The notes under the pieces are model-generated. The model ran no database searches, was not told where the DNA came from, and saw only the letters and a list, made by a program, of their open reading frames with translations. A program made the translations under genes and the position numbers. A DNA stretch of 64,000 bases from Vulcaniibacterium tengchongense (lineage in GTDB: Bacteria; Pseudomonadota; Gammaproteobacteria; Xanthomonadales; Xanthomonadaceae). Shown piece after piece: positions 1 to 64,000 of the stretch. The stretch's first letter is position 1; each line of letters starts with the position of its first letter. The stretch spans positions 1-64,000 of the forward strand of contig NZ_RKQN01000004.1 of the NCBI RefSeq assembly GCF_003814555.1, given 5' to 3'.

Positions 1-44
1 ACACGCCCCGCCAAACCGCTCCACCGCAGCCAGCGGGGCGCGCA

Positions 45-60
45 TTGTGCACATGCACAA
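45..60. promoter_or_regulatory. 16-bp palindrome, possible operator
   Basis: TTGTGCA-CA-TGCACAA is a perfect inverted repeat with 7-bp arms and a 2-bp centre, lying about 200 bp before the DUF192 lipoprotein gene. It is AT-richer than its surroundings, as operators often are. No regulator is assigned. It could equally serve a divergent gene lying left of the window. Confidence 0.3.
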
Positions 61-200
61 ACCCTTTGGGAAGAGGGGACTGCGATGGCGGCGCGTCGGG
101 AACGTCGAGATTCGAGGGCGCGCGCTGCCGCGCACTCCGCCGCATGTCGCGGCCGCGCGGCGAACGCTCCGGCAAGGCGTGGAGCGGGTAGCCGGCACGC

Positions 201-229
201 TTGACGTGACCGGCAGGCTGGCCGATGTT
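201..229 (+). promoter_or_regulatory. Weak candidate promoter for DUF192 lipoprotein
   Basis: TTGACG (201-206) resembles a sigma-70 -35 box and is followed after 17 bp by GATGTT (224-229), a poor -10 match (3 of 6). It would place the transcript start about 25 nt before the ATG at 260. Confidence 0.25.
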
Positions 230-259
230 TCGGCGCTGCACGCCACCGCGAGGACGTCC

Positions 260-709
260 ATGAACCCCCTTTTCCGCCTGCTGACCGCCTGCGCCGGTTT
301 GGCGCTCTCCGGCTGCGCTTCGGGCAGCGACGCATGGGTCGAGTTGGCCGGGCAGCGCTACCAAGTGGAGGTCGCGGACGACGACCAGGAACGCGCGCGC
401 GGGCTGATGTTCCGCGAGGAGCTCGCGGCCGACCGCGGCATGCTGTTCATCCACGAACGCGAGGAGCCGCAGGCGTACTGGATGAAGAACACCAAGATCC
501 CGCTCGACATCCTGTACTTCGACGACGCGCGCCGGCTGGTGTCGCAGCAGCGCGACGTGCCGCCGTGTTCGCTCGGCGATCGCTGCCCGCCCTATCCGAG
601 CGGCGCGCCGGCGCGCTACGTGCTGGAGCTGAACGCAGGCCAGGCCGCCAGGCTCGGCCTGCAGGACGGGGCGGAGCTGGTGTTCGGGCCGGGCATAGCG
701 CCGAAGTGA
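260..709 (+). CDS. DUF192 family lipoprotein
   Basis: Encodes 149 residues. The start at 260 is chosen because it gives a compact lipoprotein signal, hydrophobic residues 4-18 then the lipobox LSGC with the lipidated cysteine at 19; a reading frame open from 47 adds only arginine-rich sequence. The mature part carries DUF192 hallmarks: RARGLMFRE, GMLFI, the conserved YWMKNTKIPLDILYFD core near residues 78-93, and a C-terminal VLELNAG...GL...G stretch. The family folds as a small beta barrel and its function is unknown. The protein is likely anchored to a membrane facing the periplasm. It lies convergent with the rubredoxin gene, and no operon partner is visible. Confidence 0.88.
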   Translation: MNPLFRLLTACAGLALSGCASGSDAWVELAGQRYQVEVADDDQERARGLMFREELAADRGMLFIHEREEPQAYWMKNTKIPLDILYFDDARRLVSQQRDVPPCSLGDRCPPYPSGAPARYVLELNAGQAARLGLQDGAELVFGPGIAPK

Positions 710-787
710 AGCGCCAGGCCGCGCCGCAGCCCAACACCCAAACCGGAGCCGAAAGACGCGCGGATCGCCGCTCTCCCGCAGGAGCGG

Positions 788-979
788 TCAGACCGGCACC
801 ATCTCGAAGTCGTCTTTGGTGACGCCGCAGTCCGGGCAGGTCCAGGTGTCCGGCACGTCCTCCCAGCGGGTACCCGGCGCGATGCCCTCTTCGGGCAGGC
901 CCTTGGCTTCGTCGTAGATGAAGCCGCAGACGACGCACATCCAGGTGCGGTAGGCGGTGGTCGCGGCGGCTTCGGACAT
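788..979 (-). CDS. Rubredoxin
   Basis: A 63-residue iron-sulfur electron carrier, the usual rubredoxin length. Two C-x2-C-G knuckles are present, CVVCG (Cys15, Cys18) and CPDCG (Cys48, Cys51), to hold one iron in a Cys4 site. The aromatic core residues Tyr22, Trp39 and Trp46 and the conserved [21 protein letters not shown] region fit the type used by alkane hydroxylases and other oxygen-dependent systems. It is divergent from thiE with 69 bp between starts. A hexamer CATTAT sits 6 nt before the ATG (986-991), so the transcript may be leaderless. The electron-transfer partner is not identifiable here. Confidence 0.95.
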
Positions 980-1048
980 GAGCGGATAATGCTTCGGAAT
1001 CGCGGCCTTCCATTGTCCCACTGCGGCCGCGCCCACGGAAGCTTCGAC

Positions 1049-1699
1049 ATGAATCCGCGCTGGCCGCGCCGCGGCCTCTACGCCATCACCCCCGACGAGC
1101 CCGACACCGCGCGCCTGCTGGCGCGCGTGGAGCCGGTATTGGCCGCAGGCGCGGCCTGGCTGCAGTACCGCAACAAGCGCGCGGACGCGATCTTGCGCCG
1201 AGCGCAGGCGCAAGCGCTGCGGCCGCTGTGCGCGCGCCACCGCGTGCCGCTGATCGTCAACGACGACTGGCATCTCGCCGCGCAGGTCGGCGCCGACGGC
1301 GCGCACCTGGGCGAGGACGACGGCGAACTCGCCGCGGCGCGCCGGGCGCTCGGCCCGCAGGCGCTGCTCGGCGCGTCCTGCTACGACCGCCTCGACCTGG
1401 CCGAAGCGGCGGTGGCCGCCGGCGCGGACTACGTCGCCTTCGGCGCGTTCTTCCCGTCGTCGACGAAGCCGCAGCAGACCCGCCGCGCGACCACCCGGCT
1501 GCTGGCGGAAGCGGCCGCGCTGGGCGTGCCGCGGGTGGCGATCGGCGGCATCACGCCGGACAACGCGCGGCCCTTGGTCGCGGCCGGCGCCGACTTGATC
1601 GCGGCGATCGGCGGCGTGTTCGACGCGCGCGACCCGGCGGCGGCGGCGCGGGCGTATCGCGCGTGCTTTGCGGACGACGGGGCCTCGCCCGCGGCCTAG
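1049..1699 (+). CDS. thiE: Thiamine-phosphate synthase
   Basis: 216 residues. Joins hydroxymethylpyrimidine diphosphate and thiazole phosphate to give thiamine phosphate in the cytoplasm. Family motifs in order: GLYAITPD at the N-terminus, QYRNK (diphosphate-binding Arg/Lys), [21 protein letters not shown], the GAFFPSSTK loop that closes on the active site, and IGGITPDNA, all in the order of the TIM barrel. The ATG at 1049 has a purine-rich stretch (cacggaag) just upstream; an earlier in-frame ATG at 989 adds 20 poorly conserved residues. It shares the window with riboswitch-controlled thiC, but no riboswitch is seen before thiE itself. Confidence 0.95.
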
Positions 1700-1860
1700 C
1701 CCTGCCGCTCGAGCGCAGAGGGATAATGTGCGACGCCTATCGTGCCGCGCCCGCCGTGGACACCTGCTTCGCCGCGGCGACCGGCGCGCGGCGGCCAAGG
1801 CCCTGCCGCCCGCCGCACGCCCCTCGTCCACTTCCCACGCCGACCTTCGAGAGAACCCCC

Positions 1861-3150
1861 ATGGACCATTCGCACTCGCACGCCCTGTTCGCCCGCGCTC
1901 AGGCGCTCATTCCCGGCGGCGTCAACTCGCCGGTGCGCGCGTTCAAGTCGGTCGGCGGCGAACCGTTCTTCGCCGCGCGTGCGCAAGGCGCGTACCTGTA
2001 CGACGTCGACGGCAACCGCTACGTCGACTATGTCGGCTCTTGGGGGCCGATGATCGCCGGCCACGCGCATCCGCAGGTGCTGGCCGCGGTCGAGAAGACG
2101 ATGCACGACGGCCTCAGCTTCGGCGTGCCGAACGCGCTCGAGGTGACGATGGCCGAGACCATCACCCGTCTGGTGCCCAGCTGCGAGATGGTGCGGATGG
2201 TCAATTCCGGCACCGAGGCGACGCTGTCGGCGATCCGCGTCGCGCGCGGCGCCACCGGCCGCAGCCGCATCGTCAAGTTCGAGGGCTGCTACCACGGCCA
2301 CGGCGACAGCTTCCTGGTCAAGGCCGGCAGCGGGGTGATGACGCTGGGCCTGCCGAATTCGCCGGGCGTGCCGTCGGCCCTGGCCGACCTGACCCTGACC
2401 CTGCCGTACAACGATTTCGACGCGGCGACCCGGCTGTTCGACGAGGTCGGCGGCGAGATCGCCGGCGTGATCGTCGAGCCGATCGTCGGCAACGCCAACT
2501 GCATCCTGCCGCGCGCGGGCTATCTGCAGCATCTGCGCGAGCTGTGCACCCAGCACCGCGCGCTGCTGATCTTCGACGAGGTGATGACCGGCTTCCGCGT
2601 CGCCCCCGGCGGCGCGCAGCAGTTGTACGGGGTGACGCCGGACCTGTCGACGTTCGGCAAGATCATCGGCGGCGGCATGCCGGTCGGCGCCTACGGCGGC
2701 CGCCGCGACCTGATGGCGCAGGTGGCCCCGAGCGGGCCGATCTACCAGGCCGGCACGCTCAGCGGCAACCCGGTGGCGATGGCCGCCGGCCTGGCGACCC
2801 TGGAGCTGATCCAGGCGCCGGGCTTCCACGCCGACCTGGAGCGCCGCACGCATGCGCTGTGCGACGGCCTGGAAGCGGCCGCGCGCGAGGCCGGCATCGC
2901 GTTCACCACCACGCGCGCGCCGGGGATGTTCGGGCTGTATTTCCGCGAAGCGCCGGTGGAGACGTTCGAGGACGCCAAGGCCTCGGACGCCGCGCGCTTC
3001 AACCGCTTCTTCCACGCGATGCTCGAACGCGGCGTGTACCTGGCGCCATCGGCGTTCGAGGCGGGGTTCGTGTCCAGCGCGCACGGCGAGGCGGAGATCG
3101 CCGCGACCCTGGCAGCGGCGCGGGAGGCATTCGCCGCGGTCCGCGCCTGA
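1861..3150 (+). CDS. hemL: Glutamate-1-semialdehyde 2,1-aminomutase
   Basis: 429 residues, normal length. A PLP enzyme of aminotransferase class III that converts glutamate-1-semialdehyde to 5-aminolevulinate in the C5 heme pathway. The N-terminus has the typical [18 protein letters not shown]; the cofactor region has [15 protein letters not shown] and [19 protein letters not shown] holds the PLP-pyridine aspartate, and Lys267 in [18 protein letters not shown] is the Schiff-base lysine. The frame also opens at an ATG at 1726, but the 45-residue extension is Pro/Arg-rich and not family-like. It lies 161 nt after thiE on the same strand; gataat at 1722-1727 is a possible -10 for an independent promoter. 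Confidence 0.97.
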
Positions 3151-3293
3151 GCGGCGGCGCCAAGCGCCGGCCCTGCCGCACCCCGCCGACGGGCGGCTGC
3201 GAACCACTTCCGCGCGCAGGGGCGGTCCGTGGCTGTGCGGCGAAGCGCCGCGCAGGCGCGCACCATTACGACCGCGCCACCTGCCGCGCGCTC

Positions 3294-4517
<1,224 letters not shown>

Positions 4518-4586
4518 GGCGGCAGGCGGGAGACTCGAACGCGCCATTGTCGCGCATCGCGCCGGCGCTGCGCCGCCCGGGAGCGC

Positions 4587-5405
4587 TCAGTCGAGGAACA
4601 GGTCCGGCAGCGGCGGCTGCGCGGGGTCGACCGCGTACGCGGCGAAGTCGCCCACGCCCGCCTCGGCCAGCACCTCCTCGTCGATCAGGAAGCGGCCGTG
4701 GAAGCCTTGCGCAGGCCGGGTCAGCACCGCATGCGCGGCATCGGCGACGATCTCCGGCCGGCGGCAGCGGGCCAGGTCCACGCCGGGGATCATGTTCAAC
4801 GCATAGGTGGCGACGATGGTGCGCGGCCACAGTGCGTTGATCGCCACGCCCTGCGGGCCGAACTCGGCGGCCAGGCCGAGCGTGACCAAGCTCATGCCCA
4901 TCTTGGCCAGGGTGTAGCCGGTGTGCGGCGCCCACCACTTCGGATCCAGGCTCGGCGGCGGCGCCAGGGTCAGGATGTGCGGATTCGGCGCCTCCAGCAG
5001 ATGCGGCAGGCAGGCCTGCGCGCACAGGAACGCGCCGCGCGCGTTGACCTGCTGCATCAGGTCGAAGCGCTTCATCGGCGTGTCCAGCGCGCCGCGCAGC
5101 CAGATCGCGCTGGCGTTGTTGACCAGGATGTCGAGGCCGCCGAAGGCGTCGACCGTCGCCGCGACCGCGGCGCGCACCTGCTCCTCCTCGCGGATGTCGC
5201 ACTTCAGCGCCAGGGCGCGGCCGCCGGCCGCCTCGACCTCGGCGGCGACGCTGTGGATGGTGCCGGGCAGCTTGGGGTTGGGCACCGCCGACTTGGCGGC
5301 GATGGCGACGTTGGCGCCGTCGCGCGCCGCGCGCAGGGCGATGGCGCGGCCGATGCCGCGCGAGGCGCCGGTGACGAACAGGGTCTTGCCGGACAGGCTG
5401 GACAT
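4587..5405 (-). CDS. HSDL2-like short-chain dehydrogenase/reductase
   Basis: 272 residues. A classical SDR fold: cofactor motif TGASRGIG near residues 12-19, NNAS near 95, and catalytic YTLAK. The stretch ALWPRTIVATYALNMI, the RPEIVADAAHAVLTRPAQGFHGRFLIDEEVL region and the C-terminal LPDLFLD closely resemble the dehydrogenase domain of animal HSDL2, but no C-terminal sterol-carrier (SCP2) domain follows. The usual catalytic serine position reads LTLAPPPSLDP, also HSDL2-like. Basic residues in the Rossmann loop (ASRGIGR, AAKSAVPNPKLPG) suggest NADP(H). Substrate unknown; probably a fatty or steroid alcohol/ketone by family analogy. Divergent from nothing obvious; 69 nt downstream of the argD start, same strand. 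Confidence 0.85.
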   Translation of the reverse strand: MSSLSGKTLFVTGASRGIGRAIALRAARDGANVAIAAKSAVPNPKLPGTIHSVAAEVEAAGGRALALKCDIREEEQVRAAVAATVDAFGGLDILVNNASAIWLRGALDTPMKRFDLMQQVNARGAFLCAQACLPHLLEAPNPHILTLAPPPSLDPKWWAPHTGYTLAKMGMSLVTLGLAAEFGPQGVAINALWPRTIVATYALNMIPGVDLARCRRPEIVADAAHAVLTRPAQGFHGRFLIDEEVLAEAGVGDFAAYAVDPAQPPLPDLFLD

Positions 5406-5698
5406 GGGGGTTCGGGACTCCAGGTTCGGCAACAGCGTAACGCCTGCCGCTCCGCGCGCGGCGAAGGCCCGGCTTGCCGCAAGCGGCAGGGCGCAGCGGA
5501 CCGCGCGGAGCGGCGCGCGGCAAAGACGTCCCTGGGCTCTTCGGCGCACCCATGCCGCCGTCACTCGCGCCGGAACACGCGCCGGCCGCCTGCGCGACGC
5601 GACGGCGGAGGGAAGCGCAGGCGAGAAGCGAGTCCCCGCCACCTCGGACGACGGCGGATGCGTTGCGATCGCGCCGGGCTCCGCTCCCCGATCCCGGG

Positions 5699-6364
5699 CT
5701 AAGGCTTCGGTCCCCGGCCTTCGTTGTCCTCCCAGCGCAGCAGGCGCCGGGTGACGAAGCGGTACACCGGCTTGCCGGTGACGAACCAGGCCTCGCGCAG
5801 CCAGGAACGGCGCGCCAGCAGGCGGCGCTCGACCGGGGTCAGGGCATGCGGGCAGTAGGTGCGCTTGTGCTTGAGCAGATGGCGCAGGTCCTCGCGTGCG
5901 AGCAGGCGCATCCAGCGCGCGCGCGGGTCGGCGCAGGCGGCGAGCTGGAAATCGACGATCGCCGGACGGCCGTCGGCCAGCACCAGCCAGTTCGCTTCCT
6001 TGGCCAGGTCGTTGTGGGCGAGGCCGCGCCGGTGCAACTGGATCAACAGGCGGCGCGCCTGGCGGAAATAGGCCACGTCGCCGCGCGGCGGGCGCTGGTA
6101 CATCGCCATGCCGTCGAGATAGCTGCGGTCGAGCCGGCGCCCGTCCCAGGCCAGCAGTTGCGGCGTCGCCGCCATGCCCGCGACCCGGCGCAGCGCGCGC
6201 GCCTCGCGCCGCGCCAGCCACCAGGCCGGCAAGCGCAGCCACCACGGCACGAAGCCGAGATCGCGGCGCACGAACAGGCGGCCGCGGCCGTCGCGCATCA
6301 GCGCGATGCGGCCGAAGCTGTCGGCCTTCAGCGCCTGGATCTCGATGGCGTCGTGGTGCGTCAT
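5699..6364 (-). CDS. RIO/Kdo-kinase-like small protein kinase homologue
   Basis: 221 residues. A minimal protein-kinase-like fold: catalytic-loop motif HRRGLAHNDLAKEANWLV (HxDLxxxxN pattern) near residues 111-128, followed by the metal-binding segment PAIVDFQLA, where DFQ replaces the usual DFG. The glycine-rich loop is weak, and the N-terminal half is Arg/Trp-rich. Such proteins are usually annotated as RIO1-type or lipopolysaccharide-core kinases (WaaP/KdkA-like); whether the target is sugar or protein cannot be told. The gene is divergent from the DedA-PAP2 membrane fusion, and its start is 6 nt from a TACACT hexamer, so the message may be leaderless. Envelope-related role is inferred only from this neighbour. 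Confidence 0.72.
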   Translation of the reverse strand: MTHHDAIEIQALKADSFGRIALMRDGRGRLFVRRDLGFVPWWLRLPAWWLARREARALRRVAGMAATPQLLAWDGRRLDRSYLDGMAMYQRPPRGDVAYFRQARRLLIQLHRRGLAHNDLAKEANWLVLADGRPAIVDFQLAACADPRARWMRLLAREDLRHLLKHKRTYCPHALTPVERRLLARRSWLREAWFVTGKPVYRFVTRRLLRWEDNEGRGPKP

Positions 6365-6370
6365 CGCGCG

Positions 6371-6376
6371 AGTGTA
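6371..6376 (-). promoter_or_regulatory. Candidate -10 box, leaderless start of kinase gene
   Basis: On the minus strand TACACT lies 6 nt before the ATG at 6364. Transcription would begin at or next to the start codon and no Shine-Dalgarno sequence is visible. Confidence 0.45.
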
Positions 6377-6601
6377 AAGAATCGGTTCGGGCGCGGCGGC
6401 GGGAAGGGACGGGGGCTCGCGCTTGCCCGGAGCCGCCGCGCCGCAGCGGGGCGGCGTTCGGGCGATGGCGCATGCGTCCGGTCGACCCGGTTTGCGGCAA
6501 CGGCGTCGCGCGCGGCGCGTCTTCCGCCCGCAGCGGCCGGCGCGAGCGCCGTGGCGGCCTCGCGCCTTGGACGCGCAAGCCTCGGTTTCGGTCGGGGCGC
6601 C

Positions 6602-6607
6602 TATAAT
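6602..6607 (+). promoter_or_regulatory. Consensus -10 box TATAAT, leaderless start
   Basis: A perfect TATAAT lies 6 nt before the ATG at 6614, in DNA that is otherwise very GC-rich. The predicted transcript start coincides with the start codon. No convincing -35 box is seen at 17 bp. Confidence 0.6.
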
Positions 6608-6613
6608 CGCCCG

Positions 6614-8608
6614 ATGCAACCGGCCTGGATCGAAAGTGCGACCGCATGGATCGCCGCCCACCCCATCGCCGCCGGCGCCGCCATCTTCCTGATCGCGTTC
6701 TGCGATGCGCTGGTGATCCTCGGCATCGCGGTGCCGGCATTGCCGCTGCTGTTCGCGGTGGGCGCGCTGGTCGGGCTCGGCCACATCAGCGGTCCCTACG
6801 CGCTGCTGTGCGCGACCCTGGGCGCGTTCTGCGGCGACGCGCTCAGTTACTGGATCGGCTACCGCTGGGGCCCGCAACTGCGCAGCCGCTGGCCGTTCTC
6901 GCGCTATCCGCAATGGCTGGACCGCGGCGAGGCGCTGTTCCGCCGCCACGGCAGCAAGAGCATCTTCATCGCCCGCTTCGTCGGCGCGGTGCGCCCGTTC
7001 GTGCCGGCGATCGCCGGCATGCTGCACATGCCGCTGCGCCGCTATGCCGCGCCGAGCCTGGTCGCGTGCGTCGCCTGGGCCGCGCTGTTCCTGGCGCCGG
7101 GCTGGGTGCTGGGCGCGTCCTATGAGGCGGTCGCGGCGGTCGCCGACCGCCTGGCGCTGGTGCTCGGCGCGCTGGTGGCGGCGGTGGCCCTGGCCTGGGC
7201 CGGCGTGCTCTACACCTGGCGCTGGTTCGCCGCGCACGCGGACCACCTGCTCGCGCGTGCGCTGCGCTGGACCCGCGAGCACCCGCGCCTGGGCCGCTAC
7301 GCCGCGGCGCTGATCGATCCGAACCGGCCGGAATCGCCCTCGCTGGTGATGCTGGCGGTGTGCCTGCTGGCGATCAGCTGGGCCTGGTTCACCCTGCTGG
7401 CCAGCCTGCTCGCCAGCGGCGGGCCGCTGGCGCTGGACCGCAGCCTCCACGAGCTGATGTGGAGCCTGCGCAACCCGCTCGCCGACCGGCTGATGGCGGC
7501 GCTGGCGTGCCTCGGCGACGCCGAGGTGCTGGGCCCCGCCGCCGGCGTGGCGCTGCTGTACCTGTTGTGGCGCCGGCGCTGGATGGCGGCGGCGCACTGG
7601 CTCGGCGCGATCGTGTTCGGCCTGGTGTTCACCGCGCTGCTGGAGGCGGCGATCGACATGCCGCGGCCGCCGACCGCGCCGGCCGGCTTCGGCTTCCCGT
7701 CGGTCGCGGTGACCATGTGCACCATCGTGCTCGGCTTCTTCGCGGTGCTGATCGCGCGCGAGCTGCCCGGGCGCCGGCGGGTGTGGCCGTACCTGCTCGC
7801 CGGCGTGGTCACCACGGTGGTCGGCTTCGCCCGGCTGTACCTGGGCGCGCACTGGCCCAGCGACCTGGTCGGCGGCACCCTGTTCGGCATCCTCTGGCTG
7901 CTCGCGCTCGGCATCGCCTACCGCCGGCACGTGGCGCGCTCGTTCTGGATGCGGCCGATCGCGATCCTGTTCTACCTGAGCTTCGCCGTGGCCGCGCTGT
8001 GGCACGCGCCGCGCGCGGCCGACAGGCTGCTGGACAAGTTCGCGCCGGCCGCGCCGACCCAAGTGCTCGGCCACGACGCCTGGTGGCAGCGCGACTGGGC
8101 GCTGCTGCCGGCACAGCGCAACGAGCGCGACCTGCGCCGGCGCTGGGCCCTGGACGTGCAGGTGGCCGGCCCGCTCGGCCCGCTGCGTGCCCGGCTGGAG
8201 GCGCGCGGCTGGCGCGTGCAGCCGCAGGCGGACTGGCTGGCCACGCTCGGCCTGCTCGACGACGACGTGCCGCCGTCGCAGCAGCCGGTGCTGCCGGCCA
8301 CGCTCGACGCCCATGCCGAGGCGCTGTTGCTGGTGCGCGACCTGCCCGATGGCACGCGCTACGCGCTGCGGCTGTGGCCGGCGCCGGCGCTGCTCGACGA
8401 CGGCACGCCGCTGTGGATCGGCACCACCCAGACCCTGCGCCTGGCCAAGCCGCTGGACGCCGCGGCGCTATGGCTGCCGCTCGCCGACGACGGCGGCCGC
8501 GCGCGCGCGCGGTTGCGCGCCGACCTCGCCGATTTCGCCCTGCGCGAAGCGACGCCGCCCGGCGGCACCGCGCCGGTGCTGCGCGTGCGCATCGACGCGG
8601 CCGAGTGA
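6614..8608 (+). CDS. DedA - PAP2 - LssY_C membrane fusion protein
   Basis: 664 residues with three parts. Residues about 1-200 are a DedA domain (scramblase/transporter family) with the GDALSYWIGYRWG and FIARFVGAVRPFVPAIAG motifs. Residues about 230-440 are a PAP2 phosphatase-like membrane domain, and about 455-664 an LssY C-terminal soluble domain. In the PAP2 part the first motif survives as MPRP and the third as ARLYLGAHWPSDLVGG, but the second, normally PSGH, reads FPSVAVT, so the usual catalytic histidine is missing and phosphatase activity is doubtful. Likely in the inner membrane, moving or modifying undecaprenyl or other lipid phosphates by family analogy. Start set by the TATAAT six bases upstream and the hydrophobic N-terminus. 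Confidence 0.88.
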   Translation: MQPAWIESATAWIAAHPIAAGAAIFLIAFCDALVILGIAVPALPLLFAVGALVGLGHISGPYALLCATLGAFCGDALSYWIGYRWGPQLRSRWPFSRYPQWLDRGEALFRRHGSKSIFIARFVGAVRPFVPAIAGMLHMPLRRYAAPSLVACVAWAALFLAPGWVLGASYEAVAAVADRLALVLGALVAAVALAWAGVLYTWRWFAAHADHLLARALRWTREHPRLGRYAAALIDPNRPESPSLVMLAVCLLAISWAWFTLLASLLASGGPLALDRSLHELMWSLRNPLADRLMAALACLGDAEVLGPAAGVALLYLLWRRRWMAAAHWLGAIVFGLVFTALLEAAIDMPRPPTAPAGFGFPSVAVTMCTIVLGFFAVLIARELPGRRRVWPYLLAGVVTTVVGFARLYLGAHWPSDLVGGTLFGILWLLALGIAYRRHVARSFWMRPIAILFYLSFAVAALWHAPRAADRLLDKFAPAAPTQVLGHDAWWQRDWALLPAQRNERDLRRRWALDVQVAGPLGPLRARLEARGWRVQPQADWLATLGLLDDDVPPSQQPVLPATLDAHAEALLLVRDLPDGTRYALRLWPAPALLDDGTPLWIGTTQTLRLAKPLDAAALWLPLADDGGRARARLRADLADFALREATPPGGTAPVLRVRIDAAE

Positions 8609-8639
8609 CTTTCGCCGCGCCCACGCGGCAAAACCCGCA

Positions 8640-9245
8640 TCAAGGCAGCAGCGCCAGCAAGCGGTCCAGGCGCTGGTGCGGGTCGTCCAATTGCAGCAGT
8701 TCCTGGCGCTGGGCCGGTTCCAGCGGCAGCAGTTCGGCCAGGCGCCAGCCGACCCAGGCGGCGTCGTCGAACAGCGCGTGCGGCGCCTGCGCGTGCTCGC
8801 TGCCGGTGTACTCGATGATCTGCTGCAGCAGGGTCGCGAGCAGCCCGTGCTCGGGGCGCAACGGCTCGCTCGGGTCCGGCGCACACCAGTGGATCTCGGC
8901 CATCTGCAGGCCGTTGTCGCGCACCCGCACCCGCTCGGTGCGGAAACGCCGCGCGCCGCGCACCTGCAGGGTCAGCGGGCCGTCCTCGCCGCGGCCGAAG
9001 TCCTCGATCCGCGCCTCGGTGCCGTACGCGGCGGCGCAGGCCGGCGCGCCGGCCTCCTCGCCCTCGAGGATCAGGCACACGCCGAAGCCGCGCCCCTGCC
9101 GGCTGCATTCGCGCACCAGGTCCAGGTAGCGCGGCTCGAACACGCGCAGGCCCAGCGCGGCGCCGGGCAGCAGCACCGCGTGCAAGGGGAACAGGCCCAG
9201 GCTTTCGTGCTGGGGCGACTCGTGCGGAACGGAACCGGCCGGCAT
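8640..9245 (-). CDS. LON substrate-binding-domain protein
   Basis: 201 residues that match only the N-terminal (LAN) domain of Lon protease, without ATPase or protease parts. Recognisable features: LGLFPLHAVLLPGAALGLRVFEPRYLDLV near residues 16-44, then GFGVCLI, ARIEDF and GARRFR, the pattern of stand-alone LON-domain proteins of unknown role. C-terminal residues are helical and Leu-rich (QRLDRLLALLP). It follows mpl on the same strand with 50 nt between them. A TACACT hexamer 6 nt before the ATG suggests a leaderless transcript. Perhaps a substrate-recognition or adaptor protein; this is speculation from the fold. Confidence 0.85.
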   Translation of the reverse strand: MPAGSVPHESPQHESLGLFPLHAVLLPGAALGLRVFEPRYLDLVRECSRQGRGFGVCLILEGEEAGAPACAAAYGTEARIEDFGRGEDGPLTLQVRGARRFRTERVRVRDNGLQMAEIHWCAPDPSEPLRPEHGLLATLLQQIIEYTGSEHAQAPHALFDDAAWVGWRLAELLPLEPAQRQELLQLDDPHQRLDRLLALLP

Positions 9246-9251
9246 CGGCGC

Positions 9252-9257
9252 AGTGTA
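9252..9257 (-). promoter_or_regulatory. Candidate -10 box of LON-domain gene
   Basis: TACACT on the minus strand, 6 nt before the ATG at 9245, repeats the arrangement seen at 6371-6376. Confidence 0.4.
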
Positions 9258-9295
9258 GGCCGGGCGATGTGAGCGCGGAATCGCGGAGCGCGCCG

Positions 9296-10729
9296 TTACG
9301 CCGCGCCGGCCCCGCGCAGCGCGGCCAGGAAGCGCCGCGGCGCGCCGTCGAAGCCGCCGTTGGACATGAACACCACGTGGTCGCCGGCGCGCACCCGGGC
9401 GCGCAACGCCGCGATCAGCGCGTCGGCATCCGCCACCGCCACGCCTTCGCCGCGCAGCGCGGCGACCACCTTGCCGGCGTCCCAGGCCAGCTCCGGCCGG
9501 TGCAGGAACACCACCGCGTCGGCCAGCGCCAGCGACGGCGCCAGCGCCTCGGCGTGCGCGCCCAGGCGCATCGAATTGCTGCGCGGCTCCATCGCCACCA
9601 CGATGCGGGCGTCGCCGACCTTCGCGCGCAGGCCCGCCAGGGTGGTCGCGATCGCGGTGGGGTGGTGGGCGAAGTCGTCGTACACGACCACGCCGCCGTG
9701 CTCGCCGATCACCTCCAGCCGGCGCTTGACGCTGCGGAAACGCGCCAGCGCCGGCAGCAGCGCGGCGACGTCGGCACCGACCGCGTGCGCCGCCGCGAGC
9801 GCGGCCAGCGCGTTCATCACGTTATGGCGGCCAAGCAGCGGCCAGTGCACTTCGCCGACCTCGGCGCCCGCGTGGATCACGACGAAGGCGCTGCCGTCCT
9901 CGGCGAGCAGGCGCGCGGTCCAGTCGAACGCCGTGCGCGCGGCGGCGCGCTCGTCGGCGCGGTCGCCATGCGCGCCTCGCGGCTGCGCCAGGCTGGGGTC
10001 GAGGCCGAAGGTGTCCACCGGCGTCCAGCACCCCATCGCCAGCACCTCGGCCAGGCGCGCGTCCTCGCCGTTGACGATCAGCCGGCCGCGCCGCGGCACG
10101 GTGCGCACCAGGTGGTGGAACTGGCGCTGGATCGCGGCCACGTCCGGGAAGATGTCGGCGTGGTCGTACTCGAGATTGTTGAGGATCGCCACCGCCGGCC
10201 GGTAGTGCACGAACTTGCTGCGCTTGTCGAAGAACGCGGTGTCGTATTCGTCGGCCTCGACCACGAACTCGCGCCCGCCGCCCACGCGCGCGGACACGCC
10301 GAAGTCCTCGGCCACGCCGCCGATCAGGAAGCCCGGCTCGCGCCCGGCCGCCTGCAGCAGCCAGGTCAGGATCGTGGTGGTGGTGGTCTTGCCGTGGGTG
10401 CCGGCCACGGCCAGCACTTCGCGTCCGGGCAGCACGTGCTCGCTCAGCCACTGCGCGCCGGAGGTGTAGCGGCGGCCGTCGTCCAGCACCCGCTCCACCG
10501 CCGCATTGCCGCGCGAGAGCGCGTTGCCGATCACCACCTCGTCGACGCCGGCGCCGATGTGCTCCGGCCGGTAGCCCTGGCGCAGGGCGATGCCGAGCCG
10601 CTCCAGCTGGGTCGACATCGGCGGATACACGGCCTGGTCGCTGCCCTCGACCTCGTGCCCGAGCTCGCGCGCGAGCGCGGCGACGCCGCCCATGAAGGTT
10701 CCGGCGATCCCCAAGATATGAATCTTCAA
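9296..10729 (-). CDS. mpl: UDP-N-acetylmuramate:tripeptide ligase
   Basis: 477 residues. Reattaches recycled murein tripeptide (L-Ala-D-Glu-meso-DAP) to UDP-MurNAc in peptidoglycan recycling. Mur-ligase features: HILGIAGTFMGG at the N-terminus, ATP loop AGTHGKTTTTTILTW near residues 112-126, VEADEYDTAFFDKRSKF (Mpl signature), NNLEYDHADIF, DFAHHPTAI and EPRSNSM. The start is TTG at 10729: it puts the conserved KIHILGI at the very N-terminus, and an AGAGG ribosome site lies 8 nt upstream on the minus strand. No in-frame ATG is available. Followed by the LON-domain gene on the same strand. Confidence 0.95.
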   Translation of the reverse strand: MKIHILGIAGTFMGGVAALARELGHEVEGSDQAVYPPMSTQLERLGIALRQGYRPEHIGAGVDEVVIGNALSRGNAAVERVLDDGRRYTSGAQWLSEHVLPGREVLAVAGTHGKTTTTTILTWLLQAAGREPGFLIGGVAEDFGVSARVGGGREFVVEADEYDTAFFDKRSKFVHYRPAVAILNNLEYDHADIFPDVAAIQRQFHHLVRTVPRRGRLIVNGEDARLAEVLAMGCWTPVDTFGLDPSLAQPRGAHGDRADERAAARTAFDWTARLLAEDGSAFVVIHAGAEVGEVHWPLLGRHNVMNALAALAAAHAVGADVAALLPALARFRSVKRRLEVIGEHGGVVVYDDFAHHPTAIATTLAGLRAKVGDARIVVAMEPRSNSMRLGAHAEALAPSLALADAVVFLHRPELAWDAGKVVAALRGEGVAVADADALIAALRARVRAGDHVVFMSNGGFDGAPRRFLAALRGAGAA

Positions 10730-10783
10730 GCAACGATCCTCTGCGCGATCGCGGCGGCCGCTGCCGAAGCGGCCCCCGCGCGG

Positions 10784-10815
10784 CCCTCGCCCCCGCCCTC
10801 TCCCGCGCGCGGGAG
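10784..10815. repeat. REP-like palindrome between mpl and adk
   Basis: The stretch reads CCCTCGCCCCCGCCCTCTCC followed by a CGCGCGCGGGAG half, with complementary CTCCCGCG/CGCGGGAG arms. It belongs to the same loose family as sequences at 34246-34281 and 47777-47815. Confidence 0.45.
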
Positions 10816-10856
10816 CCCGCGGACACGCTCCGCCCCGCGGCGCCGGCCCCGGCGGC

Positions 10857-11435
10857 TCACCCCACTTCCTTGACCGGCGAGATCGCCGCGAGGATGCGGG
10901 CGAACACCTCGTCCATCGTGCCGACGCCGTCGACCACGGTGAGCTGGCCGTGCTGGCGGTAGAACCCGATCACCGGCGCGGTCTGGGTGTCGTAGACCTG
11001 CAGGCGGGTGCGCACCGATTCGGGCGTGTCGTCGGCGCGCCCTTCGGCCTTGGCGCGGCCGGCGATGCGCTCGACCAGCAGCTCGATCGGCACCTCCAGC
11101 TGCACCGCATAGTCCATCGGCTGGCCGATGCGCGCGAGCAGCTTGTCCAGCGCGTCGGCCTGCGCCAGGTTGCGCGGGTAGCCGTCGAGGATGAAGCCCT
11201 GGCGGGTGTCGGGGCGCGAGAAGCGGTCCTCGAGCATGCCGAGCAGGATCTCGTCGCTGACCAGATTGCCCGCGGCCATGATCTCCTTCGCCTCCAGGCC
11301 CAGCCTGGTGCCGGCGGCGACTTCGGCGCGCAGCAGGTCGCCGGTGGAGATGTGCGGCACCTGCAGGTGCTCCTTCAGCCGCGCCGCCTGCGTGCCCTTG
11401 CCGGAACCGGGCGCACCGAGCAATACCAATCGCAT
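10857..11435 (-). CDS. adk: Adenylate kinase, short form
   Basis: 192 residues. Interconverts AMP + ATP and 2 ADP in the cytoplasm. P-loop GAPGSGKGTQ at residues 7-16, AMP-binding HISTGDLLRAEV, GFILDGYPRNLAQAD, and the short LID (RAKAEGRADDTPESVRTRLQVY) without zinc cysteines or the roughly 25-residue insert of long-form enzymes. The ATG at 11435 is chosen because AGGAG lies 8 nt upstream and it leads straight into MRLVLLGAPG; upstream in-frame starts at 11441 and 11477 lack this. Divergent from pfp. Its substrate pool (AMP/ADP) links loosely to the PPi-based energy genes next door. Confidence 0.97.
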   Translation of the reverse strand: MRLVLLGAPGSGKGTQAARLKEHLQVPHISTGDLLRAEVAAGTRLGLEAKEIMAAGNLVSDEILLGMLEDRFSRPDTRQGFILDGYPRNLAQADALDKLLARIGQPMDYAVQLEVPIELLVERIAGRAKAEGRADDTPESVRTRLQVYDTQTAPVIGFYRQHGQLTVVDGVGTMDEVFARILAAISPVKEVG

Positions 11436-11538
11436 CAACATCACTCCTGGAAGGGGGAATCGCCATCCCGAACACACCGCGCGTGCGGCCGCGCTCGGGA
11501 TGACGATCCCGCGCGGGAAGCGGCGCTACACTGCCGCC

Positions 11539-11554
11539 TTGTCCACCGGGACAA
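11539..11554. promoter_or_regulatory. Inverted repeat in pfp promoter region
   Basis: TTGTCC-accg-GGACAA, a perfect 6-bp inverted repeat just downstream of a -10-like TACACT (11526-11531) and 56 nt before the pfp start. Position suits an operator or a 5' hairpin. A second palindrome, TCCCGCGCGGGA, is at 11507-11518. Confidence 0.35.
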
Positions 11555-11609
11555 ATCTTTCGGTCAGCTTACCGCATCCCGGCCCGCGCGCCGGCAGCCA
11601 GGAGCCGCC

Positions 11610-12866
11610 ATGCCCACCGGAACCCTGCTCTACGCCCAGTCCGGCGGCGTCACCGCCGTCATCAACGCCACCGCCGCCGCGGTGATCCAGGCCGCCCGCG
11701 CCCGCAAGGTGCCGGTGCTGGCGGCGCGCAACGGCATCCTCGGCGCGCTGCGCGAGGAGCTGATCGACACCGCCGCGCTGCCGGCCTCGACCGTGCGCGC
11801 GCTCGGCCAGACGCCCGGCGGCGCGTTCGGCTCGTGCCGGGTCAAGCTGAAGTCGCTGGAGCAGGACCGGGCCAGGTACGAACGCCTGCTCGAGGTCCTG
11901 CGCGCCCACGACGTGCGCTGGTTCCTCTACAACGGCGGCAACGACTCGGCCGACACGGCGTTGAAGGTCTCGCAGCTGGCCGCCGAGTTCGGCTATCCGC
12001 TGACCTGCGTCGGCGTGCCGAAGACGGTCGACAACGACCTAGCGGTGACCGACTGCTGCCCCGGATTCGGCTCGGCCGCGAAGTACACCGCGGTCTCCGT
12101 GCGCGAGGCGGCGCTGGACGTGGCGGCGATGGCCGAGACCTCGACCAAGGTGTTCGTGTACGAGGCGATGGGCCGCCATGCCGGCTGGCTCGCCGCCGCC
12201 GCCGGGCTCGCCGGCAACGGCCCGGACGAGGCCCCGCACCTGATCCTGTTCCCGGAGCGGCCGTTCGACGAGGCCGACTTCTTCGCCCGGGTGAAGGCCG
12301 TGGTGGAACGCGTCGGCTACTGCGTGGTCGTCGCCAGCGAAGGCATCCGCACCCCGGACGGCCGCTTCGTCGCCGACGCCGGCGGCGGCCAGGACGCGTT
12401 CGGGCACACCCAGCTCGGCGGCGTCGCCTCGCACCTGGCCGGGCGGGTCAAGGACGCGCTCGGCTACAAGGTGCATTGGACCCTGCCCGACTACCTGCAA
12501 CGTTCCGCCCGGCACCTGGCCTCGCGCACGGACCTGGAGCAGGCGCAAGCGGTGGGGCGCAAGGCGGTCGAGTACGCGCTGAAGGGCATGAACGCGGTGA
12601 TGCCGGTGATCGTGCGCACCTCGGACTCGCCGTATCGCTGGAAGGTCGAGCCGGCGCCGCTGCAGGCGATCGCCAACCACGAGAAGACGATGCCGGCCGA
12701 GTTCATCCGCGAGGACGGCTACGGCATCACCGACGCCGCGCGCCGCTACCTGCAGCCGCTGATCCGCGGCGAGGCGCCGCCGTTGTACGGGCGCGACGGC
12801 CTGCCGCGCTACGCGCGCGCCGACCAGGCGCCGCTGCCGCGCAAGCTGCCGGAGTGGGCTGGCTGA
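11610..12866 (+). CDS. pfp: Pyrophosphate-dependent 6-phosphofructokinase
   Basis: 418 residues. Phosphorylates fructose 6-phosphate using PPi, reversibly, so it can serve glycolysis or gluconeogenesis. The donor-site motif reads GGNDSADTA, with aspartate where ATP-PFKs have glycine, and PKTVDNDL carries the PPi-type lysine; both mark PPi specificity. TSTKVFVYEAMGRHAGWLAA is the family substrate-binding stretch, followed by ASEGI. AGGAG lies 6 nt before the ATG. Divergent from adk and close to hppA and ppa, which also turn over PPi; if no ATP-PFK exists elsewhere, this enzyme would be the only phosphofructokinase, which this window cannot show. Confidence 0.94.
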   Translation: MPTGTLLYAQSGGVTAVINATAAAVIQAARARKVPVLAARNGILGALREELIDTAALPASTVRALGQTPGGAFGSCRVKLKSLEQDRARYERLLEVLRAHDVRWFLYNGGNDSADTALKVSQLAAEFGYPLTCVGVPKTVDNDLAVTDCCPGFGSAAKYTAVSVREAALDVAAMAETSTKVFVYEAMGRHAGWLAAAAGLAGNGPDEAPHLILFPERPFDEADFFARVKAVVERVGYCVVVASEGIRTPDGRFVADAGGGQDAFGHTQLGGVASHLAGRVKDALGYKVHWTLPDYLQRSARHLASRTDLEQAQAVGRKAVEYALKGMNAVMPVIVRTSDSPYRWKVEPAPLQAIANHEKTMPAEFIREDGYGITDAARRYLQPLIRGEAPPLYGRDGLPRYARADQAPLPRKLPEWAG

Positions 12867-12921
12867 GCACGGCGCGCGCATGAGTGCGCGCCAGGCGCCC
12901 GGGCGCGCCCGGCGAAGCGCG

Positions 12922-13440
12922 CTACGGGCAGCCCTCGCCTTCCAGCTGCAGCTGCGCCGCGAACTGCGGCAGCGAAGCCAGTTGCCCGGCCGCGGCCGCC
13001 TGGCGCTGTTGCTCCAGGTACAGCCGGGTCTGCCCCTGGCCGTCGCGCGTGGGCGCGGCGGCGCCGGGCTTGCGCCACACCCGCACCACCGCCTGCTGCG
13101 AGGGGCACGCCGCGTTCGGCACGCGGATCAGATCGTTGAGGACCCAGCCGCGGGCCGCGCTGGGCTGCGCCTGCGCGGCGTCGACGAAGCGCGCGCGCGG
13201 CCGGCAGGCCGGATCGATGCGCACCGCCTCGAAGCGGTACGGCGCAGCGGCCTGTCCGGTGAACATGCCCTGCAGGCGCGCGCAGGCTTCGGGAATCTGG
13301 CGCACGGTGTGCACCGCGCCGACCGGCTGCGGCTGGGCCGGCCCGCGCGCGATCTCGGGCCTGGGTTCGGCCGCCGCCGCGGAGAACGCGGCCAGCGACG
13401 CCAGCACGCACGACCAGCCGGTCGCTCGGGAAATCGCCAT
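12922..13440 (-). CDS. Secreted hypothetical protein, four mature cysteines
   Basis: 172 residues, family not recognised. An N-terminal signal peptide is clear: a short basic start, hydrophobic residues 9-24 and a probable cut at SAAAA/EPRPE. The mature part has four cysteines (about 53, 79, 110 and 171) that could form two disulfides, and an Ala/Gln-rich region near the C-terminus (LYLEQQRQAAAAGQLASLPQ) predicted helical. Likely periplasmic. It lies between pfp and hppA, convergent with pfp and divergent from hppA. Start chosen at the signal-peptide methionine; the frame is open further upstream but only encodes Arg-rich sequence. Confidence 0.7.
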   Translation of the reverse strand: MAISRATGWSCVLASLAAFSAAAAEPRPEIARGPAQPQPVGAVHTVRQIPEACARLQGMFTGQAAAPYRFEAVRIDPACRPRARFVDAAQAQPSAARGWVLNDLIRVPNAACPSQQAVVRVWRKPGAAAPTRDGQGQTRLYLEQQRQAAAAGQLASLPQFAAQLQLEGEGCP

Positions 13441-13669
13441 GGCACGGGCCTCGCGTCGTGGATCGCCGCGCAGCCTGGCACGGCGCGCCTGAACCCCGCT
13501 TTCACGATGCGCTGCAACAATCCGCGTGCGCTCGCGCACGCCCTCGCGGCGCCGGTTCCGCCCGGCTCGCGGGCTGTGCCATATTCGCCGCAGCCGCCGT
13601 CGCATGCGGCTCACAACTCGAAAGGTTCTATCCGTTGTCCCGATGTCCACTTCTCATGGGGAGGGGTTC

Positions 13670-15724
<2,055 letters not shown>

Positions 15725-15773
15725 CGCAGCGCGCCGGCACCCGCGATCCGAGCGCGCGGCCCCCGCGGGCGCC

Positions 15774-15807
15774 CACTCGCCCCTCCCGCCTGCGGAAGGG
15801 GCGAGTG
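15774..15807. repeat. Long inverted repeat after hppA
   Basis: Arms CACTCGCCCCT (15774-15784) and AGGGGCGAGTG (15797-15807) are perfectly complementary over 11 bp around a 12-nt loop. No T-tract follows, and the composition resembles the REP-like elements elsewhere in the window. Confidence 0.5.
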
Positions 15808-15827
15808 ACGGAGCGGCAACACACCGG

Positions 15828-15851
15828 GGCGGCCCTCGGGGCCGCCTTTTT
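15828..15851 (+). terminator. Intrinsic terminator of hppA
   Basis: Stem GGCGGCCC / GGGCCGCC (8 bp, loop TCG) followed directly by five T residues, 104 nt after the hppA stop. Confidence 0.85.
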
Positions 15852-15959
15852 CGCGCCCGAGGCGTCCGCTGCTGCGCCGCAACAGCCGGCCACGTAAAAT
15901 GGCCGCCCTTCCCCCGCCCTGCCCGCACGGGGCGGGGCCCTACACAAGCTGGAGCACGC

Positions 15960-16514
15960 ATGGGCCTGGACCTCGTCACCACCGGCAAGAACCCGCCGGA
16001 TGAGATCAACGTCATCATCGAAATCCCCAAGGATGCCGAGCCGGTCAAGTACGAGGTCGACAAGGCCTCGGGCGCGATCTTCGTCGACCGCATCCTGTCC
16101 ACGCCGATGCGCTATCCCTGCAATTACGGCTACGTTCCGCGCACCCTGTGCGGCGACGGCGACCCGGCCGACGTGCTGGTGATCCTGCCGCTGCCGCTGG
16201 TGCCCGGTTCGGTGATCCGCTGCAAGCCGGTGGGCGTGCTGAAGATGAGCGACGAGGCCGGCAGCGACGAGAAGCTGGTCGCGGTGCCGACGCCGAAGAT
16301 CTTCGGCGGCTACGCGCATATCGAGGACATCGGGCAGGTCTCCAAGCACTGGCTCGAGCGCATCGGCCACTTCTTCGAGCACTACAAGGACCTGGAGAAG
16401 GGCAAGTGGGTCAAGATCGAAGGCTGGGGCGGCGCCGCCGAGGCCAAGGCCATCCTCAAGGACGCGATCGCCCGCCACGAGGCCACGGCCGAGGCGGACA
16501 AGCCGAAGTTCTGA
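15960..16514 (+). CDS. ppa: Inorganic pyrophosphatase, soluble type I
   Basis: 184 residues. Splits PPi to phosphate in the cytoplasm, pulling biosynthesis forward. Family-I features: VIIEIPKDAEPVKYEVDK near residues 18-35, YPCNYGYVPRTLCGDGDPADVLVI with the metal-binding DGDPADVLV aspartates, then PKIFGGYAHIEDIGQV and HYKDLEKGKWVKIEGW. Length is close to the 176-residue E. coli enzyme. GGAG lies 6 nt before the ATG; TAAAAT at 15895-15900 could be its -10 box. It has its own terminator and is separated from hppA by another, so it is probably transcribed alone. Confidence 0.97.
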   Translation: MGLDLVTTGKNPPDEINVIIEIPKDAEPVKYEVDKASGAIFVDRILSTPMRYPCNYGYVPRTLCGDGDPADVLVILPLPLVPGSVIRCKPVGVLKMSDEAGSDEKLVAVPTPKIFGGYAHIEDIGQVSKHWLERIGHFFEHYKDLEKGKWVKIEGWGGAAEAKAILKDAIARHEATAEADKPKF

Positions 16515-16539
16515 CCGCACGCATCATCCCGAGTCCGCA

Positions 16540-16566
16540 AAGGCCACCGTTAGGCGGCCTTCTTTT
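16540..16566 (+). terminator. Intrinsic terminator of ppa
   Basis: Stem AAGGCCACC / GGCGGCCTT (16540-16548 and 16553-16561, one mismatch, loop GTTA) followed by a T-rich TTCTTTT run, 25 nt after the ppa stop. Confidence 0.8.
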
Positions 16567-16636
16567 ATGGCGCCGGAATGTCGCCGAAAGGCCAGTACCC
16601 GGGTCCCGAATCTCGCCGCTTCGCGAGCACACAGCA

Positions 16637-16663
16637 GCGATGGCTCCACTCGGGAGCCATCGC
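16637..16663. repeat. Strong hairpin beyond the six-Cys gene
   Basis: Arms GCGATGGCTCC (16637-16647) and GGAGCCATCGC (16653-16663) are perfectly complementary over 11 bp around ACTCG. It lies 27 nt beyond the end of the minus-strand small secreted protein gene. With no T-tract on either side it may stabilise the 3' end rather than terminate. Confidence 0.45.
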
Positions 16664-16689
16664 CTCGACGCAAACCCGAACAGCCAGGA

Positions 16690-17022
16690 TCAGAGCGGTT
16701 CCGCAGTACACAGCGCCTGCGACGTGGCGGACGCCACGACTTGCTGGTTTAGGGACGCGTACACCGTGGCCGTGATCAGGCCGGCGCGCCTCGGGCAATA
16801 GAAGCTGCACGTCAAGCGATTGGTGCAGTTGCGCGGGAACAACGCGTCGGTGCTCCGTTTATCGAACGACCACGACAACGTGTCGTAGGTGATCCCGGAT
16901 ACGTCGGCGACGCACAGGTTGCTGCCCGAGCAATCCAGCGCGATGGATTGCGCGCGCGCCGGGGCAAGCGCTGCCGCTCCGGCCATGGCCGTAGCCAATA
17001 TCGCGAACGCCAATTTGTTCAT
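16690..17022 (-). CDS. Small secreted protein, six cysteines, unknown
   Basis: 110 residues, family not recognised. Signal peptide residues 1-24 (MNKLAFAILATAMAGAAALA then PARA), cut likely after ARA before QSI. The 86-residue mature part has exactly six cysteines (31, 37, 66, 72, 76, 105), enough for three disulfides, and is rich in Ser/Thr. AAGGAC lies a short way before the ATG on the minus strand. It lies downstream of the TonB receptor but beyond that gene's terminator, so is probably separately transcribed. Base composition is AT-richer than the housekeeping genes, like the receptor. An exported, disulfide-stabilised protein; role unknown. Confidence 0.6.
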   Translation of the reverse strand: MNKLAFAILATAMAGAAALAPARAQSIALDCSGSNLCVADVSGITYDTLSWSFDKRSTDALFPRNCTNRLTCSFYCPRRAGLITATVYASLNQQVVASATSQALCTAEPL

Positions 17023-17139
17023 GGACCTGTCCTTAGGTATGCGGCGGATCGCCGCTCCTAAACGCTAACCTACCCGTCTCCTCTCCATGGGCAGGCCCCC
17101 TTTGCCGGATTTGGCTTGAGGACCAACGGTCATCCCGTG

Positions 17140-17170
17140 AAAAAACTACGGCCCCTTGCGGGGCCGTAGT
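17140..17170 (-). terminator. Intrinsic terminator of TonB receptor
   Basis: Read on the minus strand: ACTACGGCCCC-GCAA-GGGGCCGTAGT, an 11-bp perfect stem, then six T residues (17140-17145). It is 26 nt beyond the receptor stop. Confidence 0.92.
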
Positions 17171-17196
17171 CGTGTCGCATGGAGCAGTGCAACCTA

Positions 17197-20100
17197 TCAG
17201 AAGCGCTGCTGGTAACGCAGGTAGTAGAAGCGGCCGATGTCGAAACCACCGTACATGCCGAAGTCGGAGTTCGGGCTGGTGTACAGATAGGTACCCTGAT
17301 GGTCGAACACGTTGTTGGCGCCGACCGCGACGGTCGCATTCCACGGCGTGTTGTAGCGGAACTGCACGTCGTGGAACGTGTTGGCACCCGTCTCGTTGGT
17401 CGGCTGCTGCAGTGTGTACGGGGACGAGAAATCGGGATCGCTGCACTCGTTCTCGTACGCGCACGCTTCCTTCAGGCCGGAGTAGTAACGGACGCTCCAA
17501 GTGGCGCCGAAGTCCTCATAACCCCAATCCACGCTCAGGTTCGAACGCGTGCGGAAGAAGGCGCTACCGTCGACGCTCCAACCGTTCTTCTGCTCGACCG
17601 GAGTAACCGCTTCGTTGTCGCGCTTGTACTCCCAGTAATCGACGTACGAGGTCTTCCAATCGATGGTGAAGGTGCCGATCGAGGTCTCAGGCAGGCGATA
17701 ACGGACGTTGAAGTCGTAACCTGCGGTTTCCTGATAGCCGCCGTTCACCAGGGTCACGGTCGCGTCGTAGATTTCGCCCGGAGCAGTACCGATGTTGCCG
17801 ACGAGGTCGCGCGTGAAGCCAGAGCACGAGGACGCGATCCCAAGCACGTAGCAGCGATTGAGGATCGCGGTCATCGTCTCAGCGGCGATCACGTCTTCGA
17901 TCTTGATCTTCCACCAATCGAGGCTGACGTCTAGACCTTCCACGAAGCTCGGGCTGTACACGAAGCCGAAGGTGGTCGACTTTGAGGTTTCCGGCTTCAG
18001 GTTCGGGTTCGAGGTGACCAGGAACGGCCAGTCGGCTTGTTGGTTCGGACCGGCGGCCACAGTGCCGCCCGAGGCGATCTGGCGGAAGTCCGCCGGGACA
18101 CCGGCCGCTTGGCAGCGCGCAGCGACTTCGGGGTTGCCGGCAGCGGCGCCGAAGCTGGTGTCGCACGGATCGGTGTAGAACGCGAAGGTCTGCGAGCTAC
18201 CGCCGTACAGGTCGCCCAGAGTCGGAGCGCGGAAGCCTGTTGCATAGGTACCGCGGACCAGCAGGTCTTCAATCGGACGCCACTTCAGGCCGAACTTTCC
18301 GTTGGTGGTATCACCGAAGGTGTCGTAGTCCGAGTAGCGGCCCGCCACGTCGATCGACAGCTCCTTGGCGAACGCCACGTCGGCGAGAATGGGAACGTTG
18401 AACTCGACATAGAACTCGTCGAGCGAATAACCACCCGCCGTCACGCCGCCCGCGAGGTCGGTGCTAAGACCCGACTGCTTGAGCGCATCGGGCTCGAAGC
18501 GCGCGTCTTCCTTGCGGTGCTCGTAGCCGACCGCCATGTTCAAGTCGCCAGCCGGCAGCGTCGCCAGCGTGCCGCTCAGGTTGAGGCTGTAGATGTGGGT
18601 GGTTGTCTCGGACGTGTCATGCGTCGGCAGGAACAGGTAATCCTGCAGCGCCTGATTGCCGGTCAAACCGCCCGGGCCGACCTGGCCATAGGGCAGAGCC
18701 GGGTTCCAAGGCACGCAGCCGTCGATGACCGCGCCCGGGGCACCGCAGCGGGCCACACCATCGGCGTCGATGAAGCTCGGCCCCAGCGCGTTCCGCGCAT
18801 TCGGGATGAACAGGTTACCGGTCCCGGTCTGTACACCCTTGTTCTGGTTGTAGACGTAGCCGGCGTCCCAAACCCACGGCTTGTCGCCGATATCGAACGC
18901 GCCTTCCAGGCCCGCGCTGAAGCGGTAAGTAGTCAGCTCGTTGTTGGTCTGACGCGGCACTTCGGAGGTGCGGCGGATGAACTGCGCATCCTCGCCGAAT
19001 GGGTTATACACATTGTCAGCCGACCAAATGTTCCGAACTCCATCGTTGCTGCTGGTGGAGCCGAAGGGATAGCCGGCAATCTGCTGCAGCGTCTCGCGAT
19101 GAGTGTACAGCGCGTCGGCGCTCAGGCGCAGGTTGTCGGTGAAGTCGAAGCTACCGGAGGCGAACACCGAACGGCGTTCGATACCGGTACGCAGGAACAT
19201 CTGCTCATTCGGATTGACGAGATCAAAGTTCTCGCCTTCGCCATACGGGTGATAGTTGGCCGGGTTGCTGGGATCCGCACCCGGGTTGAGCACCCACTGG
19301 CCCGTCGAGGTAATGATTCTGCCCTTATCGGTATTGCCACTCCAACCGTTCGGGCCTTCCTCTTCCGTGGGCAGGGGGTGCCATGGGCCACCCGAATACC
19401 TAGAGAACTCACGGTTGCGAGCATAGACCGGCTCTTCCTTGGTGTACTCGGCACCCAGCGTGATCGAGCTGCGCTCGCCGGTGCTGCCCAGCAAGAAGTT
19501 GTAGGTCTGCACCTCGCCGTCGCCTTCGCTGTACTGGCCAACGTAACCGCTGGCCTCGAGGCCGTCGAAGTTCTTGCGGGTGATGATGTTGATCACGCCG
19601 GCGATCGCGTCGGAACCGTAGATCGCCGAGGCGCCGTCGGTGAGCACCTCGATACGCTCGACCGCCGCGGTCGGAATCGAAGCGAGGTCGGAGTAACCGT
19701 TCGAGCTGATGCCCAGACGCTTGCCGTCGAGCAGGACCAGCGTACGCTGCGGACCCAGGTTGCGCAGGTCGACGTACTGACCGCCGACCTCTTCACCGGA
19801 GGACAGCGCGTTGGCGCGGCTGATAGCCGGCGAGCCGGTGGTGGTGATGTTCTGCAGGATGTCGCCGACGCTGGTGAAGCCCTGCTTCTGGATCTGCTCG
19901 CGCGTCATCATGATGACCGGGTTAGCGGTCTCGATGCTGGCCTGACGAATGCGCGAACCCGTGACCTCGATGCGGTCAAGAGTAGTGGCGTCCCGCTCCC
20001 CACCCTCCTGAGCGCTGGCGAACGCCGGCGCCAATGCGATCGCGATGCCCGCCGGCAGCATGCCGACGCGCAGCGCGGTGCGCAGATTGCGATGGTTCAT
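17197..20100 (-). CDS. TonB-dependent outer-membrane receptor
   Basis: 967 residues. Signal peptide about 1-30, then the TonB-box-like LDRIEVTGSRIRQ (42-54), a plug domain (about 60-175, with NLGPQRTLVLLDGKRLG, ERIEVLTDGASAIYGSDAIAGVINIITRKNFDG) and a long 22-strand-type barrel ending in aromatic FYYLRYQQRF. The sequence resembles the large oligosaccharide/peptide-type receptors common in Lysobacter and Xanthomonas rather than siderophore receptors, so ligand is unknown. GGAGAGAG precedes the ATG; an inverted repeat lies in the leader. Its GC content is visibly lower than the flanking housekeeping genes (many third-position A/T), as seen for transferred or relaxed genes. An AraC regulator lies just upstream on the same strand, a likely controller. 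Confidence 0.93.
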   Translation of the reverse strand: MNHRNLRTALRVGMLPAGIAIALAPAFASAQEGGERDATTLDRIEVTGSRIRQASIETANPVIMMTREQIQKQGFTSVGDILQNITTTGSPAISRANALSSGEEVGGQYVDLRNLGPQRTLVLLDGKRLGISSNGYSDLASIPTAAVERIEVLTDGASAIYGSDAIAGVINIITRKNFDGLEASGYVGQYSEGDGEVQTYNFLLGSTGERSSITLGAEYTKEEPVYARNREFSRYSGGPWHPLPTEEEGPNGWSGNTDKGRIITSTGQWVLNPGADPSNPANYHPYGEGENFDLVNPNEQMFLRTGIERRSVFASGSFDFTDNLRLSADALYTHRETLQQIAGYPFGSTSSNDGVRNIWSADNVYNPFGEDAQFIRRTSEVPRQTNNELTTYRFSAGLEGAFDIGDKPWVWDAGYVYNQNKGVQTGTGNLFIPNARNALGPSFIDADGVARCGAPGAVIDGCVPWNPALPYGQVGPGGLTGNQALQDYLFLPTHDTSETTTHIYSLNLSGTLATLPAGDLNMAVGYEHRKEDARFEPDALKQSGLSTDLAGGVTAGGYSLDEFYVEFNVPILADVAFAKELSIDVAGRYSDYDTFGDTTNGKFGLKWRPIEDLLVRGTYATGFRAPTLGDLYGGSSQTFAFYTDPCDTSFGAAAGNPEVAARCQAAGVPADFRQIASGGTVAAGPNQQADWPFLVTSNPNLKPETSKSTTFGFVYSPSFVEGLDVSLDWWKIKIEDVIAAETMTAILNRCYVLGIASSCSGFTRDLVGNIGTAPGEIYDATVTLVNGGYQETAGYDFNVRYRLPETSIGTFTIDWKTSYVDYWEYKRDNEAVTPVEQKNGWSVDGSAFFRTRSNLSVDWGYEDFGATWSVRYYSGLKEACAYENECSDPDFSSPYTLQQPTNETGANTFHDVQFRYNTPWNATVAVGANNVFDHQGTYLYTSPNSDFGMYGGFDIGRFYYLRYQQRF

Positions 20101-20124
20101 TTATCTCTCTCCAGATAACTGTTA

Positions 20125-20144
20125 TGGGCGTGTTAAAACGCCCA
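20125..20144 (-). promoter_or_regulatory. Inverted repeat in TonB receptor leader
   Basis: TGGGCGT-gttaaa-ACGCCCA, perfect 7-bp arms, 24 nt before the receptor ATG and 18 nt beyond the AraC stop. It could be an operator, a leader hairpin affecting ribosome access, or the end signal of the AraC gene; no T-run supports termination. Confidence 0.4.
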
Positions 20145-20162
20145 CTCAAGTTACGTCCGCCT

Positions 20163-21062
20163 TCACGCCGTCGCTTTGCGGCTGGCCGCGGGAGACTTTG
20201 CCGATCCTGTCCGGGAGGCCTGGGCGGCCGCGGCGCGGTAGCGCGTGGCGGACACGCCGTAGCGGGCGCGGAAGGCGCGGGCGAAGCTGCAGCAGTTGTC
20301 GAACCCGCTGGCCGCGGCGATCTCCCCGATCATCATCGAGGTGGTGCGCAGCAGCTCGGCGGCGCGCTCCAGGCGCATCCGCGCGGAAGCCGCCTGCGGG
20401 CTCTCCTCGTACAGGCTGTGGAAGGTCTTGGAGAAGTACCAGCTGGAGAAGCTGGTCAGTTCGGCCAGTTCGCTGATCCGCACCACCCGGTCGCAGTTGC
20501 CTTCCAGGTACAGGCGGGCGCGCTGCAGGCGACCGAACACCTGGCGCTTGCGGCTGCGCGAGCGCCCGGGGCAACGCGGGATCCGCGCGGCGATGTCGCG
20601 CTGCATCGCCACCAGATGCAGCAGGATCGGGCGCAGCGCGGCGGCCTCACCGCCCGCATCGCCGACCCGCGCCGCGGCCTCGCGCCACAGGCGCAGGGCG
20701 ATACGGGCGTCATGGGCCGACATCCGGCCGCGCCCGGCGTAGAGCCCCCGGTCCGCGTAGCGGGTCATTTCCCGCAGGGCGTCGGCGCTGAGCGCCAGGC
20801 CCAGGCACAGCCCGTAGCGATCGCTCTGCACGGTGGGCTTGGAGTCCTTCTCGAAGGCAATCCAGTCGCCGCGCCGCAGCCGGAACTTGCCCTCCTTCGC
20901 CTCCACCCAGCTGCTGCCGCGCAGCTGCACCCAGATCGAGAACCCGCTGTTCAGCTGGGCGCTGCCCAGCCGCGAGACCCCCATGCAAACCCCTTGGACC
21001 GCGCCCTCCGGCAACTCGAGCTGCGCCAGCTGGCCCCGGTCCGCCCATTGCACTTGCTCCAC
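20163..21062 (-). CDS. AraC-family transcriptional regulator
   Basis: 299 residues. N-terminal half has no recognised ligand domain (a cupin-like beta region is possible, WVQLRGSSWVEAKEGKFRLRRGDWIAFEKDS). The C-terminal 100 residues hold the two AraC helix-turn-helix motifs, ISELAELTSFSSWYFSKTFHSLYEESP and IGEIAAASGFDNCCSFARAFRARYGVSATRYR. An Arg-rich linker (PRCPGRSRSRKRQ) separates the halves. The start is GTG at 21062, with GAGGTGG a few bases upstream; no in-frame ATG serves. It lies directly upstream of the TonB receptor gene on the same strand, so it most likely controls it. Confidence 0.9.
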   Translation of the reverse strand: MEQVQWADRGQLAQLELPEGAVQGVCMGVSRLGSAQLNSGFSIWVQLRGSSWVEAKEGKFRLRRGDWIAFEKDSKPTVQSDRYGLCLGLALSADALREMTRYADRGLYAGRGRMSAHDARIALRLWREAAARVGDAGGEAAALRPILLHLVAMQRDIAARIPRCPGRSRSRKRQVFGRLQRARLYLEGNCDRVVRISELAELTSFSSWYFSKTFHSLYEESPQAASARMRLERAAELLRTTSMMIGEIAAASGFDNCCSFARAFRARYGVSATRYRAAAAQASRTGSAKSPAASRKATA

Positions 21063-21205
21063 TGGTCCACCTCATGTGCTGAGACTGGCCAATGGATGTG
21101 CCCGACATCGGTTACGCCGTCAGGAAAAAAGCCGGAGACTTTGCCGAATTCGTCACGAAACTGAACACGAAAGACTTACGAAAGAACTTTTTCTTTTGCG
21201 TTCAG

Positions 21206-23547
21206 CTACTTGCCCCAGCCGCCGACGCCGCCCGCCGGCTCTTCCGAAAGCTCCATGAAGCCGATGTCGGCGCCGTCCCACTCGACCAGGGCGAGGAACA
21301 GGGCGTCGCCGCGCGGGCTCAGGCCGAAACCGTTCAGGGCCGAACGCCGGGTCTGGTCGAGGCAACGGGCGGGGGCCTGCCCGCCCGACGGCTCGGCTCG
21401 CCGCAGCAAGGCGGCACAGCCCTGGCGCTGGTCCAGGTAGAGCACTCCGCCGTCGGGCGCCACCGCCCACATCCGGTTGCGCTCGAGCTCCGGCGCCTCG
21501 GCGTTCAGGCGATGCCGGCTGAGCGGGCTCAGCTCGAGGTCCGCCTGCCACAGCCCGCTCTGGGCCTGGCGCGAGAACAGCACCCGGCCGCGCGCGGCGT
21601 CGACCTGGAAGCGGGAGACGTCGTCGATCGCTGCCAACACCCGCCACGGCTGGCGCGAGCGGTCGAGCAGATGCAGGCGCAGGCGGCCGTCCGGGCCGCC
21701 GGCCAGCACCAGCAGCCGCTCCGCGCCGGGCAGGTAGGCGGCCTGCAGCGGCTCGGCCAGCGGCAGCGGCAGGGCGACGGCACGGCCGCTGGCCGGGGTG
21801 ACCTCCTGCAGTACCGCATGGCCGGCCTCGTCGCTGCCGACCACCAGCAAGCGCCGGGAATCGTCCGACCAGGCCGGCGCGAACCGGGTCACCGGGCGCA
21901 CCCCGGCGATCATGCGCAACGAATCGGGCTGGGTCAGGTCCGCCCACCACAGGCCGTTGCTGCCGGAACGGTCGGACACGAACACGAACTGGCGGCCGTC
22001 CGGCGCCGGCGTCGGCAGCACTTCGCGGCTCGACGACGGAAACAGCGGCTCGAGCACGTGCACCCGTCCGCTCCCCGCGGCCTCTTCGGCGGCGTCGTTC
22101 AGCGCGACCCGGAACAGGCTGAAGTACGGACGGCGTTGGACGAACGCCATCGCCCGCCGCGCCCGCGCGACCGCCGGCGATTGGCCGTCGGCGATGTCCA
22201 GCGCACGGGCGCTGCCGTCGTGCAGGTCGAGGCGGAACATCCGCGACTCCCCGTCCACCATCGCCCCGAACAGCAGCGCGCTGCCCTCGGGCAGCCAATC
22301 CCAGCCGCGGATGTCGGCATGCAGCCGGCTCAGCCGTTCCGGCGTGCCGCCCTGGGCGGGGATGCGCCAGAAATCGCCGAGCGGCGCATTGCGCACGAAC
22401 ACGATCCAGCGCCCGTCCGGGGAATAGCGCGGCGCGGCGTCGATGTCGAGCGCCTGGCGCGCGTAGCGGATCTCGCGCCAGGCGCCGCTGCCCAGATCGA
22501 GCACGCGAAGGCCGACGGCGCCGCGCTCGGTGGCCGTGCTGCCGAAGATCAGGCCGCTGCCGTCCGGCGTCCAATCGAAGCTCGGCATGCTGCGGTGGTC
22601 GCAGGCGCCGACCTCGCGATCGCCGCGCGCGTTCGGCGCGACCACCCGGATCGCGCAGCTCGTCCCGGGGTGACGCGCGCGTACGCGATCCAGCGCCCAT
22701 CCGGCGACCAGGCCGGGGCGATGTCGTCGCTGCCCTCCGGCGGACGGGTCAGCTGACGCGGCTGGGTCTGCTCGGTGGTCTGGATCAGGATCGCCTGGCC
22801 GCGCTGGCCCTCGGGGACCGCCACGTAAGCGATCAGCGCCGCGTCCGGCGACAACGTCGGCGAGGTCTCCGGGCCGAGCATCGAGGTGATCAACCGATAC
22901 GGCCGCTCGCTGCGCGGGGCGAGCGGGTTGGGCGCGGGATTGGCGCGGGCGTCGCGCTCGGCGCGCAGCCAGGCCCAGCCGACCAGCAGCATCACCAGCG
23001 CCAGCACCGCGCCGACCGCCCCGGCGATCGAGCGCCAGCCGCCGCGGGCGCTGGCCGGGGGCGGCGGAGGCAGCGGCGTCAGCGGCTCGCTCGGGTCGGC
23101 GCCCGGCAGCGCCGGATATTGCCCGGTGGAGCGCGACGGATCGGCCCAGCGCGCGTCGCCGACGCCGGCGTCGCCCGGCGCCGCCTGCAGCCATTCCACG
23201 GGGGCCAGCAAGCGGTAGCCGTTCTTGGCGATGGTCTCGATGTAATGGGGGTTGGCGCGCTCGTCGTCGAAGGCCTTGCGCAGCTGCGCGATGGCCTGCG
23301 TGACCACATCGTTGGTCGGCAGCGTGTCGGGCCACACTTCGGCCATCAGCGCATCCCGTCCGACCACGCGCCCGGACTGCTCCACCAGCACCAGCAGCAC
23401 CGCCATCGACTTGGGCGTGATCCGCAGCGGCCGGCGCCGGCCCGGCGCGTGCACCTCGCGCAGCGGGATGTCCACCAGGCAGTCGCCCACGCGCAGCCGC
23501 TCGGAGGGCAACGGAAGTGCGGCGGGTGGCTCGGAGGGTCTGGGCAT
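21206..23547 (-). pseudogene. Winged-helix/TolB-like transmembrane regulator, frameshifted
   Basis: The first part reads in one frame (start about 23547; ATGs at 23586 and 23670 also possible) and encodes an OmpR-type winged-helix DNA-binding domain (RPLRITPKSMAVLLVLVEQSGRVVGRDALMAEVWP...NGYRLLAPVEW), a proline-rich linker, one membrane helix (SIAGAVGAVLALVMLLVGWAWL) and the first WD40/TolB-like repeats. At 22663-22670 the frame changes; the remaining TolB-like beta-propeller repeats (SFDWTPDGSGLIFGS, RYSPDGRWIVFVR, PAPDGRQFVFVSDRSG) continue in the next frame to 21206. Adding one base to the CCCCGGG run gives one uninterrupted 780-residue protein, normal for CadC-like propeller regulators. 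Either a sequencing slip, a true inactivating deletion, or frameshifted expression; not decidable here. Confidence 0.75.
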
Positions 23548-23759
23548 GAATCCGCGATGCTCGGGCGCCAACCTGAACGACGTCATGTGCCGAACGCCGT
23601 GCCAGGGACGAATCGACCGATCCGGCAAAAACGCCGGACCCGATCGGGTAAGCGCTGGAAGGTCGGACATTCTAACGTCGGCCGGCTAACCCCAACGATC
23701 CGGGGTGGCTCCAGGCACCTCTCTCGCCGATGTCCTAATAGAACGATCTGTTCCCTCTT

Positions 23760-23781
23760 CGCGCTCCGGCGCGTTTTTTTT
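23760..23781 (+). terminator. Orphan plus-strand intrinsic terminator
   Basis: CGCGC-tccg-GCGCG (5-bp stem, 23760-23773) followed by eight T residues, very rare here. It points to the plus strand, where no gene lies upstream; the flanking genes are on the minus strand. It might end an unannotated RNA or transcript antisense to the regulator's upstream region. Confidence 0.5.
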
Positions 23782-23796
23782 GCCCGCCACGCGGCC

Positions 23797-24483
23797 TCAG
23801 CGCTCCTGCGCGCGGACGATGGTCAGGCCGATCAGGCGCGACACCACCACCGCCACGTAGCCCACCCCGGCGAACTGCTCCAGCATCACCAGCACCCGCG
23901 CGGCGGCGCCCAGCGGCACCACGTCGCCCAGGCCGACGGCGGACAGGTTGGTGAAGCTCAGGAACAGCAGCTCGAGCCACACGCGCGGCCGCGCCGGCTC
24001 GACCGCGCCGGCGAAGCTGCCCGGGTACCAAGCCTGGCAGACGAAGAACGCGTAGGCGAAGCCCCAGGCCAACAGGGTGAAGGTGGCGCCGGCGGCGTAG
24101 AGCTCGTCGGCGGTGACTTGGTGGTCGCTCATCATGTACGCGATCAGGCTGCCGGCGGCGTAGAAGTACAGCAGGGCCTCCAGCGCCGAGGACGCGACCA
24201 GCAGCGCCTCGCTGCGCACCAGCACCGCCAGCAGCGACAGCACGAACGCGGGCACCGCGAGCGACCAGGCGATCCAAGTGCTCGCCGGGCTGCGATTGAC
24301 GACCCACACCGCCAGCGCCAGCGCCAGCACGCCGAACGCGCCGAACACCACCCGCCCGCCGCCGACCTGGTCGAACAGCGGATACAGCACCAGGCTGAGC
24401 AACTGCACCGCGAGCAGGAACGCCGACGGATGCCGGCGCGCGATCGCCTGCCAGCGCAGCGAGGCGAAGCGGTTCAAGGACAT
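23797..24483 (-). CDS. Two-transmembrane-type potassium/ion channel protein
   Basis: 228 residues with about six hydrophobic helices and a pore loop FTNLSAVGLGDVVPLGAAARVL, whose SAVGLGD resembles the potassium-channel filter T-x-G-x-G-D (the first Thr replaced by Ala, Gly-Leu-Gly kept). Fits the Ion_trans_2/KefB-like single-pore channel family; ion selectivity is uncertain because of the altered filter. The last helix ends with QFAGVGYVAVVVSRLIGLTI and a short cytoplasmic tail RAQER without a C-terminal ligand domain. Inner membrane. Start at 24483; upstream neighbours are thiC (same strand) beyond a 260-nt gap. Perhaps a small K+ or nonselective channel. Confidence 0.75.
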   Translation of the reverse strand: MSLNRFASLRWQAIARRHPSAFLLAVQLLSLVLYPLFDQVGGGRVVFGAFGVLALALAVWVVNRSPASTWIAWSLAVPAFVLSLLAVLVRSEALLVASSALEALLYFYAAGSLIAYMMSDHQVTADELYAAGATFTLLAWGFAYAFFVCQAWYPGSFAGAVEPARPRVWLELLFLSFTNLSAVGLGDVVPLGAAARVLVMLEQFAGVGYVAVVVSRLIGLTIVRAQER

Positions 24484-24682
24484 CGGAGCCCCTATCGGTC
24501 TACGCGGCGGTCAGAAGCGGTGCAAAGCGGAACGGACGACGTGCGCCGACGGCGGCCGGCCTGCACGACGGCCCAGCAGCGGCTTGTCCGCGCGCCAGGA
24601 TCCGCGATCGCCGGCGCGGGGCGGGTCCGCCGGCCTGCGCCTGCCTGCCACCCTCGCCCATCGTCCCGCCTCCGTACCCGTA

Positions 24683-24702
24683 GCGCGGGAGCTTGCCCGC
24701 GC
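24683..24702. repeat. REP-like palindrome GCGCGGG...CCCGCGC
   Basis: Arms GCGCGGG (24683-24689) and CCCGCGC (24696-24702) around AGCTTG, within the 260-nt gap between thiC and the ion channel gene. The rest of the gap shows no gene, promoter or T-tract. Confidence 0.4.
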
Positions 24703-24743
24703 GCGGCAACCGGCGCAAGCCGGCCGCCGCGGCGCGGCGGCGC

Positions 24744-26824
<2,081 letters not shown>

Positions 26825-26884
26825 GCATTTCACCATGCCCGGGCGCGCGCGGCCAGCCGCGCCCGCAGGTTTCGCAAGCAACTG

Positions 26885-26914
26885 TTGACAGCCCGCGAAA
26901 CCGCGTGCTCTGCT
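26885..26914 (+). promoter_or_regulatory. Promoter of thr operon leader
   Basis: A perfect -35 box TTGACA (26885-26890), 18-bp spacer, then TCTGCT (26909-26914) as -10 region. The leader-peptide ATG at 26923 is 9 nt after the -10 box, so transcript start and ATG nearly coincide. The sequence from ctgTTGACA to the ATG mirrors that before the ilv leader (32077-32119). Confidence 0.55.
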
Positions 26915-26922
26915 CGGCGCTC

Positions 26923-27066
26923 ATGACGCATCGCAACATGCCGCCGCCGGCTTCGACGCTCCCGCCGCAGGGCCGGGACGCGGGCGCCGTCGCCGCGGCC
27001 GCGGTTGCGATTACCACCGGTACCGGCACCACTCCACCCGGGGTGCGGACGGGCGTGTCCAGCTGA
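26923..27066 (+). CDS. thrL: thr operon leader peptide
   Basis: 47 codons ending in TGA 88 nt before thrA. The important part is near the end: codons ATT ACC ACC GGT ACC GGC ACC ACT (27010-27033), that is Ile-Thr-Thr-Gly-Thr-Gly-Thr-Thr, five threonines and an isoleucine in eight codons, as in the known ThrL leader. Ribosomes stalling here when charged tRNA-Thr is scarce would let the downstream hairpin be avoided. The start, MTHRN, has no Shine-Dalgarno site and sits at the likely transcript start; a second ATG at 26938 is possible. The N-terminal half (Pro/Ala-rich) has no similarity I recognise. The peptide itself probably has no other function. Confidence 0.75.
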   Translation: MTHRNMPPPASTLPPQGRDAGAVAAAAVAITTGTGTTPPGVRTGVSS

Positions 27067-27080
27067 TTCGAACACCACGC

Positions 27081-27105
27081 CTCCGCACCCGGTCCGGGTG
27101 CGGAG
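27081..27105 (+). terminator. thr attenuator hairpin
   Basis: CTCCGCACCCGG and CCGGGTGCGGAG (27081-27092, 27094-27105) form a 12-bp perfect stem (1-nt centre, so fewer pairs close). No T-run follows, so termination strength is uncertain. The left arm can instead pair with CCGGGGTGCGG (27038-27048, one bulge), giving a mutually exclusive antiterminator overlapping the Thr codon region. Confidence 0.6.
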
Positions 27106-27154
27106 CGCGCATCCGGACCGCGGCGCGGGGCCCCTGCCCCACAAGGAGCCCGCC

Positions 27155-29686
27155 ATGCCGTCCGCCGATGCCTCGCCGCCTTCCCTCGCCGCCTGCCGGG
27201 TGCACAAGTTCGGCGGCAGCAGCCTCGCCGATGCCGCCCTGTACCGCGCCGCCGCCGCGCTGGTGGCGGCCGACGCGGGCCCCCGCATCGCCGTGGTCTC
27301 GGCGATGCAGGGCGTCACCGACGCGCTGATCGCGCTGATCGCCGCCGCGCGCGCGGGCCAGGACTGGAGGCCGGGCTGGGAAGCGCTGCGGCGGCGCCAC
27401 CTGGACGCCGCGCAGGCCCTGGACGGCGATGGCCGCCACTGGCTGGCGGCGGCCCTGGAGGAGGAATTCGCCGAACTGCAGGCATCGCTCGGGACGCTCC
27501 GCGATGCCGACCCGGACGCCGCCGCCGGCCTGCCCGGGCTCGGCGAGGTCTGGTCCTCGCGGCTGATGCAGTCCGCGCTCGGCGGCGAGGCCGCAGGCTG
27601 GCGGCGCCTGGATGCGCGCGAAGTGCTGGTGGTGCATCCGGGCGAGATGGGCATGGCGGTGGATTGGGACGCCAGCCGCGCCCGCCTGGCGGCGTGGCGC
27701 GCGCGCCACGGCTCCGGCGACGCCGTCGTCACCGGCTTCGTCGCGCGCGACGCGCGCGGCCGCGCCGTTACCCTCGGCCGCAACGGCAGCGACTACTCGG
27801 CGGCGATCTTCGCCCGCCTGTTCGAGGCCGAGGCGCTGACCATCTGGACCGATGTCGACGGCGTGCTGTCGGCCGACCCGCGGCTGGTGCCCGACGCGGT
27901 CTGCCTGCCGGCGCTGTCGTACGCGGAGGCCTGCGAGCTGGCCTACTTCGGTGCCAAGGTGCTGCATCCGCAGACGCTGGCGCCGGTGCAGGAGCGCGGC
28001 ATCCCGCTGTGGATCCGCAACACCCGCCGCCCGCAGCAGCCGGGCACGCGCGTCGGCCCGGCGCCGCGAGCGCATGCGCGCCAGCGCGAACCGGGCGCGC
28101 CGGTGAAGGGCCTGAGCCTGGTGCGCGACCTCGCCATCGTCGAACTGGTCGGCAACGGCCTGGTCGGCGTGCCCGGCGCGGCCGAGCGCCTGTTCGGCGC
28201 GCTGCGCGGCGCCGGGGTGTCGGTGACGATGATCTCGCAGGGCTCCTCCGAGCATTCGATCTGCTGCGTGGTGCGCGCCGGGCACGCGGCGCGCGCGCGC
28301 GACGCCGCCGAGGCCGCGTTCGCCGAGGCGATCGCCGACGGCCAAGCCCAGGGCGTGAGCCTGACGCCGGGCATCGCCGTGCTGGCCGCGGTCGGCGACG
28401 GCATGGTCGGCACGCCCGGCGTGGCCGCGCGCCTGCTCGGCGGACTGGCGCAGGCGCGCGTCAACGTGCGTGCGATCGCCCAGGGCGCCGGCGAACGCAA
28501 CATCTCGGTCGCGGTCGCCGAAGGCGATGCGACCCGCGCCCTGCGCGCCGCGCACGCGGCGTTCTGGCTGTCGCCGCAGACGCTGTCGGTGGGCGTGATC
28601 GGCCCCGGCCAGGTCGGCCGCGCCCTGCTCGCGCAACTGTCGGCGGCGCTGCCGACCCTGCGCGAGCGCTCCGGCCTGGACCTGCGCCTGCGCGCGCTGG
28701 CCAACAGCCGGGCGATGTTCCTCGACGAGCGCGGGGTCGAACCGGGCGATGCGGTCGCGCGCCTGGACGGGGCCGCGGCGCAGCCGGTCGACCTCGGTCG
28801 CTTCGCCGCGCACGTGCGCGGCGAACACCTGCCGCACGCGCTGATCGTCGACTGCAGCGCCAGCGCCGGGGTCGCCGCGCACTACCCGCGCTGGCTGGCG
28901 CAAGGCATCCACGTGGTCACGCCGAACAAGCACGCCGGCAGCGGCGACTGGGCGCTGTACGCCGCGATCCAGCAGGCCAGCCGCGCCGGCGGCGGCCGCT
29001 TCCGCTACGAGGCCACGGTCGGCGCCGGGCTGCCGGTGATGCTGACCCTGCGCAACCTGCTCGACACCGGCGACGAGCTGATCGGCATCGACGGCCTGCT
29101 CTCGGGCACACTGGCGTGGCTGTTCAACCGGTACGACGGCACGGCGCCGTTCTCGCGGCTGGTGCGCGAGGCGATGGCGCTGGGCTACACCGAACCCGAC
29201 CCGCGCGACGACCTGTCCGGCCTCGACGTCGCGCGCAAGCTGGTGATCCTGGCGCGCGAGGCCGGACGCGCGCTGTCGCTGGAGGACGTGGACGTGGAGA
29301 ACCTGGTGCCCGCGCCGTTGCGCGCGGTCAGTCGCGAGGAATTCCTGGCGCGGCTGGAGGAACTGGATGCGCCGATGCAGGCGCGCTACCGGGCGGCGGC
29401 GGCCGAAGGGCTGCGCCTGCGCCACCTGGCCCGGCTCGACGCCGACGGCGCCCGCGTCGGCGTGGTCGCGCTGCCGGCCGAGCACGCCTGCTGCCACACC
29501 CGGCTCACCGACAACCTGGTGCAGTTCCGCACCCGCCGCTACGCCGACAATCCGCTGGTGGTGCAGGGCCCGGGCGCCGGACCCGAAGTGACCGCGGCCG
29601 GCGTGTTCGGCGACGTGCTGGCGATCGCGCAGTCGCTGGCCGCGCCCTGCCTGCCGCCGCCGGCGCCCCCGGAGGCGCGCGCATGA
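27155..29686 (+). CDS. thrA: Bifunctional aspartokinase / homoserine dehydrogenase I
   Basis: 843 residues. First and third steps from aspartate to threonine: aspartate to aspartyl phosphate and aspartate semialdehyde to homoserine. N-terminal kinase (about 1-300) with [12 protein letters not shown] and [11 protein letters not shown], central paired ACT regulatory domains ([42 protein letters not shown]) and C-terminal dehydrogenase with NAD(P)-loop IGPGQVG and [15 protein letters not shown]. Length and order follow the E. coli ThrA type, so feedback inhibition by threonine is expected. Aaggag is 7 nt before the ATG. Overlaps thrB by 4 nt (ATGA), indicating translational coupling. Preceded by the thr attenuator. 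Confidence 0.97.
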
Positions 29687-30663
29687 GCGACGGCATCGCG
29701 GCGCGACAGGCGCGCGCGTTCGCGCCGGCCAGCGTCGGCAACATCGGGGTCGGCTTCGACCTGCTCGGCCACACCGTCGCCGGGCCGCGCGACGTCGCCA
29801 CCGTGCGGCGCATCGCCGAGCCGACGGTGCGCATCGCCGCCATCGGCGGCCCGGTGGCCGGCGCCGATTCGCTGCCACTGCAGGCCGAGCGCAACACCGC
29901 CGGCCAGGCGCTGATCGCGCTGCGCGCGCGGCTGGGTCTGGAGCACGGCTTCGAACTGGAGCTGGAGAAGGGCATCCCGCTCGGCTCCGGCCTGGGCGGT
30001 TCCGCCGCCTCGTGCGTGGCCGCGCTGGTCGCCGCCAACGCGCTGCTCGACCGGCCGCTGCCGCGCGAGGCGCTGTACGAATGCGCGCTCGACGGCGAGG
30101 CGGTGGCCAGCGGCAGCCGCCACGGCGACAACGTCGCGCCGATGCTGCTCGGCGGCGTGGTGATGGCGACGGCGACGCGGATGATCGCGCTGCCGGCGCC
30201 GGACTGGCTGCACGCGGCGGTGGTGCATCCGGACCAGGTGCTGGAGACGCGGCGCGCGCGCGCGGTGCTGGCCGAGCCGTATCCGCTGCCGCTGGTGGTC
30301 GCGCAGAGCGCGCACCTGGCGCTGTTCCTGACCGGGCTGCAGCGCGGCGACGCCGCGCTGATCTGCGAGGGCCTGGTCGACCTGCTGGTCGAGCCGCGCC
30401 GCGCGCCGCTGATCCCCGGCTTCGCCGACGCCAAGCGCGCGGCGCTGGAACGCGGCGCGCTCGGCGCCAGCATCTCCGGCGCCGGCCCCAGCACCTTCGC
30501 CTGGTTCGCCTCGCGCGCCGACGCCGAAGCGGCCGCACCGGCGATGCAGGCCGCGTTCGCCGCCGCCGGCTACGGCTCGCGCGCCTACGTCACGCCGGTG
30601 GCCGGGCCGCGCGCGGAGGTGATGGAAGCGCGGGCTCCCGGAACGCAGGCCGCGGCGCGCTAA
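29683..30663 (+). CDS. thrB: Homoserine kinase
   Basis: 326 residues, GHMP kinase family. Makes O-phosphohomoserine with ATP. N-terminal [17 protein letters not shown], the ATP-binding glycine-rich loop [22 protein letters not shown] near residues 98-119, [12 protein letters not shown], and C-terminal [13 protein letters not shown] are all in the expected order. The start codon overlaps the thrA stop (ATGA), so translation is coupled; thrC follows 60 nt later. Typical gamma-proteobacterial ThrB length (309-319) is slightly exceeded because of a C-terminal Ala-rich extension. Cytoplasmic. Confidence 0.96.
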
Positions 30664-30723
30664 GCGCTCCGGCATTGCCGGCCGTCCCTCCCGCCCCGCC
30701 ACCGAAATCGAGGATCCCGAACC

Positions 30724-32019
30724 ATGGACTTCGTCAGCACCCGCGGCCAGACCCCGCCCGCGTCGATCGACCAGGCCCTGGTCGCCGGCCTCGCGCCCGA
30801 CGGCGGCCTGTACGTGCCCGAGTCGATCCCGCGCCTCGCCGCGACCGCCGCCGGCGATACCCTCGCCGACACCGCCGAGGCGGTGCTAGCGCCCTACTTC
30901 GCCGGCTCCTCGCTGCGCGACGCGCTGGCGGCGATCTGCGCCCAGGCCTATGCGTTCGACGCGCCGCTGCGGCCGCTGGCCGGCGACGGCGACTACCTGC
31001 TCGAGCTGTTCCACGGCCCGACCGCAGCGTTCAAGGACTACGCCGCGCGCTTCCTCGCCGAATCGCTGGCGCGGCTGCGCCCGGCGGACGCGGCGCCGAC
31101 GACGATCGTGGTCGCCACCTCCGGCGACACCGGCGCCGCGGTCGCCGCCGCGTTCCACCGCCGCCCCGGCTTCGAGGTGGTCGTCCTCTATCCGGACGGC
31201 CGCGTGTCGCCGCGCCAGGCGCACGGGCTGGGCTGCTGGGGCGACAACGTGCGCGCGTTCCGGGTGCAGGGCACGTTCGACGACTGCCAGCGGCTGGCCA
31301 AGCAGGCGCTGGCCGACGCCGCGCTGCGCGCGCGGGTGCCGCTGGGCTCGGCCAACAGCATCAGCCTCGGCCGGCTGCTGCCGCAGGCCGCCTACTACGC
31401 GCATGCCGCGCTGCGCTTCCACGCCGCCCACGGGCAGGCGCTGAACTTCGTCGTGCCCACCGGCAACCTCGGCAACGCCTGCGCCGCCTTCCTCGCCCGG
31501 CGCATGGGCCTGCCGGTCGGCGAGATCGTGCTGGCCAGCAACGCCAACGACGTGCTGCCGCGCTACTTCGCCGGCGAGGACTACCTGCCGCGGCCGACCG
31601 TGGCCACGCTCGCCAACGCGATGGACGTGGGCGCGCCGAGCAACTTCGAGCGCCTGCGCCATTGGCACCGCGACGATGCGCACCTGCGCGCCTCGATGCG
31701 CGCGTTCGCGATCGACGACGCGACCATCGCCGAAACCATCCGCGAGGCGCCCGCGCGCCACAGCATCGTGCCCTGCCCGCACACCGCCACCGGCGTGCGC
31801 GTGCTCGAGCGCCTGCGCGCCCAGGGCGACACGCGGCCGTGGGCGGTGGTGGCGACCGCGCATCCGGCCAAGTTCGAGGGCATCGTCGAACCGTTGGCCG
31901 GCCGCACGATCGAACCGCCGCCGGCGCTGGCCGCCAGCCTGGCCCGGCCGGCCCGCGCGGAACCGCTGCCGGCCGACTACGCCGCGCTGCGCGAGCGCCT
32001 GGCGCGGCCCCATGAATGA
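30724..32019 (+). CDS. thrC: Threonine synthase
   Basis: 431 residues. Converts O-phosphohomoserine to threonine with PLP. N-terminus FVSTRGQTPPASIDQALVAGLAPDGGLYVPE is typical; the PLP lysine is in ELFHGPTAAFKDYAARFLAE near residue 109; the phosphate loop ATSGDTGAA and PLGSANSISLGRLLPQ follow. C-terminal part lacks the longer extension of plant types, as in E. coli. Preceded by ggatcccgaacc, with no strong ribosome site. The ilv leader promoter begins 61 nt downstream and no terminator is seen between, so read-through from thr into the ilv leader is likely. Confidence 0.96.
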   Translation: MDFVSTRGQTPPASIDQALVAGLAPDGGLYVPESIPRLAATAAGDTLADTAEAVLAPYFAGSSLRDALAAICAQAYAFDAPLRPLAGDGDYLLELFHGPTAAFKDYAARFLAESLARLRPADAAPTTIVVATSGDTGAAVAAAFHRRPGFEVVVLYPDGRVSPRQAHGLGCWGDNVRAFRVQGTFDDCQRLAKQALADAALRARVPLGSANSISLGRLLPQAAYYAHAALRFHAAHGQALNFVVPTGNLGNACAAFLARRMGLPVGEIVLASNANDVLPRYFAGEDYLPRPTVATLANAMDVGAPSNFERLRHWHRDDAHLRASMRAFAIDDATIAETIREAPARHSIVPCPHTATGVRVLERLRAQGDTRPWAVVATAHPAKFEGIVEPLAGRTIEPPPALAASLARPARAEPLPADYAALRERLARPHE

Positions 32020-32043
32020 GCATCGCGTCACGCCTCGACATCG

Positions 32044-32079
32044 TTGCAGAAGAAACTGCGCGAGTTGCACGAGAAACTG
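32044..32079 (+). repeat. Tandem 15-bp direct repeat before ilv promoter
   Basis: TTGCAGAAGAAACTG (32044-32058) and TTGCACGAGAAACTG (32065-32079) repeat with a 21-bp period, two helical turns, and end directly at the -35 box. A degenerate single copy precedes the thr -35 box. Position and spacing suit binding of a regulator on one DNA face. Confidence 0.55.
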
Positions 32080-32109
32080 TTGACACGCCGCGAAGAGGCG
32101 TGCTTATCT
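32080..32109 (+). promoter_or_regulatory. Promoter of ilv operon leader
   Basis: -35 TTGACA (32080-32085), 18-bp spacer, -10 TTATCT (32104-32109). Leader ATG at 32117 is 8 nt further, so the transcript likely starts at the ATG. Confidence 0.7.
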
Positions 32110-32116
32110 CGCCCAC

Positions 32117-32293
32117 ATGACGCAGCGCAGCAACCATCCGCATCACGCCCTAAGCCGGCCGCAGGGCCGCGCCGCGGCGCCGCGCGCTGCCTCCCCGACC
32201 GCCCCCGGGAAGCCCGTGCCGCTCGCGGCCGCGCTCATTCTTGGTCTCGTACTTATTACCGGGCTTGCCAGCGCGGAGTACGGGTTTGCGTAA
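32117..32293 (+). CDS. ilvL: ilv operon leader peptide
   Basis: 58 codons, ending 106 nt before ilvD. Codons 40-50 read Leu-Ile-Leu-Gly-Leu-Val-Leu-Ile-Thr-Gly-Leu: five leucines, two isoleucines, a valine and a threonine, exactly the products controlled by the operon and the pattern of ilv attenuators. The tail (residues 51-58) ends in YGFA before TAA. The first codons, MTQRS, resemble those of the thr leader peptide, and again there is no Shine-Dalgarno site. The Arg/Ala-rich middle is not recognised. Ribosome stalling at these codons would control the terminator at 32324. Confidence 0.8.
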   Translation: MTQRSNHPHHALSRPQGRAAAPRAASPTAPGKPVPLAAALILGLVLITGLASAEYGFA

Positions 32294-32323
32294 GTAGAAA
32301 AGCGAATCCAGGTCGAAGAATCC

Positions 32324-32363
32324 AAGACCCCGCGCTCCGACCAGGCGCGGGGTCTTGCGTTTT
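32324..32363 (+). terminator. ilv attenuator terminator
   Basis: Perfect 12-bp stem AAGACCCCGCGC / GCGCGGGGTCTT (32324-32335, 32345-32356), 9-nt loop, then GCGTTTT. It lies 30 nt after the leader-peptide stop and 36 nt before ilvD. Confidence 0.88.
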
Positions 32364-32399
32364 CCGGCCCCGAAAAACCGCATCGAGGACCGACGCACC

Positions 32400-34328
32400 G
32401 TGAGAAGCAACGCCATCAAGCAAGGCCCCGCCCGCGCTCCCGCCCGCGCGATGCTGCGCGCCGCCGGGCTCGACGACGCGGCGATCGACCGGCCGCTGGT
32501 CGCGGTGGTGCACACCTGGACGGACGTGTCGCCGTGCAACCTCACCCTGCGCGAGCTGGCGCAGCACGTGCGCGAAGGCGTGCGCGAGCACGGCGGCACG
32601 CCGATCGAGTTCAACACCGTCGCGGTCACCGATGGCATCGCGATGGGCACCGACGGCATGCGCGCCTCGCTGGCTTCGCGCGAGACCATCGCCGACTCGA
32701 TCGAGCTGGCGGTCAGCGGCCACTGCCTCGACGCGATGGTGCTGCTGGTCGGCTGCGACAAGACCATCCCGGCGGCGGCGATGGCGGCGGCGCGGCTCGA
32801 CATCCCGACCGTGATCCTCTACGGCGGCACCATCCTGCCCGGGCATTGCCGCCAGGACGGCACCGACAAGCCGCTGACCGTGCAGGACGTGTTCGAGGCG
32901 GTGGGCGCGCATTCGGCCGGCCGGATCGACGACGCCGAGCTGCACCGCATCGAGTCGCACGCCTGCCCCGGCGCCGGCGCCTGCGGCGGCCAGTTCACCG
33001 CCAACACCATGGCGATGGTGCTGACCTTCCTCGGCCTGTCGCCGCTGCAGCTCAACGACATCCCGGCGGTGCACGCCGACAAGCCGGCGGCGGCGCGCCG
33101 CTGCGGGGCGCTGGCGATGCGGCTGTTGCGCGAAGGCGGGCCGAGGCCGCGCGCCCTGCTCTCCCCCGCCGCGCTGCGCAACGCGGCGCGCGCGGTCTCG
33201 GCCACCGCCGGCTCGACCAACGCGGCGCTGCACCTGCTGGCGATCGCGCACGAGGCCGGCGTGCCGTTCGACCTGGAGGAGTTCGAGGCCGCCGCGAGCA
33301 CGCCGGTGATCGCCGACCTGAAGCCCGGCGGCCGCTACACCGCCGCGGAGATGTACGAACAGGGCGGCACCGCCCTGGTGGCGCGCGAACTGCGGGCGGC
33401 CGGTCTGATCGAGGACATTCCCACGGTCACCGGCCGCTGCTTTTTCGCCGAGCTGGACGCCGCGTGCGAATCCCTCGCGAAAGCCGCAGCCGCGGGCGGG
33501 GACTCGAACGCGGCGCGGGACGTGGTGCGCCCGGTGTCGGACCCGATCAAGCCGCGCGGCGGCTACTCGATCCTGTACGGCGACCTCGCCCCGGAGGGCT
33601 GCATCGTCAAGCTGGCCGGCCACGGCCGCGAGCGCTTCGAGGGCACGGCGCGGGTGTTCGACTCCGAGGAGGCCGCGTTCGCCGCGGTGCAGGCGCGGCG
33701 GATCCGCGCCGGCGACGTGGTGGTGATCCGCTTCGAAGGCCCGGCCGGCGGCCCCGGCATGCGCGAGATGCTGGCGGTGACCGCGGCGCTGGTCGGCCAG
33801 GGCCTGGGCAACGACGTCGCCCTGATCACCGACGGCCGCTTCAGCGGCGCCACCCACGGCTTCATGGTCGGCCACATCGCGCCGGAAGCGGCGCGCGGCG
33901 GGCCGATCGCGCGCCTGCGCGACGGCGACCGCGTGCGCATCGACGTGCGCGCGCGGCGCATCGACGCGGTCGGCGTCGACCTGGCCGCGCGCGAACCGGT
34001 GCGGATCGCGCCGCGCGTGACCACCGGCGTGCTGGCCAAGTACGCGCGTCTGGTCGGCTCGGCCGCGCGCGGTGCGGTGACCGCGCCGGGCCCGATCGAT
34101 CCGAACTTCCAGGAACCCTCGTTCCACCCCGCAAGCGCGACGCCGAGCGAAGCGGCTCCCATCGGCCACGACCTTCCCCTCGCGCGCCTGCGGGGGAGCG
34201 ATGGGGTGGAGGCCTCCGGCGCGACGCCTTCCCGCGCCTCCGCCCCTCACCCCCACCCTTTCCCGCAAGCGGGAGAGGGAGAACCAGGTTCCCGCCCCAT
34301 CCACATCGCCCTCCAGGAAACGCCATGA
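32400..34328 (+). CDS. ilvD: Dihydroxy-acid dehydratase
   Basis: 642 residues. Dehydrates 2,3-dihydroxy acids in valine and isoleucine synthesis, with an iron-sulfur cluster. Cys-bearing motifs GCDKTIPAA and [18 protein letters not shown] are intact, as is [22 protein letters not shown] near the end. The start is GTG at 32400 with GAGGA ten bases upstream; the frame is also open from TTG at 32355, inside the terminator. About 60 residues after the normal end (GAVTAPG) are an odd tail; the DNA there contains a REP-like palindrome, so the tail ([15 protein letters not shown] and similar) is read-through of intergenic sequence. Overlaps ilvC by 4 nt (ATGA). Confidence 0.95.
34246..34281. repeat. 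REP-like palindrome inside ilvD 3' end
   Basis: CTCACCCCCACCCTTTCCCG followed by CAAGCGGGAGAGGGAG: arms CCCGC / GCGGG around AA, then matching C-rich/G-rich flanks. It is read in frame as [13 protein letters not shown] in the IlvD tail. A similar G/C-rich palindromic tract (CTCGCGCGCCTGCGGGGGAG) precedes it near 34176-34198. Confidence 0.6.
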
Positions 34329-35377
34329 CCGCTCAGCACACACCCAAGATCGCCATCGTCGGCTACGGCAGCCAGGGCCGCGCGCACGCGCTCAACCTGC
34401 GCGACTCCGGCTTCGACGTCACCATCGGCCTGCGCCCCGGCGGCCCGACCGAACTCAAGGCCCGCGCCGACGGCTTCGTGGTCAAGTCGCCGGCCGAGGC
34501 GGTCAAGGGCGCCGAACTGGTCGCCGTGCTGACGCCGGACATGGTGCAGCCGCAGCTGTACGGCGAGGTCATCGAGCCGAACATCGCCCGGGGCGCCTGC
34601 CTGCTGTTCGCGCACGGCTTCAACGTCCATTACGGCCAGATCGTGCCGCGCGAGGACCTCGACGTGGTGCTGGTCGCGCCGAAGGGCCCGGGCGCGCTGG
34701 TGCGGCGCGAGTACGAGATCGGCCGCGGCGTGCCGGCGGTGTACGCGGTGCACCAGGACCGCAGCGGCCAGGCCGAGCAGCTCGCCCTCGGCTACTGCGC
34801 CGGCATCGGCGGCGCGCGCCAGAACGCGATCAAGACCACCTTCAAGGAAGAGACCGAGACCGACCTGTTCGGCGAGCAGGCGGTGCTGTGCGGCGGCGCC
34901 GCCAAGCTGGTGCAGGCCGGCTGGGAAACCCTGGTCGAGGCCGGCTACCAGCCGGAGATCGCCTACTACGAGTGCCTGCACGAACTGAAGCTGATCGTCG
35001 ACCTGTTCTACGAGGGCGGCATCACCCGCATGCACGAGTTCATCAGCGAGACCGCGCAGTACGGCGCGCTGACCCGCGGCCCGTACGTGGTCGACGACGG
35101 CGCCCGCGCGCAGATGAAGAAGATCCTGAGCGAGATCCAGGACGGCACCTTCGCCCGCCAGTGGATCGCCGAGTACGCCGCCGGCAACGCCCACTACAAG
35201 GCGATGAAGCAGGCCGACCTCGAGCATCCGATCGAGGCGGTCGGCAAGAAGCTGCGCGCGAACATGAAATGGCTGTCCAGCGCCCCACCGAAGCCGGAAA
35301 AGAGCATCGAGCCTGCTTTCGGAGCGAAGGGTCCGCACATGGACGTGCGGGATTTCGCGCAGGAAGCGCAAGCGTGA
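34325..35377 (+). CDS. ilvC: Ketol-acid reductoisomerase, class I
   Basis: 350 residues, class I (short) form. Isomerises and reduces acetolactate and acetohydroxybutyrate using NADPH and Mg2+. Nucleotide-binding [13 protein letters not shown], loop LRPGG, then [23 protein letters not shown] and [18 protein letters not shown] (metal and active-site region). Class II helical knots are absent. ATG overlaps the ilvD stop; its own stop overlaps the ilvG GTG by 4 nt. C-terminal residues after [10 protein letters not shown] form a short acidic tail. The KARI loop with Arg and Gly favours NADPH, but this is inference from sequence. Confidence 0.97.
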
Positions 35378-37116
35378 ATGCCGCCCGCTGGCTGGCGCAG
35401 GCCCTGATCGCCGAAGGCGTGGACACGCTGTTCGGCTACCCGGGCGGCGCGATCATGCCCTTCTACGACGCCCTGCACGCCTCGCCGCTGAAGCACGTGC
35501 TGGTCCGTCACGAGCAGGGGGCGGCGTTCGCCGCCAACGGCTACGCGCGGGCCAGCGGGCGCGTCGGCGTATGCGTGGCCACCTCCGGCCCGGGCGCTTC
35601 CAACCTGGTCACCGGCATCGCCGACGCGATGCTGGACTCGGTGCCGATGGTGGTCATCACCGGCCAGGTGCCGACCACGCTGATGGGGACCGACGCGTTC
35701 CAGGAGCTGGACGTGTTCGGCATGACCATGCCGATCGTCAAGCACAGCTTCCTCGCCCGCCGGGTCGAGGACCTGCCGCGGATGGTCGCCGAGGCGTTCC
35801 GCATCGCCCGCTCCGGCCGGCCCGGCCCGGTGCTGATCGACCTGCCCAAGGACGTGCAGGTCGCCGACGCCGCGCACCTGCCCGCGCACGCGCCGCTGCC
35901 GGTGGAGGCGCCGCCGCGGCCGTCCGATGCCTCGCTGCATGCGGCGCTGGCGCTGATCGCGCAGGCGCACAAGCCGGTGGTCTACGGCGGCGGCGGCATC
36001 GCCCTGGGCGAGGCGGTGCCGGCGTTCCGCACCTTCGTCGATGCCACCCAGATCCCGACCGTGCTGACCCTGCGCGGCCTCGGCGCGCTGCCGGCGCAGC
36101 ATCCGCTGAACCTGGGCATGCTCGGCATGCACGGCAGCCGCGCGGCCAACCTGGCGGTGCAGGAGGCCGACCTGCTGATCGTGGTCGGCGCCCGCTTCGA
36201 CGACCGCGCCACCGGCAAGCTGGCCGAGTTCGCGCCGCACGCGCGCGTCGTGCACATGGACCTGGACGCGGCGGAGATCTCCAAGCTGCGCCATGCCGAC
36301 GTCGGCGTGCGCGGCGACATCCGCCACAGCCTGACCGCGCTGACCCTGCCCTGCGCGGCGCACCTGCACGGCCGCCACGGCGCCGCCCGCCGCGGCTGGC
36401 GCGCGGCCTGCCAGCAGCGCGCGCGCGAGCACGCCGCGCGCTACGACGCGCCGGGCGCGACGGTGTACGCGCCGGCGCTGCTGAAGCGGCTGTCGGAGCT
36501 GGCGCCGGACGCGGTGGTCTCCTGCGACGTCGGCCAGCACCAGATGTGGGTCGCCCAGCACTGGCAGTTGGCCGACCCGCGCAGGCACCTGACCAGCGGC
36601 GCGCTCGGCGCGATGGGCTTCGGCCTGCCGGCGGCGATCGGCGCGCAGCTGCAGGACCCGGCCGCGCAGGTGGTCTGCGTCAGCGGCGACGGCTCGTTCC
36701 TGATGAACGTGCAGGAGCTGGCGACGCTGCGCCGCTACCGCCTGCCGGTGAAGATCGTGCTGCTGGACAACCAGGCGCTGGGTATGGTCCGGCAGTGGCA
36801 GGAGCTGTTCTTCGACAAGCGCTATTCCGAGATCGACCTGTCCGACAACCCCGACTTCGGCGCGATCGCCCGCGCGTTCGGCATCCAGGCCCTGCAGGTC
36901 GAGCGCGCCGACGAGGTCGAGGACGCGCTGGCCGCGCTGCTGGCCGCCGACGGGCCGGCGCTGCTGCACGTGGCGATCGACCAGGCCGCCAACGTCTGGC
37001 CGCTGGTGCCGCCGAACCACAACAACGCGCAGATGCTCGACCCGGCGCTCGACGCCGCGGCCGACGCGCGCGCCGCCTCCCCCTCCGAGGACTCCCGCCA
37101 TGCGATACCAGCTTGA
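35374..37116 (+). CDS. ilvG: Acetolactate synthase large subunit (catalytic)
   Basis: 580 residues. TPP enzyme joining two pyruvates, or pyruvate and 2-ketobutyrate. Catalytic glutamate in [22 protein letters not shown]-unrelated FAD region present; TPP-binding [17 protein letters not shown]...VLLDN in the C-terminal domain; the whole frame is intact, unlike the frameshifted ilvG of E. coli K-12. Start is GTG at 35374, overlapping the ilvC stop (GTGA) with aggaag upstream; no earlier ATG is in frame. Followed by ilvM with 17-nt overlap, so the two subunits are translated together. Called ilvG because its partner is an IlvM-type small subunit. Confidence 0.95.
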
Positions 37117-37336
37117 TCTGACCCTGCGACGAGCCGAAGGCGCGCTGGTGCGGGTACTGGGCGCGGCCGAGCGCCGCGGCTTCCGCCCGCTCGCGGTCGA
37201 CGGCGAGGCCCAGCCCGACGGCGACCGCTGGCACCTGCGCCTGACCGTCGAAGGCGACCGCGCCGACGAGAACCTGCGCAGCCAGCTCGCCAAGCTCTAC
37301 GACTGCCTCGCGGTGGAGGTGTCGCCATGTCGATGA
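37100..37336 (+). CDS. ilvM: Acetolactate synthase small subunit, IlvM type
   Basis: 78 residues. A single ACT-fold regulatory domain; the sequence [31 protein letters not shown] follows the IlvM pattern (the family is about 85 residues). It should bind IlvG and modulate its stability and feedback sensitivity (IlvM enzymes are typically less valine-sensitive). ATG at 37100 overlaps the end of ilvG by 17 nt and its own end overlaps ilvE by 10 nt, showing tight translational coupling. No long IlvH/IlvN-type second domain, so leucine/valine feedback at that domain is absent. Confidence 0.9.
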   Translation: MRYQLDLTLRRAEGALVRVLGAAERRGFRPLAVDGEAQPDGDRWHLRLTVEGDRADENLRSQLAKLYDCLAVEVSPCR

Positions 37337-38310
37337 ACGACAAGGCGTACGCCGCCGCCGAAGGCCGGCGAACGGGCGGAACCGACCCCGAGGCCGGCGA
37401 CTTCTCGGTCGCCTCCGCGGCGGCGGTCGCGCAGCCGAAGCCGCTGATGCTGTGGTTCGACGGCGCGCTGGTTCCCGCCGACGCGCCGCAGGCGCCGCTC
37501 ACCAGCCACGCGCTGCACTACGGCACCGGCGTGTTCGAGGGCATCCGCAGCTACGCCACGCGCGATGGCGCGGCGGTGTTCCGCCTGCCCGAACATTTGG
37601 AGCGGATGCGCCGGGGCGCCGAGCTGCTGGGCATCGAGTTCGACCTGGCGCAGGCCTTCGACGCGACCCTGCAAACGCTGCGCGCGAACGGCCACCGCGA
37701 CGCCTACATCCGCCCGCTGGCCTGGCTGGGCACCGGCCTCGACGGCATCACCGTCGGCCTGGACGTGCCGGGCCTGCGCCGGCACCTGATGGTGCTGACC
37801 CTGCCGACGGTGGTACACCTCAACGGCAAGCGCGCGCGACTGACGGTGTCGCCGTGGCGGCGCAACCCGGCCTCGTCGCTGCCGCCGCTGAAGCTGTGCG
37901 GCGCCTACGTCAACTCGATCCTGGCCAAGCGCGACTCGCGCCTGCGCGGCTTCGACGAGGCGCTGTTCGTGGACGGCGAGGGCTACGTGGTCGAGTGCAC
38001 CGGCGCCAACGTGTTCATGGTCAAAGGCGGCCGGGTCACCGCGATCGAGCACCCGGACGCACTGCCCGGCATCACCCGCGACACGGTGATCGCGCTCAGC
38101 GGTGCCGAGTCGCGCCCGGTCACCCACCACGAGCTGCTCGACGCCGACGAGGTGTTCGTCTGCGGCACCGCCGCCGAGGTGGCGCCGGTCAGCGCGCTGG
38201 ACCGGCGCGAATTCGGCGACAACCCGGTCACGCGCGAGCTGCAGGCGCTGTACGCGCGCGTCGTGCGCGGCGAGGAGCCGGCCCACGCGCACTGGCTGAC
38301 GGCGGTCTGA
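37327..38310 (+). CDS. ilvE: Branched-chain amino acid aminotransferase
   Basis: 327 residues, PLP fold-type IV. Transaminates 2-keto acids to leucine, isoleucine and valine. Motifs: HALHYGTGVFEGIRSY, then the long-form linker with WRRNPASSLPPLKLCGAYVNS (PLP lysine in KLCG), DEALFVDGEGYVVECTGANVFMV and LPGITRDTVIAL, with EVFVCGTAAEVAPV. Some 30 N-terminal residues precede the family start, so an internal start is possible; the ATG at 37327 is kept because it overlaps ilvM. D-amino acid or lyase activity is not expected. The position in the operon supports the assignment. Confidence 0.94.
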   Translation: MSMNDKAYAAAEGRRTGGTDPEAGDFSVASAAAVAQPKPLMLWFDGALVPADAPQAPLTSHALHYGTGVFEGIRSYATRDGAAVFRLPEHLERMRRGAELLGIEFDLAQAFDATLQTLRANGHRDAYIRPLAWLGTGLDGITVGLDVPGLRRHLMVLTLPTVVHLNGKRARLTVSPWRRNPASSLPPLKLCGAYVNSILAKRDSRLRGFDEALFVDGEGYVVECTGANVFMVKGGRVTAIEHPDALPGITRDTVIALSGAESRPVTHHELLDADEVFVCGTAAEVAPVSALDRREFGDNPVTRELQALYARVVRGEEPAHAHWLTAV

Positions 38311-38314
38311 GGCG

Positions 38315-39429
38315 ATGGACGGCGATTCCCCCGACGTAGGCGAAGTACGCGTCTCCGCCGCCGACGTGCTGGCGGCGCAAGCGCGCCTGCGCCGCTACCT
38401 GCCGCCGACGCCGCTGCACCATGCCGAGCGCTTCGGCTGCTGGCTGAAGCTGGAGAACCTGCAGCGCACCGGTTCGTACAAGGTGCGCGGCGCGCTCAAC
38501 GCGCTGCTGGCCGCGCGCGAACGCGGCGACCACCGCCCGGTGATCGCCGCCTCGGCCGGCAACCATGCGCAGGGCCTGGCCTGGGCCGCCTACCGCCTCG
38601 GTGTCAACGCGATCACGGTGATGCCGCGCGGCGCGCCGCAGACCAAGATCGCCGGCGTCGCCCACTGGGGCGCCACGGTGCGCCTGCACGGCGACAGCTA
38701 CGACGAAGCCAAGGCCTTCGCCGCCGAACTGGCGGCGCAGAACGGCTACCGCCTGCTGTCGGCCTTCGACGACCCGGACGTGATCGCCGGCCAGGGCACG
38801 GTCGGGCTGGAGCTGGCGGCGCTGATGCCGGACGTGGTGCTGGTGCCGATCGGCGGCGGCGGGCTCGCCGCCGGCGTCGCGCTGGCGCTGAAGGCGCAGG
38901 GGGTGAAGGTGATCGGCGCGCAGGTCGAGGGCGTCGATGCGATGCGCCGCGCGCTGAACGGCGAGGCCGGCCTGCGCGAGCCGCGGGCGACCTTGGCCGA
39001 CGGCGTGCGGGTGAAGGATCCCGGCCGGCTGACTCGGCGCATGCTCGCCGACCTGCTCGACGACATCGTCGTGGTGCGCGAGGCCGAGCTGCGCGAGACG
39101 CTGGTGCGGCTGGCGCTGGAGGAGCACGTGATCGCCGAGGGCGCCGGCGCGCTGGCGCTGGCCGCCGGGCGCCGCGTCGCCGGCCGGCGCAAGTGCGCGG
39201 TGGTCTCCGGCGGCAACCTCGACGCCGGCGTGCTCGCCCAGCTGCTGTCCGACGTGCGCCCGCGCGCGCCGCGCCGGCCGCGCCGGCGCCAGCGCGAACT
39301 GCCGGCGCAGGCCGTCGCGGAGCCGGCCATCGCCACCTTGATTCCCGCCGCCCAGAGTTCCGCTTCCTTTTCCGCACCACCGCCGCGCGCCGTTGCCCCC
39401 GCGCGCGCGCACGACGAGGAGATTTACGC

Positions 39430-39433
<4 letters not shown>
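38315..39433 (+). CDS. ilvA: Threonine dehydratase, without C-terminal regulatory domain
   Basis: 372 residues. Deaminates threonine to 2-ketobutyrate, first step to isoleucine, PLP-dependent. PLP lysine in [12 protein letters not shown], glycine loop IGGGGLAAG, and SAGNHAQG are present. Biosynthetic IlvA of E. coli is about 514 residues with two ACT-like domains; here the protein ends after the catalytic domain (about residue 320) with a 50-residue Arg/Pro/Ala-rich, low-complexity tail, so isoleucine feedback by that domain is unlikely. Because it lies in the ilv-leu operon, a biosynthetic role is preferred to a catabolic (TdcB) one. Overlaps leuA by 4 nt. Confidence 0.9.
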
Positions 39434-40989
<1,556 letters not shown>

Positions 40990-41036
40990 CGACGGGAACG
41001 GAAGACGAGCAACGAGAACCGAGAGAACGCCCGCCC

Positions 41037-42470
41037 ATGACGCCCAAGACCCTGTTCGACAAACTGTGGGACGCCCACGTCGTCGCGCCCGAGAGCGACG
41101 CCGCGCCCGCGGTGCTGTACATCGACCTGCACCTGATCCACGAGGTGACCTCGCCGCAGGCCTTCGCCGAGCTCGACGCGCGCGGCCTGCCGGTGCGCCG
41201 CCCCGACCGCACCAAGGCCACGCTCGACCACTCCACCCCGACCCTGCCCCCCGGCGCCGACGGCAAACGGCCCTATGCGAGCGCCGAGGCGCGCGCGCAA
41301 GTCGACAGGCTGCGCCAGAACTGCGCCCGCCACGGCGTCGAGCTGTTCGACTACGACAGCCCGCACCGCGGCATCGTCCACGTGATGGGCCCGGAGCTGG
41401 GCCTGACCCAGCCCGGCATGACCATCGTCTGCGGCGACAGCCACACCGCCACCCACGGCGCGTTCGGCGCGCTGGCGTTCGGCATCGGCACCAGCGAGGT
41501 CGGCCACGTGCTGGCCACCCAGTGCCTGCTGCAGCGCAAGCCCAAGACGCTGGCGATCAACGTCGAAGGCGAGCTGCGCCCGGGGGTGACGGCGAAGGAC
41601 CTGATCCTGCACGTGATCGGCGTGATCGGCGTCGGCGGCGGCACCGGCCACGTCATCGAGTACCGCGGCTCGGCCATCCGCGCGCTGTCGATGGAGGAGC
41701 GGATGACGGTGTGCAACATGTCGATCGAGGCCGGCGCCCGCGCCGGCCTGGTGGCGCCGGACGACGCCACGTTCGATTACCTGCGCGGCCGGCCCTGCGC
41801 GCCGCAGGGCGCGGCGTTCGACGCCGCGGTCGAGCGCTGGCGGCGGCTGCGCAGCGACGAGGGCGCGCGCTTCGACCGCGAGGTGCACATCGACGCCGGC
41901 GACATCCTGCCGACCGTCACCTGGGGCACGCACCCGGGCCAGGTCGCGGCGGTGTCCGCGCGGGTGCCGGCCGCGGCCGGCAGCGACGAGGCCAAGGCGC
42001 GCGAGTACATGGGCTGGGAACCCGGCGCGGCCCTGGCCGGGCGGCCGGTCGACGTGGTCTTCGTCGGCAGCTGCACCAACTCGCGTCTGTCGGACCTGCG
42101 CCAGGCCGCGGCGGTGCTGCGCGGCCGGCGCGTGCACCCGCGCGTGCGCATGCTGGTGGTGCCGGGCTCGGAGCGGGTGAAGCGCGAAGCGGAAGCCGAG
42201 GGCATCGACGCGATCGTGCGCGCCGCCGGCGCGGAATGGCGCGAACCGGGCTGCTCGATGTGCATCGCGATGAACGGCGACCTGGTAGGCCCCGGCCAGC
42301 TCGCGGTCTCCACCAGCAACCGCAACTTCGAGGGCCGCCAGGGCAAGGGCGCGCGCACCGTGCTGGCCTCGCCGCTGACCGCGGCGGCCTGCGCGGTGGC
42401 CGGCGAGATCGTCGACCCGCGGCCGTACCTGGCCGCGGAGCGGCCGTCGGTATCGCTGGAGGTCGCCTGA
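41037..42470 (+). CDS. leuC: 3-isopropylmalate dehydratase large subunit
   Basis: 477 residues. Aconitase-fold isomerase, with LeuD, turning 2- into 3-isopropylmalate. The N-terminal [13 protein letters not shown] and [20 protein letters not shown], the [4Fe-4S] cysteines (Cys in VGSCTNSR and the pair in [12 protein letters not shown]) and the terminal [19 protein letters not shown] all match the family. Follows leuA by 47 nt, with several gag/gaac purine runs upstream. The substrate-binding pattern fits isopropylmalate rather than homoaconitate. Confidence 0.97.
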
Positions 42471-42570
42471 TGCCGCGGACGGCCACGACGACCCGGCCGG
42501 CGAATCGCGCCCTGGCCCGCCATCCCCGCCCGCGCGCGCGGGCCGGACACGACATTCCGGAGTTCCCCTG

Positions 42571-43167
42571 ATGCGCCCCTTCACCGAACTGACCTCGCGC
42601 ACCGTGGTGCTGCGCGAGCGCAACATCGACACCGACCAGATCATCCCGGCGCGCTTCCTCACCACCACCGAGCGCAAGGGCCTGGGCAAGCACGCCTTCC
42701 ACGACTGGCGCTATCTCGCCGACGGCTCGCCGAACCCGGAGTTCCCGTTCAACCGCGCGGAGAACGCGGGCGCGCGCATCCTGGTCGCCGGGCGCAACTT
42801 CGGCTGCGGCTCCTCGCGCGAGCACGCGCCGTGGGCGCTCACCGACCTCGGCCTGCGCGCGGTGATCAGCGCCGAGATCGCCGACATCTTCCGCAGCAAC
42901 GCGCTGAAGAACGGCCTGCTGCCGATCGTCCTCGAGGAAAGCGTGGTCGACGCGCTGCTCGAGCATCCCGGCGTCGAGCTGCACATCGATGTCGCCGCCC
43001 GCAGCGTGCGCCTGCCCGGCGGCGGCACCGCCGAGTTCCCGCTCGATGCCTTCGCCCGGACCTGCCTGCTCGAAGGCGTCGACCAGCTCGGCTACCTGCT
43101 GAAGCAGGCGCCCGCCATCCAACGCTACGAAGCCATGCACGAGAGGAGCCTGCATCATGCGCGCTGA
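42571..43167 (+). CDS. leuD: 3-isopropylmalate dehydratase small subunit
   Basis: 198 residues, the swivel domain partner of Leu[33 protein letters not shown] (substrate loop) and [21 protein letters not shown] are conserved. It lies 100 nt after leuC, a gap rich in Arg codons on a non-gene frame and containing no hairpin; transcription is likely continuous. Its end overlaps leuB by 11 nt, showing coupling. Length is normal (E. coli 201). Confidence 0.96.
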
Positions 43168-44275
43168 CATCGTCGTCCTGCCCGGCGACGGCATCGGTCC
43201 GGAAGTCACCGCCGCCGCGGTCGAAGTGCTGCAGGCCGTGGGCCTGCGCTACGGCCACCAGTTCCGCTTCGCCGAGCACCGGATCGGCGGCGCCGCGATC
43301 GACGCCACCGGCGAGGCGCTGCCGGCCGCGACGCTGGAGGCGGCGCGGCGCGCCGACGCGGTGCTGCTCGGCGCGGTCGGCGGGCCGAAGTGGTCGGACC
43401 CCAAGGCGCCGGTGCGCCCGGAGCAGGGCCTGCTGGCGATCCGCAAGGCGCTCGGCCTGTACGCCAACCTGCGCCCGGTGAAGCCGCACCCCGCGGCGCT
43501 CGGCGCCTCGCCGATCAAGCCGCACCTGCTCAGCGGCGTCGACCTGATCGTGGTGCGCGAGCTGACCGGCGGCATCTACTTCGGCCAGAAGCAGCGCGGC
43601 GCCGACCGCGCCAGCGACGTGTGCGAGTACAGCGTGGCCGAGATCGAGCGCACGATCCGCCATGCCTGCACGCTGGCGCGCGGCCGCCGCGGCAAGGTCA
43701 CCTCGGTCGACAAGGCCAACGTGCTGGAGACCTCGCGGCTGTGGCGCGAGGTCGCGACCCGCGTCGCCGCCGAGGAATTCCCCGACGTGCGGCTGGAGCA
43801 CCAGCTGGTCGACTCGATGGCGATGCACCTGCTGGCCAAGCCGCGCGAGTACGACGTGATCGTCACCGAGAACATGTTCGGCGACATCCTCACCGACGAG
43901 GCCTCGATGCTGGCCGGCTCGCTGGGCCTGCTGCCCTCGGCCTCGCTCGGCGAGGCCGGCGCCGACGGCGCGGCCGCGCCGGGCCGGCAGATCGGCCTGT
44001 ACGAGCCGATCCACGGCTCCGCGCCGGACATCGCCGGCCGCGGCGTCGCCAATCCCTACGCCACCATCCTCAGCGCCGCGCTGCTGCTGCGGCATTCGCT
44101 GGGCCTGGAGGACGAGGCGCGCTGCGTCGAGAAGGCGGTGGACGGCGCGCTCGAGGCCGGCGTGTTCACCGCCGACCTGGCCCCGGCCGGCCGCGGCGTG
44201 TCGACCCGCGCCGCCACCGCCGCGGTGCTGGAGCAGCTGCAACTGGAATGCCAGCCGGTGGTGCTGCGCGACTGA
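43157..44275 (+). CDS. leuB: 3-isopropylmalate dehydrogenase
   Basis: 372 residues. Oxidatively decarboxylates 3-isopropylmalate with NAD+. N-terminal [22 protein letters not shown], substrate-binding [16 protein letters not shown] and [14 protein letters not shown], metal-binding [21 protein letters not shown], and the NAD-binding [29 protein letters not shown]. Last gene of the thr-ilv-leu run, with 11-nt overlap to leuD and a strong terminator 78 nt after its stop. Confidence 0.97.
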
Positions 44276-44353
44276 CCCCGGTCAACACAAGCGGTCCGCG
44301 CGCAACGCGCGCGCTCTCTCTCCAGCCTCGGGCCGCTCGGCCCGCACCCCCGC

Positions 44354-44387
44354 CCCCTCCCCGGTTTCGGGGAGGGGTTTTTGTTTT
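44354..44387 (+). terminator. Terminator of thr-ilv-leu run
   Basis: Stem CCCCTCCCCG / CGGGGAGGGG (44354-44363, 44368-44377, loop GTTT) then TTTTTGTTTT. Confidence 0.93.
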
Positions 44388-44478
44388 CCCGCCCGCGCGG
44401 GGAAGCGGCGCCACGCGGCAGGGGCAGGCGAGGCACCGCCGGTGCCCCCGTTCCGCGGCACCGCGCGGGCTGAGCGCC

Positions 44479-47400
44479 TCATGCCCCCTGCGGCGGCTTC
44501 ACCTTGAACCACGCCGCGTACAGCGCCGGCAGGAACAGCAGGGTCAGGAACGTCGCCACGGTCAGCCCGCCCATGATCGCCACCGCCATCGGCCCGAAGA
44601 ACGCGCTGCGCGACAGCGGGATCATCGCCAGGATCGCCGCCGCCGCGGTCAGCACGATCGGGCGGAAGCGGCGCACGGTGGCCTCGACGATCGCCTGCCA
44701 CGGCGTCGCGCCTTCGCGGATGTCGTGTTCGATCTGGTCGACCAGGATCACCGAGTTGCGCATGATCATGCCCGCCAGCGCGATCGTGCCGAGCATCGCC
44801 ACGAACCCGAACGGCACCCGGAACACCAGCAGGAACAGGGTCACGCCGATCAGCCCCAGCGGCGCGGTCAGCATCACCATGATGCTGCGCGAGAAGCTGC
44901 GCAACTGCAGCATCAGCAGGGTGAACACCACGAACACGAACAGCGGCATGCCGGCGTTGACCGAGCGCTGGCCGCGCCCGGAATCCTCGACGCTGCCGCC
45001 GATCTGGATCGAGTAGCCGTACGGCAGCTTCGCCCGCAGCGCGTCCAGCGTCGGCGAGATCTGCGCGGTCACGGTCGCCGGCTGGGTGCCGTCGTAGATG
45101 TCGGCGCGCACGGTCATGGTCGGGCGGCGGTCGCGGTGCCAGATGATGCCCTCCTCGAAGCCGTACTCGAGCGTGGCGACCTGGCTCAGCGGCACGCTGG
45201 CGCCGCTCTCGGTCGGCACCATCAGGCTGCCGAGCATGTCCACGCGCAGGCGGTCCTCGGCCGGGCCGCGCAGCAGCATCTCGATCAGCTCGTTGCCCTC
45301 GCGGTACACGCTCACGTGCGCGCCGGACAGCGAGCCGGTGAGGAACTGCGACAGCCGCGCCGAGCTCACGCCCAACGCCCGCGCCCGCTCCTGGTCGAGC
45401 TGCAGCCGCACCACCTTGTTCGGCTCGTCCCAGTCCAGGTTCACGTTGGCCACGTGCGGGTTCTCGCGCATCTTCGCCTGCACCTGGTAGGCGATCGCGC
45501 GGACCTGGTCGATGTGCTCGCCGGAGACCCGGAACTGCACCGGATAGCCGACCGGCGGCCCGTTCTCCAGCCGGGTCACGCGCATCTGCAGTTCGGGGAA
45601 GCGCGGGAACACGTCCTCCAGCAGCCAGCTGCGGATCGCCTCGCGCGCCTCCAGGTCCCTGGGCGCCAGCACGAACTGGGCGAAGTTCGCCGCCGGCAGC
45701 TGCTGGTCCAGCGGCAGGTAGTAGCGCGGCGAGCCGGTGCCGACGTAGGCGACGAAGTTGGCCAGGTCCTTGCGCTGCGCCAGGATCCTCTCCAGCCGGT
45801 ACGCCTGCTCCGTGGTGGCGCGCAGCGAGCTGCCCTCGGCCAGCTCCATGTCCACCATCAGCTCCGGCCGGGTCGAATCCGGGAAGAACTGCTGCGGCAC
45901 GAAGCGGAACAGGAACACCGAGGCGACGAACGCCGCCGCAGTGACGCCGATCACCAGCCAGCGCCGGCGCACGCAGAACTCGACCCAGCCGCGGAAGCGG
46001 CGGTAGAACGGCGTCGCGTACGGGTCGTGCGCATGGCCGTCGATCGGCGGCCTCGGCGCGACGACGCCGCGCAGGCGCGGGAAGCGCCGCGCCAGGCGCT
46101 CGCGGAACCCGCGCCAGCGCGCCGGCAGCGAGCCGGGCCGCGGCGGCTTGGCGGCGTGGCCGTAGTCCGGCAGCAGCTTGTCGCCGAGGTAGGGAATGAA
46201 CGCCACCGCCGCGATCCACGACACCAGCAGCGCGATGGTCACCACCTCGAACAGCGAGCGGGTGTACTCGCCGGTGGACGACTTGGCGGTGGCGATCGGC
46301 AGGAAGCCGGCCGCGGTGATCAGGGTGCCGGTGAGCATCGGGAAGGCGGTGCTCTCCCACGCGAACGCCGCGGCCTTGAGCCGGCTGAAGCCCTGCTCCA
46401 TCTTGATCGCCATCATCTCCACCGCGATGATCGCGTCGTCGACCAGCAGGCCCAACGCCAGCACCAGCGCGCCCAGCGAGATCTTGTGCAGGCCGACGCC
46501 GAAGAAGTCCATCACCGCGAAGGTCATCGCCAGCACCAGCGGGATCGACAGCGCCACCACCAGGCCGGTGCGCAGGCCGAGCGAGAAGAAGCTCACCAGC
46601 AGCACGATCGCCACCGCCTCGGCGAGCACGCGCACGAAGTCGCCGACCGAGGCCTGCACCGCCGCCGGCTGGTCCGACACCTTGCGCAGGCGCATCCCGG
46701 CCGGCAGCGTCTCCTGCAGGCGCGCGAACTCGGATTCCAGGGTCTTGCCGAGCTTGAGGATGTCGCCGCCCTGGCGCATCGCCACGCCGATGCCGATCGC
46801 GTCCTCGCCCATGAAGCGCATCCGCGGCTGCGGCGGGTCGGCGAAACCGCGCCGCACGTCGGCGACGTCGCCGAGGCGGAAGGTGCGGTCGCCGACCCGG
46901 ATCGGGAACTCGCGGATCTCCTCGACCGAGCGGAACTTGCCGCCGACCCGCAGCGCCACCCGGGTGCTGCCGGTCTCGAAGAAGCCGGCCGGCGCCATCG
47001 CGTTCTGCTCGTCCAGCGCCTGCTGCACCGCCGCCGCCGGCACGCCGAGCGTGGCCAGCTTGACGTTGGACAGCTCGATCCAGATCTTCTCGTCCTGCAC
47101 GCCGAACAGCTCGATCTTGCCCACGTCCGGCAATTCCTGCAGCGCCAGCTGCACGCGCTCGGCGTAGTCCTTGAGCACGGCGTAGTCGAAGCCTTGGCCG
47201 GTCAGCGCGTAGATGTTGCCGAAGGTGTCGCCGAATTCGTCGTTGAAGAACGGCCCGACCACGTCGCCGGGCAGGGTCGCGCGGATGTCGCCGACCTTCT
47301 TGCGCACCTGGTACCACAGCGGGTCGATGTCCTTGGAGCGCAGCGAATCCTTGGCCACGAACATCACCTGCGACTCGCCGGCGCGCGAGTACGAGCGGAT

Positions 47401-47643
47401 GAACTCGTACTGGCCGGTCTCCATCAGCTTCTTCTCGATCCGCTCGGTCACCTGGCGCGAGACTTCCTCGGCGGTCGCGCCGGGCCAGAGGGTGCGGATC
47501 ACCATCACCTTGAAGGTGAAGGGCGGGTCCTCGCTGCGCCCGAGGCGCATGTACGACAGGGCGCCGGCGATCGCCATCACCAGCATCGCGTAGACGATCA
47601 GGCTGCGATGGCGCAGCGCCCATTCGGAAAGGTTGAAGCGCAT
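44479..47643 (-). CDS. RND efflux transporter (inner-membrane permease)
   Basis: 1054 residues. Proton-driven resistance-nodulation-division pump of the HAE type, spanning the inner membrane with 12 helices and two large periplasmic loops. Helix 4 region GALVLALGLLVDDAIIAVE has the proton-relay aspartates, and the C-terminal half has GTIALAGMIMRNSVILVDQIEHDIREG. The N-terminus MRFNLSEWALRHRSLIVYAMLVM fits the YegN/AcrB-like group. Substrate unknown. The adaptor gene lies upstream on the same strand with a 286-nt gap; a TolC and a TetR lie beyond it. No motif tells drugs from metals; the absence of a Met pair argues against copper. Confidence 0.94.
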   Translation of the reverse strand: MRFNLSEWALRHRSLIVYAMLVMAIAGALSYMRLGRSEDPPFTFKVMVIRTLWPGATAEEVSRQVTERIEKKLMETGQYEFIRSYSRAGESQVMFVAKDSLRSKDIDPLWYQVRKKVGDIRATLPGDVVGPFFNDEFGDTFGNIYALTGQGFDYAVLKDYAERVQLALQELPDVGKIELFGVQDEKIWIELSNVKLATLGVPAAAVQQALDEQNAMAPAGFFETGSTRVALRVGGKFRSVEEIREFPIRVGDRTFRLGDVADVRRGFADPPQPRMRFMGEDAIGIGVAMRQGGDILKLGKTLESEFARLQETLPAGMRLRKVSDQPAAVQASVGDFVRVLAEAVAIVLLVSFFSLGLRTGLVVALSIPLVLAMTFAVMDFFGVGLHKISLGALVLALGLLVDDAIIAVEMMAIKMEQGFSRLKAAAFAWESTAFPMLTGTLITAAGFLPIATAKSSTGEYTRSLFEVVTIALLVSWIAAVAFIPYLGDKLLPDYGHAAKPPRPGSLPARWRGFRERLARRFPRLRGVVAPRPPIDGHAHDPYATPFYRRFRGWVEFCVRRRWLVIGVTAAAFVASVFLFRFVPQQFFPDSTRPELMVDMELAEGSSLRATTEQAYRLERILAQRKDLANFVAYVGTGSPRYYLPLDQQLPAANFAQFVLAPRDLEAREAIRSWLLEDVFPRFPELQMRVTRLENGPPVGYPVQFRVSGEHIDQVRAIAYQVQAKMRENPHVANVNLDWDEPNKVVRLQLDQERARALGVSSARLSQFLTGSLSGAHVSVYREGNELIEMLLRGPAEDRLRVDMLGSLMVPTESGASVPLSQVATLEYGFEEGIIWHRDRRPTMTVRADIYDGTQPATVTAQISPTLDALRAKLPYGYSIQIGGSVEDSGRGQRSVNAGMPLFVFVVFTLLMLQLRSFSRSIMVMLTAPLGLIGVTLFLLVFRVPFGFVAMLGTIALAGMIMRNSVILVDQIEHDIREGATPWQAIVEATVRRFRPIVLTAAAAILAMIPLSRSAFFGPMAVAIMGGLTVATFLTLLFLPALYAAWFKVKPPQGA

Positions 47644-47776
47644 GGGTCAGCTCGGTTGGGCCGCCTCTCCGCGAGCCGGAGAGAAAGGGGTGGAAGCGAA
47701 AGAAGACGAACGCATCCGCGGCGCCGCGCGCCGGCGGATGCCCCGTTTCCCCGCGAGGCAGCGAAGCGCTCGCATC

Positions 47777-47815
47777 CTCCCGCTCGCGCTTGCGGGAGAG
47801 GGTTGGGGCGAGGGC
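47777..47815. repeat. REP-like palindrome between pump and adaptor
   Basis: TCCCGC and GCGGGA arms around TCGCGCTT, followed by GAGGGTTGGGGCGAGGG, the reverse of the element at 34246-34281. The 286-nt gap also has CTCTCCG/CGGAGAG near 47663-47683 and other C/G-rich half-sites; no coding gene or terminator was found in it. Confidence 0.5.
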
Positions 47816-47929
47816 ACGGAGCGCTCGCTCCGCCCAGGCGCTTCGTCCGCGAGCGGGCGAGGGGCGCGGGCGCGCGGCGGGAAGCGCCTCGGATGAGCGA
47901 ACCGGACCATTCGGGGAAGCCGCCTCGGC

Positions 47930-49045
47930 TCAGCGGGTTTGCAGGGGCCGGTTCTCGCGGTCGACCGGGGCGACCTTCTGCCCCGGCCGCAGCAGGTGCC
48001 CGCCGGCGGCGACGATCCAGTCGTCCGCCGACAGGCCGCTCTTCACCGGCACGCGGTCCTCGCCGTAGGGGCCGAGCCGCACCGGCTGCAGGCGCAGGCT
48101 CGAGGTCTTCGGGTCGATCACGTACACCGCCGGCGCCCCGCCCGGGCCGCGCTGCACCGCCGCCAGCGGCACGCTGAGGCTGCCGTGGCCGTCGCTGCGC
48201 AGGTACACGCGCGCGCTCTGGCCCAGTTCCAGGGCGTCGCCGGGCGCGTCCACGGTCACGCGCGCGGCGTAGGTGCGCGACGCCGGGTCCGCGGCCGGGG
48301 CGATCTCGCGGATGCGCCCGTCCCAGCGCCGCTGCGGCTGCGACCACAGCTCGACCTGCACCGGCCGGCCCGGCTTCACCCCCGCGACCAGGCCTTCCGG
48401 CAGCGCGAAGGCGACCTCGCGCACGCCGTCCGCGGCCAGGGTGAACACCGTCTGCCCGGCCGCGACCACCTGGCCGATCTCGCCGCCGCGCGAGGCGATC
48501 ACGCCAGCGCGCGGCGCGCGCAGCTCGGCGTACGCGGCCTGGTTGCGCGCGACCACCAGGTTGGCGCGGGCCGCGTCGACCTGGCCCTGCGCCGCCTTGG
48601 CCGCGGTGACCTGCGCGTCCAGCGCGGAACGGCTGACCAGCTGCGAGGCGGCAAGCCGCGCGTAGCGCGCCTGCTCGGCGCGGGCGCGCTCGTACTCGGC
48701 CTCGGCCGCGGCCAGTTGCGCCTGCGCCGCGCGCACCTGCGCCTGCAGGTCGCCCGGGTCCAGCACCGCCAGCACCTGCCCGGCGCGGACGTGGTCGCCG
48801 ACCTCGGCCCGGCGCTCGACCAGCTTGCCGCCGACGCGGAACGCCAGCGGGCTTTCGTGGCGCGCGCGCACTTCGCCGGCGAAGGCCGTGGCGGCGTGCC
48901 CGGACGCGACCGGGTGCACCGCCAGCACCGGCCGCGGCGACTCCTGCGGCGCCGGCGCGCCGCCGCAGCCGGCGAGGGCGAGGGCGAGCAGCAGCGGCCA
49001 GGCCCAGGCGGCGCGGCGGACGGGGACGGGAGGACGGCTGCGCAT
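47930..49045 (-). CDS. RND efflux periplasmic adaptor lipoprotein
   Basis: 371 residues. Membrane-fusion protein linking pump to outer-membrane TolC. A lipobox LALAGC puts the lipidated cysteine at 27. Barrel-sandwich halves, AFRVGGKLVERRAEVGDHVRAGQVLAVLDPGDLQ and YAELRAPRAGVIASRGGEIGQVVAAGQTVF, flank a coiled-coil helical hairpin (about residues 105-165, Ala/Arg/Glu heptads). A membrane-proximal beta domain follows. It is divergent from the TetR gene, with operator-like sequence in between, so repression by that TetR is likely. The RND gene follows on the same strand. Confidence 0.93.
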   Translation of the reverse strand: MRSRPPVPVRRAAWAWPLLLALALAGCGGAPAPQESPRPVLAVHPVASGHAATAFAGEVRARHESPLAFRVGGKLVERRAEVGDHVRAGQVLAVLDPGDLQAQVRAAQAQLAAAEAEYERARAEQARYARLAASQLVSRSALDAQVTAAKAAQGQVDAARANLVVARNQAAYAELRAPRAGVIASRGGEIGQVVAAGQTVFTLAADGVREVAFALPEGLVAGVKPGRPVQVELWSQPQRRWDGRIREIAPAADPASRTYAARVTVDAPGDALELGQSARVYLRSDGHGSLSVPLAAVQRGPGGAPAVYVIDPKTSSLRLQPVRLGPYGEDRVPVKSGLSADDWIVAAGGHLLRPGQKVAPVDRENRPLQTR

Positions 49046-49060
49046 TGCGGGAACCTCGCG

Positions 49061-49116
49061 GCTGAATTAATGTACTTGCCAGTACTGTATAAATAACAAA
49101 CCCGTTAGTCTAGTAT
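49061..49116. promoter_or_regulatory. AT-rich divergent promoter/operator, TetR site
   Basis: The 78-nt gap between adaptor and TetR is strikingly AT-rich and holds the palindrome GTACT-tgcc-AGTAC (49072-49085) next to TATAAA (49088-49093) and a later TAGTAT (49111-49116, 7 nt before the TetR ATG). The palindrome suits TetR-dimer binding over both promoters. Confidence 0.6.
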
Positions 49117-49123
49117 TTACCGC

Positions 49124-49828
49124 ATGACCGCTTCGCGCCACCCCGCCCCGGCCAAAGCCAAGGCCGCCCTCCCCGACGCCCGGCCGAGCGGGCCGGGCCG
49201 GCCCAAGGACATGGGCAAGCGCGCGGCGATCCTCGAGGCGGCCAAGCGGATGTTCACCCTGCACGGCTACGAGGGCTCGAGCATGGACCAGATCGCGGCC
49301 GAGGCCGGGGTGTCCAAGCTCACCGTGTACAGCCATTTCGGCGACAAGGAGACGCTGTTCGCCGCCGCGGTGGAATCGCACTGCGAGACCTCGCTGCCGC
49401 CGTCGCTGTTCGAGCCCGCGCCGGAGGTCCCGCTGCGCGAACGGCTGCTGGACATCGCCCGCGCGTTCTACGCGATGGTCACCGATCCGGAAGCCGTCGC
49501 CGGCCACCGCATGCTGTGCACGCCCCAGGTCGCCGCGACCGCGCTGCCCAAGCTGTTCTGGGAAGCCGGGCCGGTGCGGGTGCAGGGCGACTTCGCCGCG
49601 CTGCTGGCGCGGCGCATCGCCGCCGGCGAGCTCGACATCCCGGACGTGCCGCGCGCGGCCGGGCAGTTCTTCGCCCTGGTCAAGGGCGAGCCGCACGCGC
49701 GCCTGGTGTTCGGCGGCCCGGCGCCGTCGCCGGAGGAGGTCGAGGCGCATCTGGCCGCGTCGGTCGACCTGTTCCTGCGCGCCTACGGCACCGCGCCGGC
49801 GGCGAAGAAGCGCGGGGCCGGGCGGTGA
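49124..49828 (+). CDS. TetR-family transcriptional regulator
   Basis: 234 residues. N-terminal helix-turn-helix (about 35-80) with ILEAAKRMFTLHGYEGSSMDQIAAEAGVSKLTVYSHFGDKETLFAAA. The C-terminal ligand domain contains a hydrophobic all-helical TetR_C-like region (LLDIARAFYAMVTDPEAVAGHRML) of the AefR/AcrR-like type. A disordered 27-residue Ala/Pro/Lys-rich N-terminus precedes it. Divergent from the efflux adaptor gene and likely its repressor, releasing on binding an effluxed compound. A second start within the first 30 residues is possible. Confidence 0.92.
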   Translation: MTASRHPAPAKAKAALPDARPSGPGRPKDMGKRAAILEAAKRMFTLHGYEGSSMDQIAAEAGVSKLTVYSHFGDKETLFAAAVESHCETSLPPSLFEPAPEVPLRERLLDIARAFYAMVTDPEAVAGHRMLCTPQVAATALPKLFWEAGPVRVQGDFAALLARRIAAGELDIPDVPRAAGQFFALVKGEPHARLVFGGPAPSPEEVEAHLAASVDLFLRAYGTAPAAKKRGAGR

Positions 49829-49970
49829 GCGCGGCGGTGACGCAGGTCGCGGTTACTTCTGGCACTCAGGCCGGCCGTCCCCGCCGGCGATCCTGTGCGC
49901 CGGGCGCGCCGCGGGCCGGCCACGCATTACCGGTACAATTCGCGGTCCTCAGCGCATCACGTCTCCCCCG

Positions 49971-50627
49971 ATGAACACCATGGATTACGCCAAGGCCCGC
50001 GAACTGATGGTCGAACAGCAGGTACGTCCCTGGGACGTGCTCGACCCGCGCGTGCTCGACACCCTGGCGACGCTGCCGCGCGAGGCCTTCGTGCCCGAGC
50101 CGCACCGCGCCCTGGCCTACGCCGACCTGGCCCTGCCGCTGGGCCACGGCGAGCAGACGATGAAGCCCGTGGTCGAAGGCCGCGCCCTGCAGGCGCTGGC
50201 CGTGGACCCGACCGACGACGTGCTCGAGATCGGCACCGGCAGCGGCTTCCTCACCGCCTGCCTCGGCCGCCTCGCCCGCGAGGTGGTGAGCCTGGAACTG
50301 CACGCCGACCTGGCCGAGCGCGCGCGCGCGGCGCTGGCCGCGCAGGGCATCGGCAACGCCCAGGTGGTGGTCGGCGACGCCTTCGCCTGGACCCCGACCC
50401 GCCGCTTCGGCGCGATCCTCGTGGGCGGCGCCGTCGACACCATCCCGCAGCGCTTCCTCGACTGGCTGCAGCCCGGCGGGCGGATGTTCGTGGTCCACGG
50501 CCGCTCGCCGGCGATGGAAGCGGTGCTGGTGCGCAACGACGTCAACGGCACGCGCATCGAATCGTTGTTCGAAACCGACCTCCCCTACCTGGTCGGCGCC
50601 GCGCCGGTGCCGACTTTCGAGTTCTGA
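49971..50627 (+). CDS. pcm: Protein-L-isoaspartate O-methyltransferase homologue
   Basis: 218 residues. SAM-dependent methyltransferase of the PCMT family, repairing isoaspartyl residues. N-terminal MVEQQVRPWDVLDPRVLDTL, then FVPEPHRALAYADLALPLGHGEQTMKPVVEGRALQAL, the SAM-binding VLEIGTGSGFLTA (motif I) and AILVGGAVDTIPQRFLDWLQPGGRM. This short form of the family in xanthomonads is often annotated pcm, though the true substrate is not tested. TACAAT (49934-49939) is a candidate -10 box. It lies 17 nt before tolC, likely in one transcript. ATG at 49980 is an alternative start. Confidence 0.85.
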   Translation: MNTMDYAKARELMVEQQVRPWDVLDPRVLDTLATLPREAFVPEPHRALAYADLALPLGHGEQTMKPVVEGRALQALAVDPTDDVLEIGTGSGFLTACLGRLAREVVSLELHADLAERARAALAAQGIGNAQVVVGDAFAWTPTRRFGAILVGGAVDTIPQRFLDWLQPGGRMFVVHGRSPAMEAVLVRNDVNGTRIESLFETDLPYLVGAAPVPTFEF

Positions 50628-50644
50628 GACCTCAAGGACATCGC

Positions 50645-52060
50645 ATGATCCGCCGCCCGCTCGCCCTCGCACTCGCTTCCGTCCTCAGCGCCGCCCTGCT
50701 TCCGGCCACCGCCGCCGCCGAGGATCTGCTGCAGACCTACGAGCTGGCGCGCGAAAGCGACCCGCAGCTCTCCGCCTCCGAAGCCAGCCGCCGCGCCACC
50801 CGCGAGGGCGCGGTGCAGGCGCGCGCGGCGATGCTGCCGCAGATCAACGGCACCGCCTCGCTCAACCGCACCCGCTCCACCAACGACGGCCTGACCGAGT
50901 TCGAGGACGGCACCACCATCGACGGCATCGTCACCTCCGAGACCACCACGCGCCAGACCGGGGTCGAGCTGCGGCAGATGATCTACGACCGCAGCAACTT
51001 CACCCGCCTCAAGAGCCAGCGCGCGCTGAGCGAAGCCAGCGACTTCCAGCTGGAATCGGCCAGCGACGACCTGATCACCCGCACCTCGGCGGCGTACTTC
51101 AACGTGCTGATCGCGCTGGAGTCGCTGGCCGCGGCCGAGGCGGCGGAGACCGCGCTGCAGAAGCAGTTCGACTACGCCTCCAAGCGCCTGGAGGTCGGCC
51201 TGGCGCCGATCACCGACGTGCACGAGGCGCGCGCCCAGTACGACAGCGCCCGCGCCAACACCATCCTCGCCCGCAACGCGGTCGAGGACGCCTACCAAGC
51301 GCTGGCCGAGATCACCGGCAAGCCGGTCCGCAACGTCAAGGGCCTGCCCAAGGACTTCCAGCCCTCGATCCCCGAGGCGCGCGACGCCGAGGCCTGGGTG
51401 CAGCTGGCGCTGGAGAACAACCCGGCGCTGCGCGCGGCGGAACTGCAGCTGCGTTCGGCCGAGGCCGACGTCGAGACCGCCCGCGCCGGCCACTGGCCGA
51501 CCCTGTACCTGAGCGGCAGCTACGGCGACAGCGACCGCTGGGGCGACCGCAGCTTCATGGGCAGCACGTTCGACATTCCCGACAGCCACACCTACGGCCC
51601 CGCGGTCGGCATCACCCTGTCGGTGCCGATCTTCTCCGGCGGCGCGGTCCAGTCCGGCGTGCGCCAGGCCTTGGCGCGCCGCGACCAGACCAACGACCAA
51701 TTGGAGCAGCAGCGCCGCGCGCTGGTGCGCAACACCCGCAATGCCTACCAGAGCCTGGTGGCGAGCATCAGCGAGGTCGAGGCGCGCCGCCTCGCGCTGG
51801 TCTCGGCGCAGGCCGCGTACGACGCGTCGCAGGTCGGCCTGGAAGTCGGCACCCGCACCGTGCTCGACGTGCTGCAGAACCAGCGCAACCTGTTCGACGC
51901 CCAGGTCGAGTACGCCCGCGCCCGCTACAACCACCTGCAGACCCGCCTCGAACTCGAGCAGGCGGCCGGCACGCTCGACGTCGCCGACGTGCAGGACATC
52001 AACCGCCTGCTCACCGCCGACGTCGAGGCGCAGATGCCGGCGGGGGACGTGCCGGGCTGA
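50645..52060 (+). CDS. tolC: TolC family outer-membrane channel
   Basis: 471 residues. Outer-membrane exit duct of efflux pumps and type I secretion. Signal peptide 1-25 (ending TAAAA/ED), then two TolC-type repeats, each with coiled-coil helices (e.g. AARESDPQLSASEASRRA-like start and the second around ALRAAELQLRSAEADVETARAG) and beta strands (WPTLYLSGSYGDS, GITLSVPIFSGG). The internal structural repeat and C-terminal LELEQAAGTLDVADVQDINRLL are typical. It shares a transcript with pcm and can serve the divergently organised RND pump nearby. Ends at a strong bidirectional terminator. Confidence 0.94.
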   Translation: MIRRPLALALASVLSAALLPATAAAEDLLQTYELARESDPQLSASEASRRATREGAVQARAAMLPQINGTASLNRTRSTNDGLTEFEDGTTIDGIVTSETTTRQTGVELRQMIYDRSNFTRLKSQRALSEASDFQLESASDDLITRTSAAYFNVLIALESLAAAEAAETALQKQFDYASKRLEVGLAPITDVHEARAQYDSARANTILARNAVEDAYQALAEITGKPVRNVKGLPKDFQPSIPEARDAEAWVQLALENNPALRAAELQLRSAEADVETARAGHWPTLYLSGSYGDSDRWGDRSFMGSTFDIPDSHTYGPAVGITLSVPIFSGGAVQSGVRQALARRDQTNDQLEQQRRALVRNTRNAYQSLVASISEVEARRLALVSAQAAYDASQVGLEVGTRTVLDVLQNQRNLFDAQVEYARARYNHLQTRLELEQAAGTLDVADVQDINRLLTADVEAQMPAGDVPG

Positions 52061-52084
52061 GCCGCGCGCGCTCGCGCGAGACCG

Positions 52085-52115
52085 AAAACCGCCGGGCGAC
52101 CGGCGGTTTTCTTTT
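52085..52115 (+). terminator. Terminator of tolC, bidirectional
   Basis: Stem AAAACCGCCGG / CCGGCGGTTTT (11 bp, loop GCGA) then CTTTT. The A-run on the other side gives a T-tract on the minus strand as well, so it could also end minus-strand transcription from waaA. Confidence 0.88.
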
Positions 52116-52351
52116 GTGCCGGGGCCGCGGATGCGCGCGGATCGATGCGGATCGAGCAGAACCGGAGCGGCGGTCCAAGGGGCGCACGGCCAAGGCGGAT
52201 CGCGTGGGCGCCGTGGCTCCGCGCGCTCCGCGTTTCGCGGCGGAATGCCGCGCCGGTTCGCCACGGCGTTTCCCCGGGGCGCGCGCCGGGCCGCGGACGC
52301 CCCCGACCTCTCCGCGCCGCTCCGCGCGAATCCGCGGCGAGACCCTCCGCG

Positions 52352-53647
52352 CTATCGCGCCACCGGCAACAGCGGCCGCAGCAGCGCCAGGGTGCGCGCC
52401 AGCGCGCCGCGGCCGGTCTCCACCAGGGCGCGGCCGGCCTCGACCATGCGCGCGCGCGCGGCGGCGTCGTCCAGCAGCGCCTGCAACGCCTCGCGCACCG
52501 CATCGGCGTCCGCGCCGATGCGCAGCGCGCCGGCGTCGTCCAGGCGCTGCGCGATCTCGGCGAAATTGTGCAGGTGCGGCCCGGTCACCACCGCGGTACC
52601 GGCCGCGGCCGGCTCGAGCAGGTTGTGCCCGCCGACCGGCTGCAGGCTGCCGCCGACGAAGGCGACGTCGGCGCAGGCGTAGAAGTGGGTGAGCTCGCCG
52701 AGCGTGTCGATCACGAACACCGCGTCGTCCGGTTGCGGCCAGCGCGCGCGAGCGCGCGTCGACACCCGCCAGCCGGCCGCGCGCGCGGTCTCGGCGACGA
52801 CGCGGAAGCGCTCGGGATGGCGCGGCGCCCACAGCAGCAGCAGGTCCGGGTAGCGCGCGCGCAGGCGGCGATGGATCGCGACCATCGCCGCCTCCTCGTC
52901 CTCGTGCGTGCTCGCGGCGATCCACGCCGGCCGCGGCCCGGCCTGCCCGCGGCAGTGCGCGGCGAACTCCGCCAGGTCGGCCGGCACGGCGACGTCGAAC
53001 TTGAGGTTGCCGACCTCGGCCACCTGCTCCTCGCGCGCGCCCAGGCGCAGGAAGCGCGCCGCGTCGGCCTGCGACTGCGCCGCCACCGTGCGCACCGTGC
53101 GCAACGCGCGCGCGACCAACGGCGCGAGCACGCGGTAGCCGTGCAGCGAGCGCGCCGACAGCCGCGCGTTGAGGATCAGCGCCGGGATGCCGCGGTCGCG
53201 GCAGCCGAACAGCAGGTTCGGCCACAGCTCGGTTTCCATGATCAGCGCCGCGTGCGGGCGGAAGTGGTCGAGGAAGCGGCCGACCGCGCCGGGCAGGTCG
53301 TAGGGCAGGTAGACGTGCTCGACCGCGTCGCGCCATAGCGCCTGCACGCGCTCGGACCCGGTCGGGGTGATCGTGGTCACCAGCAGGCGCAGGTCCGGGC
53401 GCTCGCGGCGCAGCGCATTGACCAGCGGCACCGCGGCGTTGACCTCGCCGACCGATACCGCGTGCAGCCACAGCACCGGCCCGGGCGGGAGGTCGCCGTA
53501 CACCGCGTAGCGCTCGGACCAGCGCTGGAAGTAGGCCGGCTGGCGGAAGCCGCGCCAGATCAGGTGATAGACGGTGATCGGCGCGAGCAGATACAGGGCG
53601 ACCGAATACAGGCCGCGCAACAGGCGCTCGATGGGGTCCGTCGGCAT
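52352..53647 (-). CDS. waaA: 3-deoxy-D-manno-octulosonic acid transferase
   Basis: 431 residues, GT-B fold. Attaches Kdo to lipid A, anchored in the inner membrane. N-terminal hydrophobic helix (LLRGLYSVALYLLAPITVYHLIWRG), then WLHAVSVGEVNAAVPLVNALR, the EXXXXPN-like METELWPNLLF (catalytic Glu), NARLSARSLHGY and C-terminal ADVAFVGGSLQPVGGHNLLEPAAAG. Number of Kdo units added is not evident. Divergent from lpxL; TATCCT lies 6 nt before the ATG, giving a probable leaderless message. Start at 53647 fits the family (MPTDPIERLL). Confidence 0.95.
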   Translation of the reverse strand: MPTDPIERLLRGLYSVALYLLAPITVYHLIWRGFRQPAYFQRWSERYAVYGDLPPGPVLWLHAVSVGEVNAAVPLVNALRRERPDLRLLVTTITPTGSERVQALWRDAVEHVYLPYDLPGAVGRFLDHFRPHAALIMETELWPNLLFGCRDRGIPALILNARLSARSLHGYRVLAPLVARALRTVRTVAAQSQADAARFLRLGAREEQVAEVGNLKFDVAVPADLAEFAAHCRGQAGPRPAWIAASTHEDEEAAMVAIHRRLRARYPDLLLLWAPRHPERFRVVAETARAAGWRVSTRARARWPQPDDAVFVIDTLGELTHFYACADVAFVGGSLQPVGGHNLLEPAAAGTAVVTGPHLHNFAEIAQRLDDAGALRIGADADAVREALQALLDDAAARARMVEAGRALVETGRGALARTLALLRPLLPVAR

Positions 53648-53653
53648 CGCGCA

Positions 53654-53659
53654 AGGATA
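53654..53659 (-). promoter_or_regulatory. Candidate -10 box of waaA
   Basis: TATCCT on the minus strand, 6 nt before the ATG at 53647; 4 of 6 to consensus. Confidence 0.3.
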
Positions 53660-53824
53660 CCCGCGGCGGCGCGCGCTGTAGACCGGGACCGCCGCGCCAG
53701 CGCGCGTTCCGGCGCGGCGCCGAAGGGCGCGCGCCACCGACGCCGCGGTGCCATCCTGCGCCGCGTCGCGCACGCGCGCGTACGCCGGCCACGGCCCCGG
53801 TTTGGGATGCGCGCGCATGCCGCC

Positions 53825-53830
53825 TAGAAT
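53825..53830 (+). promoter_or_regulatory. Candidate -10 box of lpxL-like gene
   Basis: TAGAAT, 5 of 6 to consensus, 6 nt before the ATG at 53837; divergent from the waaA box. No Shine-Dalgarno sequence fits between. Confidence 0.5.
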
Positions 53831-53836
53831 CCGCGC

Positions 53837-54760
53837 ATGTCCGCGCCGCCCGCTTCCCCGCTTCTGCCGCCTCCGCTCGCTTTGCGCCATTGGCCGATGT
53901 GGCTGGCGCTGGCGGGCATGGTGGCGGGCGCGCGGCTACCGTGGCCGCTGCAGCGTCTGCTCGGCCGCGTCATCGGCGCGGCCGCGCTGCGGCTGGTGCG
54001 CGATCGCCGCCGCGCCGCCGAGATCAACCTCGCCCTGTGCTTCCCGGAGATGGGCGAGGCCGAGCGCGCGCGGCTGCTGCGCGAGACCTTCCGCGACCTC
54101 GGCATCGGCCTGTTCGAATTCGCCCGCGCCTGGTGGGGGTCGGCGACGCCGATGCGGCGCACCGCGCGCATCGAAGGCGTGGAGCGGATCGAGGCGATCC
54201 GCGCCCAGGGCCGCGGCGTGCTGCTGGTGTCGGGCCACTTCATGACCCTGGAGATCTGCGGCCGCCTGATGTGCGACCGCCTGCCGCTGGCCGGCATGTA
54301 CCGCCGCCACCGCAACCCGGTGATGGAATGGGCGGTCAAGCGCGGGCGGCTGCGCTACGCCGCGGCGATGTTCGCCAACGACGAGGTGCGCGCGGCGATC
54401 CGCCACCTCAAGCAGGGCGGCCTGCTGTGGTACGCGCCGGACCAGGACATGCGCGGCAAGGACACGGTGTTCGCGCCATTCTTCGGCGTGCCGGCGGCGA
54501 CGATCACCGCGACCCACCAGTTCGCGCGCCTGTCGGGCTGCGCGGTGGTGCCGTTCTTCCACCGCCGCGAAGGCGGCGACTACGTGCTGCGGCTGGGCGA
54601 GCCGCTGCCGGACTTCCCCTCCGCCGACGCGGCCGCGGACAGCGCGCGGGTGAACGCCGCGATCGAGGCGATGGTGCGCGAGGCGCCGAGCCAGTACCTG
54701 TGGATCCACCGCCGCTTCAAGCGCCGGCCGCCCGGCATGGCCGCGCCGTACAAGCGCTGA
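53837..54760 (+). CDS. lpxL: Lipid A lauroyl/myristoyl-type acyltransferase (LpxL family)
   Basis: 307 residues. Adds a secondary acyl chain from acyl-ACP to Kdo2-lipid A, inner-membrane peripheral. Catalytic H-x4-E is GHFMTLEICGR; LLWYAPDQDMRGKDTVFAPFFGVPAATITATHQFARLSG and YRRHRNPVMEWAVKRGR complete the LPLAT signature. LpxL versus LpxM/LpxP cannot be told from the sequence. N-terminal hydrophobic helix anchors it. Divergent from waaA, which acts just before it in the pathway, so shared control is likely. Confidence 0.9.
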   Translation: MSAPPASPLLPPPLALRHWPMWLALAGMVAGARLPWPLQRLLGRVIGAAALRLVRDRRRAAEINLALCFPEMGEAERARLLRETFRDLGIGLFEFARAWWGSATPMRRTARIEGVERIEAIRAQGRGVLLVSGHFMTLEICGRLMCDRLPLAGMYRRHRNPVMEWAVKRGRLRYAAAMFANDEVRAAIRHLKQGGLLWYAPDQDMRGKDTVFAPFFGVPAATITATHQFARLSGCAVVPFFHRREGGDYVLRLGEPLPDFPSADAAADSARVNAAIEAMVREAPSQYLWIHRRFKRRPPGMAAPYKR

Positions 54761-54991
54761 GCCGGACTTCTTCGACCGCGACGCCGCCGGGCCGGCCGCC
54801 GCTCGGCGTCGCAGCGACGCCACGCCCGACCCCAACGCGCCCGCTGCCGCGCACCGCTCCGTCGCCCGCGCACCGCTGGAAGGCGACGTCGGCGGGCACG
54901 GCCGCGGGAACGCCCTAGCCACATGCCCGCCCCGCGTGCGGCCGCCCGACGGCGCGGCGCCGCCGGGACCCGGCGCGGCCGTCCAGCCGCG

Positions 54992-56338
54992 CTACGCGCC
55001 CTGCCCGCCCTGCGGCGCGCCCGGGCTTTCCTGCCGCCCCAGCAGGCTGCCTGCGTACAGCGCCGCCAGCAGCAGGGTCAGGCTGCCCCAGAACGTCGAG
55101 TAGAACGCCAGATGGGTGTTGAGCGGGAACACGGTGACCACCAGCGCCCACATCGCCGGGCGCGCGCGCTCGCGCGCCTCGGGGTTGGCGAAGCGCCACG
55201 CGCGCCAGGCCAGCGCCGCGCCGGCGAACCACATCAGCAGGCCGAACGCGCCGGTCTCGGCGAGCACCTCGAGCACCAGCTGGTGCGCGTGCAGGGCCGG
55301 CCCGCCGCCCCAGGCGGCGATTTCGCCCGGCGCCGGGTCGCAGGCCGGGAAGGCCTCGCGGAAGCCGCGCGCGCCGACGCCGTTGAACGGATGCTCGGCG
55401 ATCATGCAGCCGGCCGCGCGCCAGATCCGCGCCCGCCCGGACAGCGCGCTGTCCAGGCCGGCGATGTCCGCCGACAGCGCCGGCGCGGTGCGCACCAGGC
55501 GCTCGCGCACCTGCGGCACGCCCAGGCCGAGCGCGGCGGCGGCGATCGCGCCGAACACGAACACCGCCAGCAGCTTCTTCCAGCCCAGCAGCCGCCAACC
55601 CGACAGCAGCAGCGCCAGCGCGTAGCCGAGCCAGGAGGCGCGCGAGCCGGCGAGCAGGATCACCACGCCCACCGCCGCCGCGCACAGCAGCCAGCCGAGC
55701 AGGCCGTAGCGGCGGCCGCCGACGAACAGCACGAACGGCGACATGCTCGCCAGCACCGGGCCGAGCTTCAGATTGCACGGGCCGAGCACGCCGCTGAGCC
55801 GGTCCGCCGCGGCGACCTGCTCCGGCGTGCACATGCCGTGGCCGGTGAGCGCGACCTTGGCGGCGTCGATCGCCGCGAACAGCGGGCTGGTGCCGGTCGC
55901 GGCCTGCACCAGCGCGTCGGCGGTCCACAGGGCGAAGATCGCGGCCAGGCCGGCGAAGGTGACGCGGCGGCCGCGCGCGCTCGCCACCGCCGCCGCGGCC
56001 AGCCACAGGAACGGCAGGTAACGCAGATCCACCGCGGCCTCGCGCAGCGCGCGCGCCGAATCGAGCGCGTCCAGCGCCGACACCGCCTCGGGCAACCAGT
56101 AGGCGAAGAACAGCACCGTGGTCAACGCCCAGGCCGGGTTGCTCAGCAGCTGCGCGCCGCCGCGGAAGCGCGACGCCAACAGGCCGACCAGGGTCAGCAG
56201 CGCGCCCAGCGCCAGCACTCCCTCCGCGTAGCCCGGCGCCGGCCACAGGGCGACGAACGCGAGGATCCAGGCCGGCGCCCAGCGCCAGCCGCGCGGGCGC
56301 GGCGCCGGCGGCGCGGGGTCAGCGCCGGGGTGCGGCAT
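54992..56338 (-). CDS. O-antigen ligase/polymerase-like membrane protein
   Basis: 448 residues, about 12 hydrophobic helices. Wzy/WaaL-type core with the periplasmic loop sequence VQAATGTSPLFAAIDAAKVALTGHGMCTPEQVAAADRLSGVLG and the conserved loop GVGARGFREAFPACDPAPGEIAAWGGGPALHAHQLVLEVLAETGAFGLLMWF, where H-x-H-Q-L..E..E..G matches O-antigen ligase family patterns. The protein probably joins O-antigen or another polymer to lipid A core, or polymerises a polysaccharide; I cannot tell. Start at 56338 overlaps the glycosyltransferase stop by 20 nt. Helped by waaA and lpxL nearby, an LPS role is likely. Confidence 0.82.
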   Translation of the reverse strand: MPHPGADPAPPAPRPRGWRWAPAWILAFVALWPAPGYAEGVLALGALLTLVGLLASRFRGGAQLLSNPAWALTTVLFFAYWLPEAVSALDALDSARALREAAVDLRYLPFLWLAAAAVASARGRRVTFAGLAAIFALWTADALVQAATGTSPLFAAIDAAKVALTGHGMCTPEQVAAADRLSGVLGPCNLKLGPVLASMSPFVLFVGGRRYGLLGWLLCAAAVGVVILLAGSRASWLGYALALLLSGWRLLGWKKLLAVFVFGAIAAAALGLGVPQVRERLVRTAPALSADIAGLDSALSGRARIWRAAGCMIAEHPFNGVGARGFREAFPACDPAPGEIAAWGGGPALHAHQLVLEVLAETGAFGLLMWFAGAALAWRAWRFANPEARERARPAMWALVVTVFPLNTHLAFYSTFWGSLTLLLAALYAGSLLGRQESPGAPQGGQGA

Positions 56339-57458
56339 CGGCGAGCTCGGCGTAGACGGCAAGCGTGGCCTCCTGCATCGCGCGCAGCGACAGCTGCGCG
56401 AAAAGCCGCATCGTATCCGCTGGCGCCGGCGGATGCGCAAGCAGCGCGCGCGCGGCGCGCTCCAGCGCGTCGGCATCGAACGGCGCGACCGCGCCTTCGG
56501 GCTGCCATTGTGCGAGCAGCTCGCCGACGCCGCCGTGATGCCAGCCGAGCACCGGCCGCCCCACCGCCAGCGCCTCCAGCGCGGTGCGGCCGAACGCTTC
56601 GGGCTTGCGCGACAGCTGCAGCACCAGGTCGGCCGCGGCATAGGCGCGGGCGATCGCGTCGGTCGGTTCGGTCAACGCGATCGCCTCGGCGACGCCGAGC
56701 CTCGCCGCCTCGCCTTCCAGCTCGGCGACGTAGGCGGCGCGGTGCGGCTCGCGCGCGCCGGCCAGCCAGAGGCGCGCGTCGATGCCGTGCGCGCGCAGGC
56801 GCGCCAGCAGGGCCAGCGCGTCGGCATGCCCCTTCAGGCGGGTGCCGCGGCCGGGCAGCAGCAGCAGCGGGCCGCCGCCGCCGAGCACCGGATGCCGCGC
56901 CGCGGCCCAGGCGCGCGCGCGCGGGTCGGGCCGCGGCGCGCGCGGGAACGCCGCCGGGTCGACGCCGCGCGGGATCACCCGCAGCCGCGCCGGCTCGGTG
57001 TCCGGATACAGCCGCAGCACGTAGTCGCGCACCGTCTCCGACACGCAGATCACCCGCTCGCCGCGGGTCATGACCCGGCTGTAGCGCGAGGGCGAGTTCA
57101 ACCCGTGCACGGTGGTGACCAGGCGCGGGCGCGCCGCCGCGGGCAGGCTGCGCAGCGCCAGCACCGCCAGCCAGGCCGGCAGGCGCGAGCGCGCGTGCAC
57201 CAGGTCGGCGCGCTCGCGCGCGAACAGCCGGCGCAGCGCGTACACGTGGCGCACGGTCAGCGGCGACTTGCGGCCGATGTCGAGTTCGACGTGCTCGGCC
57301 CCGAGCGCGCGCAGCGGCGGCACCAGGCGGCCGCCGGCGGAGACCACCAGCGCGCGGTGGCCGGCCGCGACCAGCGCCGCGGCGATCTCCAGCGTGGAGC
57401 GTTCGACCCCGCCGGAATGCAGCGCCGGCAGCAGTTGCACGACGGTCAGCCGGCGCAT
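56319..57458 (-). CDS. GT4-family glycosyltransferase
   Basis: 379 residues. N-terminal VVQLLPALHSGGVERSTLEIAAALVAAGHRALVVSAGG is typical of GT4 enzymes; the C-terminal half has the E-x7-E motif EAFGRTALEALAVGRPVLGWHHGGVGELL and GRGTRLKGHADALALLARLR. Retaining GT-B fold; sugar donor unknown. The gene overlaps the ligase-like gene by 20 nt, so the two form an operon, likely adding a sugar to LPS core or capsule. The ATG at 57458 fits the conserved start (MRRLTVVQLLPAL). Confidence 0.9.
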   Translation of the reverse strand: MRRLTVVQLLPALHSGGVERSTLEIAAALVAAGHRALVVSAGGRLVPPLRALGAEHVELDIGRKSPLTVRHVYALRRLFARERADLVHARSRLPAWLAVLALRSLPAAARPRLVTTVHGLNSPSRYSRVMTRGERVICVSETVRDYVLRLYPDTEPARLRVIPRGVDPAAFPRAPRPDPRARAWAAARHPVLGGGGPLLLLPGRGTRLKGHADALALLARLRAHGIDARLWLAGAREPHRAAYVAELEGEAARLGVAEAIALTEPTDAIARAYAAADLVLQLSRKPEAFGRTALEALAVGRPVLGWHHGGVGELLAQWQPEGAVAPFDADALERAARALLAHPPAPADTMRLFAQLSLRAMQEATLAVYAELADAAPRR

Positions 57459-57843
57459 CGGCGGCTCCGCGGTCGACGGCCGCCCCCGGACGCATCGTGC
57501 GGAAGCCCGCTGCCGCGCCGCGCGCCCTTGTCGCGCCGAGCGCAACGCAGGACCTGCGTTCCGATGCAGACCGCCGCTGTAAGCGCCGCAGGAGCGCAGC
57601 CGGCGCATGCCGACGCGCGACACGCCATGAATACGTCCCGGTAGGCTCTTCGGCGGCATCCCCGCCGCCGAAGGTCGCGCATCGGCATACCCCGGCCGCG
57701 CGCGACAGCGGGCGGGGCACTGGAAAGAACGAAAAGCAGATCCCGCGCGGCGCCCGGGACGACGGCAGGCGAGAAGGCGGGAATGGCAGGCACGCGTGTC
57801 TGCGGCGTCGAAGCGCGCACGGCGATGCGGCGCGGCCGCAGGG
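57459..57843. other. 385-nt gap without recognised gene
   Basis: Lies between two minus-strand genes, the glycosyltransferase and the zinc-finger protein. The frames on both strands are open only because of the high GC content, and the encoded peptides are Arg/Ala-rich with no known motif. I see no T-tract, strong palindrome or tRNA-like fold. Read-through of one transcript across it is possible but unproven. Confidence 0.5.
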
Positions 57844-58041
57844 TCAGTCCTCGAGCACGAATTCCGCGCCGCAGTACGGGCACTTCGAGCGGCCGCCCTC
57901 GGCCTCGATCGGCAGGTACACGCGCGGATGCGAGTTCCACAGCGCCATCGACGGCAGCGGGCAGCTCAGCGGCAGATCGCTGCGGTGCACGACGTAGCGC
58001 TGCTGGGCATTGGCCTGGGTCGAAGGGGCGTTGGCGTTCAT
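57844..58041 (-). CDS. zf-CHCC domain protein
   Basis: 65 residues. Small zinc-binding protein resembling NDUFS6/zf-CHCC proteins: LSCPLPSMALWNSHPRVYLPIEA, then KCPYCGAEFVLED, with Cys, His and a CPYCG knuckle for one zinc. Such proteins in bacteria are widespread, probably linked to respiratory-complex or metal-related roles; function is not settled. ATG at 58041 is chosen; earlier ATG at 58095 adds residues absent from the family. Located between the LPS genes and pirin without clear operon ties. Confidence 0.88.
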   Translation of the reverse strand: MNANAPSTQANAQQRYVVHRSDLPLSCPLPSMALWNSHPRVYLPIEAEGGRSKCPYCGAEFVLED

Positions 58042-58131
58042 GGCGATACGTGTGGGGCGAAGCGCGGGGCGCCCATTGTAGCCGCTCGCCGCCACGCCCC
58101 GGCCACGGGACGCCGACGCGCGACGAGGCGC

Positions 58132-58839
58132 CTACGGCGGCAGATCGAACAGCAGCACGTCGGCGCGGCCGTCGCCAAGGCCGCGCAGCCGCAGCGGGCC
58201 GCCCTCGTCGCCGAAGCCGAGCGCGTCGCCGGCCTGCAGCGTGCGCCCGCCGGCATCGACCGTGCCGCGCGCCACGTGCAGCCAGTACAGCCGCGCCGGA
58301 TCGAGCGCGTACTCGGCGCGCTCGCCGCGGTCCAGGCGCAGGTCGAGCACGCGGGCGTCCTGGCGGATCGCCAGGCTGCCGTCGCGGCCGTCGGGCGAGG
58401 CCAGCAGGGTCCAGCCGCGCGCGTCCTCCGGCACCGCCTGGCGCTGGGCGTAGGCGGGTTCGTGGTTCAGCCGCGACGGCTGGATCCAGATCTGCAGGAA
58501 GTGCACCGGCTCGGCGTCGGAGGCGTTGTATTCGCTGTGCTCGACGCCGTGGCCGGCGCTCATCCATTGCAGTTCGCCCGGGCGGATCGTGCCGCCTCCG
58601 CCGGTGCTGTCGCGGTGCGCCAGGCCGCCCGCCAGCACGTAGCTGAGGATCTCCATGTTGGCGTGGCGGTGCGGCGCGAAGCCGCCGCCGGGGGCGACCC
58701 GGTCCTCGTTGATCACCCGCAGCGGACCGAAGCCCATCCACGCCGGGTCGTAGTAGTGGCCGAAGGAAAAGGTGTGGCGGCTGTCGAGCCAGCCGGTCCT
58801 GGCCTGGCCGCGTTCGGCGGCGGGACGGGCGACGATCAT
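58132..58839 (-). CDS. Pirin family protein
   Basis: 235 residues. Bicupin fold; metal-binding motif GFAPHRHANMEILSYVLAGGLAHRDS (two His in HRH, plus Glu) and MSAGHGVEHSEYN with a further His. The family includes a quercetin 2,3-dioxygenase (YhhW) and transcription-related pirins; activity is not defined by the sequence. The C-terminal cupin lacks metal ligands as usual. Stop lies upstream of the zinc-finger gene by 90 nt; yceI precedes it on the same strand, 7 nt away, so they form an operon. Confidence 0.92.
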   Translation of the reverse strand: MIVARPAAERGQARTGWLDSRHTFSFGHYYDPAWMGFGPLRVINEDRVAPGGGFAPHRHANMEILSYVLAGGLAHRDSTGGGGTIRPGELQWMSAGHGVEHSEYNASDAEPVHFLQIWIQPSRLNHEPAYAQRQAVPEDARGWTLLASPDGRDGSLAIRQDARVLDLRLDRGERAEYALDPARLYWLHVARGTVDAGGRTLQAGDALGFGDEGGPLRLRGLGDGRADVLLFDLPP

Positions 58840-58846
58840 GGCCTGC

Positions 58847-59446
58847 TCACTTGCCCGGTGCGGCCGCGTCGCCCTTGGGCACGATGGCCTCGGTGGTGAT
58901 GCGGATGCTGACTTCGTCGCTGACGTTGGGCGCGTACTTGCCGAGGCCGAAGTCGCTGCGCTTGAGCGTGGTGGTGGCGTCGAAGCCGGCCGCCGGGCGC
59001 TTGGCCATCGGCTGCTCGCCGACCTTGTTGATCGTGGTGTCCAGCACCACCGGCTTGGTCACGCCGCGCACGGTCAGGTTGCCGTGCACGCGCAGCTTGC
59101 CTTCGCCGGCGGCCTCGACCTTGGTGCTCTTGAAGGTGATGGCCGGGTGGTTGGCGGCGTCGAAGAAGTCGGCGCTGCGCAGGTGCTCGTCGAAGTCCGG
59201 CACGTGCGAGTTGAGGCCGGCCAGCGGAATGGTGACCTCGACCTTCGACGCGGCGACGTCGGCCGGATCGTAGGTGATGCTGCCGTCGACCTGGCCGAAG
59301 TGCGCCACCGGGTGCGAGAACCCGAAGTGGCTCCAGCTGGCGATCACGTCGGTGTGGTTCGGGTCGATCTTGTAGGTGGTCGGCGCGGCGGCGGCGAAGC
59401 CGGCGACGGCGGCCAGGGCGGCGGCGAGAGCGAGACGCTTGAGCAT
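58847..59446 (-). CDS. YceI family periplasmic protein
   Basis: 199 residues. Signal peptide 1-21 (cut near AAA/APTTY) then a lipocalin-like YceI beta barrel that binds polyisoprenoid or amphiphilic ligands in E. coli and Thermus homologues. Motifs: YKIDPNHTDVIASWSHFGFSHPVAHFG, LNSHVPDFDEHLRSADFFDAANHPAITFKS and HGNLTVRGVTKPVVLDTTINK are all conserved. Physiological function is uncertain. First gene of a two-gene unit with pirin (7-nt gap). Sgaagga-like ribosome site is not clear (ccaggagaac lies upstream of the ATG on the minus strand). Confidence 0.93.
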   Translation of the reverse strand: MLKRLALAAALAAVAGFAAAAPTTYKIDPNHTDVIASWSHFGFSHPVAHFGQVDGSITYDPADVAASKVEVTIPLAGLNSHVPDFDEHLRSADFFDAANHPAITFKSTKVEAAGEGKLRVHGNLTVRGVTKPVVLDTTINKVGEQPMAKRPAAGFDATTTLKRSDFGLGKYAPNVSDEVSIRITTEAIVPKGDAAAPGK

Positions 59447-59554
59447 GGCGGTTCTCCTGGAATGAAGGGATCCAACGCCTTCCCCGCGGGGAAGGTTCCG
59501 GCGGCGAAACCGGCGCGGGCGAGCGCGTGCGCCGCCCCTTGGTACGCCTCCCGG

Positions 59555-59577
59555 CCTCCGCCCGCAAGCGGCGGAGG
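59555..59577. repeat. Inverted repeat between yceI and nitroreductase-like gene
   Basis: CCTCCGCC / GGCGGAGG (59555-59562, 59570-59577) around CGCAAGC, within the gap between the two minus-strand genes. REP-like composition; no T-tract. Confidence 0.4.
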
Positions 59578-59588
59578 GCCTGGCGGGA

Positions 59589-60179
59589 CTACAGGATCCG
59601 CGCCGCCTCGTCGAAGGACAGTCGCGGCGAACGCGGGAACAGCTTGGCCGGATCGCCGTGGCCGAGGTTGATCAGGAAATTGGAGCGGATCCTGGTGCCG
59701 GCGAAGAACGCGGCGTCGACCCGGGCGTTGTCGAAGCCGGACATCGGGCCGCAATCCAGGCCCAGCGCGCGCGCGGCGAGGATCACGTAGGCGCCCTGCA
59801 GGCTGCCGTTGCGCAGCGCGATCGTCTCCAGCTCGGCCTCGGGCAGGCCGTCGAACCAGCTCTTGGCGTCGGTGTGCGGGAACAGGTACGGCAGCTTCTC
59901 GTAGAAGGCCAGGTCGTGGGCAACGATGGCGGTGACCGGCGCGGCCATGGTCTTGGCGCGGTTGCCTTCGCTCAGCGCCGGGGCGAGCCTGGCCTTGGCC
60001 TCCTGGGACTTCACGAACACCAGCCGCAGCGGCGACATGTTGGCGCTGGTCGGCCCCCACTTGGCCAGTTCGTACAGCCGCCGCAGGGTCTCGTCGCTGA
60101 CCTCGCCGCCGAGCTCGTTGTGGGTGCGGGCGGTACGGAACAGCTGGTCGAGGGCGGCGTCGGTCAGGGCTGGGGTCAT
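59589..60179 (-). CDS. Nitroreductase-fold protein, RutE/HadB-like
   Basis: 196 residues. FMN-dependent nitroreductase-type oxidoreductase. [45 protein letters not shown] closely follows the malonic semialdehyde reductase RutE and HadB/RutE family, with [24 protein letters not shown] and INLGHGDP in the second half. A reduction of malonic semialdehyde or a quinone/nitro compound by NADPH is the family reaction; no other rut gene is present, so a pyrimidine-catabolic role is unsupported. Divergent from the ELM1-like gene; the two share overlapping -10 boxes. Confidence 0.88.
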
Positions 60180-60224
60180 GCGGGGGCTCCGTGGATGCCG
60201 CGCACGGCGCGGCGTTGGCGGGCA

Positions 60225-60234
60225 AGTGTAGAGT
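60225..60234. promoter_or_regulatory. Overlapping divergent -10 boxes
   Basis: AGTGTA (60225-60230) reads TACACT on the minus strand toward the nitroreductase-like gene, and TAGAGT (60229-60234) faces the ELM1-like gene on the plus strand; they share two bases, so one promoter should compete with the other. Confidence 0.35.
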
Positions 60235-60255
60235 CTGGCCCATGGCGGACAGCCG

Positions 60256-61299
60256 ATGCGCCCGGAACGGATCGATACGAACGTGCAACAAAGCGATGCC
60301 TTGGATGCGACCGTTCCGCAGGCGATCACGATGCCGGATTCCGGTCGCGCCGGCCCGGTGTGCTGGACCCTGACCGACGGCCATGCCGGCAACCGCCGCC
60401 AGGCCGAGGCGCTGGCCGCCGCATTGGGCGGCGAGCAGCGCCGCTGGACCCTGCAGCCGCGCGCGCCCTGGCGCTGGTGGGCGCCGCGCCGCGGCCCGGG
60501 CGCGGCGGCCGCGTTCGGCGCCGGCTTCGCCCGCGCCCTGGCCGGGCCGCCGGAGGGGCTGGTCGCGATCGGCTGCGGCCGCCAGGCCGCGCTGGCCACC
60601 CGCCTGCTGCGCCGGCGCGGCGCGCGCGCGGTGCAGATCCTCGACCCGCGCCTGGACCCGCGCCACTGGGACCTGGTGATCGCGCCGGAGCACGACGGCC
60701 TGCAGGGCCGCAACGTGATCGCCGTGCTCGGCAGCCTGCACTCCGTCGACGAGGCCTGGCTCGACGCGGCGCGGCACCGTTTCGCCGCGTTCGCCGCGCT
60801 GCCGCGGCCGCGCACCGCGTTGCTGCTCGGCGGCGCCAGCGCGCACGCGCGCTTCGACCCGGACTGGTACGACGCGCTGCTGCGGGGGCTGGCGCGGCAG
60901 CTGCGCGAGGAGGGCGGCAGCGTGCTCGCCACCGCCTCGCGGCGCACGCCGCTGCCGGCGCGGCAGAGCCTGCGCGCGCACCTGGGCGGGCTGCCGGGCG
61001 CGCTGTGGACCGGCGGCGCCGACGCGGACAATCCCTACCCCGGCCTGCTGGCCTGGGCCGACCGCATCGTGGTCAGCGCCGATTCGGTGAACATGCTGTC
61101 GGAAGCCGCGGCCACCGCGGTGCCGGTGTTCGTCGCCGGCCACGACCGCGTCGAAGGGCGGCCGCGGCGCTTCCTCGACAGCCTGCTCGGGCGCGACCGC
61201 GTACGCCCGTTCGGCCCCGCGCTCGCCGCCTGGCCGGTGGTGCCGCTGCGCGAGACCGCGCGCGTCGCCGGCGAAGTCGCCGCGCGCCTGGGCCTGTAG
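60256..61299 (+). CDS. Mitochondrial-fission ELM1-like family protein
   Basis: 347 residues. Family (DUF1022/ELM1-like) with GT-B-like architecture: N-terminal [23 protein letters not shown], then [25 protein letters not shown] and a C-terminal [36 protein letters not shown]. Similar to glycosyltransferase-type proteins acting on lipids, but the biochemistry in bacteria is not known. A start at ATG 60331 ([12 protein letters not shown]) is possible, as the first 25 residues are not conserved. Stop lies 8 nt from the convergent glnE end. Perhaps envelope-related, by fold only. Confidence 0.85.
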
Positions 61300-61306
61300 C
61301 GCGCGG

Positions 61307-64000
61307 CTACTCGCCGAAGTCCAGCCCCTGCGCCCGCGCCGCCGCGCGGATGCACTCGCGTGCCTGCTCCACCGCCGCGTCGCGCGGCACCCGCCGCGGG
61401 CGACGGTCGAGCGTGCAGTCCAGCCCGCGCGCCAGCAGCGCCGCGTGCGCCTGCGCCAGCGCCGCGGCGGCGTCCGCCTCCAGCGCGCCCGCCTCGCGCG
61501 CGGCGTCGATCAGCGCCGGCGTCGCGCGCGGCGCCAGCAGCGCCGGCCGCGCGTGCGCGCGCGCCAGCACCGCGTGCTGCAACAGGAACTCCAGATCGAC
61601 CAGCCCGCCCTCGCCCTGCTTCAGGTCGAACAGCGCCGGGTCGCTGCGGTCGAGTTCGGCGCGCATGCGCCGGCGCATCGCCGACACGTCCTCGCGCAAG
61701 CGCGCCGGGTCGCGCTCGCGCCCGAGCGTGTCCGCGCGCACGCGCTCGAAGTCCGCCAGCAGCGAGGCCTCGCCGGCGACGCCGCGCGCGCGCACCAGGG
61801 CCTGGTGCTCCCAGGTCCAGGCGCGCTCGCGCTGGTACTCGCGGAAACTGGCCAGGCTCGACACCAGCAGGCCCTTGGCGCCGTCCGGGCGCAGGCGCAC
61901 GTCGACGTCGTACAGGCGGCCGGCGCCGGTGACGGCGCCGAGCAGGGCGACGATCTTCTGCGCCAGGCGCGCGAACCAGCGCCCGGCCTCGAGCGGGCGC
62001 GCGCCGTCGGAATGCGCGCCGGCCGCGGCGTCGTACAGGAACACCAGGTCGAGATCGGAACCGAACCCCAGCTCCTCGCCGCCGAGGCTGCCGTAGCCGA
62101 GCACGGCGAAGCGCGCGCCCGCGACCCGGCCGTGCGCGGCGGCGAGCTCGTGCTCGGCCAGGCGCAGCACGCGCCGGACCACGCCGTCGGCGAGCCAGGC
62201 CAACTGGCGCGCGCCCGCGGCCGCGTCCTGGCGGCCGTCGCGCAGCGCCAGGGCGATGCGGAAGCTCAACGCCTGGCGCACTTCGTTCAAGGCCTGCAGC
62301 AGCGCCTCGGCGTCCTCGTCGCCCGGGACCTCGGCGCAGGCCTGCAGCAGCGCATCGCGCCCCGGCAGCGGCCCGGCCACGCGCGCGTCGAGCAGTTCGT
62401 CGAGCAGCAACGGATACGCGGCCAGGCGTTCGGCCAGCAACGCGCTGCGCGCGACCGCGTCGACCAGCCGCGCCAGCGCCGCCGGCTGCTCGTCGAGCAG
62501 CGCCAGGTAGGCGCTGCGGCGCAGGATGTTGTGCAACAAGGCCAGCAACCGGCGCAGCGCCAGCATCGGTTCGCTCGAGGCCGCGACCGCCTGCAGCAGC
62601 GCCGGCAGCACCCGGTCCAGGCGCGCGCGGGCGCGATCGGACAGCGCGCGCACGCCGGGGCTGCGGGCGAAGTCGCGCAGCGCCGCGTCGGCCGCGTCGG
62701 CGTCGGCGAAGCCGGCCTCGCCGAGCGCCTGCCGGTCGCCGCCGTCCGGCAGCGCGCGCCAATAGCCGGCCAGCGCGTCGGGCGCGGCGCGGCGCCGGCG
62801 CGGCGCCAGCAATGCGTCGAATTCGGCGCTCACCCGCGCGCGATGCGCGTCGAGTTCGGCGCGCAGCGCGTTCCAGTCTTCGTAGCCGAGGCCGGCGGCG
62901 ATCCGCTCGCGCTCCTCCTCGCCGGCGGGCAAGGCGTGGGTCTGCGCGTCGCGCAGCATCTGCAGCCGGTTCTCCAGCCGGCGCAGGAAGCGGTACGCCT
63001 GCGCCAGCGCGTCGGCCGCGGCCGGCTCGACGTGGCGCGCCTCGCGCAACGCGCGCAGCGCCGGCAGCAGCGAGCGCTCGCGCAACGCGGGCGCGCGGCC
63101 GCCGTAGATCAGCTGCAGCGCCTGCGCCAGGAATTCGATCTCGCGGATCCCGCCCGGCCCGCGCTTGATGTCGTCGGCCAGGTCCTGGCGCGCGACCTCG
63201 GCGGCGATCGCCGCCTTCATCGTGCGCAAGCCTTCGAGCGCGCCGAAGTCGAGATAGCGCCGGTACACGAAGGGCCGCAGCGTCGCCAGGAACCGCTCGC
63301 CCGCGGCGGCGTCGCCGGCCACCGGCCGCGCCTTCTGCCAGGCGTAGCGCTCCCAGTCGCGGCCCTCGTGCTGGAAGTACTGCTCCATCGCCGCGAACGA
63401 CCACGCCACCCGGCCGGCATTGCCGTACGGGCGCAGGCGCAGGTCGACGCGGTGGCAGAAGCCGTCGCCGGTGACCTCGCCCAGAAGGCCGGCGAGCTGC
63501 TGGCCGAGGCGGGCGAAGTAGGCCTCCGCGCCGAGCGCGCGCGCGCCGTCGGACTCGCCGTCGTGCTCGTAGGCGTAGACCAGGTCGACGTCGGAACTGA
63601 AGTTGAGCTCGCCGCCGCCGAGCTTGCCGAGGCCGAACACCACCAATCGCTGCGGGCGGCCGTCGCGGTCGCGCACGCGGCCGTGGCGCTGCGCGAACTC
63701 CGCTTCCAGCGCATCCAGCGCCAGGCGCAGGCATCGCTCGGCCAGGCGCGTGCTGCCGGCCAGCGTCGCCTCGACCGCGTCGAGGCCGAGCACGTCGCGC
63801 CAGACCAGCCGGGTCGATTCCGCGGCGCGATGGCGCCGCAGCAGCATCGGCCACTCCGCGCGCCGCTCCGGCGCGAGATGCGGCGGCGGCAGCGCTTCGG
63901 CGCCGTCGTCCGCATGCAGGCGCGCCAGCAGCCCGGGCTGCCGCGCCAGGGTGTCGATCGCGAAGTCGCTGGCGACGGCGACGCGGGCGAGCTTGTCGCG
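61307..64000 (-). CDS. glnE: Bifunctional glutamine-synthetase adenylyltransferase/removase (partial)
   Basis: About 898 residues visible; the 5' end is cut by the window edge (full-length proteins are about 940-1000). Adenylylates and deadenylylates glutamine synthetase under control of PII protein. Two GlnE domains are present: N-terminal removase domain [27 protein letters not shown] and C-terminal transferase domain [27 protein letters not shown], each with a DxD metal site. [21 protein letters not shown] and [21 protein letters not shown] are the linked regulatory helices. The reading frame continues upstream of the ATG at 63847 through [22 protein letters not shown], which is GlnE-like, so the gene is not complete here. 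Convergent with ELM1-like gene. Confidence 0.96.

Follow-up and report, generated by a model that had tools for sequence, protein, structure and literature searches.

Organization of the regulator locus

The window analysed here is a stretch of 64,000 nucleotides from Vulcaniibacterium tengchongense with a G+C content of 73%, in which a regulator gene on the minus strand (23670–21206) is interrupted by one change of frame, net −1 (Table 1). Pfam detected a winged-helix domain in the upstream piece (Trans_reg_C, PF00486; 3.5e-17, 62.7 bits for a cut-off of 26.2) and PD40 propeller repeats (PF07676) in both pieces, at 2.5e-11 upstream and, with further repeats, at 4.8e-17 downstream, thereby upholding the winged-helix/TolB-propeller architecture proposed in the initial annotation. 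By sequence, the winged helix comes closest to the solved structure of CadC (PDB 5ju7, 1.6e-17) and the propeller to that of TolB (7mx5, 5.7e-10); NCBIfam gave sub-threshold matches only, among which CadC and TolB ranked first. The gene is a conserved one-component membrane regulator of an ordinary type. Its product is predicted to combine a cytoplasmic winged helix, one putative membrane helix (a hydrophobic stretch read from the sequence by eye) and a periplasmic propeller, the probable sensor of an envelope or nutrient signal. A literature search on the winged-helix/propeller architecture returned nothing relevant among the matches listed.

The gene resembles those coding for CadC/ToxR-like membrane regulators with a TolB/PD40 propeller, such as that of Lysobacter sp. 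MMG2 (L009), in its winged helix, its propeller and its neighbours. Gene order is kept in the Lysobacter loci L009–L013, which carry thiC, the ion-channel gene (in four of the five), the regulator, the AraC-family regulator and the TonB-dependent receptor. Identity of the receptor to its Lysobacter counterparts is 43–45% in four loci and 53% in one, values taken from alignments that are cut by the end of the locus. The receptor gene may be the target of the two neighbouring regulators. A TPP riboswitch (RF00059, 59.6 bits) is found upstream of thiC at 26723–26824 on the minus strand.

Table 1. Features at and around the regulator gene in the window.
Feature	Coordinates	Strand	Remarks
TonB-dependent receptor	17197..20100	−	Pfam match; a TonB-dependent receptor follows in 5/5 Lysobacter loci
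AraC-family regulator	20163..21062	−	Pfam HTH_18; adjoins the gene in 5/5 Lysobacter loci, 68–79% identity
Downstream piece of the regulator	21206..22657	−	Remainder of the TolB-like propeller, open until its stop
Upstream piece of the regulator	22549..23547	−	332 aa from Met (Met42) at 23547, 373 aa from the ATG at 23670; CadC-like winged helix, hydrophobic stretch, first propeller repeat, then ~38 out-of-frame residues
Frame-change interval	22658..22674	−	17 bases; flanked by a conserved Arg and a conserved Cys that stand in different frames
Heptamer C_CCG_GGA	22663..22669	−	X_XXY_YYZ pattern, in frame, inside the 17-base interval
Ion-channel protein	23797..24483	−	Pfam Ion_trans_2; present in 4/5 Lysobacter loci

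Position of the change of frame

The upstream frame closes with a stop codon at 22551–22549 and the downstream frame with one at 21208–21206; the first listed start of the downstream frame, 23335, lies far upstream, in the overlap. We set the start of the gene near 23547 because alignments from further upstream hit a stop in eight loci, which represent five distinct proteins and are intact from residue 55 onward. Alignment with relatives placed the change of frame after the Arg codon at 22677 and before the Cys codon at 22657, and a codon-usage segmentation of the contig (300 kb), carried out blind to the finding, placed the switch between 22663 and 22664. The break sits where the match to a propeller repeat (residues 305–335) ends, and the runs of identical bases there are short (4 C, 3 G).

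Most of the initial description of the site was borne out. It had reported a frame break splitting the winged-helix and propeller parts, which the frames, the segmentation and the relatives all confirmed, and had located it at 22663–22670, where the segmentation switch indeed falls, inside the interval delimited by the relatives. The repaired protein of 780 residues was reproduced by counting from Met42 with a −1 slip at C_CCG_GGA, and the heptamer, said to fit the X-XXY-YYZ pattern, lies in frame at 22669–22663.

Conservation of the frame and age of the break

A search with the downstream piece gave matches at E ≤ 0.001 in 355 of 395 family genomes, many of them merely weak propeller matches. 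We read 63 relative loci in family genomes, all outside the genus of the window and with duplicates included (5 + 29 from the downstream-piece search + 9 + 20); the downstream piece is about 58–64% identical to loci L014–L042. Both domains are present in V. tengchongense, but in two reading frames, whereas both pieces stand in a single frame without a stop in 59 of the 63 loci, corresponding to 52 distinct proteins; unlike these CadC/ToxR-like orthologues, the V. tengchongense record is broken by −1. Of the four exceptions, L108 has one in-frame stop and L109, L110 and L112 are shifted elsewhere, so that none of the 63 loci shifts at the V. tengchongense site. These four breaks are either real losses or errors, and 4/63 is not a rate, since all four came from six loci chosen for their odd open frames. 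Comparison with homologues, one of the checks put forward in the initial annotation, confirmed the break and disclosed no shared frameshift site.

The loop between the conserved Arg and Cys has six residues in 31 of 43 loci and five in 11, and is longer in the one remaining locus (L013). The product of a −1 slip would have a six-residue loop, as in the 31, and two extra bases would correspond to five residues, as in the 11, a group that both trees place, with support of 0.99, as sister clade to the protein of the window. Because two loop lengths occur among relatives, a deficit of one base fits the data, and so does an excess of two. The initial reading of a missing base was right as to a net −1 break, while the loss of exactly one base is not established. 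Pro-Gly (CCN GGN) occupies the position of the break, unshifted, in 26 of the 43 loci (duplicates included) and in none of the 11 shorter-loop loci, the nearest relatives. Since this pair is common yet missing from the nearest 11, the protein sequence accounts for the heptamer only in part.

The ratio of root-to-tip distances of the C-terminal piece to the N-terminal piece is 0.85 for V. tengchongense compared to a median of 0.99 (rank 11 of 53). Third-position G+C in the downstream piece stays at 90–96% across six successive steps of 240 bases and reaches 100% over the final 21, and no second disabling change was found in its ~1,450 bases. The downstream piece is not evolving faster, so that the break is either recent or absent from the organism. 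An old pseudogene was rejected for the lack of both a second downstream break and faster change.

Sequence context of the break and ribosomal frameshifting

A lineage-specific programmed −1 frameshift at C_CCG_GGA would yield a short, sensor-free winged-helix regulator together with the 780-residue, propeller-bearing form. The heptamer lies in the correct frame within the 17-base interval. In-frame XXXYYY heptamers number 127 among the 81,053 codon positions of a 300-kb part of the contig, and the chance of any such heptamer within 5–11 codons is ~1–2%. According to the excerpted account of a study that measured all 64 heptamers in E. coli behind a strong IS3 pseudoknot (PMC4066793), 61 pass a two-fold threshold; C_CC.G_GG.A is not among the three failing heptamers and hence passed, though behind a strong stimulator, and its GGA belongs to the better GGN kind. 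The same excerpts, however, place C_CC.G_GG.A in a weaker motif class in E. coli, where GGN is on average less shift-prone than AAN and UUN and most heptamers that mix purines with pyrimidines are weaker; C_CC.G_GG.C did not reach the threshold, and both C_CC.G_GG.C and.U were rated poor frameshifters (PMC4066793).

The surroundings of the site argue further against recoding. Besides the break site, 92 other in-frame CCCGGG sites occur within the 300 kb of contig. Downstream RNA folds no better than shuffled sequences (z-scores of −0.60, 0.16 and −1.53, with pseudoknot-free folding), no upstream Shine-Dalgarno-like stimulator was found (the top AGGAGG match is 3/6), and a second frame break of the genome, described below, has no XXXYYY heptamer. 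As in −1 frameshifting of the dnaX and IS3/IS911 type, an X_XXZ_ZZN heptamer stands in frame, but here the site is unconserved, without an upstream Shine-Dalgarno sequence, with no unusual downstream fold in pseudoknot-free folding and of a weaker motif class. With a shift at this site in none of the 63 relative loci, a conserved programmed frameshift was rejected, and we regard a lineage-specific one as very improbable. Programmed frameshifting, offered as an option in the initial annotation, is accordingly unsupported: no relative shifts, no stimulator was found and the motif class is weak. CCCGGGA as a literature term was not found among the matches listed. If the shift were nevertheless programmed, it would represent a natural use of the C_CC.G_GG slippery class, of which the excerpts of the frameshifting literature searched gave no bacterial example.

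Two other origins were considered for the site. RNA polymerase slippage or phase variation was rejected on sequence inference because the runs are no longer than 4 C and 3 G. With 207 occurrences of CCCGGG in the contig for 184 expected, there is no depletion that would back a restriction-site story.

Frame breaks elsewhere in the genome

We scanned 1.1 Mb, about 31% of the genome, for switches of coding frame (300 kb of contig C4, which carries the window, and 400 kb each of C1 and C2). In a control with single-base deletions simulated in segments of 600 bases or longer, no closer than 200 bases to either end, the detector flagged 32 of 40 and missed 8; for the flagged ones the median error was 2.5 bases. 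It flagged 15 switches in the 1.1 Mb, one being the regulator and one more a real break in a glycosyltransferase gene. The other 13 look like junctions between different genes, gene ends or short stubs, two of the 13 having just 23 or 41 aa on one side (a third stub, of 27 aa, belongs to the second real break); these 13 we take to be non-breaks from a reading of their translations. The glycosyltransferase break, also net −1, lies on the minus strand near the 3′ end of the gene at about position 371980 of G000:C1 (about 11980 of L086). Matches to the glycosyltransferase at E < 1e-100 exist in 87 of 99 family genomes, its own included, and the tail past the break is in frame in all 14 relatives read. 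No in-frame XXXYYY heptamer occurs in the 180 bases around that break.

In a comparison with 400 kb of the best-matching relative, G128, confident matches were obtained for 116 of 253 proteins and a change of frame appeared in the regulator alone; in the reverse direction, from G128 to V. tengchongense, 127 of 834 proteins matched and none showed a change of frame. The scanned part is clean, yet net −1 breaks interrupt at least two of its conserved genes, each at a G+C-rich spot. A plasmid search gave no match.

Origin of the break

We lean somewhat towards a slip of sequencing or assembly as the source of the break and favour it over a recent null mutation. A net −1 (equally +2) base error would have arisen during either step at the short C/G run, the gene would be whole in the living strain, and the error would be a one-off confined to the record, the break thus being an artefact. 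Several observations speak for such an origin: the frame is unbroken in 59/63 relatives and none of the other four is shifted at the site, the downstream piece is unaccelerated with a normal third-position G+C to its end, and a second net −1 break, lacking any XXXYYY heptamer, interrupts the widely conserved glycosyltransferase gene. That two conserved genes are broken by net −1 at G+C-rich places tips the balance, in our view, towards an error of the record. In the excerpted text of a survey published in 2013 and covering 1,106 prokaryote genomes, singleton frameshifted genes validated by BLASTp were expected to result from sequencing errors rather than from indels (PMC3711429), an expectation that, given the date of publication, concerns older sequencing. 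The singletons of this GeneTack survey are of the same kind as the regulator, a break in a single genome validated by whole relatives, and we saw no difference between them in those excerpts (PMC3711429). On the other side, the scanned part is otherwise clean, with 13/15 switches looking like gene junctions, gene ends or short stubs and the regulator the sole candidate in the 116 comparisons with G128, the runs are short, and the regulator gene seems to be broken elsewhere in some relatives. A sequencing error, which the initial annotation had considered the simplest explanation, is hence plausible and backed by the glycosyltransferase break, but not proven.

That the scanned part of the assembly is otherwise clean speaks for a real and recent indel, which we judge quite possible, if not quite an even chance. 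Such a null allele would leave a 332-residue winged-helix membrane protein minus most of its propeller, with an untranslated or unexported remainder. Two additional bases fit the five-residue loop of the sister clade and a deficit of one base the loop of farther relatives, and the stop or shifts found elsewhere in 4/63 loci, out of six picked for odd frames, suggest that loss of the regulator may be tolerated. Weighing against a null allele are the absence of a second disabling change or of acceleration downstream, the conservation of the neighbours and the similar break in the widely conserved glycosyltransferase gene. A split of the regulator gene into two working proteins is scarcely credible in spite of the normal third-position G+C of both pieces: the cut coincides with the end of a match to a propeller repeat, the downstream piece begins within the propeller, no export segment was seen when the sequence was read by eye, and the first listed start of the downstream frame lies far upstream in the overlap. 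Two separate genes were likewise rejected.

The site looks like an ordinary one, either an error of the record, which we favour, or a recent null allele, and looks unlike a site of ribosomal recoding. In annotation, the gene is best marked as a frameshifted version of a conserved regulator and not as a case of recoding. Taken together, the breaks in the regulator and in the glycosyltransferase suggest that one-base breaks in this assembly of V. tengchongense need checking against the reads.
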